Shown: piece after piece, positions 1 through 64,000 of the stretch | How the letters are laid out: each line of letters starts with the position of its first letter | How positions within the stretch are numbered: position 1 is the first letter of the stretch | Source: Chthoniobacterales bacterium | Lineage (GTDB): Bacteria; Verrucomicrobiota; Verrucomicrobiia; Chthoniobacterales; JACTMZ01 | Assembly (NCBI GenBank): GCA_018883245.1 | Contig: VEQL01000013.1 | Coordinates: 1-64,000 of the forward strand | Direction of reading: 5' to 3' | Length of the DNA stretch: 64,000 nucleotides | Notes under the pieces: model-generated | What the model saw: only the letters and a program-made list of their open reading frames with translations | Told to the model about the DNA's origin: nothing | Databases searched by the model: none | Position numbers and translations under genes: made by a program

Positions 1-356
1 GTGATGCGCACGAAACCTTTCTCGCGGGCGAAATCGATGGCGTGTTTGAGAAGACGTCCGCCATGCCCCTGCCCCCGGTGGTCGGCATGAACCACAAGAT
101 CCTCCAGCAGAAGAACGACGCCGCCTTCCGCCGTGCTGATCGTGATGAGAAGGTGGCTCATCCCGATGATGCGCGTGCTGTTGCGCAGGACAAAGATGCG
201 CCCGCGGTTCGGTTGCTCGAGGATGAGCCGCAATCCGCGCATCTGCTTGGCTTGGTCGGCGGTAAACTCCGGTTCTGCGGCAAAAAGATCGGCCAGCAGC
301 TCGGCCATGAGCGGCAGGTCTTCGAGCGTTGCAGGTTCGATGCGCAGGTCCGGCAT
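1..356 (-). CDS. GNAT family N-acetyltransferase (3' part outside the window)
   Basis: The minus strand reads from an ATG at 356 to the window edge, giving 118 residues without a stop. The start reads MPDLRIEPATLEDLPLMAEL, as GNAT enzymes often do. The last 30 visible residues contain the acetyl-CoA pyrophosphate loop (VHADHRGQGHGGRLL, the R/Q-x-x-G-x-G/A motif A), preceded by the usual beta-4 segment. The C-terminal third is missing because the gene continues past base 1. The substrate cannot be told from this part. It lies just downstream of mutL on the same strand (49-bp gap), so it may be cotranscribed. The plus-strand ORFs over this region are antisense shadows. Confidence 0.85.
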   Translation of the reverse strand, partial: MPDLRIEPATLEDLPLMAELLADLFAAEPEFTADQAKQMRGLRLILEQPNRGRIFVLRNSTRIIGMSHLLITISTAEGGVVLLLEDLVVHADHRGQGHGGRLLKHAIDFAREKGFVRI

Positions 357-405
357 TGGGGCTAGTTGTAGTTGCACCCGCTGCGCGCGGCAAGGCGGCG
401 GGGGC

Positions 406-2172
406 TCAAGCTCGCCCGAATTTGCGGTCCAGCTCGCGCCAGGAAAATTGCAGCATGACCGGTTTGCCATCCGGGTCGCAGTAGGGCAACTCACACGCGA
501 GCAACTGGGAAACCAACGCATGCTGGGCACGCTCGTCGGACGGCTCGGGTGCGCCCCTGGCCAAACGCGCCACCGCGCGCCGCACGCTGTCATCGAGCGA
601 GGCACGACTTTTTGCGGCGCCATCGGACAAGAAATCCTGGGCGAAATCCTCCACCACCCTCCGAGGGTCGCGTCCGGCGAGAAAGTCCGGCATGGCCTCG
701 ACTTTGACCGCATTTCCCCCGAACAAATCGATGCCGAAACCGGAGGCGGCGAGAACGGCCAGATTTTCCGCGACGGCTTCATGCAAACGCGGAGGAAGCT
801 CGAAAACCGCGGGCATGAGCAAGCGCTGCGCGGCGACGGCCCCGCCATCCACCCCGAGTTGAAGGCGCTCGAAAAGAATGCGCTGCCGGGCCGCGCTGCG
901 ATCGAGCATGACCATTCCCTCTTCTCCTTCGAGCAGCAGATACCGCGGTCCAAGAGGGCCAATGAGCCGGAATTCCCCGGCCGCAGCACTCCGCTCCGCG
1001 GGAACGCTCGAAGCCGGTCCGGACGTCACAACGGGCGACACCATTTCGGCCGGGCGAATTTCGGGAGGCGCCGCAGGACTGCGGGGCAGTTCGGGTTGAT
1101 GGCGACTGCTGTGCGGGTCGACCTGCGGCGCACGCGCAACGCGCGCCGCGATGTGCGTCTGCACGGGACGTAACCACTCTGCCCGCGCCTCGCGCAGCGC
1201 CGCGGCCACGGCCTCATGCACCGCATCGCGCACCGCCGACCCGCGGCGGAAGCGCACCTCGCGCTTGGCCGGATGCACATTGCAGTCCATTTCCCGCGGA
1301 TCGATCTCCAGGTGCAAGACGACCGACGGATGCCGACCCGGCTCGAGCATCTGACTGTAAGCCTCGCGCAAACCGGCGGCGAGAAAGCCGCTGTCGACCG
1401 CACGCCCGTTGACAAAAAAGAACTGCCTGCCGCGGTCGGCGCGCGTCACCACCGGACGCGAGACGAGTCCGTTCACACGGATACCATCACGCTCGAAGTG
1501 GGCAATCTCGAGGAACTGCGCGCGATCCTCGGCCCCGAAAAGATCGCCGGTCCGCGCGGCCAACGGGGCGGACGGCAACCGGTAGATCTCGCGACCTTCC
1601 CGCACGTAGGCGAGCGCCACCGACGGAAACGCCAGCGCGATGTTTTCGACCGCACGGTCGAGATGCGCGGATTCGGTGGCGTGGCTTCGCAGGAATTTTT
1701 TCCGCGCAGGCACATTGAAGAAAAGCGATTTGACCTCGATGGTCGTTCCGACCGGGCAACCGGCGTCGCGAACCGCGACCAATTTGCCCCCGCGCACCAC
1801 CGCCTCGGTGCCGGCGCTGGCTCCTTCCGTCCGCGTGCGCAGGGTAAACTCCGAAACGCTCGCAATGCTCGGCACGGCTTCGCCGCGGAATCCCATCATC
1901 TGCACCGAGGCGAGATCCGCTGCGGTGGCGATTTTGCTGGTCGCGTGGCGCTCCAGCGCCATGAGCGCATCCTCGCGGTCCATGCCGGATCCGTTGTCGG
2001 TCACGCGCACGAGCGCGGTTCCCGCGCCCCGCACTTCGACCTCGATCTGCCGCGCACCCGCGTCGAGGCTGTTCTCGAGGAGTTCCTTGAGCACCGAGGC
2101 GGGACGCTCCACGACTTCGCCCGCCGCGACCTGGCTGGCCACGACTTCCGGCAGGACGCGGATCTTACCCAT
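406..2172 (-). CDS. mutL: DNA mismatch repair protein MutL
   Basis: 588 residues, normal for MutL. The N-terminal GHKL ATPase is complete: ELLENSLDAG with the catalytic Glu near residue 30, DNGSGM at 59-64, GFRGEA at 94-99 and the KREVRF strand near 303. A proline-rich linker follows at about 345-400, then the C-terminal dimerisation domain. MutL couples MutS mismatch recognition to strand incision. The C-terminal metal site is odd: where endonuclease-type MutL has DQHA(x)2E(x)4E, this protein has DRSAARQRILFE at 424-435, losing Gln, His and the first Glu. The nicking activity is therefore doubtful and the protein may act as a pure matchmaker. ATG start at 2172. Confidence 0.96.
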   Translation of the reverse strand: MGKIRVLPEVVASQVAAGEVVERPASVLKELLENSLDAGARQIEVEVRGAGTALVRVTDNGSGMDREDALMALERHATSKIATAADLASVQMMGFRGEAVPSIASVSEFTLRTRTEGASAGTEAVVRGGKLVAVRDAGCPVGTTIEVKSLFFNVPARKKFLRSHATESAHLDRAVENIALAFPSVALAYVREGREIYRLPSAPLAARTGDLFGAEDRAQFLEIAHFERDGIRVNGLVSRPVVTRADRGRQFFFVNGRAVDSGFLAAGLREAYSQMLEPGRHPSVVLHLEIDPREMDCNVHPAKREVRFRRGSAVRDAVHEAVAAALREARAEWLRPVQTHIAARVARAPQVDPHSSRHQPELPRSPAAPPEIRPAEMVSPVVTSGPASSVPAERSAAAGEFRLIGPLGPRYLLLEGEEGMVMLDRSAARQRILFERLQLGVDGGAVAAQRLLMPAVFELPPRLHEAVAENLAVLAASGFGIDLFGGNAVKVEAMPDFLAGRDPRRVVEDFAQDFLSDGAAKSRASLDDSVRRAVARLARGAPEPSDERAQHALVSQLLACELPYCDPDGKPVMLQFSWRELDRKFGRA

Positions 2173-2287
2173 GACGCTGCCCGGCTCCCGTTTGACTTGG
2201 CTTCGTCCCGTGGTTTAGAGACATTCCGGCTTCATTACATGGCCAGACCGACCGACTCAATGCCTGCCGTTCCCTCCCGAGACCCGC

Positions 2288-3427
2288 ATGTATAACGGCC
2301 GCTCCACTCGCCCGGGTCCCGCGGGCCGCGACAGCCTCTTCGGCTGGACGATCTTCATCATCTTTCTGGCGATCTTTGCCGCGGGTTGCTGGATCGGCAG
2401 TTTCTACATCTTCGGGCACCCGGAAGAGGCTCTGAGCTACCGTGTCCTTCGCACGCTCGGCAAAATCGACGCCCCGCGGCGATTCGCGCTCACCGCCGCA
2501 CCCCGCGGACAGTTCCTCGACGCGAACAAGCTCTTCGACCGCTTCACGAAGTTGCAACCGCGCCAACTCGAATCGGAGAACAAAAGGCTCCAGCGCGGTT
2601 ACGTGCGAAATTACGAACAGCACAAGGAACTGATCCCTTACGTCGTGGGCTCCTACGATTTGTTGGGTGCGTTCCGGCTCGGGCCGGGAAACTTTTTCAC
2701 CGGGGGCGTGGTCGCGCTCGCGCAGTCGGTTGAAAATCCGAAAGTCCTTCTGGAATTGGTTTTCCCCACCCCCGAAAAGGACGCTGCCGCCGCGGAGCGC
2801 ACGCTCACCACAGGCCTCGATCTCAGGCTTCCCAAGACGATGGATCTCATCGCCGTGATCAACGCGCGCATTTTGCCCGACGGACGCCTCAACATCACGG
2901 CTGTCCCGTTGCTTTACGGCAACTACACGTCGAGCGGGACAGCCGGGACGTTCAGCCTGGAACCGCCCACGGACCTGAACGTCGGCGCCGGACTTCCCGT
3001 GCTCAACGAGGCCGCGGTCAAAGAGGCCGAAAAGCACTACGCCGCCTACCTGCAGCGGACCGGTTTCGCACGCGGTTCTTCCTCGCTCGCACGCGTGCAG
3101 CCACCCGCGGTTGTGAAGCCGGTCGAGGTGCCGGTCGCGCGCGCCGTGCCGGTCCAGCGCGGAACACCCGGCCCTGTCCAGGAGCCCGCGATACCCCGTG
3201 CCCTGCCGGCCACACCCGCGGGCGAAGTCACCGTGCGCAGGGCGGAACCGGTCAAACCGGCCGTTGCCGGCGGCGACGAAGCCGTTCCCGTGCGCCGCGC
3301 GGAACCTGTGGCGCCCCGTGCCGTGCCCGCCGCGTCACCGGCGCAAGCTGCCGTGCCGCTGCAGCCGTTCGGCGGCGCGGCACCCGAGCAACAGCCATCC
3401 CCGGCCCGCACCGGGCAAACCGAGTGA
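2288..3427 (+). CDS. Membrane-anchored protein of unknown function with Pro/Ala/Val-rich tail
   Basis: 379 residues, not recognised. A short positively charged N-terminus precedes one transmembrane helix at about 19-42, so most of the chain is probably periplasmic. Residues 50-260 look folded. From about 270 the sequence is a low-complexity tail with recurring RRAEPV/ARAVPV-type segments rich in Pro, Ala, Val and Arg, a likely flexible spacer. It is the first gene of a four-gene run in which every junction is a 4-base overlap, so it is probably translated together with a MidA-like methyltransferase. That gives no firm functional clue. The same tail read in other frames produces many shadow ORFs. 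Confidence 0.75.
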   Translation: MYNGRSTRPGPAGRDSLFGWTIFIIFLAIFAAGCWIGSFYIFGHPEEALSYRVLRTLGKIDAPRRFALTAAPRGQFLDANKLFDRFTKLQPRQLESENKRLQRGYVRNYEQHKELIPYVVGSYDLLGAFRLGPGNFFTGGVVALAQSVENPKVLLELVFPTPEKDAAAAERTLTTGLDLRLPKTMDLIAVINARILPDGRLNITAVPLLYGNYTSSGTAGTFSLEPPTDLNVGAGLPVLNEAAVKEAEKHYAAYLQRTGFARGSSSLARVQPPAVVKPVEVPVARAVPVQRGTPGPVQEPAIPRALPATPAGEVTVRRAEPVKPAVAGGDEAVPVRRAEPVAPRAVPAASPAQAAVPLQPFGGAAPEQQPSPARTGQTE

Positions 3428-4575
3428 CCGCTCGCCCCGCGGATTGCGCAGGCCCCGGGGAAGAACTGCGACGCCGCATCAAAAGCAACGGTCCCGTCGG
3501 CTTCGACGAGTTCATGTCCGTTGCTCTCTATCACCCGGAAGGCGGCTATTACGCGTCCGGAACGTCGCGCACCGGGAAACACGGCGACTTTGTCACCAGC
3601 GTCAGCATCGGGCCGGTCTTCGGAAAACTTCTGGCCGCGCAGTTCTCGCGGATGTGGAAAGAGCTCGGCGAGCCCGGAGATTTCACGCTCGTCGAACAAG
3701 GCGCTAATGACGGGCAGCTTTTGGACGACATCCTGACGGCGATCGATCGCAACCACCCGGGATTCCGTCCGCACGCCATCATCGTCGAACCGCTCGCCAA
3801 CCGCCGCACGGCTCAAGAAACGTTGCTGCGGCGCTGGCAGGGGCGGACGCAATGGGTGGCGGACGAAAAAGATTTGCCGCGCTTCACCGGCGTGTTCTTC
3901 GCCAACGAATTGCTCGATGCCTTTCCGGTCAAACTTCTCGTCCGCACCGGCGGCAAATGGCTCGAGCGCCGCGTCGATTGCGACGCAGACCGGTTCGTCT
4001 TCCGCGAAACTCCTCTCGAGCATGCTGAAGCATTGGAGGCTGCGAAGAAAATGCCGGTCGATGGCGACAGCCGCTTTTGCACCGAATGGAGTCCTTCGCT
4101 CGCGCCCTGGCTCGAGACCGTCGCGGACAAATTGCAACGCGGATGGATTTTTCTCGTCGATTACGGGCATCCGCGCCGCGCCAGGTTTCATCCCGCGCGT
4201 GCGGAGGGAACGCTGGCCGCTTACCGCAAACAGCAGAGGGCGCCCGATCCCCTCGCCGCTCCGGGCCAACAGGATCTCACCGCGCACGTCGATTTCACGA
4301 CGGTCGCCGAGGAGGCGGAAAAATGCGGACTGCGCATCGCCGGATTCACCGACCAGCATCACGCCCTCGCCGCCTTGGCCGCGATCACATTTCCACCCAT
4401 GGCGTCGTCACCACTCGATGCCGCAGCGGCAAAGGAGATGCGCGCCCTGCGCCAGCTTCTTCACCCGGAAAGCATGGGCACGTCATTCAAATTTCTGGCG
4501 CTTTCCAAGGGAATCGACGCGCCGCTGCCGGCATTCCGCTTTGCCAGCGACGCCCACCGCGAGCTTTTCGCATGA
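3424..4575 (+). CDS. MidA/NDUFAF7-type SAM-dependent methyltransferase (DUF185)
   Basis: 383 residues, starting at a GTG that overlaps the previous stop (GTGA). Family features are clear: FDEFMSVALYHPEGGYY near the start, the GDFVTS segment, VEQGANDGQLL as the SAM-binding glycine motif (usually E-x-G-x-G-x-L), and FFANELLDAFPV after it. The mitochondrial homologue methylates an arginine of a complex I subunit; bacterial members are usually annotated only as class I SAM-dependent methyltransferases, so the target here is unknown. The next gene overlaps by 4 bases (ATGA). The assignment to family is firm, the substrate is not. Confidence 0.9.
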   Translation: MTARPADCAGPGEELRRRIKSNGPVGFDEFMSVALYHPEGGYYASGTSRTGKHGDFVTSVSIGPVFGKLLAAQFSRMWKELGEPGDFTLVEQGANDGQLLDDILTAIDRNHPGFRPHAIIVEPLANRRTAQETLLRRWQGRTQWVADEKDLPRFTGVFFANELLDAFPVKLLVRTGGKWLERRVDCDADRFVFRETPLEHAEALEAAKKMPVDGDSRFCTEWSPSLAPWLETVADKLQRGWIFLVDYGHPRRARFHPARAEGTLAAYRKQQRAPDPLAAPGQQDLTAHVDFTTVAEEAEKCGLRIAGFTDQHHALAALAAITFPPMASSPLDAAAAKEMRALRQLLHPESMGTSFKFLALSKGIDAPLPAFRFASDAHRELFA

Positions 4576-5312
4576 AACGTCCGACCGCAGAGCAACGCGA
4601 AGCGGCACGCCGCAGCCCCGGCGGACGCCGTCCCGTCATGCACCAGCGATGGGAAAATCTGCTTTTTCTTCATTGGACCGTTGATCGCGACGACATCCAG
4701 CGCACCCTTCCGCGCGGACTGCACGCCGACACTTTCGCCGGAACCGGTTGGATCGGTGTTGTGCCCTTCGCCATGCGCAACGTGCGTCCCGCCGGCTTGC
4801 CCGCTGCCGGATCGCTTTCGAATTTTCTCGAACTCAACGTCCGCACCTATGTCCATGACGACGATGGAGTCCCCGGCGTCTGGTTTTACTCCCTGGACTG
4901 CAATCAACCGCTTGCGGTGCTTGCCGCGCGCACGTTTTTCCGCCTGCCCTACGAGCATTCCACCATGCGCGCCGATTTCGGTCCGACGATCGATTACCAT
5001 TCGACCCGCCGAGGGACTTCGGCAGAAGCACATTACACGTGGCGCCCGCATGGCGAGACGCGATGCGCGACGGCCGGCAGCCTCGAATTTTTCCTGCTCG
5101 AGCGCTATCACCTCTATGCAACCCGGGGACCGCACCTTTGCCGCGGCACCGTCGCCCATGCGCCTTACGAATTCCGCGAGGCGAAGATCGACCGGTGTTC
5201 CGTGCTTCCCGCCGCGCTCGCCGGGTTCGATGCACTCGCACCGCAACCCCAGCACGCCTGCCACGCCGACGGCTTCGACGTCCGCATCTTCGCTCTTGAA
5301 CGACTGAAATGA
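4572..5312 (+). CDS. DUF2071 (YqjF-like) family protein
   Basis: 246 residues from an ATG overlapping the preceding stop by 4 bases. The pattern is that of DUF2071/YqjF: HQRWENLLFLHW near the start, a GTGWIGVVPFAMRNVRP strand, the LNVRTYV strand and the VWFYSLDCN segment, with a C-terminal SLEFFLLERYHLY region. The fold is an acetoacetate-decarboxylase-like barrel. No enzymatic role is established for YqjF proteins, and nothing here suggests one. An upstream in-frame extension to 4077 exists but lies inside the methyltransferase gene and is not used. It is third in the four-gene overlapping operon. Confidence 0.88.
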   Translation: MKRPTAEQREAARRSPGGRRPVMHQRWENLLFLHWTVDRDDIQRTLPRGLHADTFAGTGWIGVVPFAMRNVRPAGLPAAGSLSNFLELNVRTYVHDDDGVPGVWFYSLDCNQPLAVLAARTFFRLPYEHSTMRADFGPTIDYHSTRRGTSAEAHYTWRPHGETRCATAGSLEFFLLERYHLYATRGPHLCRGTVAHAPYEFREAKIDRCSVLPAALAGFDALAPQPQHACHADGFDVRIFALERLK

Positions 5313-6247
5313 AACTCCACGGCATCCACCACGTCACTGCCATCACCGCCCGCGCGAGGGAGAACCATCATTTTTACACGCAGGTCCTCGGCATGCGGTT
5401 GGTGAAAAAGACCGTCAACCAGGACGACGTCTCGGCCTACCATCTTTTCTATGCCGACGGCAACGGAACGCCGGGAAGCGATCTGACATTTTTCGATTGG
5501 CCCGCGGCGCCGGAACAGCGGGGCACGCCCGGCATCACGCGCACCGGATTGCGCATCGGCAACAATGCGTCCCTCGAATGGTGGCACGACCGGCTCCGTG
5601 CCCGCGACGTGCGGCATGAGGGCATCGCGGAGCGCGATGGGCGCGCCGTCCTCGACTTCGAGGATCCCGAAGGCCAGCGGCTCTGCTTCGTCGCGGATGA
5701 AGCGGATGGCAAAGCGCATCCGTGGACACGCAGCCCCGTGCCGCCGGAACACCAGATCCGCGGCCTTGGTCCTGTCACGCTCAGCGTCCCGAAACTCGAA
5801 CGCACCGACCGCGTATTCCGCGAATTGCTGAACATGCAACCGGTCCGCAGCTACGATCATGCCGGACGCGAGGCGCGCGTTTACCAAAGCGGTGATGCAA
5901 GCGGCCCCGCACAAGAGTTGCATGTCATGACGGAACCCGGCGCACCGTTCGCACGGCAAGGCGCGGGCGGGGTGCATCATCTGGCCCTGCGCACCACGTT
6001 GTCAGACTACGATGCTTGGGCCGCGCGTCTTTCCGACGCCGGCATTCCCCACAGCGGACCCGTCAACCGTTTCTGGTTCCGCAGCCTCTACTTTCGCGAG
6101 CCGAACGGCATCCTGATCGAGATCGCCACCGACGAACCCGGCTTCACCGCGGATGAACCTTCGGACCGGCTCGGCGAAGCCCTTTCGCTCCCGCCCTTCC
6201 TCGAGCCTCGCCGCGCCGAAATCGAAGCCGGGCTCAAACCGCTCTGA
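5309..6247 (+). CDS. VOC-family ring-cleaving dioxygenase (MhqO/MhqA-like)
   Basis: 312 residues, beginning MKLHGIHHVTAITARARENH, the hallmark start of glyoxalase-fold ring-cleaving dioxygenases of the MhqA/MhqO group. Two VOC modules are present, roughly residues 4-130 and 150-290. Metal ligands are expected at the HH of IHHVT (about 6-7), the HH of GGVHHLALR (about 226-227) and the Glu of GILIEIAT near 274. Relatives act on hydroquinone-type compounds or contribute to quinone and aldehyde resistance; the substrate here is unknown. It is the last gene of the operon starting at 2288, with a 4-base overlap to the gene before it. Confidence 0.9.
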   Translation: MKLHGIHHVTAITARARENHHFYTQVLGMRLVKKTVNQDDVSAYHLFYADGNGTPGSDLTFFDWPAAPEQRGTPGITRTGLRIGNNASLEWWHDRLRARDVRHEGIAERDGRAVLDFEDPEGQRLCFVADEADGKAHPWTRSPVPPEHQIRGLGPVTLSVPKLERTDRVFRELLNMQPVRSYDHAGREARVYQSGDASGPAQELHVMTEPGAPFARQGAGGVHHLALRTTLSDYDAWAARLSDAGIPHSGPVNRFWFRSLYFREPNGILIEIATDEPGFTADEPSDRLGEALSLPPFLEPRRAEIEAGLKPL

Positions 6248-6299
6248 CCGCGATTTTCCGCGTGTCGCAGCACGGCAGGACCGCTACATTCGGCCGCTC

Positions 6300-8105
6300 A
6301 TGTCGAAGGAAGCGCAACAACAGCGGATGGAAAAGGTCGTCAGCCTGTGCAAACGGCGCGGGTTCATTTTCCAGTCGTCAGAAATCTACGGCGGACTCAA
6401 CGGTTTTTGGGACTACGGCCCGATGGGAGCGGAACTCAAACGCAACCTGCGGGATTCATGGTGGCACACGATGACGCGCGACCGCGACGATGTCGTGGGC
6501 CTCGATGCGAGCATCATCATGCACCCGACGGTATGGACCGCCAGCGGGCATGTGGACACGTTCAGCGACCCGATGAGCACCTGCAAGCAATGCAAGAAGC
6601 TTGTCCGCGCCGACCAGTGGTGGGCGATGATGTCCGAGCAGAAGTGGACACAATCGATCGCGGAGCTTGTCGAACCGGGCACCAATCGCTTCCACCCCGC
6701 CGACCTCCTGAAGTGGGGCAAAGGCAAAGGCAAACAACTTGCGCCCAACCTCGCGCTTGTCCGCAATCCCGATGTCACGATTTCCTGGCTGGCGGAAGAA
6801 ACGGAGAAGGGCAAAGGGCCGGCTGATGCTGTCGAGCTTTACAAGTTTCTCGCCACCGAGCAAATGGCCGTCACCGGTTTGGTGACGCCGTGCCCGCATT
6901 GCGGCGGAGAACTCACCGCCCCGCGGCCGTTCAACCTCATGTTCCGCACGCATTGCGGACCGGTGGAGAGCGATGAGAACCTCGCCTACCTGCGCCCCGA
7001 GACGGCACAGGCCATTTTCGTGCAGTTCAAAAACGTCCTGGACTCCTCGCGCGTCAAAGTTCCTTTCGGCATCGCGCAAATCGGCAAAGCCTTCCGCAAC
7101 GAGATCACGCCTCGCAATTACACGTTCCGCTCCCGCGAGTTCGAGCAGATGGAGCTCGAATTTTTCATCCGGCCCGATGACGCCGTGCGACTCATCCACG
7201 GACACGTCGAGACTTGGCGCGAAGGCGCGGACCTCTCCGCCCCGCGCCCGAACTGGGGCTGGGACATGTGGCACCGTTACTGGGTGGACCAACGCACGAA
7301 ATATTACGACGCAATCGGCCTCGGCACGGACGTGCTCGACTACCACTGGCAAAAGCCGGAGGAACTCGCGCATTACGCCCGCGCCACGGTCGATATCCTT
7401 TTCAAATTTCCCTTCGGCACGGAGGAACTCGAAGGCATCGCCGCCCGCGGGGACTTCGACTTGGCGCAGCACCAGAAGTTCTCCGGCAAACCTCTGGAGG
7501 TATTCGACGAGGAACTCAAAGCTGCGTGCGACAAACTCTCCGACGCACAGAAAAAAGAATTCATCGACGAATTGTTCGAGAACCGCAAATGCGCGGACAC
7601 CACGCGCGAGGAAATCGCGACTTGCGCGGAAAGACTTTTCAAAGGCTTCTACCTGCCGCACGTCATCGAACCGTCGGCCGGACTCGACCGCATGGCCTTG
7701 GCCGTGCTGGCCGCCGCATTCGACGAGGAAACCGTCAGCGATGACAAAGGCAAAGCCGAGACCCGCACCGTGCTGCGCCTGCACCCCCGCGTTGCGCCGG
7801 TCAAATGCGCCATCTTCCCGCTGCTGAAAAACCGGCCTGAACTCGTCGCCAAAGCGCGCGAAATCGAAGCCTCGTTGCGTCGTCACATGAACGTCTTCTA
7901 CGACGAAGCGGGCGCCATCGGGCGCCGCTACCGCCGGCAGGACGAGATCGGAACGCCATTCTGCGTCACCGTGGATTTCGACACGATCGGGGAAAACGGG
8001 CCGGAGAAAGCCGGCACTGTCACCCTGCGACACCGGGACTCGATGCAGCAGGAGCGCATCCCGGTCACCGAACTGCGCGCACGGCTGGAAGCCGCGATTT
8101 TCTGA
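6300..8105 (+). CDS. glyS: Glycine--tRNA ligase, single-chain (alpha2, eukaryote/archaeal-like) type
   Basis: 601 residues from ATG 6300; an in-frame extension back to 6153 lies inside the upstream gene and is rejected. It charges tRNA-Gly with glycine. Class II features are visible: motif 1 region FWDYGPMGAELKRN, motif 2 RNEITPRNYTFRSREFEQMELEFF (split by the usual FRxE), and motif 3 PHVIEPSAGLDRMALAVL. Two CxxC pairs (CKQCKKL near 94 and CPHCGGEL near 198) suggest a zinc-binding insertion. The anticodon-binding domain fills the last 120 residues. This is the homodimeric type, not the alpha2beta2 GlyQ/GlyS pair. A 46-bp gap leads to phoU. Confidence 0.96.
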   Translation: MSKEAQQQRMEKVVSLCKRRGFIFQSSEIYGGLNGFWDYGPMGAELKRNLRDSWWHTMTRDRDDVVGLDASIIMHPTVWTASGHVDTFSDPMSTCKQCKKLVRADQWWAMMSEQKWTQSIAELVEPGTNRFHPADLLKWGKGKGKQLAPNLALVRNPDVTISWLAEETEKGKGPADAVELYKFLATEQMAVTGLVTPCPHCGGELTAPRPFNLMFRTHCGPVESDENLAYLRPETAQAIFVQFKNVLDSSRVKVPFGIAQIGKAFRNEITPRNYTFRSREFEQMELEFFIRPDDAVRLIHGHVETWREGADLSAPRPNWGWDMWHRYWVDQRTKYYDAIGLGTDVLDYHWQKPEELAHYARATVDILFKFPFGTEELEGIAARGDFDLAQHQKFSGKPLEVFDEELKAACDKLSDAQKKEFIDELFENRKCADTTREEIATCAERLFKGFYLPHVIEPSAGLDRMALAVLAAAFDEETVSDDKGKAETRTVLRLHPRVAPVKCAIFPLLKNRPELVAKAREIEASLRRHMNVFYDEAGAIGRRYRRQDEIGTPFCVTVDFDTIGENGPEKAGTVTLRHRDSMQQERIPVTELRARLEAAIF

Positions 8106-8151
8106 CCGTGGCGGCTTGCTCGCCGCACCGACCGGAGCCTAACTTACTTCC

Positions 8152-8847
8152 ATGCCGGACAACACTCCCCAACATATTTTGGCGAGGTTCGACGACGCGC
8201 TCAAAACACTGCGCGATCACGTCCTCATGATGGCCAGCCTCACGGACAAACTGCTTGTCCGCGCGGGTGAAGGCCTCTTCCAAAGGAATCTCGACGCCTG
8301 CAACGGCGTGATCGCGGACGACGCCGAGATCGACGTTCTGGAAAAGAATGTCGATGAGGACGGCATGGAGATCATGGTGCGGTTCCAGCCGATGGCCCGC
8401 GACTTGCGTGAGGTTGTGGCCGCGATGAAAGTCGGCACCGACCTCGAGCGCGTGGCCGACCAGGCGGTGAGCATCGCGCGCCGCGCACGCCGCCTCAACC
8501 AGTCCCCTTCGCTCCCCGAGACCGCCGCCTTGGAGGAAATGTTCCGCATGGCCCTGGAGCTTTTCCGCGCAAGTGTGCGCAGCTTCGCCGACCGCGACGA
8601 GACGCTGGCCCGCACCCTCAAGCCGCGCGACCGCGACCTGGACGGACTCCACCACAAAATGATCGGCGACCTCACCGCCCGGATGTCCTCGGATACGGCC
8701 CGCATTACGCAATACCTCGACCTTATCTTTGTTGCCCGCATCATCGAGCGCATCGGCGACCACGCGACCAACATCGCGGAGGACGCGGTTTTTGCGACCT
8801 CGGCTGTGGATATCCGCCACACCACCACGCCCCCGGCGGCGGGTTGA
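8152..8847 (+). CDS. phoU: PhoU-like phosphate signalling regulator
   Basis: 231 residues with two tandem PhoU three-helix bundles (about 10-110 and 120-215). The metal-cluster motifs are visible: DDAEIDVLEKNVDEDG in the first repeat, and matching E-x-x-x-D patterns such as ATNIAEDAVF at the end of the second. PhoU connects the Pst phosphate transporter to the PhoR/PhoB system and damps phosphate uptake. No pst genes lie nearby. It ends in an overlap with the following ABC ATPase reading frame, if that uses its TTG start. Confidence 0.93.
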   Translation: MPDNTPQHILARFDDALKTLRDHVLMMASLTDKLLVRAGEGLFQRNLDACNGVIADDAEIDVLEKNVDEDGMEIMVRFQPMARDLREVVAAMKVGTDLERVADQAVSIARRARRLNQSPSLPETAALEEMFRMALELFRASVRSFADRDETLARTLKPRDRDLDGLHHKMIGDLTARMSSDTARITQYLDLIFVARIIERIGDHATNIAEDAVFATSAVDIRHTTTPPAAG

Positions 8848-8858
8848 ACGCCGCCGCA

Positions 8859-9539
8859 ATGCCGGACGACATCCACCTGCACGCCCGCGGGCTCCACAAA
8901 GCCTTCCGGCTCGCATCTTCCGAACTCGAGATCCTGCGCGGTGTGGACCTCACCGTGAAGCGCGGCGAGACCGTCTTTCTCTGCGGTGCATCCGGCGCGG
9001 GCAAAAGCACCCTGCTTTACACGCTGGCCGGACTCGAACGCCCGACGTGCGGTGAGGTGAAATTCGAGGGCGAGGACCTTTACCGCGCATCCGCCTCGCG
9101 GCAAGCCGCACTCCGCAACACGCGCATGGGCTTCGTCTTTCAAAGCTACGCCCTGCTGCCCGAACTGACCGCGCTGGAAAACGTCGCACTGCCGGGCCTC
9201 ATCGGCGGCAAACCCGACCGTGATCGCGCCGCCGCATTGTTGCAGCAGGTCGGTCTCGGCGCGCGGGCGGGGCACCTTCCGTCCGAGTTGAGCGGCGGCG
9301 AGCAGCAGCGCGTGGCCATCGCCCGCGCGCTCGTCAACAAGCCCGGGATGCTTTTTGCCGACGAGCCCACCGGCAACCTCGACTCCCGCACGGGAGGCGA
9401 AGTCATCGACCTGCTGCTCGGGTTGGTCCGCGAACACGGCACCACGCTTTTGGCGGTCACCCACGACACCGGACTCGCCGCCCGCGGCGACCGCGTCCTG
9501 CACATACGCGACGGCAAACTGCTCGAGCAGGAGGATTGA
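8859..9539 (+). CDS. LolD/MacB-type ABC transporter ATP-binding protein
   Basis: 226 residues from ATG 8859; a TTG at 8844 overlapping the phoU stop would add five residues and could couple the two genes. Motifs are complete: Walker A GASGAGKST, Q-loop VFQSYALLPELTALENVALP, signature LSGGEQQR, Walker B MLFADEPTGNLDS, H-loop VTHD. The PTGNLD sequence and the short single domain are typical of the LolD/FtsE/MacB branch, which drives mechanotransmission (lipoprotein release, efflux) rather than import. No LolC/LolE-type permease partner is in the window, so the exact role is open. Confidence 0.9.
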   Translation: MPDDIHLHARGLHKAFRLASSELEILRGVDLTVKRGETVFLCGASGAGKSTLLYTLAGLERPTCGEVKFEGEDLYRASASRQAALRNTRMGFVFQSYALLPELTALENVALPGLIGGKPDRDRAAALLQQVGLGARAGHLPSELSGGEQQRVAIARALVNKPGMLFADEPTGNLDSRTGGEVIDLLLGLVREHGTTLLAVTHDTGLAARGDRVLHIRDGKLLEQED

Positions 9540-9622
9540 CGCCCCGACACCCCCGGCGCCTGCGCTTGCCCCCTGCATGAGGGCTGGCTAAAAGTCTCTC
9601 CCGAAAAACAACACGAAAACCT

Positions 9623-10249
9623 ATGGCCTACGAACTACCACCTCTCACCTACGCAAACAACGCACTCGAACCCCATATCGACGCGCGCACGATGGAGATC
9701 CACCACGACAAGCACCATCAGGCGTATATCACCAACGCGAACAACGCGCTGAAAGACCATCCGGCCCTCGCCGCCAAACCGGTCGATGAATTGATCGCCG
9801 ACCTTTCCGCCGTGCCGGAAGCCGTCCGCACCGCCGTGCGCAACAACGCCGGTGGCCATGCCAACCACACGTTCTTCTGGACCATCATGGGTCCGAATGC
9901 CGGCGGCGAACCCAAAGGCAAGCTGGCCGAAGCGATCAAAGCGAAGTTCGGCAGCTACGACGCTTTCAAAGAGGCTTTTGAAAAAGCCGGCGCCACACGC
10001 TTCGGCAGCGGCTGGGCCTGGCTCGTCGTCAACAAGGGCGAACTTGAAGTGGTCTCGACCGCGAACCAGGACAGCCCGCTCATGGGCAAAGCCGTCGCCG
10101 GGGTGGAAGGGAAACCCGTCATCGGCTGCGACGTCTGGGAGCACGCCTACTACCTCAACTACCAAAACCGACGCCCCGATTACCTCAAAGCCTGGTGGAG
10201 CACGGTCAACTGGGACCAAGCCGAGAAAAACTACCTCGCCGCGCTGTAA
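9623..10249 (+). CDS. Superoxide dismutase, Fe/Mn family
   Basis: 208 residues starting [20 protein letters not shown]. It converts superoxide to hydrogen peroxide and oxygen. Metal ligands follow the family pattern: His in EPHID, His in [10 protein letters not shown], and the Asp and His of [19 protein letters not shown]. The GGHANH and GPNAGGEP segments are closer to the Mn-type sequence set, but metal choice cannot be settled by eye. There is no export signal, so it is cytoplasmic. A strong intrinsic terminator follows 25 bases after the stop. Confidence 0.95.
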
Positions 10250-10274
10250 TCCGCGCCCGATCAACTCACCGCAA

Positions 10275-10310
10275 AAAAAGCCCGTGGCCTACCGCCCCGG
10301 GCTTTTTCTT
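10275..10310 (+). terminator. Intrinsic terminator after superoxide dismutase
   Basis: A perfect 10-bp stem, AAAAAGCCCG (10275-10284) with CGGGCTTTTT (10298-10307), and a 13-base loop. The T run at 10303-10307 makes it a good rho-independent terminator on the plus strand. It separates sod from aroE. Confidence 0.85.
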
Positions 10311-10343
10311 TGGTCGCAGCCACGCCGCCTATAGAGTGACCCG

Positions 10344-11192
10344 ATGATTCCTCCGCAAAAGCAAATGACAGGCATGCTCGGTCATCCGGTGGCCGAGAAC
10401 CCGATCGACCGCATGTTCGACGCCGTTTACGCGCACTACGGGTTGCCCTGGCAATTCTGGAAAAGCAACATCGCCTCGGAGTCCGCTCTCGCCTTGGCCG
10501 TCCCCGCTTTGGCGCCTCTCGGCTACCGCGGTTTTACCATCACCGTTCCCTACAAAGTCGCGGTGATGCCGATGCTTGATGAAATCGACGACGATGTGAA
10601 AGCGATCGGCGCGGCCAATTACGTGACCATCGAGAAAGGGCGTTTGGTCGGTCACAACAACGACGGCAAGGGCGTGGTCAAAGCCATCGAAAAAGTGGTG
10701 CCCCTGCGCGGCCAGCACGTGGTCATGCTCGGCGCGGGCGGCGCCGGGCGCGCCATGGCCGTGGAGATCGCCTGGGCCGGCGCCGCAAAGATGACGCTGG
10801 TGACGCGCCGCGAAGAGCAGGGACGCGAGGTCGCCGGACTGGTGCAACGCGCCAGCGGCATCCCCTGCGATTGGCAACCCTGGCAAAAGGAAGTCGAATT
10901 GCCGGCAGGAACCACCCTGCTGATGAACGCGACCCATCTGGGCTGCGCGCCCGAACTGGAGCCCGTGCCGGTGCGTTGGGATACGGTGCCCAACGACTGC
11001 ACGGCCGTCGATGTCATCACCAACCCGAGACTCACTCCTTTCCTGCTCACGGCACGCGAGCACGGTTGCCGCATCGTGGACGGCGTGGAAATGCTCGTGC
11101 AGTTGGCCATGCAGATCTTCGAACGTTGGACGGGCATCGCTCCGGACGAGAAAGTTTTCCAACGCGCCGTGGCCGAGGCCCTCGGCGAATAA
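10344..11192 (+). CDS. aroE: Shikimate dehydrogenase family protein (AroE-like, divergent substrate site)
   Basis: 282 residues. AroE reduces 3-dehydroshikimate to shikimate with NADPH. The catalytic Lys is in TVPYK (K71), the partner Asp in NNDGKG (D107), and the dinucleotide loop is GAGGAG at 130-135 followed by an Arg-containing VTRREEQGR NADP-type segment. The N-terminal shikimate-binding Ser-x-Ser (usually HSxSP) is missing; the protein has GHPVAENPID at about 13-22. The protein may therefore use another hydroxycyclohexane or a small acid. The family is clear but the substrate should be treated as uncertain. Confidence 0.85.
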   Translation: MIPPQKQMTGMLGHPVAENPIDRMFDAVYAHYGLPWQFWKSNIASESALALAVPALAPLGYRGFTITVPYKVAVMPMLDEIDDDVKAIGAANYVTIEKGRLVGHNNDGKGVVKAIEKVVPLRGQHVVMLGAGGAGRAMAVEIAWAGAAKMTLVTRREEQGREVAGLVQRASGIPCDWQPWQKEVELPAGTTLLMNATHLGCAPELEPVPVRWDTVPNDCTAVDVITNPRLTPFLLTAREHGCRIVDGVEMLVQLAMQIFERWTGIAPDEKVFQRAVAEALGE

Positions 11193-11313
11193 ATGCGTAA
11201 GCGACCGGCACTGTCCTGGACGACAAAGCCCGCGGTCTCCGCTCCGGCAATCGATGGCAGCTTCTGGGGCGCCATTGTGACATCAGATCTTTTTTGATTT
11301 TGCACCAGCCATC

Positions 11314-11511
11314 ATGCAAACCACCCTCGACCTGGCCGACGCCCTCACCGCGGGCAATCTCGTTCCTGACGCCCACGTCGCGACAATTCTCCGCAAGCAC
11401 GGCGTGCGCCGCCTCTGCACCACGGCTACCGATTTCCGGAAGTTTGACTTCTTCGAGGTTATCCATCCGCTGCGCACTGTAGCGGCAAGTTTGGTGCGCT
11501 CATCGCGATGA
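11314..11511 (+). pseudogene. C-terminal remnant of a VapC-type PIN-domain toxin
   Basis: 65 codons whose middle part (GNLVPDAHVATILRKHGV, then TATDFRKFDFFEVIHPL) is the C-terminal signature of VapC PIN ribonucleases. The first two thirds of a PIN domain, with the first catalytic acids, are absent; the frame is closed upstream by a TGA at 11278. The tail after HPL is not family-like and runs into the next gene with a 4-base overlap. No VapB antitoxin is visible in the 121 bases before it. Best read as a decayed toxin-antitoxin locus between aroE and the polyketide cassette. Confidence 0.65.
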
Positions 11512-12200
11512 CCCCGGGAATTCCCCCACGCAAATCGGCGCGCAGGGTCGAGCCTGAGATTCTCGACAACCTTCCGCCCGACGCCGAGGGCGTTCGCGAG
11601 GCGAGGCGGGACTTGCGCCGGATCAATGCGATCATGGGAAACCACCGATGGATCCGGAGCGCACTGCAGCGATTGGTGCAACCGGATGACCGTGTGGTTG
11701 AATTGGGCGCCGGCGACGGATCGCTCGCCTTGCGCGCAAGGGACGTTATCAGAAACGCATCCGGCAGCCGGTATTCGGCGTTGGATCTTGCACCGCCGCC
11801 GCACGACTGGCCGGGCGGGCTGGAGTTTGAATGGATCCAAGGCGACTGGCGCGAATCCTGTGCGCGCCACGCGCCTGACGTGGTTGTCGCCAACTTGTTT
11901 TTCCACCACTTCGACGATGCCGAGTTGCGCGCCGGGGCGGCAGCATTCCTCGCGTCAGCCCGTGTCATCATCTGCCGCGAACCGGCCCGGCACCGGGCGT
12001 GGATGCGACACTTGCTTCTTCCGCTCGGGCTGCACCCGATCACCCGTCATGACATGGCCGTGAGCATCCGCGCCGGTTTTCTGCACAGCGAACTTCCGCA
12101 GGCACTCGGATTGGATAAAAATTGGCGCGTCCGTGTGCGCCACACGCTTTTCGGGGCGTATGAAATGACCGCTCTACGTGCGACGGGCGGCACGAGATGA
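11508..12200 (+). CDS. Class I SAM-dependent methyltransferase of a type III PKS cassette
   Basis: 230 residues. The SAM-binding glycine motif is VVELGAGDGSLAL near 64-76, followed by the acidic strand end YSALDLAPPP and the motif-4 strand DVVVANLFFHHFDD. The last segment has no metal-binding features, so an ordinary class I O- or C-methyltransferase is likely. It is the first of three genes joined by overlap (ATGA with the oxidoreductase), which points to methylation of the polyketide product or of an intermediate. This role is inferred from context only. Confidence 0.82.
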   Translation: MTPGIPPRKSARRVEPEILDNLPPDAEGVREARRDLRRINAIMGNHRWIRSALQRLVQPDDRVVELGAGDGSLALRARDVIRNASGSRYSALDLAPPPHDWPGGLEFEWIQGDWRESCARHAPDVVVANLFFHHFDDAELRAGAAAFLASARVIICREPARHRAWMRHLLLPLGLHPITRHDMAVSIRAGFLHSELPQALGLDKNWRVRVRHTLFGAYEMTALRATGGTR

Positions 12201-13225
12201 GAACGGTGCGTATCCTCGGCGGAGGACTCTCCGGCCTCGCCCTCGGCATCGCCCTTCGCGCGCGCGGCGTGCCGGCAGTCGTGCACGAGGCGATGTCTTA
12301 TCCACGGCAAAAAGTTTGCGGCGAATTCTTGGGCGGACTTGATCCCGAAGTCGCCGACGTTTTGGGGCTCGAAGAAATCTTGCAGCGAACAGGAGCCCCC
12401 TCGCTTCGCGCAACCACGTGGTTCCGCGGCGGGCGGCATATTTACGAGTGCACGCTGCCCGCACCGGCACCGGGAATTTCGAGGCATGCACTGGACCGGG
12501 CCTTGGCCGAACGTTTCGTGGCGATGGGTGGTGATCTTGTCACCGGATCGCGCGTCGATACCGCCGCGGCCGCAGAGGGTGACGTGCTGGCGACCGGCTC
12601 GCCCGCACACGGCACACCGCGATGGGTCGGCCTCAAGCTCCACGTGCGAGGGTGGCCGGATGGTCCGGATCTCGAGATGCACCTCGGCAATGGAGCTTAC
12701 GCGGGTGTTTCGCGCATCGAATCCGGCGCGCGGAACGTTTGCGGATTGTTCAATCGGGACTTGGTCAAGGGCGGAGGCGGCATGACCGGGGCTTTGCGCC
12801 GCGCCGGCCTCGGCCGACTGGCCGATCGTGTCGATGCGGCGGATGTCGTGGACGGCTCCACCGCATCGTGCGTGCTGCCGCGCTTCGGACGACGGCCTGC
12901 GGAAGAACATTCGACTCCCGCGCTTCCGCTAGGTGACCGTCATGCGATGATCCCGCCTTTCACCGGTCATGGCATGGCCATGGCGCTCGAGCGCGGCGTT
13001 GTTGCCGCGGGCCCGTTGGAAAGCTGGGCCACTGAACGCGCGTCATGGACGTCCACTCGCCGCGCTTTCCTTGCCGCCGACCGTTGCCGTTTCGGTCGGC
13101 GCGTGGCCGTGGCGTGCGCACTGCATCCGGTCCTGCTTCATCCGTGGGGTTCGTCCGTGCTCGGCATTTTGTGCGCTTGGCGTGCGTTGCCATTCGACGC
13201 ACTTTACCGGCTCACCCACCACTGA
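12197..13225 (+). CDS. FAD-dependent oxidoreductase, geranylgeranyl-reductase/monooxygenase type
   Basis: 342 residues with the FAD dinucleotide motif at the very start (VRILGGGLSGLALGIAL, then E31 as ribose-binding acid in VVHEAMSYPR). A second flavin motif, GDRHAMIPPFTGHGMAMALE, lies near 245-265, with the GD...P pattern of class A flavoproteins. YPRQKVCGEFL resembles the PxxKxCGE segment of geranylgeranyl reductases. No membrane segment is obvious. It overlaps the methyltransferase by 4 bases and the type III PKS by one base (TGATG), so it probably oxidises or reduces the same polyketide. Confidence 0.85.
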   Translation: MRTVRILGGGLSGLALGIALRARGVPAVVHEAMSYPRQKVCGEFLGGLDPEVADVLGLEEILQRTGAPSLRATTWFRGGRHIYECTLPAPAPGISRHALDRALAERFVAMGGDLVTGSRVDTAAAAEGDVLATGSPAHGTPRWVGLKLHVRGWPDGPDLEMHLGNGAYAGVSRIESGARNVCGLFNRDLVKGGGGMTGALRRAGLGRLADRVDAADVVDGSTASCVLPRFGRRPAEEHSTPALPLGDRHAMIPPFTGHGMAMALERGVVAAGPLESWATERASWTSTRRAFLAADRCRFGRRVAVACALHPVLLHPWGSSVLGILCAWRALPFDALYRLTHH

Positions 13226-14247
13226 TGCGCCTCGCTTCCCTTGCCAGCGCCGTTCCACCGGCACGTTTCACGCAGCACGACGTCTGGGAGATTTTGAGAA
13301 AGTGCAAGTCCGTGCGCGCGTTGCGCACCTCGTCGCGCGGACTTCTCGAGAAAATCTTGTGCGGTCCGTCAGGCATCGACACGCGGCATTTCGCCACCGC
13401 CGATCCCGAGGCGCTCTTCGCGATGGATGCAGGCAGCCTTTCTCGGCACTACGAGAAAGAGGCTCCGCGACTCGCGGTCCAAGCGCTTGCCGCAGCACTG
13501 CAACGCGCCGGACTGCGCGCCGCCGACCTGGACGCCCTGTTCCTCTGTTCGTGCACGGGATACCTCTGCCCCGGACCCTCGAGCCATGTGGCGGAGCAAC
13601 TCGGTATGCGCGCGGACGCAGTCCTGCACGATGTCGTGGGACTTGGTTGCGGCGCGGCTATTCCCACGCTTCGCGCGGCGGCCGCACACATCGCGGCGAA
13701 CCCGTCGCACGTCGTCGCCACCGTTGCCGTGGAAATTTGCTCGGCGGCATTCTTCGTGGCCGACGATCCCGGCGTGCTTATTTCGCTCTGCCTGTTCGGC
13801 GATGCCGCGAGTGCGGCGGTGTGGTCGGCAGATGCAAGGGGGCCGCGCATCGGCAACTTTGTCTCGGTGCATCGGCCAGAGCACCGCGAGGCCATCCGGT
13901 TCGTCAACGATGGCGGATACCTTCGCAACCGGCTCGACCGCAGCGTTCCCGCCATAGCCGCGGCCGCGGTCGGAAAACTTGTCGGCGATCACCCCGGGCA
14001 CGACGGTCCGCCGAAACTCATCACCCATCCGGGCGGGCGTGACGTCCTCGACGCAATTGCGGCAACGTTGCCCGACCACTGCATGCAATCCAGCCGCGAG
14101 GCCATGCGCCGGTTCGGCAACTGCTCCTCGCCGAGCGTTCTTCTCGCGCTGGAAATCGATATGGAGCACGAAACGCCCCACCGCGGGCCGCGATCGCTCA
14201 CGGCCTTCGGCGCGGGATTCTCCTGCCACGCGGCCGTGCTCGGCTGA
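13225..14247 (+). CDS. Type III polyketide synthase (chalcone/stilbene synthase-like)
   Basis: 340 residues from ATG 13225; an in-frame extension to 13045 lies inside the oxidoreductase gene and is rejected. The catalytic triad is complete: Cys142 in GLGCGAAIPTL, His268 in ITHPGGRDVL, Asn299 in FGNCSSPSVLLALE. The last motif matches the chalcone-synthase GNMSSPSV consensus closely. These homodimers extend a CoA starter with malonyl-CoA and cyclise the chain to pyrones, resorcinols or phloroglucinols. With the methyltransferase and flavoprotein upstream it makes a complete minimal biosynthetic cassette. Starter and chain length cannot be read from sequence. Confidence 0.93.
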   Translation: MRLASLASAVPPARFTQHDVWEILRKCKSVRALRTSSRGLLEKILCGPSGIDTRHFATADPEALFAMDAGSLSRHYEKEAPRLAVQALAAALQRAGLRAADLDALFLCSCTGYLCPGPSSHVAEQLGMRADAVLHDVVGLGCGAAIPTLRAAAAHIAANPSHVVATVAVEICSAAFFVADDPGVLISLCLFGDAASAAVWSADARGPRIGNFVSVHRPEHREAIRFVNDGGYLRNRLDRSVPAIAAAAVGKLVGDHPGHDGPPKLITHPGGRDVLDAIAATLPDHCMQSSREAMRRFGNCSSPSVLLALEIDMEHETPHRGPRSLTAFGAGFSCHAAVLG

Positions 14248-14333
14248 CGCAGGCTGCGGCCTTTCGCCGATCCGATACCGACTCAGATCTTTGACTTCAT
14301 CGTTCTAAAATCTAAACTCCGCGTTTCTTTCCC

Positions 14334-15584
14334 ATGGCCTACCTCAACGAAAACTATTTCAAACTCAAAGCCGGCTACCTTTTTCCCGAGATCGCGCGGC
14401 GTGTAAAAGCTTTCGGTGAAGCGCACCCGGACGCGGCGGCAAAAATCATCCGCTGCGGGATCGGCGACGTGACCGAACCGCTTCCCGCCGCGTGCATCGA
14501 AGCGCTGCACAAAGCGGTGGACGAAATGGCGCACCGCGACACATTCCGCGGCTACGGACCCGAGCAAGGCTACGACTTCCTGCGCCACGCCATCGCGCAG
14601 CACGACTTCCGCGACCGCGGGCTTGAGGTGGAAGACGACGAAATTTTCGTGTCCGACGGATCGAAGTGCGACTGCGGCAACATCCTCGACATCTTCGGTC
14701 CGGGCAACCGCATCGCGGTGATGGATCCGGTCTATCCGGTCTATGTGGATACGAACGTGATGGTCGGCAACACTGGCGATGCGGACGAGAAAGGCGCGTA
14801 TGCGGGGCTCGTTTACCTTCCCTGCACCGCGGAGAACGGATTTGTTCCGACGATCCCCAAGGAAGCCGTCGATCTGATTTATCTTTGCTACCCGAACAAC
14901 CCGACGGGCGCGGTGGCCAAGCGCGATCAGCTCGCCAAGTGGGTCGAATACGCGCGCAAGCACAAGGCCGTGATTCTTTTCGACGCGGCTTACGAAGCCT
15001 ACGTGCGCACGCCCGGCGTGCCGCACTCGATCTACGAAATCGAAGGCGCACGCGAGTGCGCCATCGAGTTCCGCAGCTTTTCGAAAAACGGCGGGTTCAC
15101 CGGCCTGCGCTGCGCGTTCACCGTCGTTCCGAAGTCGCTCCACGCACGCACCCGCGGTGGCGAGAGCAAGCCGATCCATCCGCTCTGGCTGCGCAATCAC
15201 ACGACGAAATTCAACGGCGTGTCCTATCCGGTGCAGCGCGCGGCCGAAGCGATCTATTCGCCCAACGGGCGCCAGCAAGTCGATGCGCTGGTCGATTTTT
15301 ACATGGAAAACGCGCGCATCCTGCGGGAGGCGGTGGCCGGCGCCGGACTCAAAGTTTATGGCGGCGTCGATGCGCCTTACATCTGGGTGCGCGGACCCGA
15401 AGGCGTCGCCAGTTGGACGATGTTCGACTTTCTCTTGCGCGAGGCCAACATCGTGACGACCCCTGGCAGCGGCTTCGGCGCGGCGGGCGAAGGTTATTTC
15501 CGCATCTCCGCCTTCAACAGCCGCGAACGCGCACAGGAAGCGGCCAAGCGCCTTGCTTCGCTGGACTTCACAAAGGCCGGCTGA
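14334..15584 (+). CDS. dapL: LL-diaminopimelate aminotransferase
   Basis: 416 residues, the normal DapL length. This PLP enzyme makes LL-diaminopimelate directly from tetrahydrodipicolinate, bypassing the succinylase steps of lysine and peptidoglycan synthesis. Visible features are the N-terminal [19 protein letters not shown] segment, [22 protein letters not shown] (PLP phosphate site), PNNPTGA near 188 and the Schiff-base Lys251 in [13 protein letters not shown]. DapL is typical of plants, Chlamydiae, Verrucomicrobia and some other groups, which supports the PVC assignment. Confidence 0.96.
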
Positions 15585-15604
15585 CCCGCCTACGATTGCA
15601 CACG

Positions 15605-15808
15605 ATGAAAGCGCTTCTTCCCGTTGTCCTCGCGGCCGGAATAACCGGCTGCGCCAATCAAGATCCGTATCAAGATCCGGACTACGTGTTGCAGCGGAAC
15701 CTCTATCACCGGAACCAGAAGTGGGATTCCTACCAGAACCGCCAATACATGCGGCGGCAGGCGCAGGACGACCGCTATGAGTCGTGGTTCAATGCGGTGA
15801 TGGAGTAG
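15605..15808 (+). CDS. Small predicted lipoprotein
   Basis: 67 residues beginning MKALLPVVLAAGITGCAN, a short signal peptide with a lipobox (ITGC, Cys16). The mature part is about 50 residues, rich in Tyr, Gln, Asn, Arg and Asp, with a repeated DPYQDPDY start and no recognisable domain. It follows dapL by 20 bases, so it may be cotranscribed. Function unknown. A longer in-frame ORF starting inside dapL is a shadow. Confidence 0.65.
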   Translation: MKALLPVVLAAGITGCANQDPYQDPDYVLQRNLYHRNQKWDSYQNRQYMRRQAQDDRYESWFNAVME

Positions 15809-15863
15809 GACCTATCCCAAAACCATCACGTGGCGGCGCTGCATGGGCCTGAGCGCCGGTCGC

Positions 15864-16316
15864 TCAGAAACCCTGGGCCACGCGCTGCAATTCCTGCTGG
15901 AACGCCATGATGTCCGGTTGCGTCGGGCGATAGCCGGGCTTGGAAGGATTGAGCGCCAGACGGCCGGAGTGGTCGAGCATCCACTCCGCGGTCTCGCCGT
16001 CGGAAAATGTCACTTTGCCGCTGGCCAGTGCCTGCGGTTTGGTGATGGCGTCCATCGTCACCCGCACACCACCCGGCGCCGCACCGGCACGCTCGCCCTC
16101 GCCCTGGGTTTTGGCCGCGGCCAGACGCTCGACCGCCTCGCTTTGCCGCGGCTGTTCCTTGATCTCGAGCTTCAAGTCATCGACGAGGAAACGCACATCC
16201 ATGTAGGTGAGCGAAACGCCAAACTCGTCCTTCAAACGGCGCTGCACATCGGCCAGCGAGGCGCCCTCCGACACCCACGCGGCGACCTTCTCCCGTTGAT
16301 CATTGGTAATTTGCAT
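15864..16316 (-). CDS. Conserved-looking protein of unknown function
   Basis: 150 residues from the ATG at 16316 (MQITNDQREKVAAWVSEGAS...). In-frame extension upstream runs into the divergent lipoprotein gene and is not supported. The first 60 residues look like a small helical DNA- or protein-binding unit (SEGASLADVQRRLKDEFGVSLTYMDVRFL, helix-turn-helix-like), then a Glu/Arg-rich linker and a C-terminal beta-rich part around SGKVTFSDGETAEWMLDHSGRL. No membrane segment. It is divergent from the gene at 16393 across a 76-bp shared promoter region. I do not recognise the family. Confidence 0.65.
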   Translation of the reverse strand: MQITNDQREKVAAWVSEGASLADVQRRLKDEFGVSLTYMDVRFLVDDLKLEIKEQPRQSEAVERLAAAKTQGEGERAGAAPGGVRVTMDAITKPQALASGKVTFSDGETAEWMLDHSGRLALNPSKPGYRPTQPDIMAFQQELQRVAQGF

Positions 16317-16392
16317 GGCTGCAGAAAATAAACATTTTGGCGCCCGGTGCAAAGGTTGTCCGTCGGGACTTGCACATTCCCGCGGATGCATT

Positions 16393-16902
16393 ATGGAAAG
16401 CCCCGTGAAGAAATTCTCCCGGTTCGGCATCACCATCGCAACGCTCGGCGCCCTCGGCACCTCCGGCTGCGAGAACTTCAGCGCAACGGAGGCCGGCCTC
16501 CTGGCGGCCGGACTTGCAGGGGCCGCGACAGGGATCGCCCTGGGCACGACCGGCGTGCCCGCCGGCTCCGCCGTTCCGATCTCGCTGGGTGCAGCGGCAG
16601 GCGCAGGAGCACTCGCCGTGGCCGCGACCAACATGTCGGTCGGCCGCGACCAGCGCCTTCTCGCCGAGCAGCGGGGGCAGATGCTCGTCGAGCGCGCACG
16701 CCAGCGCGGAGCGCAAAATATCCCGCGCTACATTCTCGTGGACACCGTCTCGGCCCAGCCGACCGGCGGCGGGCGTCCGGTGATGATTTTTGACACGGCC
16801 ACGGGCAAAGTTGCCAGCAGACGGCTTTACTACGTGGGCATGCCTGTCGGCCCCTACGGCTACACCGAGGTGCCCGCGGGCGCATTCCCCGGCGGCCGGT
16901 GA
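16393..16902 (+). CDS. Predicted glycine/alanine-rich lipoprotein
   Basis: 169 residues from ATG 16393; an in-frame GTG at 16405 giving VKKFSRFGI... is an equally good start. The signal peptide ends in a lipobox, GTSGC. The next 50 residues (AGLLAAGLAGAATGIALGTTG...) form a Gly/Ala-rich hydrophobic stretch resembling glycine-zipper envelope proteins. The C-terminal half is soluble-looking (RYILVDTVSAQPTGGGRPVMIFDTATGKV). Probably envelope-attached; function unknown. It overlaps the downstream kinase-like gene by 4 bases (GTGA). Confidence 0.7.
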   Translation: MESPVKKFSRFGITIATLGALGTSGCENFSATEAGLLAAGLAGAATGIALGTTGVPAGSAVPISLGAAAGAGALAVAATNMSVGRDQRLLAEQRGQMLVERARQRGAQNIPRYILVDTVSAQPTGGGRPVMIFDTATGKVASRRLYYVGMPVGPYGYTEVPAGAFPGGR

Positions 16903-17822
16903 GCGCACCCGCGGATCGTCCGCGCGTCTTCGACGAGGAGCGCCCGCCGTTTCACATCCTTCCGCCCGAAGATCGGGCGCGCGTTTTCGGCGTGGACTAC
17001 GCGCTCTGCCCGCAGCAGGACGGCGGCGAGTTGTATATCATGCGCCACGCTTGGCCGTGGCGCGATTACCTGCTGCCGCAGCGTTGGTGGGACGCGGCGA
17101 GCTTGGCCGTCACCGGCGAACGCCTCGCGGGGAGCACCGGCACCGTTTATCGCGTCCGCAGCGCGCCCCCCGGGCTTCCGCCCCGCGACCTTGTGGTGAA
17201 ATTTTCCCGCGTCGCGCAAGACGTGCCTTTGTTCATTCCGGACGAATTTCTCGATTCCATGCCGGGCGAGGCCGTGGCCAAGGCGCGCTTTCTCGGTCCG
17301 TTCGACGAATTCGGACTCATCAGCGAACTGCGCAACGACGTCTTCAACCACGGCGTCCGCCGCCTGCGCACGAAGGTTCCCCTGGCGATTTACTCGCCGC
17401 CGGAAAAATACCCGCTGTGGCAAACCGGGCGGCACCCGGACATTTTCCGCTCGCATGCGCGCGTGATGGCCCGCGAACAATTTGACAACGGCCTGGGCGC
17501 CATCGCCCTCGATATCGGTCGCGACTACATCGAGATATTCGCGTGGGTCGATGGCATCGACGCCGAGGAGGCCTTCGACCGCGGGATGTTGAGCAAGGCG
17601 GGGCTCGTCGATCTGGCACGCGATTCCAACCACACCCTTTCGCGGCTGGGCTACCGCGTGCTCGACAACAAACCGCGCCATCTCATCGTGCGGCCGGGTC
17701 GGGACGGCCGTTTGCTCCGCCGGCGCGGCCGCTACGTTTACACCATGGTGGATTTCGAGCTGCTGCAGCGGCACGAGGACGCGCCTTCGCACCGTTTCGC
17801 GCAGAAAGTCACACTGGGCTGA
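16899..17822 (+). CDS. Protein-kinase-like fold protein, unknown substrate
   Basis: 307 residues from a GTG overlapping the lipoprotein stop. A kinase-like core can be inferred: RDLVVKFSRVAQD may be the ATP-binding Lys strand, DNKPRHLIV near 255 resembles a degenerate HxDxxxxN catalytic loop, and YTMVDFELL near 285 a degenerate metal-binding D-F-x. Because the catalytic Asp of HxD is replaced (VLDNKPRH), the protein may be inactive or atypical. A second kinase-like gene of different sequence lies at 47684-48493. The functional link to the lipoprotein is unknown. Confidence 0.6.
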   Translation: MSAPADRPRVFDEERPPFHILPPEDRARVFGVDYALCPQQDGGELYIMRHAWPWRDYLLPQRWWDAASLAVTGERLAGSTGTVYRVRSAPPGLPPRDLVVKFSRVAQDVPLFIPDEFLDSMPGEAVAKARFLGPFDEFGLISELRNDVFNHGVRRLRTKVPLAIYSPPEKYPLWQTGRHPDIFRSHARVMAREQFDNGLGAIALDIGRDYIEIFAWVDGIDAEEAFDRGMLSKAGLVDLARDSNHTLSRLGYRVLDNKPRHLIVRPGRDGRLLRRRGRYVYTMVDFELLQRHEDAPSHRFAQKVTLG

Positions 17823-17835
17823 CGCCACGCGCGGG

Positions 17836-18732
17836 TCATTTCCGCGCGCGCGGGTGGAACTGCCGGTGGGCTTTGTGCAACTGCCGCGTGTCCACGTGCG
17901 TGTAGATCTGCGTGGTCGAAATATCGGCGTGACCGAGCATCTCCTGGATGATGCGCAGATCCGCGCCACCCTCGAGCAGGTGCGTGGCGAACGAATGACG
18001 CAGCGTGTGGGGATGGATGTTTTTTTCCAAACCGGCCCGCTTGCCCAAGGCCACAACCAGTTGCCAGATGCGCTGGTTGGTCAGCTTGCGCCCGCGAACG
18101 GAAAGGAACACTTCCCCGCCGGTCTTTTTGCCGACCAGTTCCGGGCGTCCGGAAGTCAGGTAGCGCCCGACCGCCTCGCGCGCCGCGGCGCCGACAGGAA
18201 CAAGCCGCTGCTTGTTGCCTTTGCCGACGACGCGGATAAAACCCTTGTCGAGGTCGAGATTCTCCAACCGCGCATTGCAAAGTTCCGAGACGCGCAGCCC
18301 GCTGGCATAGAGCAATTCGAGGATGGCGCGGTCGCGCAATTCCAGCGGCGTTTTTCCCCCCGCGGCGGCGAGCAGACGCCCCACTTCGTCGCGCGAGAGC
18401 GTCTCCGGCAGATAGGCCTCGATTTTCGGAATGCCGAGGAATTCGGTGGGATCGGAGGCGAGCACCCCGCGTTTCACGAGGAAGCGGAAGAAAACCCGCA
18501 AGGCCACGGCGTGCAGCCTGATGGTGGCGGCCGACATGCCGGCGCGTTTGCGCCAACCGAGGAATCCGCCGATCTGCTCGGGCGTCACCTTCGACCATGA
18601 CCCAACCTGCGCTTCGCCGCCGGCCCATCCGGCAAAAAGCTCGAGCGAGGACCGCGTGCTGAGCTGGTAATTGTCGGAGAGACCGCGCTCGGTGGCCAAG
18701 TGCAGGATAAACTCTTCGATTTCCCCGGTCAC
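17836..18732 (-). CDS. xerD: Site-specific tyrosine recombinase XerD
   Basis: 298 residues from a GTG at 18732 that overlaps the purC stop (GTGA). The longer frame to 19431 is antisense-style read-through into purC and is rejected. Catalytic residues are in place: Arg147 (YASGLRVSEL), Lys171 (VVGKGNKQR), His242 and Arg245 (HTLRHSFATHLL), His268 (LGHADISTTQIY) and the nucleophile Tyr277. The N-terminal SAM-like core-binding domain covers about 1-85. XerD resolves chromosome dimers at dif together with XerC; with no second Xer gene nearby, the C/D assignment rests on overall similarity. Confidence 0.92.
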   Translation of the reverse strand: MTGEIEEFILHLATERGLSDNYQLSTRSSLELFAGWAGGEAQVGSWSKVTPEQIGGFLGWRKRAGMSAATIRLHAVALRVFFRFLVKRGVLASDPTEFLGIPKIEAYLPETLSRDEVGRLLAAAGGKTPLELRDRAILELLYASGLRVSELCNARLENLDLDKGFIRVVGKGNKQRLVPVGAAAREAVGRYLTSGRPELVGKKTGGEVFLSVRGRKLTNQRIWQLVVALGKRAGLEKNIHPHTLRHSFATHLLEGGADLRIIQEMLGHADISTTQIYTHVDTRQLHKAHRQFHPRARK

Positions 18733-19607
18733 GACGGTCGCCGCCCCAGGACGAGGCGCTCGTAGGCTTCGCGGTATTTGGCCGCCGTGCGTTCGATGAC
18801 ATCGGCCGGCAGATGCGGCGGAGGATCGTCCGGGGTCCAACCCGATTCCGCGAGATAGTCGCGCACGAATTGTTTGTCGAAACTCGGCGGGTGGACTCCC
18901 GGCTCCCAACGATCGGCCGGCCAGAAACCGGAAGAGTCGGGCGTCATGCAATGGCCGGCCAGCACCAACTCCTCGCCGCGCAGGGCAAACTCGAACTTCG
19001 TGTCGGCCACGATCACGCCGGCGTGCGCCGCCTGCACGCACCCGTATTCGTAAATCTCCAGCGAAGCCTCGCGAACCTGCAAGGCAAGATCGTCGCCGAG
19101 CAAACGCCGGCACTGGTCCCACGCGACCGGCTCCTCGCGTCCGTCGGCCGAACGGCGCGCGGCCGTGAAAACCGGTTTCGGCAACTTGGAGGCTTCGCGC
19201 AGCCCCCGCGGCAATTCGTGTCCGCCCACCGTGCCCCGCTGGCGGTATTCGGCCCACGCGGCTCCGGAAAGATAACCGCATGCCCCGCATTCCACCGGCA
19301 AAGGCCGCGTCCTCAGGCAAAGCATCGACCGCCCGGACAAAGCCTCCTCGAACTTTTTCAGGTCGGCCGGAAAGGCCGCGAAATCCGCGGTGACGAAATG
19401 GCTCGGTGCGAAATCCAGCCGCTGGAACCAAAAAGCCGACAGTGCGGTGACAACCCGGCCCTTCCCCGGGATCGGGTCGGGCAGGACGCGTTCGGCCACC
19501 GACAACCTGTCCGAGGCGACCACAAGGGCGCGATCGTCTGAAACGTAGATGTCGCGGACCTTGCCGCGGCGCAGCAAATCCCAGCCGGGAATGCGGAGGT
19601 CCGTCAT
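18729..19607 (-). CDS. purC: Phosphoribosylaminoimidazole-succinocarboxamide synthase
   Basis: 292 residues from ATG 19607 (MTDLRIPGWDLLRRGKVRDIY); an upstream in-frame start at 19667 would add 20 unsupported residues. It condenses CAIR with aspartate in purine synthesis. The GKVRD ATP-binding start, VVASDRLSVAERVLPDPIPGKG (usually ASDRISAFD...), a VECGACGYLSGAAW segment and the DTKFEFAL and TPDSSGFW motifs are all present. The length is at the long, fused-type end of the family. Its stop overlaps the xerD start, so the two are probably cotranscribed. Confidence 0.94.
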   Translation of the reverse strand: MTDLRIPGWDLLRRGKVRDIYVSDDRALVVASDRLSVAERVLPDPIPGKGRVVTALSAFWFQRLDFAPSHFVTADFAAFPADLKKFEEALSGRSMLCLRTRPLPVECGACGYLSGAAWAEYRQRGTVGGHELPRGLREASKLPKPVFTAARRSADGREEPVAWDQCRRLLGDDLALQVREASLEIYEYGCVQAAHAGVIVADTKFEFALRGEELVLAGHCMTPDSSGFWPADRWEPGVHPPSFDKQFVRDYLAESGWTPDDPPPHLPADVIERTAAKYREAYERLVLGRRPS

Positions 19608-19711
19608 CGGGGCTGTTTTACTACCCGCCGCCCCCGCGGGCGCAAAGCCCGAAAAACCGCCCCGCAAATTCCTTGGAACACGCGGGCGCCTCGCATACGT
19701 TGGAAAGTTCT

Positions 19712-20026
19712 ATGAATTTGCCGCTTTTTCTCGCACAAGCCGCGCCGGAGCAGCCGCCGGTTTTGTTCCAATTCATGCCGCTCATCATCATCGCGGTGCT
19801 GTTCTATTTCCTCCTCATCCGGCCGCAGCAAAAGAAACAAAAGGAACACCAGAATCTGATCGCCAGCGTCAAGACCGGCGACAAGGTCGTGACCAGCGCC
19901 GGCATCCACGGAATCGTTTCCAACGTCAAGGAGCACACCATCCTGCTCAAGGTCGCGGACAACGTTAAGATCGAGATGGACAAGGCGGCGGTGGCCAGCG
20001 TGACCAAAGCGGCGGAAAACGCCTGA
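19712..20026 (+). CDS. yajC: Preprotein translocase subunit YajC
   Basis: 104 residues from ATG 19712. One transmembrane helix (QFMPLIIIAVLFYFLLIRPQQKKQKEHQNLI) is followed by the signature LKTGD-type sequence (ASVKTGDKVVTSAGIHGIVSNV) of YajC. It associates with SecDF and SecYEG at the inner membrane. Starts at 19673 in the same frame lie in untranslated leader. secDF follows after 38 bases. Confidence 0.94.
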   Translation: MNLPLFLAQAAPEQPPVLFQFMPLIIIAVLFYFLLIRPQQKKQKEHQNLIASVKTGDKVVTSAGIHGIVSNVKEHTILLKVADNVKIEMDKAAVASVTKAAENA

Positions 20027-20064
20027 AACCTTCCGCGCGCGCCGCGTAACCCATCGCAGAACCC

Positions 20065-22383
20065 ATGAGCCCGACCCTGATTTTCTTCGCCGGCCTGCTG
20101 ATCCTGGCCTTGTTCATCTGGTATTTCCTCACCGATCTGAGCGCGCGCAAGCGCCACATCGGCCTTGTCCTCACCATTCTTCTCGTGGCGCTGTGCATCG
20201 AGGCCATCATTCCGCCGGAGAAAAAAATCCGCCTCGGCCTCGACCTGCAGGGCGGCACGTCGTTCCTGCTGAGGCTCGTCGGGCAGGAGGGCGAGCAGGT
20301 CACCCCGGCAACCCTCGACCAAGCCATCGAGGTCATCCGCAAACGCGTGGACCAGTTCGGCGTGAGCGAACCCGTCATCGCCGCGCAGGGTCGCGACCGC
20401 ATCCTCGTCCAGATCCCGGGTCTCGACACGAAGCAACTCGCGCAGACCAAAGAGCAGCTCCAGCGCGTGGCGAAACTCGAGTTCGCCCTCGTCCATCCAC
20501 AGAGCGAGGCGGTCCTTGCACAGGTCGATGCCGGCACCGGCGTCCTGCCCCCCGGCTACGTGCTCAAGGAATACAAGGACACCATCGAGGGCAAGGAACA
20601 GACGCTGCGTCTTTTGGTCAAACAGCGCCCCGACCTCACCGGCGACCGCGTCACGGCGGCGAACCCGTTCTACGACGTCCAGGGCTACGGCGTGGCCATG
20701 ACCCTCGACAGCGAGGGGGCGAAAATGTTCGGTGACCTCACCACGGCCAACGTCGGCCAGCGACTTGCCATCATGCTCGACGGCGACGTGCAAAGCGCGC
20801 CGAATATCCGCCAGCCGATCTACGGCGGACAAGCGGTCATCACCGGGCGTTTCGACGACAAGGAGGCGCGCAACCTCGCCAGTGTTCTGGAAAACCCGCT
20901 CCGCACCCCCGTGGAGATCGAGGAAACTCGCAGCGTCTCCGCATCGCTCGGCGCGGACTCGATCAAGAGCGGCATCGGCGCTGGTTTGCTGGGCCTCGCG
21001 CTCACCCTGGTTTTCGTCCTGCTTTATTACCGTCTGGCCGGTCTGGTCGCTTGCCTCGCACTCTCGGTCAACATGGTGATGCTCTTCGGGGCGATGTGCA
21101 TGTTCAACTTCGTCCTGACCCTTCCCGGCATCGCGGGCATCATCCTCACCATCGGCATGGCCATCGACGCCAACGTGCTCATCTTCGAGCGCCTGCGCGA
21201 GGAGATGGCCGCCGGCAAGTCCCTCGCCGCCGCGCTCAATTCGGCTTATGACAAAGCCTTCTCCGCCATTTTCGACTCGAACCTCACCACCCTCATCACC
21301 TCGGCCATCCTTTTCTGGCAGGCGACCGGACCGGTGAAAGGATTCGCCATCGCGCTCACCCTCGGCATCGTGGCTTCGATGTTCTCGGCGCTGCTCTTCA
21401 CCCGCACCTGCTTCAGCTACATGCTCGAGAATCTGGGGCTCAAGAAACTGCGCATGCTCAACTGGATCCCGTCGCGCAGCATCGACTTCATCGGCAAACG
21501 CCACATGGCCCTCGCCGTCTCGCTGATCCTCATCCTCGGATCGGTCGGCTTCTTCGCCTGGCGCGGGGAAAAGAACTTCGGTGTCGATTTCACCGGCGGC
21601 GACCTCGTGGTTCTCGCGGCACAGAAAGTTGTGCCCCTCGCCAACGTCCGGCGCAGCGTGGAAACCGCCGGCTTCACCGACAGCACCATCCAGAGTTCGG
21701 TCGAGGAAGGCCGCGAACTCGTCACCATCCAGAGCCGCGTGAACAGCGCGGGCGCCATCGTCGCCGGCCTGCAGAAAGATTTTCCCGACGCCGGATGGAC
21801 CGTCGAACAAAGCGACACGGTCGGTCCGCGCGTGGGCCGGGAACTTGCCGGACGCTCGCTCTTCGCCCTCGCGCTCGGACTCGTTGGAATCCTGATCTAC
21901 GTCACGGTGCGCTTCGAGTTCGCCTTCGCACTGGGCGCCATCGTCGCGTTGCTGCACGACGTCATCATCACCGTCGGCGTGTTTTCCATGCTCGGGCGCG
22001 AAATCTCGCTCGTCATGGTCGGCGCCGTCCTGACCATCGCCGGCTATTCCATCAACGACACGATCGTCGTGTTCGACCGCGTGCGCGAGGGCCTGCGGGG
22101 CGGAATGCGCGGCTCCGTGGCGTCGGTGATGAACACCTGCATCAACGAAACGCTCGGGCGCACCATTCTGACCGGCGGCACGACCCTGCTGGCCACCGGT
22201 GCGCTCTTTTTCCTCGGCGGCCCCGTGCTCAGCGACTTCGCCCTCGCCATCCTCATCGGCATCCTTGTCGGCACCTATTCGTCCATTTTCGTCGCTGCCC
22301 CGATCGTCCTCTGGTGGTCGAAATGGACCGGACGGAGCATCAAGCGCGAGGTCCTTGGCGACGTGGCGCAGTCGGCTTCCTGA
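20065..22383 (+). CDS. secDF: Fused protein translocase subunit SecDF
   Basis: 772 residues combining SecD (about 1-460) and SecF (about 470-772). It uses the proton gradient to pull exported proteins through SecYEG. SecD features: GLDLQGGTSFLLRL near 58, the periplasmic P1 domain, and the membrane motif region ENPLRTPVEIEETRSVSASLGADSI. SecF features: NFGVDFTGGDLVVL, the DTVGPRVGRELAGRS segment, and SINDTIVVFDRVRE. About twelve membrane helices are expected. The last 44 bases overlap tail-to-tail with the LysR gene on the other strand. Confidence 0.96.
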   Translation: MSPTLIFFAGLLILALFIWYFLTDLSARKRHIGLVLTILLVALCIEAIIPPEKKIRLGLDLQGGTSFLLRLVGQEGEQVTPATLDQAIEVIRKRVDQFGVSEPVIAAQGRDRILVQIPGLDTKQLAQTKEQLQRVAKLEFALVHPQSEAVLAQVDAGTGVLPPGYVLKEYKDTIEGKEQTLRLLVKQRPDLTGDRVTAANPFYDVQGYGVAMTLDSEGAKMFGDLTTANVGQRLAIMLDGDVQSAPNIRQPIYGGQAVITGRFDDKEARNLASVLENPLRTPVEIEETRSVSASLGADSIKSGIGAGLLGLALTLVFVLLYYRLAGLVACLALSVNMVMLFGAMCMFNFVLTLPGIAGIILTIGMAIDANVLIFERLREEMAAGKSLAAALNSAYDKAFSAIFDSNLTTLITSAILFWQATGPVKGFAIALTLGIVASMFSALLFTRTCFSYMLENLGLKKLRMLNWIPSRSIDFIGKRHMALAVSLILILGSVGFFAWRGEKNFGVDFTGGDLVVLAAQKVVPLANVRRSVETAGFTDSTIQSSVEEGRELVTIQSRVNSAGAIVAGLQKDFPDAGWTVEQSDTVGPRVGRELAGRSLFALALGLVGILIYVTVRFEFAFALGAIVALLHDVIITVGVFSMLGREISLVMVGAVLTIAGYSINDTIVVFDRVREGLRGGMRGSVASVMNTCINETLGRTILTGGTTLLATGALFFLGGPVLSDFALAILIGILVGTYSSIFVAAPIVLWWSKWTGRSIKREVLGDVAQSAS

Positions 22384-23278
22384 ACGAGCTGACGACCTCG
22401 GCCGACAACCGGGCGATGACCCGGAGTGCCTCGTGCGAGAACTGCCGCTCGGCCGTAACCACGTGGACTTCCTCGTCGATGCCCGTTTTCACCGGCAACC
22501 GCACAAGACCGTAGCGTTTGGCGATTTCGCGCAGCACGGGATCGGGCAAAGGCGCAGCACCCGCGCCCCCGGCGGCCATCTCGCCCATGGCAGCCGCGTC
22601 GTCGAACTCTCCGCGGATGTCCGGCCGGATCCCGTTGTCCCGCCACCAGCGGTCGAGATCCCTCCGCAGCGGCGACTCGCTTGTCGGCACGAGCACGGGA
22701 AAACCGTCCAGCCCGCGGCTGCGTTTGAATCTCCGTGCGAGCGCCGGCGAGGCGGCAAAGGAAACGCCGAAGCGGCCCGCCCGGCGGCTGAACACCGCCG
22801 TCTTCAGCGCGGCCGGCGGAGGTTCGTTGCCGATGACCAGATCCAGTTGGTGCGCGGCGAGTGCGGGGAATAATTCGCTCGAAAGCCCCTCGCGCACCAC
22901 GACGCGAAGACCGGGCAACTCCTGCCAGGCACGCACGAGGATGGCGGACGCAAGAAACTTCGGCACTGCATCGACGATCCCCACGAAGAACGTCTGAGGC
23001 CCCTCCGGGCTTCCACGACGGACCACTTCGACCATTTCATCGCCGAGGTTGAAGATGCGCTCGGCATAGCGCCGCACCACCCGGCCCGCTTCGGTGGGCA
23101 CAAGGCGTTTACCCTCGCGCAGGAAGAGCGGCAGCCCGAGAAACCCCTCCAACTCCCTCACCTGCGCACTCAGCGTCGGCGGGGATACGTGCAGGACCTG
23201 CGACGCCGCCTTGATCCCGCCCTCGGCGGCGACAGCGAGAAAGTAGCGCAGGTGGTGGTAGTTGATCTGGAGATTCAT
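22340..23278 (-). CDS. LysR-family transcriptional regulator, NhaR-like
   Basis: 312 residues from ATG 23278; an ATG at 23293 would add five residues. The winged helix is NYHHLRYFLAVAAEGGIKAASQVLHVSPPTLSAQVRELEGFLG, closest in style to NhaR, which senses sodium and responds to cation stress. The effector domain covers about 95-290. The last 14 codons overlap the end of secDF on the opposite strand, so transcription converges. The 71 bases upstream, shared with the divergent protease gene, are AT-rich and contain ATGATATG and AATATGC elements that could be operator half sites. Targets are unknown. Confidence 0.88.
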   Translation of the reverse strand: MNLQINYHHLRYFLAVAAEGGIKAASQVLHVSPPTLSAQVRELEGFLGLPLFLREGKRLVPTEAGRVVRRYAERIFNLGDEMVEVVRRGSPEGPQTFFVGIVDAVPKFLASAILVRAWQELPGLRVVVREGLSSELFPALAAHQLDLVIGNEPPPAALKTAVFSRRAGRFGVSFAASPALARRFKRSRGLDGFPVLVPTSESPLRRDLDRWWRDNGIRPDIRGEFDDAAAMGEMAAGGAGAAPLPDPVLREIAKRYGLVRLPVKTGIDEEVHVVTAERQFSHEALRVIARLSAEVVSSFRKPTAPRRQGPRA

Positions 23279-23349
23279 GCGGTTTTTCCTCATGATATGT
23301 GTTTTTCTTCGTAATATGCAAACTTCGCCGGACGGTTAGATTCGGCGGC

Positions 23350-24042
23350 ATGACAACCACCGCACTGCTTCTCTTCGCCGGAACAATGCTCCTGTCACTC
23401 TGGGCATCGGCCCGGGTCAAACGCACCTACCGCCGCTACTCGGCACAGCCCGCTTTGTCGGGCCTCACGGGAGCCGAGACGGCGCGTCGCATCCTCGAAA
23501 ACGAGGGTGTCGTGAATGTGGAGGTCGTCCCGCAACAGGGCGAATTGACCGACCACTACGATCCCCTGCACCGCCGCCTCGTTCTGAGCGAGGAGAACTT
23601 CCACGGCAACTCCGTGGCCGCGGTTGCCGTCTCCGCGCACGAGGCCGGGCACGCCATTCAGCATGCGCGCGCTTACGGTCCCCTGCACCTTCGCATGGCC
23701 GCGGTGGGCGCCACGCAATTCGCGAGCCAGATCGTCATGTGGCTGCCGCTGCTCGGGCTCTTCACCAGCGTCATTTCGCCGACCACGGCCATCATGCTCA
23801 TGGCGGGCGGTTGGGGAATCATCATGTTCTTCAACCTCGTCACTCTCCCCGTCGAGTTCGACGCCTCCCGTCGCGCCCGCCTGGCGCTGCGTTCCAGCGG
23901 AGCCATCGCCACGGTCTCGGAATCCGAGGGCGTCGATCGTGTGCTCAACGCGGCGGCGCTCACCTATGTGGCGGCGTTCATAACATCCCTGGCCTATTTC
24001 CTCTGGCACCTCCTGCCGCTGCTGGCCGGACGCCGGGAATAA
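23350..24042 (+). CDS. YugP-like membrane zinc metallopeptidase
   Basis: 230 residues from ATG 23350. The catalytic HEAGH is at 97-101 (VSAHEAGHAIQHA), followed by an LPVEFDASRRARLAL segment that is strongly conserved in the YugP/DUF2268-like neutral zinc peptidase group. Hydrophobic helices lie at 1-20, about 125-180 and 205-225, so the active site faces the membrane or cytoplasm. Possible substrates are unknown. It is divergent from the LysR regulator, which may control it. Confidence 0.88.
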   Translation: MTTTALLLFAGTMLLSLWASARVKRTYRRYSAQPALSGLTGAETARRILENEGVVNVEVVPQQGELTDHYDPLHRRLVLSEENFHGNSVAAVAVSAHEAGHAIQHARAYGPLHLRMAAVGATQFASQIVMWLPLLGLFTSVISPTTAIMLMAGGWGIIMFFNLVTLPVEFDASRRARLALRSSGAIATVSESEGVDRVLNAAALTYVAAFITSLAYFLWHLLPLLAGRRE

Positions 24043-24064
24043 CCGCAGAAAAGATTTAAAAACC

Positions 24065-24445
24065 ATGAAAACTCCCGAACCCGCCGTCTCGACCGACGAA
24101 TTCATCATCAAGCAAAGCCGTGACACCACAGCCGACGAACTGCGCGGTCTGCGACGCTTCGTCGGGGCGTTGGACCAAAAGAAAAAGGCTGCCGCCGCGG
24201 GCGGACACCCGGATTTGGCCGAGGGCGTCGCCACTCTCGGTGCGCTGTTGGCCAGTCCGGAAGTCACCGACGCGACGGATCCGCTGCCGCCGCACCTCGC
24301 CGAGGCGGGCGCCGCGTTGCGCTATGTGCTGAAAGGGATCGACATAATCCCCGATTCCGTCCCGGGCCTCGGCCTGGCCGATGACGAATGGATCGTCACC
24401 CGCGTCATGCAACGGAATCCCGTGCTTCGCGTCCCGACATCGTGA
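24065..24445 (+). CDS. YkvA/DUF1232-like small protein
   Basis: 126 residues. The C-terminal half holds RYVLKGIDIIPDSVPGLGLADDEWIV, the DUF1232/YkvA pattern (normally SPIDLIPDFIPVLGYLDD). The N-terminal half is charged, with a KKKAAAAGGHPDLAEG linker. No transmembrane helix is obvious, unlike some relatives. It overlaps the next gene by 4 bases (GTGA). Function is not established for the family. Confidence 0.75.
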   Translation: MKTPEPAVSTDEFIIKQSRDTTADELRGLRRFVGALDQKKKAAAAGGHPDLAEGVATLGALLASPEVTDATDPLPPHLAEAGAALRYVLKGIDIIPDSVPGLGLADDEWIVTRVMQRNPVLRVPTS

Positions 24446-25386
24446 ATCCGTCGCCCGACCAAGCACAGCGCCAGGGCATGCTCGGCATCTGCCTGATGGC
24501 AGCCTTTGCCGACGGCAACCACGGGGATGAGGAGCGCGACCAGATGCAGCGCATGGCCGCCCTGCTCGGCGGCGACGACAAGGAAAACTCGGCCATACTG
24601 CAGGACGTGCTGTTCAAGCGCGTCACCCTCGACACATTGTGCGCGCCCCTGGCCGGACAACCCGCCGCCGCGCAAGCCTACGAAATGGGGGCAGTCGTCT
24701 GCGGGGTCGACAAAAATCTGGCACCGGAAGAGCGGACGTTTCTCGCGGAGTTGCGCGAAAAACTAGGACTGGCCGGCGACGCGATCCTCGTCACCGAGGA
24801 AATCATGAATCCAGCCCCGGCCGCGCTCGCCAAGGAAAACACGCTGACGGACCAAACATCTCCGGCCGACACCGAGCGCATGATCCTCAACTATGCCATC
24901 CTCAACGGCGCGCTCGAATTGTTGCCGCAGAGCCTGGCCACCATGGCCGTGATTCCGATGCAAATGAAGATGGTTTACCGCATCGGCCGCGCGCACGGCG
25001 TCGAACTCGATGCCGCACGCATCAAAGAACTTGCCGCGGCGGCGGGACTCGGCCTCACCTCGCAGGTGCTGGAAGGTTATGCGCGGCGTCTGCTCAAGGG
25101 CCTGCTCGGCAAGAAAAGCATGGCCGGCAAAGTGACGGGCCAAGCTGCGAGTTCAGCGTTCGCGTTCGCTTCGACCTATGCGCTCGGTCATGTGGCGCAG
25201 GCTTATTACGGGAGCGGACGGAAAATGACAAAGGAGCAAATGAAGACGTTGTTCGATTCGGTCTCCGACCGCGCGCGCGGCCTGTATGAGACTTATCTTC
25301 CCCAAATCCAAGACAAGGCCAAGGGTCTGGACTTGCCCGGAGTTCTCGCGGCGATAAAGTCCCCCACCTCGCCAGCGAACGTCTGA
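24442..25386 (+). CDS. TerB-like / DUF697-like two-domain protein
   Basis: 314 residues from a GTG overlapping the preceding stop; an upstream frame to 24388 is a shadow. Residues 10-125 resemble a TerB/DljA helical domain (AAFADGNHGDEERDQMQRMAALLGG, with the ADG-x-x-x-x-E-x-x-x motif). Residues 155-260 look like DUF697 (NGALELLPQSLATMAVIPMQMKMVYRIGRAHGV, then the SAFAFASTYALGHVAQAYYGSG segment), normally a membrane-associated domain. Such proteins occur near tellurite/TerC-type loci, and the next gene is a terC. The function is not known. Confidence 0.8.
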   Translation: MNPSPDQAQRQGMLGICLMAAFADGNHGDEERDQMQRMAALLGGDDKENSAILQDVLFKRVTLDTLCAPLAGQPAAAQAYEMGAVVCGVDKNLAPEERTFLAELREKLGLAGDAILVTEEIMNPAPAALAKENTLTDQTSPADTERMILNYAILNGALELLPQSLATMAVIPMQMKMVYRIGRAHGVELDAARIKELAAAAGLGLTSQVLEGYARRLLKGLLGKKSMAGKVTGQAASSAFAFASTYALGHVAQAYYGSGRKMTKEQMKTLFDSVSDRARGLYETYLPQIQDKAKGLDLPGVLAAIKSPTSPANV

Positions 25387-25450
25387 GGACCGGCCATCGC
25401 TTCCGGGCGGCATCCGCCACCCGTTCCGCAAAACCGCACCTGATAAATCC

Positions 25451-26383
25451 ATGAATGAAATACCCTTGATGTGGTGGGTGGCCTTCAACGCCTTCGTCAT
25501 CGCCATGTTGGCCCTCGACCTCGGAGTTTTCCACCGCAAAGCCCACGTCGTCGCCATTAAAGAGGCCCTCGGTTGGTCGGCCGTCTGGATCGCAATGGCA
25601 CTGGCCTTCAACGTCTGGGTTTACTTCCAGCTCGGCCCGCAGAAAGGCACCGAATTCCTCACCGGGTATCTCATCGAGAAATCGCTTTCCGTCGACAACG
25701 TCTTCGTCTTCGCGGTGCTCTTCACCTACTTCGGCATCCCGCCGCAGTATCAGCACCGCGTCCTCTTCTGGGGGATTTTCGGCGCGCTCATCATGCGCGC
25801 GGCCATGATCTTCGCCGGCGCGGCGCTGATCAGCAATTTCAGCTGGATCATCTATGTCTTCGCCGCGTTGCTGATTTTCACCGGCATCAAGATGGCCCTG
25901 GGCGACCACGAGGCCATCGATCCGGAGAAGAACATCGCCCTGCGCTTGCTGCGGCGATTCATGCCGGTGACCAAGGAGTTCCACGGACAGAAATTTTTCG
26001 TCCGCCAGAACGGCGTGCGCGCCGCCACACCGCTCTTCGCGGTGCTGCTTTGCATCGAGGTGACCGACGTCGTTTTCGCCGTCGATTCCATCCCGGCCAT
26101 CTTCGCCATCACGCAGGACACGTTCATCGTCTACACGTCGAACGTCTTCGCCATCCTCGGGTTGCGCGCGCTTTACTTCGCGCTTTCCGGCCTGCTGCCC
26201 TACTTCCACTTCCTGAAATACGGCCTCGGCGTGATCCTTGTCTTCGTCGGTATCAAGATGTCTCTCGCCCACACCGCTTGGAAGATCGACACTTCGATTT
26301 CGCTCGGCGTCGTGGCCGGCATCCTCGCACTGTCGGTCATCGCCTCGGTGGTCCACAGGCGGATAACGGAAAAACAACCGTGA
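25451..26383 (+). CDS. TerC/Alx family membrane protein (TerC paralogue 1)
   Basis: 310 residues, about eight membrane helices. TerC hallmarks: acidic helix LALDLGVFHRKAH near 18, the LIEKSLSVDNVFVFAVLFTYF motif and VFAVDSIPAIFAITQDTFIVYTSN. TerC-family proteins are linked to manganese export and metal loading of secreted enzymes, and to tellurite resistance. It overlaps the cation-channel gene by 4 bases. It is the first of four TerC homologues within 8.5 kb and is most similar in layout to the one at 29415. No yybP-ykoY manganese riboswitch is visible in the 64 bases upstream. Confidence 0.92.
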   Translation: MNEIPLMWWVAFNAFVIAMLALDLGVFHRKAHVVAIKEALGWSAVWIAMALAFNVWVYFQLGPQKGTEFLTGYLIEKSLSVDNVFVFAVLFTYFGIPPQYQHRVLFWGIFGALIMRAAMIFAGAALISNFSWIIYVFAALLIFTGIKMALGDHEAIDPEKNIALRLLRRFMPVTKEFHGQKFFVRQNGVRAATPLFAVLLCIEVTDVVFAVDSIPAIFAITQDTFIVYTSNVFAILGLRALYFALSGLLPYFHFLKYGLGVILVFVGIKMSLAHTAWKIDTSISLGVVAGILALSVIASVVHRRITEKQP

Positions 26384-27219
26384 GCAAGGCGGACCTCGAG
26401 CGTTTGCGCGCCACCCCCGACGTGGCGCCGTGGCGGCTGCGCTGGGCGGAGTTCCTAGAAACGCCGCGCTTCGAGCACTTCATCGTCGCGGTCATCCTGG
26501 TCAATGCCGTCGTGCTCGGCCTCGAGACGAGCAAAGGCGCAGTGGCTTCGTTCGGGCCCTGGCTCGTGGCCATCGACAAGCTGTGTCTCGTTGTTTTCTG
26601 TCTCGAGATCGGCGCACGCTTGATGGCCTACCGCCGGGCGTTCTGGCGCAGCGGGTGGAATATCTTTGACTTCGCCGTTGTCGCGGTGGCCCTCGTGCCG
26701 GGCGCAGGTCCGTGGGCCGTGCTGCGCTCGCTGCGGGTGCTGCGGGTCATGCGCCTGCTCACCGTCATCCCGTCGCTGCGCAAAGTGGTGGCCGCGTTTT
26801 TGCACGCCATCCCCGGACTCGGCGGCGTCCTGCTGCTGATGTGCGTGTTCCTATACACCTCGGCCGTGCTGGCGGTGAATCTCTTCGGCGAAAAATTTCC
26901 GCAATGGTTCGGAACACTCGGCGGCAGTCTCTTTTCGCTGTTCCAAATCCTCACACTCGAGGGTTGGGCGGATATGGCGCGCGAAATCATGGCCGTCTAT
27001 CCGTGGGCGCCGCTTTTTTTCATTCCGTTCATCATCGTCGCCACCTTCACCGTGCTGAACCTGTTCATCGGCATCATCGTCTCGACCATGCAGGAACTCG
27101 CGACCAAGCCCGAGGACGCCGGGGGCACCCAGGAATCTGCCACCGAAATCCTGCAGCGTCTTGAACCGGATCTGAAGAAGCTCCTGCAGCAACTGCCGCG
27201 GGGGCAGGCGCGGGATTGA
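26380..27219 (+). CDS. Voltage-gated-type cation channel (NaChBac-like single domain)
   Basis: 279 residues from a GTG overlapping the terC stop; the longer frame to 25573 is a shadow of terC. Helices S1-S6 can be followed. S4 carries Arg every third residue (R116, R119, R122, R125 in VLRSLRVLRVMRLL). The pore has LTLEGWAD at 191-198, matching the selectivity filter of bacterial sodium channels (TLESW) with Gly instead of Ser. S6 is FTVLNLFIGIIVSTMQ, followed by a coiled-coil-like tail ending in Gly/Gln/Arg. Translational coupling to a TerC protein is unusual. Sodium, calcium or manganese selectivity cannot be read off. Confidence 0.88.
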   Translation: MSKADLERLRATPDVAPWRLRWAEFLETPRFEHFIVAVILVNAVVLGLETSKGAVASFGPWLVAIDKLCLVVFCLEIGARLMAYRRAFWRSGWNIFDFAVVAVALVPGAGPWAVLRSLRVLRVMRLLTVIPSLRKVVAAFLHAIPGLGGVLLLMCVFLYTSAVLAVNLFGEKFPQWFGTLGGSLFSLFQILTLEGWADMAREIMAVYPWAPLFFIPFIIVATFTVLNLFIGIIVSTMQELATKPEDAGGTQESATEILQRLEPDLKKLLQQLPRGQARD

Positions 27220-27463
27220 TTCCGCGCCCGCAGCCGGATAAGGACTTCCCCTTCCCATGAATTCATCCAGACCCGCGTGGCGGGTTGTCTGCATCCCCAG
27301 CTTGCGGGACCTGGGCTGTGGGGGGCAGCAGTTCGTCGATTGGGGCATGCCGCCCCTCAACTGTCAAATGGCCGGCATCGCCAACGGTCTCGTCAGACTC
27401 GAGGAAACCCACGGCAAGAACCTCCATTACCACGGGGTCATTTGATCCCGGGGGAAACGACGT
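27220..27463 (+). other. Intergenic gap with no clear gene
   Basis: 244 bases between the channel and the TerC fusion gene. A 62-codon ORF (27257-27445) fills most of it, but it has no recognisable composition or family and its codon pattern is unlike its neighbours. Short inverted repeats (for example GACCCGC/GCGGGTT near 27270) occur. I looked for a yybP-ykoY manganese riboswitch, common upstream of terC genes, and did not see its conserved loops. It may simply be leader and promoter sequence. Confidence 0.4.
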
Positions 27464-29356
27464 ATGGATACCAATCTCATGCTTTGGGGCGGATTTTTCC
27501 TCTTCGTGCTGCTGATGCTCGCCTTGGATTTCATTACCGCCCACCGCAAGCCCCATGTCATCGACACGCGTGAGGCTTTCATCCTCTACGGTTTCTGGAC
27601 GGGATTGGCCCTGCTCTTCAACGCGGGAATTTTCCTCTTCCACGAGCGCGGCACCGATGCGGGCTTGGAATTTTTCACCGGCTTCCTCGTCGAAAAATCG
27701 CTGAGCATCGACAACGTTTTCGTTTTCGTTCTCATCTTCAATTACTTCCGGGTTCCGGCGGTCTTCCAGCACAAGATCCTCTTTTTGGGGATTTTCGGGG
27801 CGATCGTCCTGCGCGCCGCCTTCATCCTCGGCGGACTCGCGCTGCTCGAGCGCTTCCACTGGCTGATGTATGTGTTCGGCGCGCTCCTCGTGTTTACCGG
27901 CATCAGCATGATGCGGAACAAAGACACGGAGACCGACCCGGAGAAAAACTGGGTGATCCGCCTTTTCCGCAGCTGGTTTCCGGTGAGCAAGGAATACGAC
28001 GAGGGACGATTTTTCACAAGGCGCTGGGGCGCCCTGGCCGCCACACCGCTCTTCGTCGCTCTGCTGGCCATCGAGTCTTCGGACATCGTCTTCGCCGTCG
28101 ATTCCATCCCGGCCATTTTCGCCATCAGCCGCGACCCGTTCATTGTTTTCACCTCGAACATCTTCGCCATGCTGGGCTTGCGATCGCTCTATTTCGCCGT
28201 TTCCGGCGTGATGCGCATGTTCCACGCCCTGCATTACGGCTTCGCGTCGATCATCCTGATCCTCGGCGTGAAGATGCTGGTCAGCGACTACTACGAAGTC
28301 CCGGTGGCAGCGTCGCTCATCCTCATCCTCGTCATACTGCTCGTCTGCATCATCGTTTCGCTGCTACTGCCCCGCGAAGAAGAGCTCAAGATGCACTTCG
28401 AACGTCCCGAGAAACTCGGCCTCATGCCGTTCCGGCGCCTGCTGCTCATCGAGAACGTGGTCGACATGGCCGAGATCACAGTGCGCGATTCGATGCGGCG
28501 ATGCAGCGGGGTCAGACACCTGCGCCTGGACTGGCCGTGGTCCTACAACCTCGCCGCGATCCACGAGTCCCGCTACTCACGCTACCCCCTGCTGGCAAAA
28601 GAACACAGCAAACCACTGGGGGTTATTCTGCTCAAAGATCTCGCCCTGCGCCATGGCTGGCCGGAGCTGCGCTCCTCCGAACTGCGCGAGTTCGTGCGCC
28701 CGGCGCTGGAATTGCCCGAGGACATGCCACTCGATGACGCACTGTCCAAATTCCAGCGCGGCAACCAGCACATGGCTTTTGTCACCGGCGCCGACGGCGC
28801 GTGGACCGGCATCATCACGCTCGAGGACGTCCTCGAGGAATTGGTGGGAAAGATCAGCGACGAGTCCGACACCGACCGCACCGGAAAAACCATTTCGCTG
28901 GCCGACGCCGTCACACCGGGGCGCATCGTGCTCGATGTCCAGGCGCCCAACCTCGAAGAAGCGATCGAGAAGATCGTGACGGCTGTGCCGCTCGACCAAC
29001 TCCCGGCCGACGGGCGCAAAATCATCACCCAGGTTTTGCAGCGCGAAGCGGCCATGACCACCTACCTCGGGCACGGCTTGGCCATCCCGCACTGCCGGTT
29101 GGACTCCATCGATGCGCCGGTCCTGATCTTCGCCCGCTCCGAGGAGGGCATTCCCGTTCCCGGAAGCAACGAACGCATCCACATGGTCTTCCTCCTCATC
29201 ACCCCGCAAAGCGTCGCCCGCATCCAGCCGCGTTTCCTCGCCGACATTGTCGGCCTCGTGGACAGCGAATACGTCACCGACCGCCTCAAACAGGCCTCCG
29301 ACCCGGAGGAAGTCATCGAAGCCATCCGCGACGGACTCCAAGTGGTGCTCGACTGA
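27464..29356 (+). CDS. TerC membrane protein fused to CBS pair and PTS EIIA domain (TerC paralogue 2)
   Basis: 630 residues. Residues 1-305 are a complete TerC domain (VEKSLSIDNVFVFVLIF near 76, VFAVDSIPAIFAISRDPFIVFTSN near 209). Residues 335-470 form a CBS pair (EITVRDSMRR to WTGIITLEDVLEELVGKI), as in CorC and Mg/Co efflux proteins. Residues 482-630 are a PTS EIIA type-2 domain with its phospho-site His543 in LGHGLAIPHCRLD. CBS domains usually bind adenine nucleotides, and EIIA is phosphorylated by HPr/EI. The protein therefore looks like a metal transporter gated by energy or PTS state. I know no described protein with this exact order. Confidence 0.88.
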   Translation: MDTNLMLWGGFFLFVLLMLALDFITAHRKPHVIDTREAFILYGFWTGLALLFNAGIFLFHERGTDAGLEFFTGFLVEKSLSIDNVFVFVLIFNYFRVPAVFQHKILFLGIFGAIVLRAAFILGGLALLERFHWLMYVFGALLVFTGISMMRNKDTETDPEKNWVIRLFRSWFPVSKEYDEGRFFTRRWGALAATPLFVALLAIESSDIVFAVDSIPAIFAISRDPFIVFTSNIFAMLGLRSLYFAVSGVMRMFHALHYGFASIILILGVKMLVSDYYEVPVAASLILILVILLVCIIVSLLLPREEELKMHFERPEKLGLMPFRRLLLIENVVDMAEITVRDSMRRCSGVRHLRLDWPWSYNLAAIHESRYSRYPLLAKEHSKPLGVILLKDLALRHGWPELRSSELREFVRPALELPEDMPLDDALSKFQRGNQHMAFVTGADGAWTGIITLEDVLEELVGKISDESDTDRTGKTISLADAVTPGRIVLDVQAPNLEEAIEKIVTAVPLDQLPADGRKIITQVLQREAAMTTYLGHGLAIPHCRLDSIDAPVLIFARSEEGIPVPGSNERIHMVFLLITPQSVARIQPRFLADIVGLVDSEYVTDRLKQASDPEEVIEAIRDGLQVVLD

Positions 29357-29414
29357 GGCCGGCCTGCACCGTGACTGTCGTTGACAGCATGGGCAGGTCT
29401 GATATGCCCACTGC

Positions 29415-30434
29415 ATGTTGTTTCCTTTCGCGGAATACTGGTGGTTCTATGTGGCCTTCACGGCATTCGTGTTGGTTGTGCTCGCTCTGGATCTGGGCGT
29501 TTTTCACCGCGAGGCGCATGAAGTCGGGTTTCGCGAGGCGTTGGCTTGGAGCATCGTCTGGGTGGTGCTGGCCCTCCTCTTCGGGTGGGGCTTTTACAGC
29601 TACGCGGCGTGGAAATTCCCGCAGGACCCGCGACTGCTGGCGCTGCCGGGATTCGATCCATCCGCCGCCGCGTGGCAAAGCGGCCTGGAATATCTGACCG
29701 GCTACATCATCGAAAAGTCCCTCGCGGTGGACAACATCTTCGTCTTTGTCGTCGTCTTCACCTTTTTCGCCATCCCGGCCAAATACCAGCACCGCGTCCT
29801 CTTCTTCGGCATCATCGGCGCGCTTTTCTTCCGCATTGTGTTCATCGCGTTGGGCTCCGTGCTCATGCAATACAAGTGGATCGTCATCACGTTCGGGATT
29901 TTCCTGATCGCCACGGGTTTCAAGATCCTCTTCGCCCCGGAAAAACCGATCGACCCGACGAAAAATCCGCTCATCCGCCTGCTGAAAAAATTTCTCCCTG
30001 TCACCCCGCATCTCGAGGGCCAGAAATTTTTCATCCGCAAGGAGGGCATGCTCCACGCCACCCCGCTTTTCATCGCGCTGGTCTTCATCGAGCTGTCCGA
30101 CATCATTTTCGCCGTCGATTCGGTGCCGGCCATCTTCGCCGTGACCAAGGAACCGCTCATCGTCTTCACCTCGAACGTTTTCGCCATCCTCGGGCTGCGT
30201 GCCATGTATTTCCTCCTCGCCGGCGTCGTGGACAAATTCCGCTTCCTCAAATACGGACTGGGCGTCGTGCTGATTTTCGTCGGCCTGAAAATGGCCTGGC
30301 TGAACAACCTCTTCGGCGGCAAATTCCCCATCACGTGGTCGCTGGGCTTCATTGTCACGGTGATCAGTCTTTCGGTCGCCGCTTCTTGGTTGATTCCGCA
30401 ACAAACAACGCGGCACACGCCGCCGCAATCGTGA
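29415..30434 (+). CDS. TerC family membrane protein (TerC paralogue 3)
   Basis: 339 residues. Same helix plan as the TerC at 25451: LALDLGVFHREAH near 24, IIEKSLAVDNIFVFVVVFTFF and IIFAVDSVPAIFAVTKEPLIVFTSN. It carries an extra loop of about 20 residues near 55-80 (KFPQDPRLLALPGFDPS) and a short hydrophilic C-terminal tail. Distinct from paralogues 2 and 4. The ATG at 29415 follows the previous stop by 58 bases, with no terminator in between. Confidence 0.92.
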   Translation: MLFPFAEYWWFYVAFTAFVLVVLALDLGVFHREAHEVGFREALAWSIVWVVLALLFGWGFYSYAAWKFPQDPRLLALPGFDPSAAAWQSGLEYLTGYIIEKSLAVDNIFVFVVVFTFFAIPAKYQHRVLFFGIIGALFFRIVFIALGSVLMQYKWIVITFGIFLIATGFKILFAPEKPIDPTKNPLIRLLKKFLPVTPHLEGQKFFIRKEGMLHATPLFIALVFIELSDIIFAVDSVPAIFAVTKEPLIVFTSNVFAILGLRAMYFLLAGVVDKFRFLKYGLGVVLIFVGLKMAWLNNLFGGKFPITWSLGFIVTVISLSVAASWLIPQQTTRHTPPQS

Positions 30435-30473
30435 GCCGCGCCGCCGTGCGATCCGGAGCCGCCTGAGTATTCC

Positions 30474-32276
30474 GTGGAAATTCATCGTCCCCGCACCCTC
30501 GGCTGGCGCCGCGCCGCCTGTCTCCTTTACGGCGACTGGGGCACGAGCAAGGCCTACGTTATCGGGCTGGCCTTTGCCGTCATGGGCTTCGCTTCGTTGC
30601 CCATCGTGCTGGCCGTATGCGCGCTCAGTCTGATCGTCGGGCTCAATTACATCATCATTTGCCGGTGCTTTCCCGCGGGCGGAGGCGTGTATTCGGCCGC
30701 GCGGCCGCATGGCCGGCTCCTGGCGGTGGTCGGGGCGCTGATGCTGATCGCCGACTTCACCGTGACAGCAGCCCTGAGCACGTGGGCAGCCCTGAGCTAT
30801 CTCAATGTCCCCGCGGAGTGGATCCCTGCCGCCGCAATCGCCGTCATCATCCTGTTCGGCGCACTCAATTACTATGGACCGCACCACAGCGGGACCCTGG
30901 CGGTGGTCTTGGCCATACCCGTCGTCTCATCCGTGGTGGGCATCATCGCGCTTTCCATACCACATCTCAGCTTCCGCGGTCTCGAACTCCCCCACGCGAG
31001 CTTCTACCCGAACTGGGTGGCGTTCACGGGGGTCATTCTGGCGCTGAGCGGTGTCGAGGCCATCGCCACGTTGACCGGCGTGCTCAAGGCGGACAAAGGC
31101 TCGCCCCCGGACAGTCCGCGCGTGGTCAAGAACGCCACCAAAGCCATCGTCCCGGTCGCGCTTGAAGTGAGCGTCGGCACCGCCCTGCTGGCCTGGGCCG
31201 TGCTGTCGCTACCGCACGAACTCAAGGACCAGATGCTCGAGCGCCGCGACGACATCCTGCGGTTTGCCGCGGAGCATTACGCCACGGCGGCATTCGGGCC
31301 GGCCGGCGGGAAAATTTTCGGTCTTTTTGTCGGGATCGCCTTCGCCCTGCTCCTGCTCAGCGCGGTGAACACCGTGGTCGCGGCACTCATCGGCCTCATG
31401 TTCCGCATGAGCGGTGACAACGAGATGCCCCGGAGTTTCACGAGGCTCAATCGCCACGGTGTCCCCACCATCCCGCTTGCCGTGTCGGTCGTGCTGCCCG
31501 TGCTCGTGCTCCTGATCGCACCTGGACTCGAGGCGCTGGCCGGCCTCTATGCCATCGGCGTGGTCGGGGCCATCGCGGTCGATCTCGGCTCGACCGCCTT
31601 CAACCGTGCGCTCCCCATCGGCTGGCCGTCGCGCATCGTCATGGGCGCGACTTTCGCGCTGCTCTGCTGTGTCTGGCTCACCCTCGCCCACACCAAGCCC
31701 GATGCCCTGTTCTTCGTCACCTGTGTGATGATCCTCGGTCTCGCTTTGCGCGCGTGGAGCCAGAAGCACAAAGGCATCACGACTGTCACCGTGCCGCAGA
31801 AGGTGGCCGCCATGGTCGAATCGGTCGAGTTGGAGAAGCTCAAGCCCGGCTCGCTCGAAGGCGGAAAAATCCTGCTCTGCCTGCGCGGCGTCACGCCGGT
31901 GCTGAAATTCGCGGTCGAGACGGCAAAGCTGCGCGGCGCCGCGCTCTACATCCTCTACGTGCGCGAGGTCGCCGTGGCATTCGGCGCTTCCGCCGAGGGC
32001 GCCAAGGCGCGTTGGCAGGACGATCCCGAAGCGGCGCTCATCATGAAAACGGCGCGCACCGTGGGCGAAGAAGCCGGGGTGAACGTCGTTCCCGTTTACG
32101 CCGTGGCCGAGAGCGCCGGCGCGGCGATCGTTGATGTCGCGGCCACCTTGGGCGTCGACGAACTGTTCCTCGGCGCCTCCGGGCACTCCGCCCTCGCCCA
32201 CCTCCTGCACGGCAGCGTGGTGCAGCAGGTTGTGAAGAACCTGCCGGACGAGATCGGGCTTGTCATAAGGGGCTGA
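30474..32276 (+). CDS. APC-superfamily permease with C-terminal UspA domain
   Basis: 600 residues from GTG 30474. Residues 1-430 are an APC-type amino-acid/cation permease with about twelve helices; the N-terminus (GWRRAACLLYGDWGTSKAYVIGLAF) carries the GDWG substrate-site segment of KUP/APC relatives. Residues about 450-600 are a universal stress protein domain ending GVDELFLGASGHSALAHLLHGSVVQQVVKNLP, with the G-x2-G-x9-G-S/T ATP-binding signature. The order resembles cation-amino acid transporters with sensory tails. The substrate is unknown. It sits between two terC genes, consistent with an ion homeostasis role. Confidence 0.88.
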   Translation: MEIHRPRTLGWRRAACLLYGDWGTSKAYVIGLAFAVMGFASLPIVLAVCALSLIVGLNYIIICRCFPAGGGVYSAARPHGRLLAVVGALMLIADFTVTAALSTWAALSYLNVPAEWIPAAAIAVIILFGALNYYGPHHSGTLAVVLAIPVVSSVVGIIALSIPHLSFRGLELPHASFYPNWVAFTGVILALSGVEAIATLTGVLKADKGSPPDSPRVVKNATKAIVPVALEVSVGTALLAWAVLSLPHELKDQMLERRDDILRFAAEHYATAAFGPAGGKIFGLFVGIAFALLLLSAVNTVVAALIGLMFRMSGDNEMPRSFTRLNRHGVPTIPLAVSVVLPVLVLLIAPGLEALAGLYAIGVVGAIAVDLGSTAFNRALPIGWPSRIVMGATFALLCCVWLTLAHTKPDALFFVTCVMILGLALRAWSQKHKGITTVTVPQKVAAMVESVELEKLKPGSLEGGKILLCLRGVTPVLKFAVETAKLRGAALYILYVREVAVAFGASAEGAKARWQDDPEAALIMKTARTVGEEAGVNVVPVYAVAESAGAAIVDVAATLGVDELFLGASGHSALAHLLHGSVVQQVVKNLPDEIGLVIRG

Positions 32277-32293
32277 ACCCATCGCGCCGCGGA

Positions 32294-32926
32294 ATGACAA
32301 CGGACACGCCACATCCCGCGCCCAAGAGACTTTCCGCCGAGCTGCTCGCGTTGGCGGAGGCCGAGGAGCACCATGATCTGACGCTCGGAGCCCTGATGGA
32401 ACGTCTCGAGGGCCGGGTTTACACGCTTTTCCTGTTGCTGCTCTCGCTGCCGATGTGCCAACCGATCCCGCTGCCCGGGTTGTCCACGCCGTTCGGGGTT
32501 GCCATCGCGCTGCTCGGCTTGCGCTTCGCCTTCCGGCAGCACCCTTGGCTGCCCAAGCGCTTCCTTTCGATCAAACTCACCTCGAAATTTTTCCCCGCCG
32601 CGCTGCGCGGCGGCGCAAAAGTTCTGGGAACGATCGAGAGACTGCTGCATCCGCGGATGACCTCCCTGTTCGACTACCGGGCCACGCAATTTTTCGCCGG
32701 CATGGTGATCTGCTTTTGCGGCTTCCTGCTGCTTTTGCCGCTGCCGGTTCCCGGCACCAACACCCTGCCGGCGCTCACCGTCATCTTCACCGCCGCCGCT
32801 TTCTCGGAGCGCGACGGCTACTTTCTGGTTGCGGCAGGCATTGCGTTCGTCGCGACCCTGCTCTTCTTCGGCGCGCTCGCCTGGGGCGGCGTGGAGGCCG
32901 TGTCCTGGCTGGGTCATTCCGTCTGA
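32294..32926 (+). CDS. ExoD family membrane protein
   Basis: 210 residues. The ExoD pattern is visible: LTLGALMERLEGRVYTLFLLLLSLPMCQPIPLPGLSTPFG near the start (split here by context), RQHPWLPKR, and a second half with four hydrophobic helices including LLLLPLPVPGTNTLPALTVIF. ExoD affects exopolysaccharide production and alkaline tolerance in rhizobia; its molecular role is unclear. It precedes the fourth terC gene by 13 bases, so the two are probably cotranscribed. Confidence 0.87.
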   Translation: MTTDTPHPAPKRLSAELLALAEAEEHHDLTLGALMERLEGRVYTLFLLLLSLPMCQPIPLPGLSTPFGVAIALLGLRFAFRQHPWLPKRFLSIKLTSKFFPAALRGGAKVLGTIERLLHPRMTSLFDYRATQFFAGMVICFCGFLLLLPLPVPGTNTLPALTVIFTAAAFSERDGYFLVAAGIAFVATLLFFGALAWGGVEAVSWLGHSV

Positions 32927-32939
32927 GACGTATTTTGCC

Positions 32940-33902
32940 ATGGTTGATCCCGTCACCCTTCTCTGGCTGATCTTCGCCGTTGTGGTGGTCGGGGTCTGCA
33001 CCTTGGATCTGTTTGTCATAACGCACAGCCATTCGCCGGTCGGCGTGGCCAATGCGCTGCGGTGGACGGGCATCTGGGTTGCCCTCGCGATGGGCTTCGG
33101 ATTCGCGATTTATCTTCTGCATCCCAACGGAGGCACGCTTTCCACGCTGTTTATCGCCGGCTACCTCACCGAATACTCTCTTTCGGTGGACAACCTTTTC
33201 GTGTTTATCCTCATTTTTTCCCTGATGGCGGTTCCGGCGGCGGCACAACCGAAGCTCATCAAGGTCGGCATTTACCTGTCCATTCTCCTGCGCATCCTTT
33301 TCATCGTCTTCGGTCTGGCGCTGATCGAGAAATTCCACTGGCTGCTCTACATCTTCGGCGCATTGCTGGTCTGGACGGCCTGGAAAATGCTCGTCGCCGA
33401 CAAGGATGAGCAGGTCAACCCGGAGGGCAACATCCTCTACAAGCTTGCCTCGAAACTGCTGCCCATGCGCCACGTTCCGGACGACAGCCGGCGACTGGTG
33501 ATCAAAGCCGACGGACGCTGGTTCATCACCCCGCTCTTCCTCGTCTTTCTCGTCATCGGCAGCACGGACATCCTTTTTGCCGTCGATTCGATCCCGGCCA
33601 TCATGGGTATCAGCCAGGACCCGTTCGTCGTCATCACCTCGAACATCTTCGCCGTGCTGGGCCTCAACTCACTTTTCTTCGCGCTCCGCGGGGTGATGGG
33701 AATGTTCAAGTTTCTCCAGCACGGCGTGAGCTTCATCCTGTTCTTCATAGGCGCGAAAATGATCGCCAGCGCTTGGCCGCCGGCGGAGCATTGGTTCAAG
33801 CACAACACCTTCTTCTCGCTCATGTTCATCGTGACCGTCCTTGCGCTTTCGATCGTGCTTTCGGTCTGGCACACGCGCACCAACGGGGAGGCCAAGCCGT
33901 GA
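32940..33902 (+). CDS. TerC family membrane protein (TerC paralogue 4)
   Basis: 320 residues from ATG 32940; an in-frame start at 32829 lies in exoD. It is the most divergent TerC in the set: the second motif reads YLTEYSLSVDNLFVFILIF (EYSLS instead of EKSLS), the third DILFAVDSIPAIMGISQDPFVVITSN, and a charged cytoplasmic loop (ADKDEQVNPEGNILYKLASKLL) sits mid-chain. The usual N-terminal acidic helix is CTLDLFVITH. It overlaps the OadG-like gene downstream by 4 bases (GTGA), tying it to a sodium-pump pair. Confidence 0.92.
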   Translation: MVDPVTLLWLIFAVVVVGVCTLDLFVITHSHSPVGVANALRWTGIWVALAMGFGFAIYLLHPNGGTLSTLFIAGYLTEYSLSVDNLFVFILIFSLMAVPAAAQPKLIKVGIYLSILLRILFIVFGLALIEKFHWLLYIFGALLVWTAWKMLVADKDEQVNPEGNILYKLASKLLPMRHVPDDSRRLVIKADGRWFITPLFLVFLVIGSTDILFAVDSIPAIMGISQDPFVVITSNIFAVLGLNSLFFALRGVMGMFKFLQHGVSFILFFIGAKMIASAWPPAEHWFKHNTFFSLMFIVTVLALSIVLSVWHTRTNGEAKP

Positions 33903-34060
33903 GCGACACCATGCTTTTCGGCCTCACCATGCTCGTGGTCGGCATGGGCGGCACGCTGCTCACCCTCGGCGTGATGGCCGGAATTCTGCGCCTTCTCACT
34001 CTGGTATTCCCGGTGAAAGAGGAACCGGATCGACCCGGGCAACCGCAACCGCGGCCATGA
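33899..34060 (+). CDS. OadG-like sodium-pump small subunit
   Basis: 53 residues from GTG 33899, with both ends overlapping neighbours (GTGA with terC, ATGA with the beta subunit). One transmembrane helix, MLVVGMGGTLLTLGVMAGILRLL, then a Pro-rich polar tail. The MLxxGMGxxxLxLxxxxxxL pattern and position directly before an OadB gene fit the gamma subunit of sodium-translocating decarboxylases, which assembles the pump. Too short for independent proof; context decides. Confidence 0.7.
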   Translation: MSDTMLFGLTMLVVGMGGTLLTLGVMAGILRLLTLVFPVKEEPDRPGQPQPRP

Positions 34061-35223
34061 TCGAAGGCGTCATCGGAGGCTTCTCCGCCCTCGGCGAGGG
34101 CTTCCGCCATTTGCTGGCGAACGGCGAAAGCAATCTCGTCATGATCGCCGTGGCGCTTGTGATGTTCTGGCTCGCGATACGCAAGGGCGTGGAGCCTTTG
34201 CTCCTTTTGCCCATCGCCTTCGGGTGCCTGCTCGTCAACCTTCCCCTCAGCGAAGTGATGGACGCGGGCGGCGTGCTCAAGACGATCTACGACTTCGGCA
34301 TCGCCAACGAACTGTTCCCGCTGCTGATTTTCGTCGGAATCGGATCGATGACCGACTTTTCGCCCTTGCTGTCGAGCCCGCGCCTTCTGCTATTCGGTGC
34401 AGCGGGGCAAATCGGGATTTTCCTCACTCTCCTCCTTGCGCTGGGGCTCGGATTCTCCAAAGCGGAAGCGGTTTCCGTCGCGGCGATCGGAGCCTGCGAC
34501 GGACCGACGGTGATCTACGTCTCCAACCTTTTTGCGGAGAAAGGCCAGATCCCCACGGCGATGGTCGGCGCCCTCGCCGTGGCGGCCTATTCTTACATGG
34601 CCTTGGTCCCGATCATCCAGCCGCCGATCATGCGCTTGCTCACCACGCGCCGCGAGCGCGAGATCAAGATGGCAAGCCCGAAAGGCCAAGTCTCCCGGGC
34701 CGCTCTCATCGCGTTCCCCATCGTTGTTGTTGTTCTCACGGGCATCGTCGCCCCCAAGGGCCTTCCACTCATGGGAATGATCATGCTGGGAAATTTCATG
34801 AAGGTGAGCGGCGTCGTGACGCGACTCACCGGCGCGGCGGAAAACGAAATCACCAACGTTGCCACGCTTTTCCTCGGCCTGGCCATCGGAGGAACCATGG
34901 CCGGACCGCAATTTCTCACCAAGGAAACGCTCATGGTTTTCGCCCTCGGTTTCGTCGCGATCGTGATGGACACCATCGGCGGGATCGGGCTGGGCAAACT
35001 CTGGTGCTGGCTGTCCGGAGGCAAGGTCAATCCGCTGGTCGGGGCGGCGGGCATCTCCGCCTACCCGATGGCCGCGCGCCTTGTGCAGACCGAAGGCCAG
35101 CGCTGGAACAAACACAACTTTCTCCTCATGCACGCCATGGCCGCCAACACCGGCGGCCAGGTCGGCTCGGTGATGGCAGCTGCCATCATGCTTTCGGTCC
35201 TGAAGGGATTGGGGATTCTCTGA
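34057..35223 (+). CDS. Sodium-translocating decarboxylase beta subunit (OadB/GcdB/MmdB-like)
   Basis: 388 residues from ATG 34057; an in-frame frame back to 33841 lies in terC. OadB features: IGSMTDFSPLLSSPRLLLFGAAGQIGIFLTL with the conserved Asp near 93, SVAAIGACDGPTVIYVSN (the D of GACDGPT is a known sodium-site residue), and GAAGISAYPMAARLVQ near the end. The subunit couples decarboxylation to sodium export. No alpha (carboxyltransferase) or biotin-carrier subunit is in the window, so the partner enzyme must be elsewhere or the pair has another role. Confidence 0.9.
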   Translation: MIEGVIGGFSALGEGFRHLLANGESNLVMIAVALVMFWLAIRKGVEPLLLLPIAFGCLLVNLPLSEVMDAGGVLKTIYDFGIANELFPLLIFVGIGSMTDFSPLLSSPRLLLFGAAGQIGIFLTLLLALGLGFSKAEAVSVAAIGACDGPTVIYVSNLFAEKGQIPTAMVGALAVAAYSYMALVPIIQPPIMRLLTTRREREIKMASPKGQVSRAALIAFPIVVVVLTGIVAPKGLPLMGMIMLGNFMKVSGVVTRLTGAAENEITNVATLFLGLAIGGTMAGPQFLTKETLMVFALGFVAIVMDTIGGIGLGKLWCWLSGGKVNPLVGAAGISAYPMAARLVQTEGQRWNKHNFLLMHAMAANTGGQVGSVMAAAIMLSVLKGLGIL

Positions 35224-35252
35224 AGGTCTCGGTATCCTGCCGAACCGGAATT

Positions 35253-36887
35253 TCAGGCTTGGGGGCCGTCCAGATCAATGCGCTCGCCGCTTCGGAACAA
35301 TGCGGCGATGGCAACCGTGAAAATCGTGCCGATCAGCACGTAGTAAGGCCACGCAACCGCCGGCCACCATGCGGGGAGAAAGGCGCCGAAGGACCATTCC
35401 TGCGGGATGAGTTCCCCGCGCAGCAAAGCGCCGAGATCCACCGCAGGCACCTTCACCCGACCGAGCACAAGCACCGCGGCGATCCCCGCGAGCATCGCCA
35501 CCACGTTGGCGCGGTCGCAACCGCGCGTGCGGGTCAGCATTCCGAGGAGGAACACGCCGAGCAGACTGCCGTAGCTGTAGCCGAGGATGCCGAGGGCCAG
35601 GGGAATGATCGTGATGTTTGTCTGCAAAACCGCGTAGGCGGCCGCCGTGGCAACACCGACCATCAGCGCGCCGAACACCGCCGTGGAAATGCGCGCCACC
35701 GCCACGGAACGGCGGTCGGATGCCCCGGCCCCGCCAAGGTAAGGCACATAAAAATCTTTCACGAACGAGGTGGCCAACGCGTTGAGCGCAGCCGAAGTCG
35801 AACCCATCATGGTGGCAAACACGCCGGCGACAATGAGACCGCGCACCACCACCGGCATTTCGTTGACGATGTAATAGGCAAACACCTCGTTGTGCTGCGC
35901 GGGCAATGACGGGTCGGGAGAGATCTCGTAATGCACCGCCAACAGCAGGCCGATGGCGAGAAAACCGAGCACGATAGGGATGTCGGCGAAACCGCTGACG
36001 ATGAGGGACCGCTTGGCCTTGGCCGTGTTCTCCGCCGTAAGCAAACGCTGCACCATGTCCTGGTCCGTGCCGTGCGTCGCCATGGTGAATACGGTCGAAC
36101 CGATGATCGCGGCGAAAATCGTGTAAGGCGTCTCGAGCATGCCTTTGAGCGCATCGAGGAAAGGCTTCGAGGAATCCCATCCCGTCTGGAACATCCCCGC
36201 CCCGGGATTGGCAGCGAGGCTCTGCGACACCGTCTGCCATCCGCCGGGAATCGAAAAGAAGATCGCGCCGATGGCGAAAAAGATCGCGCCGATCATCAGG
36301 CAGGCTTGGATGAGGTCCGTCCACACCACCGCTTTGATGCCACCCACCGCGGTGTAAAGCGTCGTCACCAACGTGGTGAAAAGAATCCCCCAGAAATATG
36401 TCGCCAGCGTCACGGGCGCGCCGGGAAAAAGATACCTCCATATGACCACGATGATGACACCGCCGAGGTAGAGCCTCACGCCGATGCCGAGCACGCGGGT
36501 GACGAGGAAGATCCCGCTGGCCATGTTGCGGGTGGAGGCCCCGAAACGGCGGTCGAGGAACTCGTAAATGCTCTGGACGTTGTTGCGGTAGTAGGGACCG
36601 ATGAAAATGTAGGCAATGATGAAGCGGGCGATCACCGTGCCGATGGCCAGCTGCGCGTAGGCGAAGCTGCGCGTCTTGAATCCCTCGGCCGGCGCGCCGA
36701 GGAACGTCGCCGCACTCGTCTCCGCCGCGATGATCGAAGCCAACACCGCCCACCACGGGATGCGGTGTCCGCCGAGAGTGAACTCCTGAAGGCTGTTGCT
36801 GCCGCGCCCCGCGCGCAGGCCGATGCCGACGATCACCGCAAAATAAACAGCGACCACGATGGCGTCGATGATGAGGGCGGTCTGCAT
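35253..36887 (-). CDS. Sodium:solute symporter (SSS family)
   Basis: 544 residues from ATG 36887; a start at 36911 would add eight residues. About thirteen membrane helices. The family's start (VVAVYFAVIVGIGLRAG), the GHRIPWWAVLASIIAAETSAATFLGAPAEGF segment and GGIKAVVWTDLIQACLMIGA (the SSS signature region) are clear. The substrate (sugar, proline, acetate or other) cannot be told. The gene is convergent with the OadB operon across 29 bases, so the sodium gradient made by one may drive the other. Confidence 0.9.
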   Translation of the reverse strand: MQTALIIDAIVVAVYFAVIVGIGLRAGRGSNSLQEFTLGGHRIPWWAVLASIIAAETSAATFLGAPAEGFKTRSFAYAQLAIGTVIARFIIAYIFIGPYYRNNVQSIYEFLDRRFGASTRNMASGIFLVTRVLGIGVRLYLGGVIIVVIWRYLFPGAPVTLATYFWGILFTTLVTTLYTAVGGIKAVVWTDLIQACLMIGAIFFAIGAIFFSIPGGWQTVSQSLAANPGAGMFQTGWDSSKPFLDALKGMLETPYTIFAAIIGSTVFTMATHGTDQDMVQRLLTAENTAKAKRSLIVSGFADIPIVLGFLAIGLLLAVHYEISPDPSLPAQHNEVFAYYIVNEMPVVVRGLIVAGVFATMMGSTSAALNALATSFVKDFYVPYLGGAGASDRRSVAVARISTAVFGALMVGVATAAAYAVLQTNITIIPLALGILGYSYGSLLGVFLLGMLTRTRGCDRANVVAMLAGIAAVLVLGRVKVPAVDLGALLRGELIPQEWSFGAFLPAWWPAVAWPYYVLIGTIFTVAIAALFRSGERIDLDGPQA

Positions 36888-37028
36888 GGGGCGGGATTCC
36901 GGTTCTCGCACGGAAGCCGGCAGGGACTTCCGCGCAAGAGGCGTTTACGAACGGCGAGTGTCTGTTAGACTGGCGCGCTTGCGCGAGCAGAAATGCAGTC
37001 AGAGCGCCCAACCCGCCGCCAATAGAAT

Positions 37029-38675
37029 ATGGACACCATTGTCATCGGACACCGCAACCCCGACATGGACTCGGTGTGCTCGGCGATCGCTTACGCTTCG
37101 CTCAAGACGCGTCTCGGCAGCGCCGGGGTCCGTGCCGCGCGTGCGGGCGCCCTGAACGAGCGCATCACTTTCGTCCTGGAAAAATTCGGTGTCCCGCAGC
37201 CCGACTTTGTTCCCGACGTCACGCCGCGGGTGCGCGACGTGATGATCGCCGAATATGTGGCCGCGCATCCCGACCGCCCGGTGGCCGAATCCCTGGAGAA
37301 GATGTCTTCGTTGCGCCTGCGCGCGCTGCCGGTGGTCGATGACGAAAGGCGCTTCCGCGGCGTGGTCAGCGAAAACAAACTTCTCGAGCGCGTCTTGCCC
37401 GCGCCGGAGTCCGCTTCGCAAGCCCGCAAGGTCACGGCCTCGCTGGCCAACATCGCCAAAACTTTCGACGGCGTCCCGCAGACCGGCGCACTGCCGGAGA
37501 ACGAGGAAGAATACGCCCTCATCGTGGCGGCCATGAGCATCGGCACTTTCGTCGAGCGCATGGTGAACATGGACCGCCCGCGCACGGTGCTCTTCGTTGG
37601 TGATCGCGAAAACGTGCAACTCGAGGCGATCCGCGGCGGGGTCCGCGCCCTCGTGGTCACCGGCGGATGCGAAATCCCGGAGCCCTTGCTGGAGGAAGCG
37701 CGGCGCCGCGACTGCTGCATCATCTCTTCGCAACTGGACACGGCAACCAGCGTCATTCTCGCCCGCGGTGCGGTGGTGGCGCGCCATGTGATGGAGCCGG
37801 TGGCGGAAAAGTTCGACGCGGACATGGCCCTCTCGCTCGCCCGGCGCTCCGTGGCCCTCTCCAACAAATTCATTTTTCCCGTCATCGACGCGGAAGGGCG
37901 GCTGGAAGGCATCCTGTCCAAAAGCGACTTCCTCAAGTCCCCTGCCCGCCAGCTGGTCCTCGTCGATCACAATGAACTCTCCCAAGCGGTGCCCGGGGCG
38001 AGCGAGGTGCCGATCGTCGAAATCCTCGACCACCACCGTCTGGGCAACATGCCTACCGAAGCGCCGATCCTTTTCATCAACCAGCCGGTCGGATCGACCT
38101 GCACGCTGGTGGCCGATCTGCACCGCCGCAACGGCATCGACCCCGAGCGCGCCGTTGCCGGACTGCTCATGGCCGGGATCATTGCCGACACCCTCAACGG
38201 GACTTCGCCCACCGCGACCGACCTCGACCGTCGCTACCTGCGGGAACTTTCGGAATTCGCCGGGATCCCGGCTTCGGAGCTGGCCGGGCAAATTTTCTCC
38301 GTCGGCTCACCGCTGCAAACACTCACGCCGGAACAGGTTGTCACCGCCGATTGCAAGGAATACGAGGAGCGCGGCGTGCGCTTCAGCGTTTCGCAGATCG
38401 AGGAGGTGACCTTCCTGCACTTCGAACAGCGGCGCGAGCAACTGCAGTCCGCCCTGCGCGAAAGGATGGCTGAACGCAGACTGCTTTTTGCCGCGCTGCT
38501 CGTCACGGACATCAACAAGCAGAATTCTTATCTTCTGGTGGAGGGGGACGCGGACTACTTGCGCACCATCCACTATCCGGAACAGTCGGACCGTGTCTGG
38601 TTTCTCGAGGGAGTCGTCTCGCGCAAAAAACAGCTCCTGCCCTTCCTCACGGAATGCCTGGCCGCCGTGCGGTAG
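37029..38675 (+). CDS. CBS-domain manganese-dependent inorganic pyrophosphatase (family II)
   Basis: 548 residues. DHH family: IGHRNPDMDSVCSAIAYA carries the first metal His and two Asp near 7-14, and the DHH motif is LDHHRLGN near 337. Between them lie a CBS domain pair interrupted by a DRTGG-type domain (about 70-300), as in the nucleotide-regulated CBS-PPases. These hydrolyse pyrophosphate with Mn or Co and are inhibited by AMP/ADP. Length and order fit that regulated subtype. The manganese theme matches the nearby TerC genes, though this is only context. Confidence 0.93.
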   Translation: MDTIVIGHRNPDMDSVCSAIAYASLKTRLGSAGVRAARAGALNERITFVLEKFGVPQPDFVPDVTPRVRDVMIAEYVAAHPDRPVAESLEKMSSLRLRALPVVDDERRFRGVVSENKLLERVLPAPESASQARKVTASLANIAKTFDGVPQTGALPENEEEYALIVAAMSIGTFVERMVNMDRPRTVLFVGDRENVQLEAIRGGVRALVVTGGCEIPEPLLEEARRRDCCIISSQLDTATSVILARGAVVARHVMEPVAEKFDADMALSLARRSVALSNKFIFPVIDAEGRLEGILSKSDFLKSPARQLVLVDHNELSQAVPGASEVPIVEILDHHRLGNMPTEAPILFINQPVGSTCTLVADLHRRNGIDPERAVAGLLMAGIIADTLNGTSPTATDLDRRYLRELSEFAGIPASELAGQIFSVGSPLQTLTPEQVVTADCKEYEERGVRFSVSQIEEVTFLHFEQRREQLQSALRERMAERRLLFAALLVTDINKQNSYLLVEGDADYLRTIHYPEQSDRVWFLEGVVSRKKQLLPFLTECLAAVR

Positions 38676-38761
38676 CCGGAGGTTGATTTGGGCCTGGGGA
38701 GGGGATTTTTGGAGGCAAAAATAGTCATAAGTTGTTTTCCTCCAACAAATAAAAGAATTAT

Positions 38762-38791
38762 TTGACGTCCTTCCAAGCTCACCCCTACGCT
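38762..38791 (+). promoter_or_regulatory. Candidate promoter of rpsU
   Basis: TTGACG (38762-38767) and TACGCT (38786-38791), separated by 18 bases, lie 42 bases before the rpsU start in an AT-richer patch. A plausible sigma-70-type pair, -10 box weak. Seen by eye only. Confidence 0.4.
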
Positions 38792-38833
38792 TTTCGGGTA
38801 TCCGAGCATGCATAGAAAGGATGTGAGCAAATA

Positions 38834-39031
38834 ATGCCCGAAGTTATCGTTCGAAAAGGAGAACCCATCGACCGCGCCATCAAACGCTTGAAAGCGAAGT
38901 TGGACTCCGAGGGGATCATGGAAGAAGTGCGTCGTCTGCGCGCTTTTGAGACCCCCACGCAAAAGTCCCGCCGCAAAGCGAAATCCAACGCCAAGCGCGC
39001 CAAGATGAAGTTCCGCTTCAGCCTTTCCTAA
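38834..39031 (+). CDS. rpsU: 30S ribosomal protein bS21
   Basis: 65 residues, MPEVIVRKGEPIDRAIKRLK at the start, then a basic tail with RRKAKSNAKRAKMKFRF. This is the normal S21 pattern: short acidic-to-basic N-terminal strand, Arg/Lys-rich helix. S21 binds the 30S head and helps start-site selection. The gene stands alone between a pyrophosphatase and a dehydrogenase. A separate promoter candidate lies upstream at 38762. Confidence 0.95.
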   Translation: MPEVIVRKGEPIDRAIKRLKAKLDSEGIMEEVRRLRAFETPTQKSRRKAKSNAKRAKMKFRFSLS

Positions 39032-39042
39032 AGCCACTTCTG

Positions 39043-39888
39043 TTGAATCAACATCCGCGCATCTTTATCGCAGGTTGCGGTTATACCGGCGAAAGATGCG
39101 CGGAATTTTTTTGCCGTGAAGGAGCCGCCGTCACCGCCCTCGTCTCCTCCCCCGGGTCCCGGCAGAGATTGTCGGGAAAACCTTACGAGATCCTGGTGGC
39201 CGATGCCGCCGACCCCGCGATGCTCGAAGCAGCGCTTTCGCGCTGCGGACAACCGGACATTCTCATCCATTGCCTGAGCGGCAAAGCCGGACGCGATGCC
39301 GCGGCCTACCGCGTCACTTACGTCGCGACTCTGCGAAACCTGCTGGCATCGCTGCACCCCAAATTCTGCGTCTTCACCGGCAGCACTTCGGTTTACACGC
39401 AAAACGACGGCTCGACGGTCACCGAGGAATCGGCATGCGGAGGCACACCGACGGCCGATGTCCTGCTTGAAGCGGAGCGGATCGCGCTTGCTGCCGGCGG
39501 CGCCGTGGTGCGGCTCGGCGGCATTTACGGTCCGGGCCGCACGCGCTTCATCGAATCGGCTTTGGAGCGCGGGACTTCCCCCTTCGGCAGCCCGGAGGCT
39601 TTCATCAATATGATCCACCGCGACGACGCCGCCCGCGCTCTCTGCCATGCGGGCCGGTCACGTCTCCACGGCATCTACAATGCCGTCGATGATCATCCCG
39701 CGCGCCGCGATGACTTGGCCGAGGACATTCGCACGGATCAACCCGTCCGGAACGCGCATCTTGCTCCGGCCACCGGAAAACGCGTCAGCAACGCAAAGCT
39801 CCGGTCATCCGGTTGGCACCCGCTTTACCCTTCGATCCTGGACGCGCTGCACAACGATCCGGACCTCGCGGCGTTACGAACTCAGTAG
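39043..39888 (+). CDS. NAD(P)-dependent SDR / epimerase-like protein
   Basis: 281 residues from TTG 39043, 11 bases after rpsU. The Rossmann nucleotide motif is IFIAGCGYTGERCAEFF (GxGxxG) near 7-23. VRLGGIYGPGRTRFIE and HRDDAARALCHAG follow the extended-SDR layout of NAD-dependent epimerases or YeeZ-like proteins. The catalytic Tyr-x3-Lys is not obvious, as in YeeZ-like members that are nucleotide binders. The TTG start is the one supported by the frame; no better ATG lies nearby. The 3' end overlaps the lipoprotein gene on the other strand by 7 bases. Confidence 0.83.
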   Translation: MNQHPRIFIAGCGYTGERCAEFFCREGAAVTALVSSPGSRQRLSGKPYEILVADAADPAMLEAALSRCGQPDILIHCLSGKAGRDAAAYRVTYVATLRNLLASLHPKFCVFTGSTSVYTQNDGSTVTEESACGGTPTADVLLEAERIALAAGGAVVRLGGIYGPGRTRFIESALERGTSPFGSPEAFINMIHRDDAARALCHAGRSRLHGIYNAVDDHPARRDDLAEDIRTDQPVRNAHLAPATGKRVSNAKLRSSGWHPLYPSILDALHNDPDLAALRTQ

Positions 39889-40337
39889 AGTCCGATAAAA
39901 TCGCCGGTCCAAGCGGACGGCCACTCGAACCCGAAGGGCGCCGCGCCCATGTAATAGGGATCGCTGTAATAAGGATGACGCGGGATGTCCCCCTCGTCCT
40001 CCAGATAAATTCCCTTCGCCTTGCCGAGATAGTTGACCAGCACGTCGTCCGCCCCGGCATCGACCAGGCCGTTGATCTCCTTGTCCGAGTAATCGTAGGG
40101 CGTCTTCGTCGCTTTGAGGTAGGGCACGATCATCTTGCCCGGCACGCCCTTGCGCGCGAGATCCTTGATGTCGTCGTATCCGAGGACCCGGCCGTGACTG
40201 ATGCGGGCGTAGGTGCCGGCATCGATCTTTTTCGCCTTGAGCACCTTGAGGTAGCCCGGCTGGTCCAATTGCGGCGCGTTCGTCGTGGCACAACCGCAGA
40301 GCGCGGCGACGGAAAGAACAAGGAAGAGTCTGCTCAT
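39882..40337 (-). CDS. Predicted lipoprotein of unknown function
   Basis: 151 residues from ATG 40337; the frame to 40610 upstream crosses the hairpin region and is not supported. Signal peptide MSRLFLVLSVAALCGCATT with lipobox LCGC (Cys16). The mature part contains a small helical unit GRVLGYDDIKDLARKGVPGKMIVPYLKATKTPYDYSDKEINGLVDAG that looks like a repeated SHOCT-like or helix-hairpin module, then an acidic, Tyr/Pro-rich tail. Function unknown. Confidence 0.68.
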   Translation of the reverse strand: MSRLFLVLSVAALCGCATTNAPQLDQPGYLKVLKAKKIDAGTYARISHGRVLGYDDIKDLARKGVPGKMIVPYLKATKTPYDYSDKEINGLVDAGADDVLVNYLGKAKGIYLEDEGDIPRHPYYSDPYYMGAAPFGFEWPSAWTGDFIGLY

Positions 40338-40379
40338 GACGCCGTAGGGTGCACCGGATCGACCGCACGATAAAGCCGA

Positions 40380-40411
40380 AAGCGGCGGGGGTCCTCCTTC
40401 CCCCGCCGCTT
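40380..40411. terminator. Strong GC hairpin between the lipoprotein and PII genes
   Basis: 12-bp perfect stem (AAGCGGCGGGGG-type arm at 40380-40391 with its complement at 40400-40411) and an 8-base loop. It lies downstream of the minus-strand amt-PII operon (stop at 40459). The T run on that side is short, so termination may be imperfect; it could also shape the leader of the lipoprotein mRNA. Confidence 0.6.
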
Positions 40412-40458
40412 CGTTTGCCGTGAATTGTCCGGTTTGCACCGGACACAATTCTGCCGGT

Positions 40459-42338
<1,880 letters not shown>

Positions 42339-42682
42339 AGTTGTTGTTGTGGTTCCGGGCTCGTCCCGCTGCTGCAGCCCCCGGCTCTACCGCCCGGGAA
42401 ACCGCCGCAAGGGGCAAGTTGCCGGACAAAAAGAAAAGCAACTGCCGTGCCAAGTGCCCGCGGATTCCGGAATGACCGGCTTTGCCACTCAGACGCCGGT
42501 CAAATCGGTGCAGCACCCGGGCACCCGCACTGGGCAAATTTCGCCAGCGCCCCGATCCAAGCGACGCCCAACCTTACCCCGCGCTGGCGACAAAGTCCTT
42601 GTGTGATGGCTTGTTTCTGATTGATTTTTCTCAGCGACCAATCTGCCACCTCTCTCCGGCAGGCCACTGTCGATGTTGTATT
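42339..42682 (+). other. Intergenic region between amt and an unknown membrane protein gene
   Basis: 344 bases, divergent promoters for amt (minus) and the gene at 42683 (plus). The GC-rich first half has no clear gene; several short ORFs are unsupported. The amt leader region contains repeated GTTGTT. No sigma-54 TGGC-N8-TTGC pair was found by eye, which would be expected for an Ntr-controlled amt in some bacteria. Nothing else recognised. Confidence 0.45.
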
Positions 42683-43954
42683 ATGGACAGCCGCCCGGCC
42701 CGACCGCACGTTTCATTCGGATCACCATCCGGCCGCTCGTTTTTCCATCTGCGGCTCTCGCGGCGCACGACAATCAATATCATCTTGGGTGCCTGCGCCC
42801 TGGCGGTGCTGTCAACCACCGCGGCTTGGGGAACGCGGAAGCTTTTCGCCAAACCCGAGGGCTCCGTCGGCACCACCTACGAACTGCAACCCGGTCCCTG
42901 GGGCAAGATCACCGTTCAGCCCATCCTCATCGAAGCGCCGGCAAGTCTGCCATCGCTCAATTTCCGCCTCGGCGACGGGCGCTGGTATTTCCGCGCCCGC
43001 AACCCGGATGAGGTTGCCGCCCTCCTCCGTGCATCGGGCCTGACCACGGAGCAAGCCGGACGCATTCTTCCGCTCCTGCAGCGGGTGCCGGACCGCAGCG
43101 ACTTGCTCGCCGCAACACCGCCGGAAGACCTCGTGCGCTCGCTCTCCATGGATGTCCGCTCGGCACTTTATGACAAACTGGCGGACATTCCGGAGAATTT
43201 TCCCCAAGTCGAACCCTTCCGGACCACCGACATGCACCTGGAAAAGTGGTTGGAGGGCGCCAAACTTCCGCCGGAGGTTGTTGCCGGGGTCGAAAGCCTC
43301 ATGTGGCGGCGGGGATCCGGGCTGTTCTTTTCGGACTACAACATCGTGGCCGACAAAATCACCTCTCCCGTGGTCAAGCTGGAGCTGCTCAGACAACTCA
43401 CCCGCAAGTCATCCGCCATCCTCACGATCCAAGTCCCTGCCGGGGGCGCCACGGACAACCTCGTGGCCTATTACGGCACGGGCGGACGGCGCGACAAAGT
43501 GGAACCCCTGCTTCGCGGACTCGGCCAAGCCGGCGGCGGCCCGCTCGGATTGTCGAACATGTTGCCCATGTTTGCGCGCGCGCGCCTTTACCGGTTCCCC
43601 GATCCGCTGCCGGGCAAAGACATCGGCCCCGACTGCCATTGGACGACTTTCAACTTTTTCGCCCGCGGCGAGCCGGACGCCTCGCTGAACGACCCGGCTT
43701 ATATCGAGAAATTGCTGCGCGACAATTACCAGCCGGTCAACGGCGCTCCGCGCTTCGGGGATGTCGTGCTGCTCAAGTTGCCGGACGGTTCGGCCATCCA
43801 CTCTGCCACCTACATCGCGGACAACATGGTCTTCACCAAAAACGGCCCGTCGCTGGCGGCGCCTTTCATGTTTTCCACGATCGAAGACATGCTGGCCTTT
43901 TATCCCAAAAGCCAAAGCATCCGCCTCGCCTACTACCGCCGCAGGGATGCATAA
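42683..43954 (+). CDS. Membrane-anchored protein with cysteine-hydrolase-like C-terminal domain
   Basis: 423 residues from ATG 42683; an in-frame frame back to 42482 lies in the non-coding region. One membrane helix (TINIILGACALAVLSTTAAWG) near 30-50 puts the rest outside the cytoplasm. Residues 290-420 look like an NlpC/P60-CHAP fold: Cys318 in GPDCHWTTFNFF, then GDVVLLKLPDGSAIHSATYIADNMVFTKNG with His373. This pattern (Cys ahead, GD-x-x-x and H-S/V-x-x-Y) is shared by that peptidase clan, but the resemblance is partial. A role in peptidoglycan or polymer turnover is a guess. The middle (60-280) is unfamiliar. Confidence 0.7.
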   Translation: MDSRPARPHVSFGSPSGRSFFHLRLSRRTTINIILGACALAVLSTTAAWGTRKLFAKPEGSVGTTYELQPGPWGKITVQPILIEAPASLPSLNFRLGDGRWYFRARNPDEVAALLRASGLTTEQAGRILPLLQRVPDRSDLLAATPPEDLVRSLSMDVRSALYDKLADIPENFPQVEPFRTTDMHLEKWLEGAKLPPEVVAGVESLMWRRGSGLFFSDYNIVADKITSPVVKLELLRQLTRKSSAILTIQVPAGGATDNLVAYYGTGGRRDKVEPLLRGLGQAGGGPLGLSNMLPMFARARLYRFPDPLPGKDIGPDCHWTTFNFFARGEPDASLNDPAYIEKLLRDNYQPVNGAPRFGDVVLLKLPDGSAIHSATYIADNMVFTKNGPSLAAPFMFSTIEDMLAFYPKSQSIRLAYYRRRDA

Positions 43955-43984
43955 TAAGCGGCGCTCCAGGGCCGCCACCACAGT

Positions 43985-45724
43985 ATGAACGAAAAGCCAC
44001 GCATCCTCGCCCGCGTCTTCGCTTACCTGCGGCGATACCCGCTGCTCGCCGCGACAACACTCGCTTGCGCGCTCGGCTCGTCGGTGATGGTGATCGTCTT
44101 TCCGGTCGTCACCCAGCGCATTGTGGACGACGTTTTGCGCGGCGGGAAAACCGCGGAGCTGTGGCCGATGATCGCTCTGGCCGCGTTCGGCTTCCTTGCG
44201 CAGGACGGCCTCAACACGTTGCGCATCCTGCTCAACAACACCTTCGAGCAAAAAGTCCTCTTCGACCTCCGCAGCGACCTTTACGCCAGGCTGCAATCGC
44301 TTCCGCTCGCGTGGTTCGACCACCGCGCCACCGGCGACATCATGACCCGCGTCGTCGAGGACGTGAACAATGTCGAACGCGTCCTCATCGACGGCATCGA
44401 GCAGGGCGCGGTCGCCATCCTGCAAATCGCGGTCGTGCTCGCCCTCATGTTTTGGTGGAGTCCGACGCTCGCCCTCTGCGCCCTCACGCCCGTGCCGTTC
44501 CTCTTCGCCGGCGCGCTTGCATACACGCTCACCGCGGGCAAACGCTACAGCGCGCAGCGACGGGCCGCATCCGACCTCAACGCCCTCCTGCACGACAATC
44601 TCGACGGTATCCGGCAGATCAAAGGCTACGCGCGGGAATCCAGCGAGCACCGCCGTTTCAACGAATCGAGCGGCAAACTGCGCGAGGCGACGCTGGTCGT
44701 CATGCAAGCATGGGCGTTTTACAGCCCGGGCATGAGCTTTCTTTCGTCGATCGGCAGCCTCGTCGTCCTCGGCTACGGAGGCTGGGCTGCACTTCACGGA
44801 AAATTGGACCTCGGCGTGCTCGTTGCGTTTCTCGTCCTGGTCCGGTTCCTTTACGAACCCGTCGGGCGCTTGCACCAACTCAACCAGATCATGCAAGCCG
44901 GGCGTGCCGCGGGTCGCCGCGTTTTCGACATTCTCGATGCCGCGCCGGAACCGGACGCCGGCCGCGCCCCGCTTCCCGCGACATTGCGGGGAGAAATCCG
45001 CTTCGACAACGTGGACTTCTCCTACGGCGACGGCCCGGGCGTTCTTCGCGACATCTGCCTCGAGGCAAAACCGGGCGAAACCGTGGCACTGGTCGGTCCC
45101 ACCGGAGCGGGCAAATCCTCGCTCGTCGGATTGCTCATGCGGCTCTACGAATGGGGCGGAGGAACCATCACCCTCGACGGCCAAGACATCCGCTCGTTCG
45201 CCAAAAAAGACCTGCGGCGCGCGGTCGGCCTTGTCTCGCAGGAAAGCTTTCTTTTCAACGGCACCGTGGCCGACAACCTGCGCTTCGGGAAACCCGATGC
45301 GACCGACGAGGAACTTTGGACCGCCTTGCGCGCGGCCAACGCCGCCGGATTCGTCGAACGCCTGCCGAAGAAGCTCGAAACCGAGGTGGGCGAGCGCGGC
45401 GTGCGCCTCAGCGTCGGCGAAAAACAGCGCATTTCCATCGCACGCGCGTTGTTGAAGGACCCGCCGGTCCTCATCCTCGACGAAGCCACGGCAAGCGTGG
45501 ACAACACCACCGAGCGGCTGATCCAGGAAGCCCTCGACCGCTTGTTGCAGAAGCGCACCAGCTTTGTCATAGCGCACCGGCTCTCGACCGTGCGCCACGC
45601 CGACCAAATCCTCGTCCTCGACCGCGGCCGCATTGTCGAACGCGGCAAACACGACGAACTCCTGGCCCTGGGCGGACTCTACGCCCGCCTCTGCGCCGGC
45701 ACCGGGTTGTTGAACGAGGCATAA
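43985..45724 (+). CDS. MsbA-like ABC exporter (fused permease and ATPase)
   Basis: 579 residues. Transmembrane domain at about 1-310, ending in the MsbA-type VRFLYEPVGRLHQLNQIMQAGRAA. ATPase: Walker A GPTGAGKSS near 371, signature LSVGEKQR (C-loop, a common variant), Walker B ILDEATASVD, H-loop IAHRLSTV. Such half-transporters form homodimers that flip lipid A or export lipids, drugs or peptides. Its last nine codons (AGTGLLNEA-stop) reappear 0.5 kb downstream at 46242-46267. Confidence 0.92.
   Translation: MNEKPRILARVFAYLRRYPLLAATTLACALGSSVMVIVFPVVTQRIVDDVLRGGKTAELWPMIALAAFGFLAQDGLNTLRILLNNTFEQKVLFDLRSDLYARLQSLPLAWFDHRATGDIMTRVVEDVNNVERVLIDGIEQGAVAILQIAVVLALMFWWSPTLALCALTPVPFLFAGALAYTLTAGKRYSAQRRAASDLNALLHDNLDGIRQIKGYARESSEHRRFNESSGKLREATLVVMQAWAFYSPGMSFLSSIGSLVVLGYGGWAALHGKLDLGVLVAFLVLVRFLYEPVGRLHQLNQIMQAGRAAGRRVFDILDAAPEPDAGRAPLPATLRGEIRFDNVDFSYGDGPGVLRDICLEAKPGETVALVGPTGAGKSSLVGLLMRLYEWGGGTITLDGQDIRSFAKKDLRRAVGLVSQESFLFNGTVADNLRFGKPDATDEELWTALRAANAAGFVERLPKKLETEVGERGVRLSVGEKQRISIARALLKDPPVLILDEATASVDNTTERLIQEALDRLLQKRTSFVIAHRLSTVRHADQILVLDRGRIVERGKHDELLALGGLYARLCAGTGLLNEA
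45695..45720 (+). repeat. Copy 1 of duplicated exporter 3' end
   Basis: 26 bases at the end of the ABC exporter gene, matching 46242-46267 at 24 of 26 positions. Both copies encode the same residues; differences are synonymous. The PBECR-like/DUF2283 cassette lies between them. Confidence 0.8.
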
Positions 45725-45736
45725 AACTCTCGCGGA

Positions 45737-46048
45737 GTGAAACTTCTCAAGGACCGCTTCGGCAATTCGATCCGACTCACCGATGAACGGTTGGCTCACA
45801 TTCTGGAACATCGCGAAATGCGAAGCATGGCCGCGGATATCGAGCGGGCCTTGCTCGAGCCGCAATTGGTTCGGCGTTCACGCTCGGATGAATCCGTGCA
45901 GTTGTTTTACAACTTCCACGCCCAAACAATCGTTGGTGGCAAATGGCTCTGTGTTGTGGTTAAGTGTGCCGAGCATGATGCGTTTGTCGTCACGGCTTAT
46001 CTGACGGACAAACCCAAAGCCGGGTTGGATCTATGGCCGACAAAGTAA
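45737..46048 (+). CDS. PBECR-like nuclease-type toxin candidate
   Basis: 103 residues from GTG 45737. MKLLKDRFGNSIRLTDERLAHILEHREM is typical of a family common in cyanobacteria and other bacteria (DRFGN-x-I-x-LTDER-x-HILEHPEM). It continues with LLEPQLVRRSRSDESVQLFYNFH and ends in ITGGKWLCVVVK- and TAYLTDKPKAG-like strands, resembling barnase-EndoU-colicin-RelE (PBECR) nucleases. The partner gene overlaps it by 16 bases and encodes a DUF2283 protein, a usual pairing. Toxin function is inferred from family context and not shown here. Confidence 0.75.
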   Translation: MKLLKDRFGNSIRLTDERLAHILEHREMRSMAADIERALLEPQLVRRSRSDESVQLFYNFHAQTIVGGKWLCVVVKCAEHDAFVVTAYLTDKPKAGLDLWPTK

Positions 46049-46242
46049 GAGTTTGGTTCGATGCTGAGGCGGATTTCCTCGAAGTCCGCTTTTCCGATGC
46101 TGCCGGATATGAAATAGCAACCGGGAATGATGCCGTGATGGAACGCGTGGACGAGCAGGGCAAAGTGATTGGCTTCAGTGTTCTCGGCGTAAGCCGCTTC
46201 AAGAAGTCCCGGCCATTGGTAGCCGACCTTGTGCCAGTATAG
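46033..46242 (+). CDS. DUF2283 protein, probable antitoxin partner
   Basis: 69 residues beginning MADKVRVWFDAEADFLEVRF, the DUF2283 pattern (V-x-YD-x-EADVLYI). It has the usual V-x-x-R-V/I-D strand (VMERVDEQGKVIGFSVLGVSRF). Small DUF2283 proteins commonly sit beside toxin-like ORFs and are thought to be antitoxins. Its stop is at the very edge of the second copy of the exporter tail. Confidence 0.78.
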   Translation: MADKVRVWFDAEADFLEVRFSDAAGYEIATGNDAVMERVDEQGKVIGFSVLGVSRFKKSRPLVADLVPV

Positions 46243-46267
46243 CCGGCACCGGGTTGCTCAACGAGGC
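46242..46267 (+). repeat. Copy 2 of duplicated exporter 3' end
   Basis: Same 26 bases as 45695-45720 with two mismatches. Read in frame it gives A-G-T-G-L-L-N-E-A-stop, as in the exporter, but with TTG to CTC and the TAA stop as TGA. The copy has no start and is not part of a gene. Confidence 0.8.
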
Positions 46268-46377
46268 CTGACCGGCAAAAGCCCGCGGCCGTCCCGCTCG
46301 GGCCTCGAATTCAAATCTCGGCCTTATCTCCCCCCATTCCTATTGACACTCTGACGCGCAAAGTTCATCCAACACCC

Positions 46378-46812
46378 ATGGAAAACACGCCTCCTCCGGT
46401 TCCGTCGCCATCCAACCAGCCATCGGAAGCCCCGCTGACGGCGCCTGCATCCTCCACACCGCCGCCGGTTCCCACGCGCGAAGATCAAAGCTGGGCCATC
46501 GCGCTGCATTTGAGCGGCTTCGCCGGGTTTCTCGTGCCCTCGCTCGGGCAAATCCTCGCGCCGCTCGTGATCTGGCTCATCAAGCGTCCCGAAAGCCCCT
46601 ACCTCGACCGCATTGGCAAAGAAGTGCTCAACTTCCAAATCAGCTACACCATTTACGGCGCGGTCGCCTTCGCCCTCTGCTGGCTTTGCATCGGCTTCCT
46701 TGTCCTGCCCGTTGTCGTCATTCTCTGGATTGTTTACATGATCATGGCCGCGGTCAAAACCAGCAACGGCCAAGACTACCAATATCCGTTCACCATCAGG
46801 TTCCTGCAGTAA
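46378..46812 (+). CDS. DUF4870 domain membrane protein
   Basis: 144 residues. A Pro/Ser/Thr-rich N-terminal 34 residues leads to the DUF4870 core: SWAIALHLSGFAGFLVPSLGQILAPLVIWLIKR, then DRIGKEVLNFQISYTIY and two further hydrophobic helices. The family has a TIC20/DUF4870-like three-helix membrane fold with unknown role. It sits 48 bases before the tmRNA gene. Confidence 0.88.
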   Translation: MENTPPPVPSPSNQPSEAPLTAPASSTPPPVPTREDQSWAIALHLSGFAGFLVPSLGQILAPLVIWLIKRPESPYLDRIGKEVLNFQISYTIYGAVAFALCWLCIGFLVLPVVVILWIVYMIMAAVKTSNGQDYQYPFTIRFLQ

Positions 46813-46859
46813 ACGATCGTTTGACAACGCGGCCGCCCGGTCCTACTTTTCCCGCCGTA

Positions 46860-47212
46860 GGGGGCGTATCTGGTTTCGACTCATGGTGCGAAACGACGTC
46901 CGCATGCCGAGGATGATCCGTTGGCCTCGTAAATAATCGGATCAAAAAAATAACAGCAGAGACCGAAGATCTCGCTCTCGCGGCTTAATCGCCCGCGACG
47001 GCTTCCAGTTGACGCCTGCTAGGCGGGAAGCCGACGACAGCAGGCAACCCGGTGTCGGGATCGACCGCCGCTACCGGGGATCTTCCCGCGGACGATAGGA
47101 CGAAGGTAGCGCGCTGCCGAGCAGCCCGAGTCCGACAACTCACCGGCAGCTAAGCATGTAGCGGGCGGCGTCCAACGCCATGAGGACAGGGGTTCGACTC
47201 CCCTCGCCTCCA
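46860..47212 (+). ncRNA. ssrA: Transfer-messenger RNA (tmRNA)
   Basis: The 5' end GGGGGCGTATCTGGTTTCGAC and the 3' end GGTTCGACTCCCCTCGCC-TCCA are the classic tmRNA termini. The acceptor stem GGGGGCG (46860-46866) pairs with CGCCTCC (47205-47211), one G-U pair; the discriminator A is 47212 and CCA is not encoded. The tag frame ends ...A-E-T-E-D-L-A-L-A-A then TAA (stop near 46985), with ALAA as the usual degradation signal. The first tag codon is unclear. One-piece form. It rescues stalled ribosomes with SmpB. Confidence 0.95.
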
Positions 47213-47366
47213 GCCTTCCCTCGCCGCGCAGCCAGAGCGAAGGCTGCCACGCCGGAGTCGCCACAGGCGCGTAGGCGGACCCGCTTTCGAACCCACAACC
47301 CGTCGAGGCTACGGCTTGGCAAGCCAGCAGGTTTTGTTCATCACATCATGGAGCTGATCTCACGCG

Positions 47367-47609
47367 ATGTTCCATTACACCTACATCCTCGTCAGCGAAT
47401 CGGCCCCCGATCGCCACTATGTCGGAACCACATCGGACTTGAACGCGCGACTTGCCGCGCACAACTCAGGCAAAGCGAGTCACACGTCGAAATTCAGCCC
47501 TTGGCGCGTGGAAACAGCCGTCGCTTTCCGCAGCAAAGAAAAAGCTGCCGCTTTCGAGCGTTATTTGAAGTCGGGCTCGGGCCGCGAGTTTTCCAGAAGG
47601 CATTTTTGA
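47367..47609 (+). CDS. GIY-YIG nuclease family protein
   Basis: 80 residues from ATG 47367. The GIY-YIG strands are YTYILVS and HYVGTTSDLNARLAAHNSGK (Y-x-G-x-T-x-D/N-L-x-x-R-x-x-x-H-N-x-G), followed by SPWRVETAVAF and RYLKSGSGREF. Missing GIY is a common variant (YTYIL). Such ORFs occur singly in many genomes and are often next to RNA genes; their role is not established. The 154 bases between the tmRNA and this ORF contain no gene. Confidence 0.85.
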   Translation: MFHYTYILVSESAPDRHYVGTTSDLNARLAAHNSGKASHTSKFSPWRVETAVAFRSKEKAAAFERYLKSGSGREFSRRHF

Positions 47610-47683
47610 TCGTTCTTCGCTCGCCGCGAGGCGAATGTCGTTTGTGGAGCCTTTTCGATCCTGCACGGCCAACGCTTTTCGTT

Positions 47684-48493
47684 TCACACAGCCGCTTGAC
47701 GGCGGATTTTGCGCTCGAAGCGGCCCGGCGAGGAGAAAAGCTCCCCGATCCTCTCCATCGCCATATCGGCCAGCGGCCCGGGCTGACGTCCGAGCGTGCA
47801 TTGCAGATAGACGGCCTCTTTGAGCAACTCGGCGAAATCGGCTTTGACCAGCTTATCCCAGTCCGCCGCGGAAATGTCTTTTTTGGATTTGGAGAGTTCG
47901 AAGTCGATGAGGACCGCTTCGGCCGGCGAAGGCGCGACGGCGATGTTGTGCAGCTCCATGTCACCGTGCACGAGACCGCCCTCGTGAAGACGGACGAGTT
48001 CATCGAAGGCTCGCCGGCAGAGCCACCACAGTCCGATCGCCGTGGCCAAGTCCAGTTCCTCGGCGACCTGCACGTTGCCTTCCACGGGATCCGCGCCGAA
48101 AGGGGTGAGACGCGAATAGGGCTTTCCGGGAACAAAGCATGAGCGGAAGGTGTCCTTGGTCCATCCGATCGGCGGCGGCGCATCGAGAATCTCCGAGGCC
48201 CGCCTCTGGTTTTCGAATTCGACAGACGGATCGCCGTGCAGACGCCCGGGGAAATACGTCTTGCGGAAATGCATGGGATATTTTTCGGCCAAGGGAAATT
48301 GCTTCCGCGTATCCTTCCCGGCTATGACCATTTCGGCGGACATCAGTTGCAGGCCGTTGGCCTCGCGTCGCGCGATGGTGCGCATCACAAAATCGTGCTC
48401 GGGCGCGTAGCGGATAAGCTGGGCATACTCCGGAGCAAGCAGCACTTCATGCCGCGGAGACACGGGAACCATGGCCGCTTCGGGTGTTTCCAT
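47684..48493 (-). CDS. Protein-kinase-like fold protein (HGDxxxHN type)
   Basis: 269 residues from ATG 48493; longer frame to 48832 lies antisense to the next gene. The catalytic loop is GLVHGDMELHNIAVA, a kinase-type HGDxxxxN loop, followed by VLIDFELSKS (D-F-E instead of D-F-G). FMRKTYFPG-type and VFENQRRASEIL segments precede. Resembles lipopolysaccharide kinase or small-molecule phosphotransferase folds. Unlike the paralogue-like gene at 16899, its active-site Asp is intact. Function unknown. Confidence 0.72.
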   Translation of the reverse strand: METPEAAMVPVSPRHEVLLAPEYAQLIRYAPEHDFVMRTIARREANGLQLMSAEMVIAGKDTRKQFPLAEKYPMHFRKTYFPGRLHGDPSVEFENQRRASEILDAPPPIGWTKDTFRSCFVPGKPYSRLTPFGADPVEGNVQVAEELDLATAIGLWWLCRRAFDELVRLHEGGLVHGDMELHNIAVAPSPAEAVLIDFELSKSKKDISAADWDKLVKADFAELLKEAVYLQCTLGRQPGPLADMAMERIGELFSSPGRFERKIRRQAAV

Positions 48494-48610
48494 CGCGGCC
48501 CAGTTTTTCCAAGCGCGGGGCGCTTGCCAACAATCAAAGCTCGCGCCGGAGACGACTTCCAGTGGAACGGGGCTTGTCAGACAAGCGGCAAAGGGATTAG
48601 TGAAAAGCGC

Positions 48611-49132
48611 ATGAAGAAGTTCCTCCCGATCCTCGCGGCCCTCATCTCCACCGCAATAACCTCTCCGGCGGACGACGACTATCCGGTGTCTGTCGATGAA
48701 CTTCCGCAGAAAGTCACCGCGGCGGTGGCGGATTACCTTCCCGGCTCGACTATCGAATCCGCGCGTGCCGACGAGGATGACGGCCGCCTTTATTACGACC
48801 TCAAAGTCCTTCACCAAGACGAGTTGCTTCACATCGAGGTGCTGCGCGGTGGGCGCATCCGCGAGATCGACATGAACCGCGGGTATCCGGGACTGGTGCG
48901 GCTGATTGATCGGGAGACCTCCCTTTCGGACGACATCGCGGTCGATGAACTCCCGGCGAACGTTTCAGCCGGCGTGGCGGATTTTTTCCCGGATTCGAAA
49001 ATTATCTCGGCGGCGCGCGGCGAGAACGACGGCAAGCGGTTTTACCGCCTGCGTGTGCGCCACAGGGATCTGGTGCTGAACATGGACGTCACCACCAAGG
49101 GCCAGATCCTCGATATCGACACGGCGAAGTAG
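48611..49132 (+). CDS. Secreted protein with two PepSY-like repeats
   Basis: 173 residues from ATG 48611 (MKKFLPILAALISTAITSPADDD), a clear signal peptide with cleavage after ITSPA or nearby. The mature chain holds two repeated units of about 75 residues, each starting VDELPxxVxAxVADxxPxSxI (VSVDELPQKVTAAVADYLPGSTI and IAVDELPANVSAGVADFFPDSKI) and ending in an EIDM-type strand. This is the PepSY-like/DUF2874 pattern, expected to be periplasmic inhibitors or sensors. The longer frame to 48236 is a shadow. Confidence 0.83.
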   Translation: MKKFLPILAALISTAITSPADDDYPVSVDELPQKVTAAVADYLPGSTIESARADEDDGRLYYDLKVLHQDELLHIEVLRGGRIREIDMNRGYPGLVRLIDRETSLSDDIAVDELPANVSAGVADFFPDSKIISAARGENDGKRFYRLRVRHRDLVLNMDVTTKGQILDIDTAK

Positions 49133-49160
49133 GTGCGGCGGAAGCGGTGCGAAGTGCCGG

Positions 49161-49502
49161 CTAAGCAAGGGCCGACAGCACGATCGCCAAGTTCGTTAAC
49201 GCCAGCACCAAGGCGGGCAGCAAAGCATACCACGGATCGCGGATGCGCCAGCGGGCCCAGAGCCCGCAGAGCATGAGGGCGAACAATCCGCTTGCCGCCG
49301 CGACTTGCAGGGGTTGCCACCACCAGCCCGCGATGAGGCCGCAGGCACCGGCGATTTCGAGCCAGCCGACCAGCAAACGCCAACGTCCCAATCGGTAGCG
49401 CTCGAACTCCGCTACCATCGCCCGTGAGAAAACGCAGGCCGCTCCGTAGAACAGGAACGCGGCGGCGGAAACGGCAGCAAGAAAATCGATTGTGGTCGGC
49501 AC
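49161..49502 (-). CDS. DoxX-like small membrane protein A
   Basis: 113 residues, four hydrophobic helices, with the short AFLFYGAACVFSRAMVAEFERYRLGRWRLLVGWLEIAGACGLIAGW segment of DoxX-like proteins (split here across helices 1-3). No catalytic motif. It is divergent from the second DoxX gene at 49574 across 71 bases. Function of the family is uncertain; members occur in quinone and thiosulfate systems and as small stress proteins. Confidence 0.78.
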   Translation of the reverse strand: MPTTIDFLAAVSAAAFLFYGAACVFSRAMVAEFERYRLGRWRLLVGWLEIAGACGLIAGWWWQPLQVAAASGLFALMLCGLWARWRIRDPWYALLPALVLALTNLAIVLSALA

Positions 49503-49573
49503 CGGAAAAATTCTCCTGACGCCAAAGCTAGAATCCGCTTAGGTTCATTGACAACCATACAGTCCCCGAATCC

Positions 49574-49948
49574 ATGAAAACCTTCGTCCAAATCTGCCAA
49601 ATCATCGTCGGCTGCGGCCTGCTCAACGTCTGGCTTTTGCGCTTCAACAAAGCCACGGCTTACCGCGGAGGATCTGCGGCCACCATGCCCGAGGAATTCG
49701 CCGCTTATGGCCTCCCGGCGTGGTCCTGCTACCTGGTGGGAGTGTTGAAGGTCGCCTCCGCTCTCGCACTGCTCGCCGGCCTGATCTGCCCCGCGCTCGT
49801 CCTTCCGGCCGCAATCGTTGTCGCTCTCCTCATGGCAGGCGCGGTGGCGATGCATCTCAAAGTCGGCGACCCGTTCAAGAAGTCCGTGCCCGCACTTTCG
49901 GTGCTCGTGCTCAGCGCCATCATCATCGCGGGCAATTGGACGGCTTGA
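49574..49948 (+). CDS. DoxX family small membrane protein B
   Basis: 124 residues, four helices. VGCGLLNVWLLRFNKATAYRGGSAATMPEEFAAYGLPAWSCYLVGVLKVASALALLAGL follows the DoxX layout (charged RFNKATAYRGG loop, G-L-P motif, then helix with xxGxxK/KxxxA). Divergent from DoxX-like A. No operon partner. Confidence 0.82.
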   Translation: MKTFVQICQIIVGCGLLNVWLLRFNKATAYRGGSAATMPEEFAAYGLPAWSCYLVGVLKVASALALLAGLICPALVLPAAIVVALLMAGAVAMHLKVGDPFKKSVPALSVLVLSAIIIAGNWTA

Positions 49949-50064
49949 TAGCTGTATTTTGTGCCTTTCGAGGGGCGTCAACGCCCATGGCAGAGCGCCG
50001 ATGACCACGCTCGAAGCCTGCGGCTCGAATTAGCGACCGAGCCGGCCCGACCAGAGACTCGGCG

Positions 50065-51174
50065 CTATTTAACCGTGACCACCTCGGACGGCGTAAAGCT
50101 GTCGTGGTCCTGCGGGCCCATCTCGACGGTGGCCTTTTTGTCGCCGGCGGCTTTGAGCGCCTCGGCGAGGTCTATGACACGCACGTTCGGGTTGCCGTAG
50201 GTTTTCCAGTGATATTTCTTGGCCTTCAGGTCGGACACCGTGGTCCACGAAGTGTAGTCGGGAAATTTCTCCGATGTGCCGGCTGGAGGCATGGCGGCGC
50301 CGGGCGGGATGTCGAAGTTGTTGAGGAAATGGAACATGGTGCCCACGGCCTCGCCGGTGGTCTTCTGAGGCAGGGCGTTCTGCAGGTAGAACGTCATGCG
50401 CACGAAGCGCGACGGCGGGCTGAAATCTCCCGGCAAACCGAACGATCCGCCGCCCATGCCGAAGGGCGAAAGCGTGAGGTCGCCGATCTTCTTGTTGGCC
50501 GGATAGGCCGCGGACATGTCGAGGTAGGTGTTGAGATTGGTCAGCATCCACGGAAATTCCGGCGCGTTGGTCAGCACGCGCACCGGATTGTCGTGCACGA
50601 GCAGCTTGCCGCCGCGCGGTTCGACAACGATGCATTTGCCCGAGGGGTCCTGCACTTTCATGTGCATGTCGGGCACGATGCCGATGAGGTCGAGCACCAC
50701 GGGCAGGAGCGCGATTTCGCCGATTTTGGCTTTCACGTCCTCCACGGTTGCGCAGTTCGAGAGCACCCATGCGGTGATTTGCGCGGGGGCGAGGCCTTTC
50801 GCTGCGTTCTCCGGCGTGGGCTCGGCGTATTGCGCATAGCCGGGGAAGTAAAAGAGCCCGACGTTGAGACCCTGGTCGTTGATCCCGTCGATGAGCATGT
50901 CGTGATGCGTGCCGGCGGTCGGTCCCATGAAGCCGTATTTCGATTTCCACTTGAGCCCGTTGTTCCCGGTCGGCGTCGTTCCGACAAACTCCGCTCCTGC
51001 AGGCCAGACGGCGAGAACGGAATCGAGCGGTTCGCCGAATTCGAGCGTGCGCCCGACCGCCACGCCGCCATCTTTGGCAATGAGCGCGCCGCCAGTGCAG
51101 GCGAGCGCGGGTTGGTTGGCAACGAGCATCGCCGCGAAGGCGAAAAGTGCGGGGACGACTTTAGATGTATTCAT
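50065..51174 (-). CDS. Secreted linear-amide C-N hydrolase (choloylglycine hydrolase family)
   Basis: 369 residues. Signal peptide ends ANQPALA, so the Ntn-type nucleophile Cys26 (ALA-CTGGALIAKDG) becomes the new N-terminus; this is the CBAH pattern. VVVEPRGGKLLVHDNPVRVLTNAPEFPWMLTNLNTY carries the Asn and Arg-rich substrate segment (T-N-xP-x-F-x-x-Q/M). Relatives hydrolyse bile salts, acyl-homoserine lactones or penicillin V; in an environmental organism quorum-signal or amide hydrolysis is possible. Periplasmic. Confidence 0.9.
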   Translation of the reverse strand: MNTSKVVPALFAFAAMLVANQPALACTGGALIAKDGGVAVGRTLEFGEPLDSVLAVWPAGAEFVGTTPTGNNGLKWKSKYGFMGPTAGTHHDMLIDGINDQGLNVGLFYFPGYAQYAEPTPENAAKGLAPAQITAWVLSNCATVEDVKAKIGEIALLPVVLDLIGIVPDMHMKVQDPSGKCIVVEPRGGKLLVHDNPVRVLTNAPEFPWMLTNLNTYLDMSAAYPANKKIGDLTLSPFGMGGGSFGLPGDFSPPSRFVRMTFYLQNALPQKTTGEAVGTMFHFLNNFDIPPGAAMPPAGTSEKFPDYTSWTTVSDLKAKKYHWKTYGNPNVRVIDLAEALKAAGDKKATVEMGPQDHDSFTPSEVVTVK

Positions 51175-51221
51175 GAGTGATGTTTGTTGAGTGTGAGATT
51201 ATCAAAAAAAAACGCGGTGGA

Positions 51222-52036
51222 CTACTCCGGAAGCATCGGCGTGAAATTTATGCGCAGCCCCCACTGCTGACCGGGCACGGGCGACTGGGCGTAGTATTGC
51301 AGGGCCAACCCGATCTGCACCGGGATTTTGCCGATCTTGATCACCTGGGAATACGTGTTGTTGAACGAGATGGTCCACTGCTCATCGAGCCAGTCGTAGG
51401 TTGATTCGCTGTCGATGCTGATGCTCGTCGCCGTCTTGAAGGTGTGCGTCACGAAGGGTTGGAAATAGCTCGCGTTGTAATCGCCGGGGCCGGCGACGCG
51501 CCAGTTTTGGGTGACGAGCGATCCGATCGTCCATCCGTTCTTCTGCACCAAGGCAACCGCGGACGGACCGAGCGTCATGACATCGCCGCCGAGTTTCTTT
51601 TGTGTGGCCGTGGGCAGGATGGACGTGGGCCCGAGGCCCCAGATAATTCCGAAAGGCCCTGGCTTCACCGGCGAAAGAAACGTCTCGAGCTCGAGATCCC
51701 CCAGTCCGCTGACATAGCCCGGACCGAACACATTGCTCGTAGAGATGAACGGCAGGACCGGCCGCACGATGTAGTTCCATTCGGGCGTGATGTGAAGAGG
51801 GATGACCGGCTGGATATTGAGTAAGTAAGCGTTCCCTGGTGCTCCCCAACGCCGAAATTGAAGTTATTCTGAAACTGCATGCTGATCAGGTCCGCAACCG
51901 GGTTCTGCAATTTCTGGGCCAACTCGGCGGTGTTGGCCTCAGGCGCCGGTGCCGTGGTCACCTCGACCGGAGCGGCAGCGATGGCCCCGCCGGCAAACAG
52001 GGCGAGAAACATGGAAGTGAGGGGGAGCGATTTCAT
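51222..52036 (-). pseudogene. Outer-membrane 'neuromedin U-like' protein gene with frameshift
   Basis: Two frames together encode one protein. From ATG 52036 the first frame reads a signal peptide (MKSLPLTSMFLALFAGGAIAAA) and AQKLQNPVADLISMQFQNNFNFGVG; after about 51845 the family continues in another frame as YLLNIQPVIPLHITPEWNYIVRPVLPF to a natural stop at 51222. The conserved order matches a widespread Gram-negative outer-membrane beta-barrel family often labelled neuromedin U or transporter. One lost base (or two gained) near GGGGAGCACC explains the shift. Either a true pseudogene or a sequencing error. A LytTR-like site lies upstream at 52093-52123. Confidence 0.8.
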
Positions 52037-52092
52037 GGGCGGCAGACACTCTCAGAACCCGTTGCGATTGTAAAATCCCTCATTCGGCCGCA

Positions 52093-52123
52093 CGACGAAA
52101 CGGCAATTTTTTCGACGAAAAAG
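52093..52123 (-). promoter_or_regulatory. Paired 11-bp direct repeat (LytTR-type site) upstream of the outer-membrane gene
   Basis: On the minus strand the distal half is CTTTTTCGTCG (52123-52113) and the proximal half CCGTTTCGTCG (52103-52093), period 20. The proximal half ends 56 bases before the start at 52036. The same pair occurs at 58069-58099 and 61186-61216. CCGTTTCGTCG is close to the AlgR target CCGTTCGTC. Confidence 0.6.
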
Positions 52124-52209
52124 TAGTTTTGCCCGCCCGAGCATCACGACCTCCCCCGCGGCGAAGCAAATGCGATTCAGGTCCTGAAACGCCTGCGCGA
52201 CAGGCTTGA

Positions 52210-52230
52210 TATACGAAGCACCTTCGTATA
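52210..52230. promoter_or_regulatory. Perfect 9-bp inverted repeat, probable operator
   Basis: TATACGAAG (52210-52218) and CTTCGTATA (52222-52230) with a 3-base spacer, ten bases before the ATG at 52241. Position and symmetry suggest autoregulation of the two-gene operon downstream, as in toxin-antitoxin loci. Confidence 0.6.
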
Positions 52231-52240
52231 AACACGCATT

Positions 52241-52612
52241 ATGAGGACATCAACCGTGCCCGCACGCAACGGCCGCAAGGGAGGAAAGGCACGAACCGCG
52301 GCAAAATCACTGGCCGCGCGTCAGAATATCCTGCTGCGCTGGCACAAACCCGGCCGGGATGGCGTCATCCCCCTCGCCGCACTGATCGACGGTGCTTGGT
52401 ATCTCGGAGACGGCCGCTCGGCTTCCGTGGCTTTCTGGGACGGATTCCGCAAGACCTTCCATACCGTTTCGGCAAATTCGTGGTTCGACCCGGCTACCTA
52501 TCCGGAAATCACCGGTCGCACCGTGCGGCTAAAGCAAGAGCGCCACGTTGCCTCCGGCGGCACTTTCGCTCCGCGGGAAATTCTGTCGGCTGCCGCACAG
52601 AGCCGTGTATGA
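52241..52612 (+). CDS. Small protein upstream of a DUF6036 nucleotidyltransferase
   Basis: 123 residues, ATG 52241. A basic N-terminus (RNGRKGGKARTAAKSLAARQN) could bind DNA; then ILLRWHKPGRDGVIPLAALIDGAWYLGDGRSASVAFWDG and a C-terminal FRKTFHTVSANSWFDPATYPE segment. No family recognised. It overlaps the next gene by 4 bases (ATGA) and begins just after a perfect inverted repeat, so an antitoxin or regulator role is plausible. Confidence 0.65.
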   Translation: MRTSTVPARNGRKGGKARTAAKSLAARQNILLRWHKPGRDGVIPLAALIDGAWYLGDGRSASVAFWDGFRKTFHTVSANSWFDPATYPEITGRTVRLKQERHVASGGTFAPREILSAAAQSRV

Positions 52613-53208
52613 ACGGTTTTACCAAAAAAGCGGATGTGGAGCGCGCGCTCACCGAGCCGGGGCGACAGATGGCGCTCCGCGACGCTGATCCCGTCACGGT
52701 GTTGTGTTGCGGCGCATCAGCCCTGTGCGTGGTCGGCGCGCTATCGCGCCGCACCCTCGACGTGGACGCGGTGGGTATGATCGACGCCGAAGGTAGAATC
52801 GTTGCCAGCGAGGATTTCTCTCCGGAGATGGACGCCGCCATCACCGCAGCCGGGCTTTCGCTTTCACTCAACCCCGGTTGGTTCAACATGGCAGCATCGC
52901 CAATACTCGCTCGCGGTCTTCCGCCCGGAGCAATCGAGCGCTCCGCAAAACACAGCGCCGATTTCGGCCCATGTCTTACTGTCCGCTTCATGGACCGGCT
53001 GGACCTGATTGCGTTGAAAATGTCAGCAGCTCTGGACCCGCTTGAGGGGCGCCGGCACATCGAAGACTTGGTGGCCATAGATCCGACGCGCGGAGAGCTT
53101 AAGCACGGGGCCGATTGGGTTGCCACGTGGCCGTCTGGCCCATCGTTCAGGCAGGCTTTCTATCGGCTGCTGGAGGGATTCGACGCCGCGGATCTTTACC
53201 GTGAATAA
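52609..53208 (+). CDS. DUF6036 / nucleotidyltransferase-like protein, probable toxin-antitoxin member
   Basis: 199 residues. The nucleotidyltransferase-like G-G-x-A and D-x-D segments read CCGASALCVVGALSRRTLDVDAVGMID at 35-60 (G-x-S-A-L ... T-x-D-V-D); the second D-x-D acid of polymerase-beta enzymes is VDAVG. The C-terminal part has a RFMDRLDLIALKMSAALD helix and RRHIEDLVAIDPTRGEL. This matches DUF6036/AbiEii-like proteins that modify targets in type IV toxin-antitoxin or phage defence systems. Role inferred. Confidence 0.7.
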   Translation: MNGFTKKADVERALTEPGRQMALRDADPVTVLCCGASALCVVGALSRRTLDVDAVGMIDAEGRIVASEDFSPEMDAAITAAGLSLSLNPGWFNMAASPILARGLPPGAIERSAKHSADFGPCLTVRFMDRLDLIALKMSAALDPLEGRRHIEDLVAIDPTRGELKHGADWVATWPSGPSFRQAFYRLLEGFDAADLYRE

Positions 53209-53209
53209 A

Positions 53210-54556
53210 ATGAGCGGAAGACTCTTTCTCGCTCTCCAGGCAACGCGCGTGCATTTACTCCCCCGGAGATTCATCGCTGTCGCGAGCGTCTTTATTGTGC
53301 TGTTGCAGCACGGCGTCCGCGCGGAGGAACCCGACGACTCAGCGAATATTTTGGCGCGTATCTCCTCCCTCGCAAAGAATGTGGCCAAACCGATCGGCAT
53401 GGAGTTCTTTGTCGATTACTACGGCGTGTTCCAAGGCAATCCGGTCGGCGGACTGTCGCAATCCTTCGCCTACTCGCAGATGCTGCCGTTCGGATTTGAA
53501 TGGAAAGAGCCGCTCGGTTGGCGCGGAGGCGGATTGCGCGTGTCTGCTGTCTCCGGCGCGGGACGCGATCTTTCCGCCACGATCGGCAACACCTTCGAAG
53601 TCTCGCAGGCATGGACCGACAACACAGTCTTCCTCTACGAGGCCTACCTTGTTCAAAAGGCTTTCGATGACCGGCTGCAAGTGTTGGCCGGGCGCATTTC
53701 GTCCGCCGAATTTTTCGGCGGACTGCCGGCGCTCAACCTGCTCGTGACCGGCGGACTCAACTCCGTGCCGATCGCGCTCAAACTCAACTCGCCTTTCACC
53801 GGAAGCGCTTCTGCTTCGTGGGCCGCGGGTGCGCGATGGTTGCCCGCCGAGGAGACCTACATCATGGCCGGATGGTTCCAAGCGCGTGCCGACTTGGACG
53901 AATCAGGCCCCTACCACGGTTTGGATCTCGGTTTCGGTCAGGGCGATGGCGGGTTTGCCGTAGCGGAAGTCGGTTGGACTCCCAACTCCAAACAATTCAC
54001 CGCCGTGCAGGAAGACCGCCGTTTCACCCGCAACCGCACCGAACTCACCGGCGACCGGAGCGGCTTGCCCGGCATCTACAAACTGGGCGCCTATTTTTCC
54101 ACTACGTCCACGGCGAATTATCCCGGCGGTTGGGGCGAAAATCCGTTCGGATTTTACCTGCTCGGCCAACAAACACTTTGGGAACAAACGCCCGGACAAA
54201 TTCAAGCGCCGCACCTCTGCGTGTTCAGCGGTGCCACGTGGTCACCGCCGACCGGCGTGACCGAAATGCCGTGGAGCGGATTCGCCGGCAGCGCTTGGCA
54301 AGGCCCGTTGCCCGGGCGGCCCACGGACCATCTTTACGTCGTCGGGCAAATCGGCAACTTCAGCGAGCCCTACGCGCAAAGCGTCCGGCAATCATCCTCC
54401 GGCGCCTTCGAGTCCGTGCTCAACGCGGGCTACATCTTCAAAATCACCAAGGAATTGGCCGTGCAGCCCGACATTCAATACATCATCCGCCCGGGCGGCT
54501 TCGGTGAATCCGGCAACGCCCTTGTCCTCGGCGTGCAGGTGAGCGTCGAACTGTAG
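53210..54556 (+). CDS. OprB-family carbohydrate porin
   Basis: 448 residues from ATG 53210 (an alternative GTG lies at 53201). The signal peptide is long, ending VLLQHGVRAEE. The mature protein is beta-rich: FEVSQAWTDNTVFLYEAYLVQKAFDDRLQVLAGRISSAEFFGG is the OprB segment, followed by many alternating amphipathic strands and a C-terminal VLGVQVSVEL ending in the aromatic/Leu outer-membrane signal. It likely transports sugars or oligosaccharides. Its last codons are duplicated at 55143-55180. Confidence 0.85.
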   Translation: MSGRLFLALQATRVHLLPRRFIAVASVFIVLLQHGVRAEEPDDSANILARISSLAKNVAKPIGMEFFVDYYGVFQGNPVGGLSQSFAYSQMLPFGFEWKEPLGWRGGGLRVSAVSGAGRDLSATIGNTFEVSQAWTDNTVFLYEAYLVQKAFDDRLQVLAGRISSAEFFGGLPALNLLVTGGLNSVPIALKLNSPFTGSASASWAAGARWLPAEETYIMAGWFQARADLDESGPYHGLDLGFGQGDGGFAVAEVGWTPNSKQFTAVQEDRRFTRNRTELTGDRSGLPGIYKLGAYFSTTSTANYPGGWGENPFGFYLLGQQTLWEQTPGQIQAPHLCVFSGATWSPPTGVTEMPWSGFAGSAWQGPLPGRPTDHLYVVGQIGNFSEPYAQSVRQSSSGAFESVLNAGYIFKITKELAVQPDIQYIIRPGGFGESGNALVLGVQVSVEL

Positions 54557-54563
54557 GCGAAGC
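54526..54563 (+). repeat. Copy 1 of duplicated porin 3' end
   Basis: 38 bases covering the last ten codons of the porin and eight bases past its stop. They match 55143-55180 at 35 of 38 positions. Within the codons the two differences are synonymous (GAA/GAG, CTG/TTG). Confidence 0.8.
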
Positions 54564-54620
54564 TCAAGGTGGATCGCGTCTCCTTGCACGCGCATCTTTC
54601 CCGTTGTATAGACGTAATTA

Positions 54621-54872
54621 ATGACTTCTACCTACAACATGCGCGAGGCTCAGGCCAACCTGACCAAGCTTTGCCGTTCCGGTCGGCGTTTTGTCATTTC
54701 CAACCGCAATCGTCCTGTTGTCGTCGGTCTGCCTATCGAGGACTTCGAAGCATTGATGGAGACCTTGGACGTTCTGGCCGACCCGGCAGCCATGAAAGCG
54801 GTTCAGGCCGCGCGAGCGGGCAAGACGAAATACCGCACGCTTGACCTGACCGATGAAAATTTCGGCCTCTGA
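54621..54872 (+). CDS. Phd/YefM-type antitoxin
   Basis: 83 residues. The N-terminal DNA-binding part MTSTYNMREAQANLTKLCRSGRRFVISNRNRPVVVGLPIEDFEALMETL is the Phd/YefM (DUF172) pattern, with the typical P-x-x-x-L-I-P- and V-V-x-V-x-x-Y regions. The acidic C-terminus binds the toxin. Overlaps the toxin gene by 20 bases. TTGTATAGACGTAATTAATG lies upstream as a likely promoter/operator. Intact. Confidence 0.9.
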   Translation: MTSTYNMREAQANLTKLCRSGRRFVISNRNRPVVVGLPIEDFEALMETLDVLADPAAMKAVQAARAGKTKYRTLDLTDENFGL

Positions 54873-55131
54873 TCAGGTCGCGGCTTGGCTGACCGCTCTT
54901 CCGCCCCAGACCAAAAAGAGAGTTCGCGCCGCCCTCCGCGCGTTGGCCAAAGGAAAGGGCGACATCAAAGGGCTGCAAGGTGACCTCGAGGGTTTCAGCC
55001 GTCTGCGCATCGGCGGCATCCGCATCCTTCACCGTCAGGTCTCGGCGCGGGAAATACGGCTGGAATACGCCAACACCCGCGATGTGGTTTACGAGATGTT
55101 TCGTCAATTGCTCGCCGAGGATCGGGATTGA
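54853..55131 (+). CDS. RelE/ParE-family toxin
   Basis: 92 residues. MKISASDQVAAWLTALPPQTKKRVRAALRALAKGKGDIKGLQGDLEGFSRLRIGGIRILHRQ follows the RelE/ParE fold with R-x-R-x-G-x-x-R-I (RLRIGGIRI). The sequence is arginine-rich near the basic helix, and IEYANTRDVVYE closes the chain. Partner of the Phd antitoxin upstream. The 3' flank contains the second copy of the porin tail. Confidence 0.9.
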   Translation: MKISASDQVAAWLTALPPQTKKRVRAALRALAKGKGDIKGLQGDLEGFSRLRIGGIRILHRQVSAREIRLEYANTRDVVYEMFRQLLAEDRD

Positions 55132-55142
55132 TACGACGTGCC

Positions 55143-55180
55143 CCTCGGCGTGCAGGTGAGCGTCGAGTTGTAGGCGCAGC
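55143..55180 (+). repeat. Copy 2 of duplicated porin 3' end
   Basis: 38 bases beginning CCTCGGCGTGCAGGTGAGCG, 11 bases after the RelE stop. Encodes L-G-V-Q-V-S-V-E-L-stop without a start codon or any other porin sequence before it. 35 of 38 positions match 54526-54563. Confidence 0.8.
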
Positions 55181-55335
55181 AACAGCGCGCCGAGCTTCAA
55201 CTCCCCGCCGCGTCGAGAAGGACCTCCGCGCGGCAGCATTCCTGAAACTGCTTAGCCGCAACTTGCCAGCGGCGCCGAATCTTATCAGTGTCGGAGGCAC
55301 CATCAGACCTCGGCCCGCGTCAAAGAGGCCAGACC

Positions 55336-57312
55336 ATGAGCAAGCCCGTCGCCATTTTTACATTGATGACGGCCCTTGCCTTGTCGGCGGAGGCGTCGGT
55401 GCCGGCTTTGGTCATCGGGGAGCAACCAACTCCGGTCTTGGATGTCACGCCGCACGCGGAATTTCTCGTCGATCCCACGGCGGAACTTGATGTCGCGCAG
55501 GTCGCGTCGGCGCCATGGAGCGGCGAATTTAAACCCTCCGCGGAGCATCCGCCATCCTTCGGCTTCACCCGGGGCGCTGTCTGGATGCGTTGCGAGATCC
55601 GATCGCAAAGTCCGCGCGACGAGAGCCTCGTCTTCGAGTTGCGCTTCCCCCTCATCTCCCATGTGACGTGGTATGTCGTAGCGAACGGACGGGTGGAAAA
55701 GTCCCTCCCCGGCGGCGGCGCCGAAAAAGTGCGCCTCACGCGCAACCCGGCGATCGAGGTGCACATCCCCGCCGGGCAAACGCGCACCGTCTTCGCGCGA
55801 GTGACCTCGAATACCGCGCTGCAGATGCCGTTCATGGTTGGATCCCCTTCGGCCGTGCAACAGCTCGCGTCGAAGGACTCGTTCTTGGACGTCTTGCTCA
55901 TCGGGTTTTGCGCGGCGGCGGCCGCGTTCATCGCCATGATCGGTTTCAGTCAGGGGCAACGCCTGTTTTTCTACCTCGCGGCTTTCTCCGCACTCTACGC
56001 GTGCTACTACGCGATTTTCCACGGCTACGTGGGGGAGCTATGGCCCGGGCGGCCCTTTTGGATCGAACGCACGGGCTTCGGAATGAGCGCCGCCCTCGCG
56101 GTATGGACCTTTGTCCGATTCAACGGATCGTATCTCGACACGCGCACCATGGCCCGCCACGAACGATTCCTCCAACGTGCGGCGGAGGTGCTGCTGCTGC
56201 TCGGCGCGGCCCTGTTGCTTGTCGTCGATTACGGCCGGGCGATACCGGCGCTCAACGGGCTGATAGCCCTGAGCCTTCTGCTCGCCACGCTGGTTGTCAT
56301 CCTGCGGTTCCGCCATCACCGCAAGCGCGAGGAAATAGGATTTTTCCTCACATGGCTCGCCTTCGCCATTTGCTCCACCCTGATCACGCTGAAGATCACC
56401 AAAGTCCTCCCGGTGTCCGTCCCCTTCCAAGTCCTCCAGCAGTTCACGATTCCGGCGGTCATCGCCGCCTTTTTTCTCGTGGCCATGGCCCGCCAACGCA
56501 GTCTGCAGCGTATGGAAGTCCAACTCGCCGAAACCGAGGCCCTGCGTTCGCGGGCCGAAGAGGAACGCGATGCCAAGAACCTCTTTCTCGCCAACGTGAG
56601 CCACGAAATCCGCACGCCTCTCAGCGCGCTGGTCAGCCTCTCGCAAGCCATGTGGCTGCGCTGCGAAGCGAAGGATCTCGATGTCGAGTTCTCCAGTTTC
56701 CTCAACCGCGTGCGCTCCGGCGGCCAATACTTGAGCCTGCTCTTGCGCAATGTTCTCAACGTTTCCGCCGCCGAGTCGGGGCGCGTCCCCGTGCGTGTCA
56801 CCGATTTTTACCTCGCCGACTGGGCCGGCGAGATCCGCAACATCCTCGAACCCATCGCCGATTACCACCGCGGTCGCATCGAATGGAACATCTCGGCCGA
56901 CGACGAGACCCGCCTGCGCACCGACGAAATGCGCCTCACCCAAATCGCTCTTAACCTCGCCGAAAACGCCCTCAAGTTCGGGTCCGGAACCGGGGCGCCC
57001 GTCTCGATCACCTTGGAGAAAACCGCCCGCGGCCTCCGCATGATCGTCGAGGATCGCGGGCCGGGCATCGCCGCGGACCGCTTCGACTCGGTGTTTGCGG
57101 AGTTCGAGCAGGCCGGTGGCGGCCACGCGCGCCCGATGGCCACCGGCGTTGGACTCGGGCTGGCCGTGGTCAAACTCAACACCAGCCTCCTCGGCGGCAC
57201 GCTCAGCGCGGAAAAGAACTCCTCCGGCGGAATGCGCTTCGTCGTTGAAATCCCGGACAGCGCGGAAGAAATTTCCGCCGACGCGCACCGGACTGCGCCT
57301 CCGGCCTTGTGA
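55336..57312 (+). CDS. 7TMR-DISM type membrane histidine kinase
   Basis: 658 residues from ATG 55336 (MSKPVAIFTLMTALALSAEA); a start at 55288 would add 16 residues. Signal-like N-terminus, then an extracellular 7TMR-DISMED2 beta domain at about 50-185 (RGAVWMRCEIRSQSP... is its core). Seven hydrophobic helices run from about 190 to 400. A short coiled-coil (LQRMEVQLAETEALRSRAEEERDAKN) leads to HisKA with His423 (NVSHEIRTPLSAL), and HATPase_c with N- and G-boxes (NLAENALKFGSG, EDRGPGIA, TGVGLGLAVV). Followed after 16 bases by a LytTR response regulator, its likely partner. Confidence 0.93.
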   Translation: MSKPVAIFTLMTALALSAEASVPALVIGEQPTPVLDVTPHAEFLVDPTAELDVAQVASAPWSGEFKPSAEHPPSFGFTRGAVWMRCEIRSQSPRDESLVFELRFPLISHVTWYVVANGRVEKSLPGGGAEKVRLTRNPAIEVHIPAGQTRTVFARVTSNTALQMPFMVGSPSAVQQLASKDSFLDVLLIGFCAAAAAFIAMIGFSQGQRLFFYLAAFSALYACYYAIFHGYVGELWPGRPFWIERTGFGMSAALAVWTFVRFNGSYLDTRTMARHERFLQRAAEVLLLLGAALLLVVDYGRAIPALNGLIALSLLLATLVVILRFRHHRKREEIGFFLTWLAFAICSTLITLKITKVLPVSVPFQVLQQFTIPAVIAAFFLVAMARQRSLQRMEVQLAETEALRSRAEEERDAKNLFLANVSHEIRTPLSALVSLSQAMWLRCEAKDLDVEFSSFLNRVRSGGQYLSLLLRNVLNVSAAESGRVPVRVTDFYLADWAGEIRNILEPIADYHRGRIEWNISADDETRLRTDEMRLTQIALNLAENALKFGSGTGAPVSITLEKTARGLRMIVEDRGPGIAADRFDSVFAEFEQAGGGHARPMATGVGLGLAVVKLNTSLLGGTLSAEKNSSGGMRFVVEIPDSAEEISADAHRTAPPAL

Positions 57313-57328
57313 TTATCTTCCCCATCCC

Positions 57329-58012
57329 ATGCGAGCCTTCATCATCGACGACAGCCCCGAGGACGCGCTCAACCTTCGCGAGTTGCTCGTGCGCATGCCC
57401 GGATGGGATTCCGTCGCCCAAGCCCATTCCATCGCCGCCGCGCGAACCGTATTGGAGGAAGGCCCGCCCGATGTCGTCTTCCTCGACATCGAACTCGGAC
57501 GCCACAGCGGCTTCGACCTGCTGCCGTGCCTGCCCGCCGACACGCGTGTTATACTCACCACTGTTCACACCGCTTATGGTCCGCAGGCCTTCGACGCGAA
57601 CGCTGTGGACTACATCGTGAAACCCGTCACTGAGGAGCGTTTGCTGCGCGCGCTGGCCAAGCTCGGCCCCTTGTATCAACAGACCTCGACCGGCGTGCAA
57701 GTTTATCGCGGCGGGGGTGAACGCATCCAAATCGCCCTCGAGTCCGTCGCGGCCGTGGTGGCCGACCGCGACCACACCATCGTCTACTGCGGCAGCCGCC
57801 GCTATCCCGACCATCGCCGTTTCAGCGAGTGGATGAAACTCACCGAAGGGCATCCCTTCACGCAACTCGACCGCTCCACGCTCGTGCGCCGCGATCTTGT
57901 CCATTCGTGGACGCCCTACGGATCAGGCCTCACACTCAAGTTCCGCAACTCGCCGCAGGAACTCGCACTCGGCCGCGCCGCCGCGAAACGTTTTCTCGGC
58001 TCGGAAGATTGA
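57329..58012 (+). CDS. LytTR-family response regulator
   Basis: 227 residues from ATG 57329; an upstream frame to 57095 is inside the kinase gene. Receiver: acidic pair in FIIDDSPED, phosphoacceptor Asp53 (VVFLDIELG), Thr78 (ILTTVHTAY), Lys98 (YIVKPV). Residues 125-227 are a LytTR DNA-binding domain (IQIALESVAAVVADRDHTIVY, FTQLDRSTLVRRDLVHSWTPYG). Such regulators bind pairs of short direct repeats, and these occur 57 bases downstream (58069-58099), before the PEP-CTERM gene. The kinase gene precedes it directly. Confidence 0.93.
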   Translation: MRAFIIDDSPEDALNLRELLVRMPGWDSVAQAHSIAAARTVLEEGPPDVVFLDIELGRHSGFDLLPCLPADTRVILTTVHTAYGPQAFDANAVDYIVKPVTEERLLRALAKLGPLYQQTSTGVQVYRGGGERIQIALESVAAVVADRDHTIVYCGSRRYPDHRRFSEWMKLTEGHPFTQLDRSTLVRRDLVHSWTPYGSGLTLKFRNSPQELALGRAAAKRFLGSED

Positions 58013-58068
58013 TTGGCCGATGCCGCCGTGTGGCGGAGAAACTTGCCCCTCGCGGCCGAGTGAAGTCT

Positions 58069-58099
58069 CTGTTTCGACGTAAAGATCGCCGTTTCGACG
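58069..58099 (+). promoter_or_regulatory. Paired 11-bp direct repeat (LytTR-type site) upstream of the PEP-CTERM gene
   Basis: CTGTTTCGACG (58069-58079) and CCGTTTCGACG (58089-58099), separated by nine bases, period 20. It ends 82 bases before the PEP-CTERM start at 58182 and begins 56 bases after the response-regulator gene. GCGGCCGA lies nine bases upstream. The same pair recurs at 61186-61216 and 52093-52123. Confidence 0.65.
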
Positions 58100-58181
58100 A
58101 GGTAAACTGCAAAACGCCGGATTTCGATTTGCGGTTGTGCAGTCACGCACGCACCTTCCGCCCACTTCATCGAATATCGTT

Positions 58182-61121
58182 ATGACAAAATACGTCATCC
58201 TCTTCGCCGCCGCGCTCTGCTTCGCCTCCGGCATCACGGCCCAAGCACAAACCTCCGTCACCCTCGACGGCGCTTCCGGCAGCCAGGTCTACAATGCGTC
58301 ACGCTCCACCGACGGTGGTCTCACCATCGGACTCGGCTTCGGGGTGGATTACCTCGTCATCGGCGGAGGAGGTGCCGGAGCATATGCCACTCCTGCTGCC
58401 GACGGATACGAAGGCACGGGAGGCGGTGGTGCAGGCGGTTTCGTTGATGGCTCCACCTTCCTTTCCTCGCAATCCTATGGAGTGTCTGTCGGTGCGGGCG
58501 GTGCCGGGACGGGCAGCGGTGTCACCCGGGGCGGAAACGGCGGAAACTCGACCTTCGACATCTACACGGCACTCGGCGGCGGTGGCGGGGGTGGCTATGG
58601 TCTGACTGGCAACTCCGGAGGATCCGGCGGCGGTGGCGGGGGCCGCAATGGCACTCTCGGCGGCGCAGGCACTGCAGGCCAGGGATTCTCCGGAGGGAAC
58701 GCGCAACCCGGAACTACTCTCCAACAGGAGGCAGGCGGCGGCGGGGGCGGCGCGGGTGGTGCCGGCACTGCGGGTGACACTCTGGAGAACGGGGGCAACG
58801 GAGGAATTGGCAAGGTCTCAACCATCACGGGTGCAAGCGTCTATTACGCTGGTGGCGGCGGTGGCGGGGCATTCGCGGACAACGGGGACACCCAGGGAAC
58901 GGGTGGCTTGGGTGGCGGTGGAAACGCTTCCCGCACAGGCACCGGAGGAGCCGGGACCAACGGCCTCGGCGGTGGCGGAGGCGGGGTTGGCGACGATGGC
59001 AATGGCGGAGCAGGCGGCTCCGGAGTTGTCATAGTCCGCTACAAGGGATCGGCGGCAGGGACCGGTGGGTCCATTAGCTCTGGCACCGGCACTGCAGCAG
59101 GCTACACCCTTCACACCTTCACCAGCACCGGTTCCAGTTCGCTGAATCTCTCGGGACTCGACCTGAACGCGCGTCTCGGTGCGGTGGAGAACGGCGTTAT
59201 CTCAGGCAGTGGTGGCCTTACTTTTTCAGGTCCCGGCGCGCTAACGCTTGCGGCGAACAACTCCTACTCCGGCACGACAACGATTACATCGGGCACGCTC
59301 CGCATCGGCAATGGAGGATCCACCGGATCACTCGGTGCAGGTGCGGTCACGAATAATGCAGCGCTGGCAATCAACCGCTCGAACAGCATCACCGTGAGCA
59401 ATGCAATTTCCGGCACCGGATCTCTTGCCCAAGGCGGGAGCGGCACGACAGTGCTCACTGGCAACAACACCTACAGCGGTGCCACGACGATTTCGGCCGG
59501 CACGCTCCAAGTCGGTGCAGGAGGAACGCAAGGCACCCTTGGCGGCGCTGGAAGCATCAGCAACGCCGGAACGCTCGACTTCTCCCGCAGCGACGATGTC
59601 GCGCTCTCCCGCGCGGTCACAGGAACGGGCGCGCTCGTGCAGTCGGGTTCCGGCACACTCACGCTTTCCGGCGCCAACACCTACTCGGGTGGCACATTGG
59701 TCTCTGCCGGTCGCATCGTCGGCACGACCGCGAGCCTGCAGGGCGGGATAACCAACAATGCAAGTGTCGCCTTCGATCAAGCAACGAACGGCAATTATGC
59801 CGGCAACATGAGCGGCACGGGCTTGATGGTGAAGACGGGTGCGGGCACGGCGACGCTCTCGGGAGCGAACACGCATTCAGGTGGCACGCTGGTTTCGGCC
59901 GGTTCGCTCGTCGGCACGACAACGAGCTTGCAGGGCGGGATAACGAACGACGCAATCGTCGCCTTCGATCAAGCAACGAACGGCAATTATGCCGGCAATA
60001 TGAGCGGCACGGGTTTGATGGTGAAGACGGGCGCAGGCACGGTGACGCTTTCGGGAGCGAACACGCATTCAGGCGGCACGCTGGTTTCGGCCGGGCGCAT
60101 CGTCGGCACGACAGCGAGTCTGCAAGGCGCGATCACCAACAACTCGTCGGTCGAGTTTGCGCAGACGAATGGCGGAACCTACGCGGGTGCAATGAGCGGA
60201 AACGGTTCGCTCGTTAAGACCGCAGCGGGCACGCTCACACTCGCGGGTAACAACACGTATTCCGGCGGCACGACTGTAGCGGCCGGACGTCTCGTCGGAA
60301 CCACGGCCAGCCTCCAAGGAGCGATCGCCAACGAGGGGCAAGTCGAATTCAACCAAAGCGCCAACGGCACCTACAGCAATGCGATCAGCGGCAGCGGCTC
60401 GATGATCAAGTCGGGTGCGGGAACCGTCACGCTCACGGCGAGCAACACTTACACCGGAACAACCACGGTGACTGGCGGATTGATCGTCAACGGCTCGATC
60501 TCCGGCAGCGCCACGACGGTGCAAAGCGGAGGTTTCCTTGGAGGCTCGGGCACGGTGGGAAGCCTCACGATTGAAAGCGGCGGCACGCTCGCACCGGGCA
60601 ATTCTCCCGGAACGCTCAACATCAACGGCAATCTCCTCTGGACTGCAAACGGCAATTACGACTGGCAAATTTTCAACGCCTCAGGAACCGCGGGGAACAC
60701 CAACGGTTGGGATTTGCTCAACATCTCGGGCGCTCTCGATCTGACAGCACTCTCCGCGGGCGAAAAATTCAACATCAACATGTGGTCGCTGGCATCGCTC
60801 TACCCCGACGTCAACGGCAATGCGACGGGCTTCAACAACACGCAGAACTACCGCTGGACCATCGCGACCGCCGCTGGCGGCATCACCAACTTCAGCACGA
60901 ATTATTTCAATCTCTTTGTCTCGGCCAACAACAACGCTACCGGATTCAAAAACAATACCGACGGCGGTCTATTCGCGCTCGAGACGCAAGGCAACAATCT
61001 CGATATCGTCTTCACTGCAAAAACTGGACCATCACCCGTCCCCGAACCCGGCACATGGGCCGCTGCGGCGCTGCTCCTCGGTGGCGCGGCGTTCGCACGC
61101 TGGCGTAAGCGGCGCAAGTAA
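58182..61121 (+). CDS. Giant secreted beta-strand-repeat protein with PEP-CTERM anchor
   Basis: 979 residues from ATG 58182; the frame back to 58137 is leader. Signal peptide ends ITAQAQ. Residues 50-300 are extremely Gly-rich (GGGGGG and GAGG runs). Residues about 330-850 carry autotransporter-associated beta-strand repeats (NTYSGGTLVSAG..., GTGxLxKxGxGTLTLSGANT). Near 855 GTLAPGNSPGTLNINGNLLW marks a passenger end. The C-terminus is SPVPEPGTWAAAALLLGGAAFARWRKRRK, the PEP-CTERM motif, hydrophobic helix and Arg/Lys tail that target exosortase-dependent surface sorting. No exosortase is in the window. Several repeat units are nearly identical. Confidence 0.93.
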   Translation: MTKYVILFAAALCFASGITAQAQTSVTLDGASGSQVYNASRSTDGGLTIGLGFGVDYLVIGGGGAGAYATPAADGYEGTGGGGAGGFVDGSTFLSSQSYGVSVGAGGAGTGSGVTRGGNGGNSTFDIYTALGGGGGGGYGLTGNSGGSGGGGGGRNGTLGGAGTAGQGFSGGNAQPGTTLQQEAGGGGGGAGGAGTAGDTLENGGNGGIGKVSTITGASVYYAGGGGGGAFADNGDTQGTGGLGGGGNASRTGTGGAGTNGLGGGGGGVGDDGNGGAGGSGVVIVRYKGSAAGTGGSISSGTGTAAGYTLHTFTSTGSSSLNLSGLDLNARLGAVENGVISGSGGLTFSGPGALTLAANNSYSGTTTITSGTLRIGNGGSTGSLGAGAVTNNAALAINRSNSITVSNAISGTGSLAQGGSGTTVLTGNNTYSGATTISAGTLQVGAGGTQGTLGGAGSISNAGTLDFSRSDDVALSRAVTGTGALVQSGSGTLTLSGANTYSGGTLVSAGRIVGTTASLQGGITNNASVAFDQATNGNYAGNMSGTGLMVKTGAGTATLSGANTHSGGTLVSAGSLVGTTTSLQGGITNDAIVAFDQATNGNYAGNMSGTGLMVKTGAGTVTLSGANTHSGGTLVSAGRIVGTTASLQGAITNNSSVEFAQTNGGTYAGAMSGNGSLVKTAAGTLTLAGNNTYSGGTTVAAGRLVGTTASLQGAIANEGQVEFNQSANGTYSNAISGSGSMIKSGAGTVTLTASNTYTGTTTVTGGLIVNGSISGSATTVQSGGFLGGSGTVGSLTIESGGTLAPGNSPGTLNINGNLLWTANGNYDWQIFNASGTAGNTNGWDLLNISGALDLTALSAGEKFNINMWSLASLYPDVNGNATGFNNTQNYRWTIATAAGGITNFSTNYFNLFVSANNNATGFKNNTDGGLFALETQGNNLDIVFTAKTGPSPVPEPGTWAAAALLLGGAAFARWRKRRK
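59691..60458 (+). repeat. Four 192-bp (64-codon) tandem units inside the PEP-CTERM gene
   Basis: Units start near 59693, 59885, 60077 and 60269, exactly 192 bases apart. Units 1 and 2 share long identical stretches, for example around AGCGGCACGGGCTTGATGGT. Each codes one beta-strand repeat block of 64 residues. Recent expansion or gene conversion is likely. Confidence 0.75.
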
Positions 61122-61165
61122 TCGGGACTGCATTTCGCGGTGCGCCGTGCGGCCGAGATACATCT

Positions 61166-61216
61166 GCGTCTCGACGCGAAGAACGCTGTTTCGTCGGAAA
61201 AACCGCCGTTTCAACG
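61166..61216 (+). promoter_or_regulatory. Paired (possibly triple) 11-bp direct repeat upstream of the lipase
   Basis: CTGTTTCGTCG (61186-61196) and CCGTTTCAACG (61206-61216), period 20, and a weaker half site GCGTCTCGACG at 61166-61176, also 20 bases away. The proximal half ends 84 bases before the lipase start. GCGGCCGA (61149-61156) lies nine bases before the weak half, as before site 58069. The following 60 bases resemble those at 58100-58160. Confidence 0.65.
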
Positions 61217-61300
61217 AGGAAGACGGCAAAGGGCGTAATTCGCTTTGCGATCGTTTCGGCAGGCGCGCACACTCCCGCTAACTTAATCCAAAACATCTTT

Positions 61301-62521
61301 ATGACCCAGAACCGCACATTCCTCACCATCGCCTGCACCCTCGCCACGATCGCGTTCGCGCAGGCGGAACCAGCCATCGACTACAATCAACCGCCCACTC
61401 CGTCCTCGACGAAAGCGCGTCTCGCACCGCCGGTCACCGGCAAAAAACCGGGCGACCTGCTTTCGCACGAGGAAATCGGCACGGACATCAAGGGCGCACG
61501 CGCATGGAAAGTCCGCTACGTCTCGAAGGATGTGAATGACGTCCTGCACGAAGTCACCGGTTTGGTCATCGCCCCGGAAGAAAAAGGCAAGGATCGCAAA
61601 GTGCTCACTTGGTGCCACGGCACCACCGGCATCGGCGATGCCGCCTGCCCATCGGCCCAACCCAACCCGGCACGCAACCTTATCGCTTATTATGACGCGC
61701 CGTCCACGCAGCAGATCGACTACGGCGTGCCCGGACTGCAGGGCTTCATCGATGACGGCTATGTCGTCTGCGCCACGGATTACCAAGGCCAAGGCTCCCC
61801 GGGGCAGCATCAATACGAAGTCAACCGCACCCAGGCGCGTGATGCCGTCAACCTCATTCATGCCGCGCGCGCACTCGATCTCGGCATGGGAAACAAATTC
61901 GGCTGCGCCGGATGGTCGCAGGGCGGCGGGGCGGCCGCCGCGGTCGCCGAGCTGGAGGCGGCGGACTACGGCGACTTGAAATTGGTCGGCACCGTGCCGA
62001 TGTCGCCGGTCACCACCGCGATCATCTTCGGTTTCCCCTCGGGTCCCACCGCCTTGAGCCTCGATCCGTCGAAGGCGCCGGAAGTGCACGTCGCCATGAT
62101 GCTCGCCGGTCTCCAGAGCGCCAACCCGGACACCTTGAAGCTCTCCGATTTCTTCACTCCATTGGGCGTCGAGATCATCGAAACATCATGGAACATCCAA
62201 CCGGTGCACCACCTCGGCGACACCATTGACCGCCTCCACCTGCTCAAAGGCGCGGTGACGCAGGCCAAACCGGCCAATCTCGACGCATGGAAAAAAGCTG
62301 TCGCCGCCGCTTCCGGGGGCACGCGCAAACCCTGCGCACCGATGCTGCTCTGCGTGGATAACGGAACCTTGAACCCGCTGCCTTGGCAACAGGCCTTGGC
62401 CACCGAAGTCACCAAACTCGGTGGAAACGTCGAAACCAAGTCATACCCGAAAGACGATCACTTCTCCCTGCCGAACAGCTGCGCCCCGGACGCCCACAAT
62501 TGGTTGAACGGGTTGTTCTAG
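61301..62521 (+). CDS. Secreted lipase-family alpha/beta hydrolase
   Basis: 406 residues. Signal peptide MTQNRTFLTIACTLATIAFAQA, so exported. The nucleophile elbow GWSQGGGAAAA has Ser206; the oxyanion region is TWCHGTTGIGDAACPS. The acid and His are expected late in the chain: the Asp of LCVDNGTLNP and the His of KDDHFSLPNSC. The overall pattern is that of the fungal-type secretory lipase family (PF03583), sparsely found in bacteria. It likely degrades lipids or esters outside the cell. Its promoter carries a LytTR-type pair (61186-61216). Confidence 0.88.
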   Translation: MTQNRTFLTIACTLATIAFAQAEPAIDYNQPPTPSSTKARLAPPVTGKKPGDLLSHEEIGTDIKGARAWKVRYVSKDVNDVLHEVTGLVIAPEEKGKDRKVLTWCHGTTGIGDAACPSAQPNPARNLIAYYDAPSTQQIDYGVPGLQGFIDDGYVVCATDYQGQGSPGQHQYEVNRTQARDAVNLIHAARALDLGMGNKFGCAGWSQGGGAAAAVAELEAADYGDLKLVGTVPMSPVTTAIIFGFPSGPTALSLDPSKAPEVHVAMMLAGLQSANPDTLKLSDFFTPLGVEIIETSWNIQPVHHLGDTIDRLHLLKGAVTQAKPANLDAWKKAVAAASGGTRKPCAPMLLCVDNGTLNPLPWQQALATEVTKLGGNVETKSYPKDDHFSLPNSCAPDAHNWLNGLF

Positions 62522-62560
62522 CCCGCGCGCTGCTCGCCGATGCGGCCTGCCCGCAAAGGA

Positions 62561-62887
62561 TCAGCGGTGATCCAACTCCAGCCAACGAACCAAAGCAGCT
62601 TCCACCTGCTCGAGAGTCGCGGTGTCCACTTGTGCCAAAAGCCTCATTAGTTTCGCCGCCGGCACGGTGTTGATATTTTGCGCGTCGAAAGCGCCTGGCT
62701 GGAAGCGCGCCGCTTGGTGTGGCACTTCGAAGCGCCCTCCCCGCAATCATGTGGTTCGCGGCACGTAAGTGACCAGAGCACGTTCGTCGTCACGGAAGTC
62801 CGAACCCACGATCAAACAAGGTCTCACTTTGGCGACCAGACCAAGGTCAACCAGCCAAATTTCTCAACGTCGGGCTACCCGAGCCAA
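62561..62887 (-). pseudogene. MazF/PemK-type toxin with two in-frame UGA codons
   Basis: Frame from TTG 62887 to stop 62561 reads LARVARR*EIWLVDLG then LVAKVRPCLIVGS and VTYVPRTT*LRGGRFEVPHQAARFQ, the normal MazF/PemK order. TGA codons interrupt at 62866-62864 (codon 8, where the family has GGA-Gly of the RGEIW motif) and 62749-62747 (codon 47). Apart from these the frame is continuous for 108 codons and the C-terminal VPAAKLMRLLAQVDTATLEQVEAALVRWL is intact. No selenocysteine-type insertion is plausible here; the toxin is probably inactive. The intact antitoxin-like ORF overlaps the first codons. Confidence 0.72.
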
Positions 62888-63048
62888 TGCTTGCCCGCGT
62901 CCTCGCCTTCTTCCTCGTCGAGCATCTGGAAAACGCTCTCGGAAGCAGCGATCATGGCGCGCCGCGCGTCGAGCCACTCCGCAACCTCCAGCATCTCTGC
63001 GGTCGGCAAGCTTTCGATGGCTTTTTCGATTTCCACGACGGAACTCAT
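62875..63048 (-). CDS. Small antitoxin-like protein upstream of the decayed MazF
   Basis: 57 residues, ATG 63048. MSSVVEIEKAIESLPTAEMLEVAEWLDARR then an acidic tail QMLDEEEGEDAGKHWLG. N-terminal part resembles the addiction-module antitoxin DUF2281-type helix (EIEKAIESLP-x-x-x-L-x-x-V-x-x-WL), commonly encoded just before MazF or PIN toxins. Short, hence missed by length-based ORF calling. It overlaps the toxin frame by 13 bases. Confidence 0.65.
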   Translation of the reverse strand: MSSVVEIEKAIESLPTAEMLEVAEWLDARRAMIAASESVFQMLDEEEGEDAGKHWLG

Positions 63049-63195
63049 GGCAAAAAGGTAACCCTTAAAGCGACTGGCGCAAGAAGCTTGTCCAGATCAG
63101 CGTCTAGCCCTTCGTCGCCAGAGATTGAGCCTCTATTAACTTGTGCCGGAAGATTCTCTCACGGAGACGCAGAGCGCACCAAGGACGTCGGGAAA

Positions 63196-63229
63196 ATCTC
63201 CGTGTTCCCCGTGTCTTGGTGAGAGCCTT
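63196..63229 (+). repeat. Direct repeat copy A flanking DUF433/DUF5615 cassette
   Basis: 34 bases (ATCTCCGTGTTCCCCGTGTC followed by 14 more), matching 63854-63887 at 30 of 34 positions. Part of a dispersed-looking intergenic element; a partly complementary stretch lies just upstream (63155-63187). Confidence 0.65.
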
Positions 63230-63237
63230 GGCTGTGG

Positions 63238-63555
63238 TTACAGATCAACCTCGATGTAATCACCGCTTCCGACGCCTTCAATGGCTGCGGCAACTTTGTC
63301 CGCTTGTTTTGAGATCCGCGGCCATGACGCCGTCATGAGGACAACGACGGAAATCTTTCGATCCTTCAAGTTCTGCTGGTAACGAAGATTCTGATCCGTA
63401 GTGACCAGCACTTCAAAACCTGCGTCGCTTGCCGCGGAAAGGAGCTCACCGTTCGTCAGTTGAGACCACGACATTTCCGCCGCCGTTGCCACTTGGTGCT
63501 TCGCCAAACTGCGGCGCAATGGCACCGGCGTGCCTTGGTCGAAAAGAATCTTCAT
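63238..63555 (-). CDS. DUF5615 PIN-like protein, probable toxin
   Basis: 105 residues, ATG 63555. MKILFDQGTPVPLRRSLAKHQVATAAEMSW has the DUF5615/Mut7-C pattern: first acid in LFDQGTP, then GFEVLVTTDQNLRYQQNL (second acid in TTDQN). The C-terminal TASWPRISKQADKVAAAI is family-like. These PIN-like nucleases are usually paired with DUF433 antitoxins. The gene overlaps the upstream DUF433 gene by 4 bases, so they are translated together. Intact. Confidence 0.85.
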   Translation of the reverse strand: MKILFDQGTPVPLRRSLAKHQVATAAEMSWSQLTNGELLSAASDAGFEVLVTTDQNLRYQQNLKDRKISVVVLMTASWPRISKQADKVAAAIEGVGSGDYIEVDL

Positions 63556-63779
63556 CCCGCCACAGCGGGTTCAAGACTGTGTGCGGCAAACTCAAGCACC
63601 GCATCAACTTGTTCGCGCTTAACGCCCGGGAACCACGACAGGAAGTCATCCACCGTGGCGCCATCTTCCAAGTTTTCGAAAAGCGCTTTGACCGGCACAC
63701 GTGTCTCCCGGAAGACGAAAGCCCCGCTCACCATGTCAGGCGAGGCGGTCACTGCGGAGCAATCAGACCAATCAAACAT
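63552..63779 (-). CDS. DUF433 protein, probable antitoxin
   Basis: 75 residues from ATG 63779 (MFDWSDCSAVTASPDMVSGAFVFRETRVPVKALFENLEDGATVDDFLSWFPGVKREQV). The DUF433 core is G-x-x-x-F-x-G-T-R-V-P-V (GAFVFRETRVPV here) then the helix-turn-helix-like DFLxxFP-GVxxxQV. Longer frame to 63935 is unsupported. Antitoxin/DNA-binding role inferred from pairing with DUF5615. Confidence 0.85.
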   Translation of the reverse strand: MFDWSDCSAVTASPDMVSGAFVFRETRVPVKALFENLEDGATVDDFLSWFPGVKREQVDAVLEFAAHSLEPAVAG

Positions 63780-63853
63780 GCTCCCATGATAGCGCGCGCA
63801 CGCGGCACCCGCAAGCCGGTCGCGGCTCAGAGGCACGAACCTGAGCAAACCAG

Positions 63854-63887
63854 ATCTCCGTGTTCCCTGTGCCTTAGTGAGAGGCTT
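63854..63887 (+). repeat. Direct repeat copy B flanking DUF433/DUF5615 cassette
   Basis: 34-base partner of 63196-63229 (four mismatches). It lies 74 bases upstream of the DUF433 start. The 113 bases after it hold a degenerate CTGAAAACCGAACACTAAAC-type sequence of dispersed intergenic type and no gene. Confidence 0.6.
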
Positions 63888-64000
63888 CCGAGCTGAGCAG
63901 TGCCCGCTGGTTTCTCCCCGCTGAAAACCGAACACTAAACACTGCCGACTGCGCTCTGTGGCTGCTTTGCAGTAGGGAAAAGTGTTCGACCTACCAAGCA

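Follow-up and report, generated by a model that had tools for sequence, protein, structure and literature searches.

We examined three paired 11-bp direct repeats in a 64,000-nucleotide stretch of DNA from a Chthoniobacterales bacterium (here called the window) and conclude with good confidence that they are operators for the LytTR response regulator encoded beside them. This regulator would be phosphorylated by the neighboring sensor kinase and would most likely activate a small regulon for exported products. The positions of these features, together with a second LytTR system found in the same genome, are listed in Table 1.

TABLE 1 Features of the predicted LytTR regulon in the window and the second LytTR locus of the same genome
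Feature	Position	Strand	Description and evidence
Exported outer-membrane protein gene	51222..52036	-	Signal peptide MKSLPLTSMFLALFAGGAIAAA; frameshift in the N-terminal third in this assembly
Operator 3 (predicted)	52093..52123	-	CTTTTTCGTCG (52123-52113)-AAAAAATTG-CCGTTTCGTCG (52103-52093); 56 bp 5′ of the outer-membrane gene start
Sensor kinase	55336..57312	+	Pfam: 7TMR-DISM extracellular and 7TM domains, HisKA (PF00512), HATPase_c
LytTR response regulator	57329..58012	+	227 aa, REC + LytTR; Pfam PF00072 and PF04397, AlphaFold, Foldseek
Operator 1 (predicted)	58069..58099	+	CTGTTTCGACG (58069-58079)-TAAAGATCG-CCGTTTCGACG (58089-58099); 82 bp 5′ of the PEP-CTERM gene start
Exported PEP-CTERM protein	58182..61121	+	Pfam PF12951, PF21722, PF07589; signal peptide; seven PATR repeats, Gly-rich domain
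Operator 2 (predicted)	61166..61216	+	Three halves in 20-bp steps: GCGTCTCGACG (61166-61176, weak third), CTGTTTCGTCG (61186-61196), CCGTTTCAACG (61206-61216); 84 bp 5′ of the lipase start
Exported secretory lipase-like alpha/beta hydrolase	61301..62521	+	Pfam PF03583; signal peptide MTQNRTFLTIACTLATIAFAQA
Second LytTR system	G000:C3:100000-119000 (L052), 3745-11819		7TMR/LytS-type kinase, LytTR regulator, three PEP-CTERM genes, two operators of 21-bp period (predicted)

The repeats have the layout of LytTR operators and precede genes for exported proteins

Known LytTR sites consist of 9- to 11-nt repeats with 11- to 13-bp spacers (PMC4847170), and a 20-bp period (9 + 11) has been described among them (PMC6193735). 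When an operator was defined as two direct repeats of 9 to 11 nt with an 11- to 13-bp spacer and a period of about 20 to 22, all three sites qualified, the period between the paired 11-bp halves being exactly 20 in each. The half-site in this system reads CCG, then T or A, then TTCGTC. A first-pass annotation of the window had reported the three pairs, the additional third half, and the exact 20-bp period, and the coordinates and the period all proved correct on recheck.

The same annotation had described all three target genes as encoding exported or outer-membrane proteins. A signal peptide does open each of the three, but in this assembly the reading frame of the outer-membrane gene is broken by a frameshift near 51.8 kb. 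Its orthologues in two genomes of the same genus (G003 and G006) are intact (296 to 308 aa), and the frameshift may be either a true mutation or an assembly error. The gene is 87 to 88% identical in these two genomes, where it has no such operator, the homology ending near the gene start; both also lack an orthologue of the regulator (best hits, about 33%).

The adjacent genes encode a LytTR regulator and a HisKA kinase

The regulator scored 60.8 bits against PF00072 (cut-off, 30.2) and 29.6 bits against PF04397, the LytTR domain (cut-off, 22.6), the latter score being modest though above the cut-off. Its AlphaFold model had a pLDDT of 90, and the best Foldseek hits were full-length ComE (4cbv; E value of 3e-11, overall TM of 0.4 to 0.5) and a LytTR domain (3d6w; TMt of 0.71). 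The low overall TM to ComE is probably due to a different domain placement. The phospho-acceptor Asp (D53) and the receiver Lys (K98) were invariant in a 39-member alignment. The start at 57329 was used in the Pfam scan, the structure model, and the search of the named genome collection, while the initial searches with the regulator took 57389 as the start, 20 codons too late. No close homologue above about 33% full-length identity was found in the named genome collection.

The kinase does not belong to the LytS class (PF06580) and carries a HisKA domain instead. A LytS-type partner is usual for LytTR regulators but is not required for membership of the family. The catalytic part of the kinase was 45 to 51% identical to the kinases encoded beside orthologous regulators, whereas its sensor part shared about 30% identity with the kinase of the second LytTR locus of the genome. 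Since the two parts resemble different kinases, domain shuffling is suggested as the origin of this protein. The first-pass annotation had placed a LytTR response regulator with a 7TM kinase directly before the first site, as Pfam now confirms, and the LytTR assignment is supported by the PF04397 score, the fold match to ComE and the LytTR domain, and a repeat spacing that tracks the regulator clade (see below).

The window motif is confined to the neighborhood of its regulator

Genome-wide tests were pattern searches of the 2.9-Mb genome with TTTCGWCG-N12-TTTCGWCG. With at most one mismatch, matches were found solely at the three window sites (two perfect, one of them operator 3, and two overlapping ones with one mismatch), all less than 9 kb from one of the two LytTR genes of the genome. 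Allowing two mismatches added nine further matches, which were scattered as background. No copy of the motif was found at further PEP-CTERM genes in the genome-wide search, and no comparable repeat pair was present 5′ of the kinase gene, which would have pointed to autoregulation, 5′ of the OprB porin gene, or in the other intergenic regions tested. Because the near-perfect matches are restricted to the 9-kb neighborhood of the regulator, the motif marks a local regulon, and the earlier expectation of an enrichment among the promoters of exported-protein genes across the genome was wrong. Separately, a weaker 20-bp-period repeat (GAAGTTTCG...GAAGTTTCG) was seen near PEP-CTERM genes at about position 4860 of another contig (G000:C62).

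As the motif was derived from the very sites that it describes, these might be chance repeats picked up by a reader scanning for patterns. However, only about 0.003 perfect and 0.15 to 0.5 one-mismatch sites are expected by chance in a genome of this size, and the period peak tested in other genomes refutes such an origin, the probability of which we regard as negligible. The repeats thus do not occur at the random rate that the first-pass annotation had named as evidence against its proposal.

Two of the three promoters are related by duplication

The PEP-CTERM and lipase promoters aligned across about 150 bp, also outside the repeats, with a score about 13 s.d. above shuffles; the part downstream of the operator alone scored 10 s.d. 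above shuffles. They look like one duplicated promoter, the promoter with operator 2 being a likely paralogue of that with operator 1. The window therefore holds two independent occurrences of the operator, not three, and independent support must come from elsewhere. This alignment would also fit a similarity due to descent only, in which a promoter was copied as the genes for the PEP-CTERM protein and the lipase were duplicated, and the repeats have no regulator-specific role. Against this, the outer-membrane promoter on the opposite strand is separate from the duplication and yet has a perfect site, and orthologous and paralogous loci keep the spacing with repeats of different sequence. Descent without function is thus highly improbable.

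Repeat spacing follows the regulator clade in related genomes

The comparison covered three families of the order with 83 LytTR loci in all, in which we counted exact 9-bp direct repeats outside gene interiors. The repeats peaked at a period of 21 bp, with 26 cases against about 3 per other period, some of the 26 coming from near-identical loci and not being independent. Loci of GerE-type regulators showed no peak, with two repeats at 21 bp and none at 20, compared with 12 and 3, respectively, in 29 same-size LytTR loci. The half-site consensus across loci was CCG(A/T)TTCGTC(G/A), in which the TTC core is partly imposed by its use in orientation and scoring, the repeats themselves having been found without it.

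A period of 20 was present only in the five regulators of the window clade (that of the window and the closest ones, from G065, G080, G016, and G084), and 19 others had a period of 21. When 82 regulators were placed on a tree, those with a period of 20 formed one group (SH-aLRT, 98) and the period label changed once. All five members of this group have a HisKA kinase beside the regulator as judged by motif, which Pfam confirmed for the window and three others. The orthologues in G065 and G016 are followed directly on their 3′ side by GCGGATTCGCAC-type pairs, and looser 20-bp pairs are found in G080 and G084.

In G065 and G016, the operator precedes a small protein of 75 to 76 aa with a weak match to DUF6364; this conserved protein (MPRIADPNRKLRGKLNLTIHPEIRDFAEQL...; L046, 9883-10113, and L048, 8893-9120) lies immediately behind a period-20 operator that is perfect or nearly so. 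At the G080 locus (L047, G080:C11, around 8574), the operator on the 3′ side of the orthologous regulator leads into a stretch resembling a promoter, and within about 130 bp comes a strong hairpin that, with its T run, looks like a terminator; no clear gene is present there, and the element is possibly a small RNA. The orthologous regulator of G084 is split over two reading frames (L049, 9480-10050; G084:C2) and is probably broken or misassembled. Among five other families of the order (f4, f5, f6, f9, and f10), clear operators were found in only 2 of 40 LytTR loci (G057:C41 and G138:C61), and the remaining 21-bp matches there were set aside as mostly tandem 7-mers or coding-like repeats.

Signal-peptide genes, when called strictly, followed 16 of the 25 operators, whereas among the background genes 67 of 361 passed (Fisher P = 2e-6); a lenient rule had been dropped in favor of the strict one, given its background of 41%. 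Pfam assigned PEP-CTERM domains to 8 of 22 operator targets, and others included GH18 with LPMO, multicopper oxidase, and lipase. In G006, an exported LPMO_10-CBM-GH18 fusion lies behind a LytTR-type operator of period 21 (L071, 7290-10145; G006:C10), and this chitin-degradation gene is apparently under the same kind of control.

A second LytTR system of the genome has its own motif

The only other LytTR gene of the genome lies on contig C3, where PEP-CTERM genes flank the locus on both sides. Its motif, GATTCGTC-N13-GATTCGTC, has a period of 21 and differs from that of the window. With at most one mismatch, it had three matches genome-wide, two at the C3 locus and one remote (G000:C1:10074-10102), each just 5′ of a PEP-CTERM gene. 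The genome contains 38 PEP-CTERM matches, so this three-of-three placement is not expected by chance.

These two systems bear on whether the sites might be bound by some other regulator, or might be a promoter element of an alternative sigma factor, for which there is room in that sites and regulator are linked solely by sequence evidence. The spacing, however, follows the LytTR clade on the tree, the loci of GerE response regulators lack the period peak, and the matches to each motif cluster around the LytTR gene to which it belongs, a single remote site of the second motif excepted. We therefore consider a different binding factor very unlikely.

Proposed mechanism

In the regulon that we favor, the 7TM-sensor HisKA kinase would respond to a signal and phosphorylate the neighboring LytTR regulator, two molecules of which would occupy the two half-sites in tandem, 20 bp or nearly two helical turns apart. 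Placed upstream of each promoter, the regulator would most likely activate three genes, whose products are a PEP-CTERM surface protein sorted by exosortase, a secreted lipase, and an outer-membrane protein. No shared -10 element was found at a fixed distance from the operators, and activation is therefore inferred by analogy. The lack of a canonical promoter element at a constant distance would also fit a regulator that binds the repeats but is a repressor of the three genes, or has both effects, as would the repression of rhlI by AlgR, whose half-site is similar and which is likewise a LytTR regulator (PMC4064291). On the other hand, the half-sites lie 56 to 84 bp ahead of the start codons, and the LytTR direct repeats studied so far are located just 5′ of the -35 element and are activating (PMC6193735), making repression or dual action unlikely.

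As to its origin, the LytTR clade may have exchanged the usual LytS-type partner for a HisKA kinase, with a change in operator spacing from 21 to 20 bp. In this genome it would have become a dedicated local control unit for exported proteins, the exosortase-sorted ones among them, after a joint acquisition of regulator and operators. We offer this history tentatively, as a possibility somewhat short of even.

Comparison with known systems

The E. coli LytTR regulator YpdB binds in tandem to a direct repeat of period 21 (GGCATTTCAT) at yhjX (PMC4847170), which resembles the 21-bp sites in the relatives of the window bacterium. It differs from the window system in its target, yhjX, its LytS-type kinase, and its period of 21 rather than 20. 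The response regulator AlgR of Pseudomonas aeruginosa, also of the LytTR family, recognizes the core CCGTTCGTC, which is near CCG(T/A)TTCGTC (PMC4064291); the likeness to the AlgR target had been pointed out in the first-pass annotation and is borne out by the literature. The LytTR Regulatory Systems HdrRM and BrsRM resemble the window in having locus-linked, regulator-adjacent 9-bp direct repeats with 11- to 13-bp spacers (PMC6193735). However, they have a membrane inhibitor and carry the repeats before their own operon, whereas the window has a histidine kinase and no repeat before the kinase-regulator operon, and it was accordingly not classed as a LytTR Regulatory System.

Little is known of how PEP-CTERM surface proteins are regulated. 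The one dedicated case that we found in the literature, that of the RpoN-dependent PEP-CTERM genes, shares this theme but uses sigma-54 control (PMC9850573), unlike the LytTR operator predicted here. A search of the open-licence literature turned up no paper in which LytTR appears together with PEP-CTERM, with names in Opitut-, or with Verrucomicrobia and direct repeats. From this analysis, operators can be predicted exactly for both LytTR systems of the genome as well as for many relatives, and each predicted system ties a sensor kinase to exported products, namely, PEP-CTERM proteins, chitinase-LPMO fusions, multicopper oxidases, and lipase. The split between 20 and 21 bp, following the regulator phylogeny, is a natural setting in which to test how the spacing of an operator is read by LytTR dimers. 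The system is well supported and of a known overall kind; its points of interest are its dedication to exported and PEP-CTERM proteins and its clade-specific 20-bp spacing with a HisKA partner.
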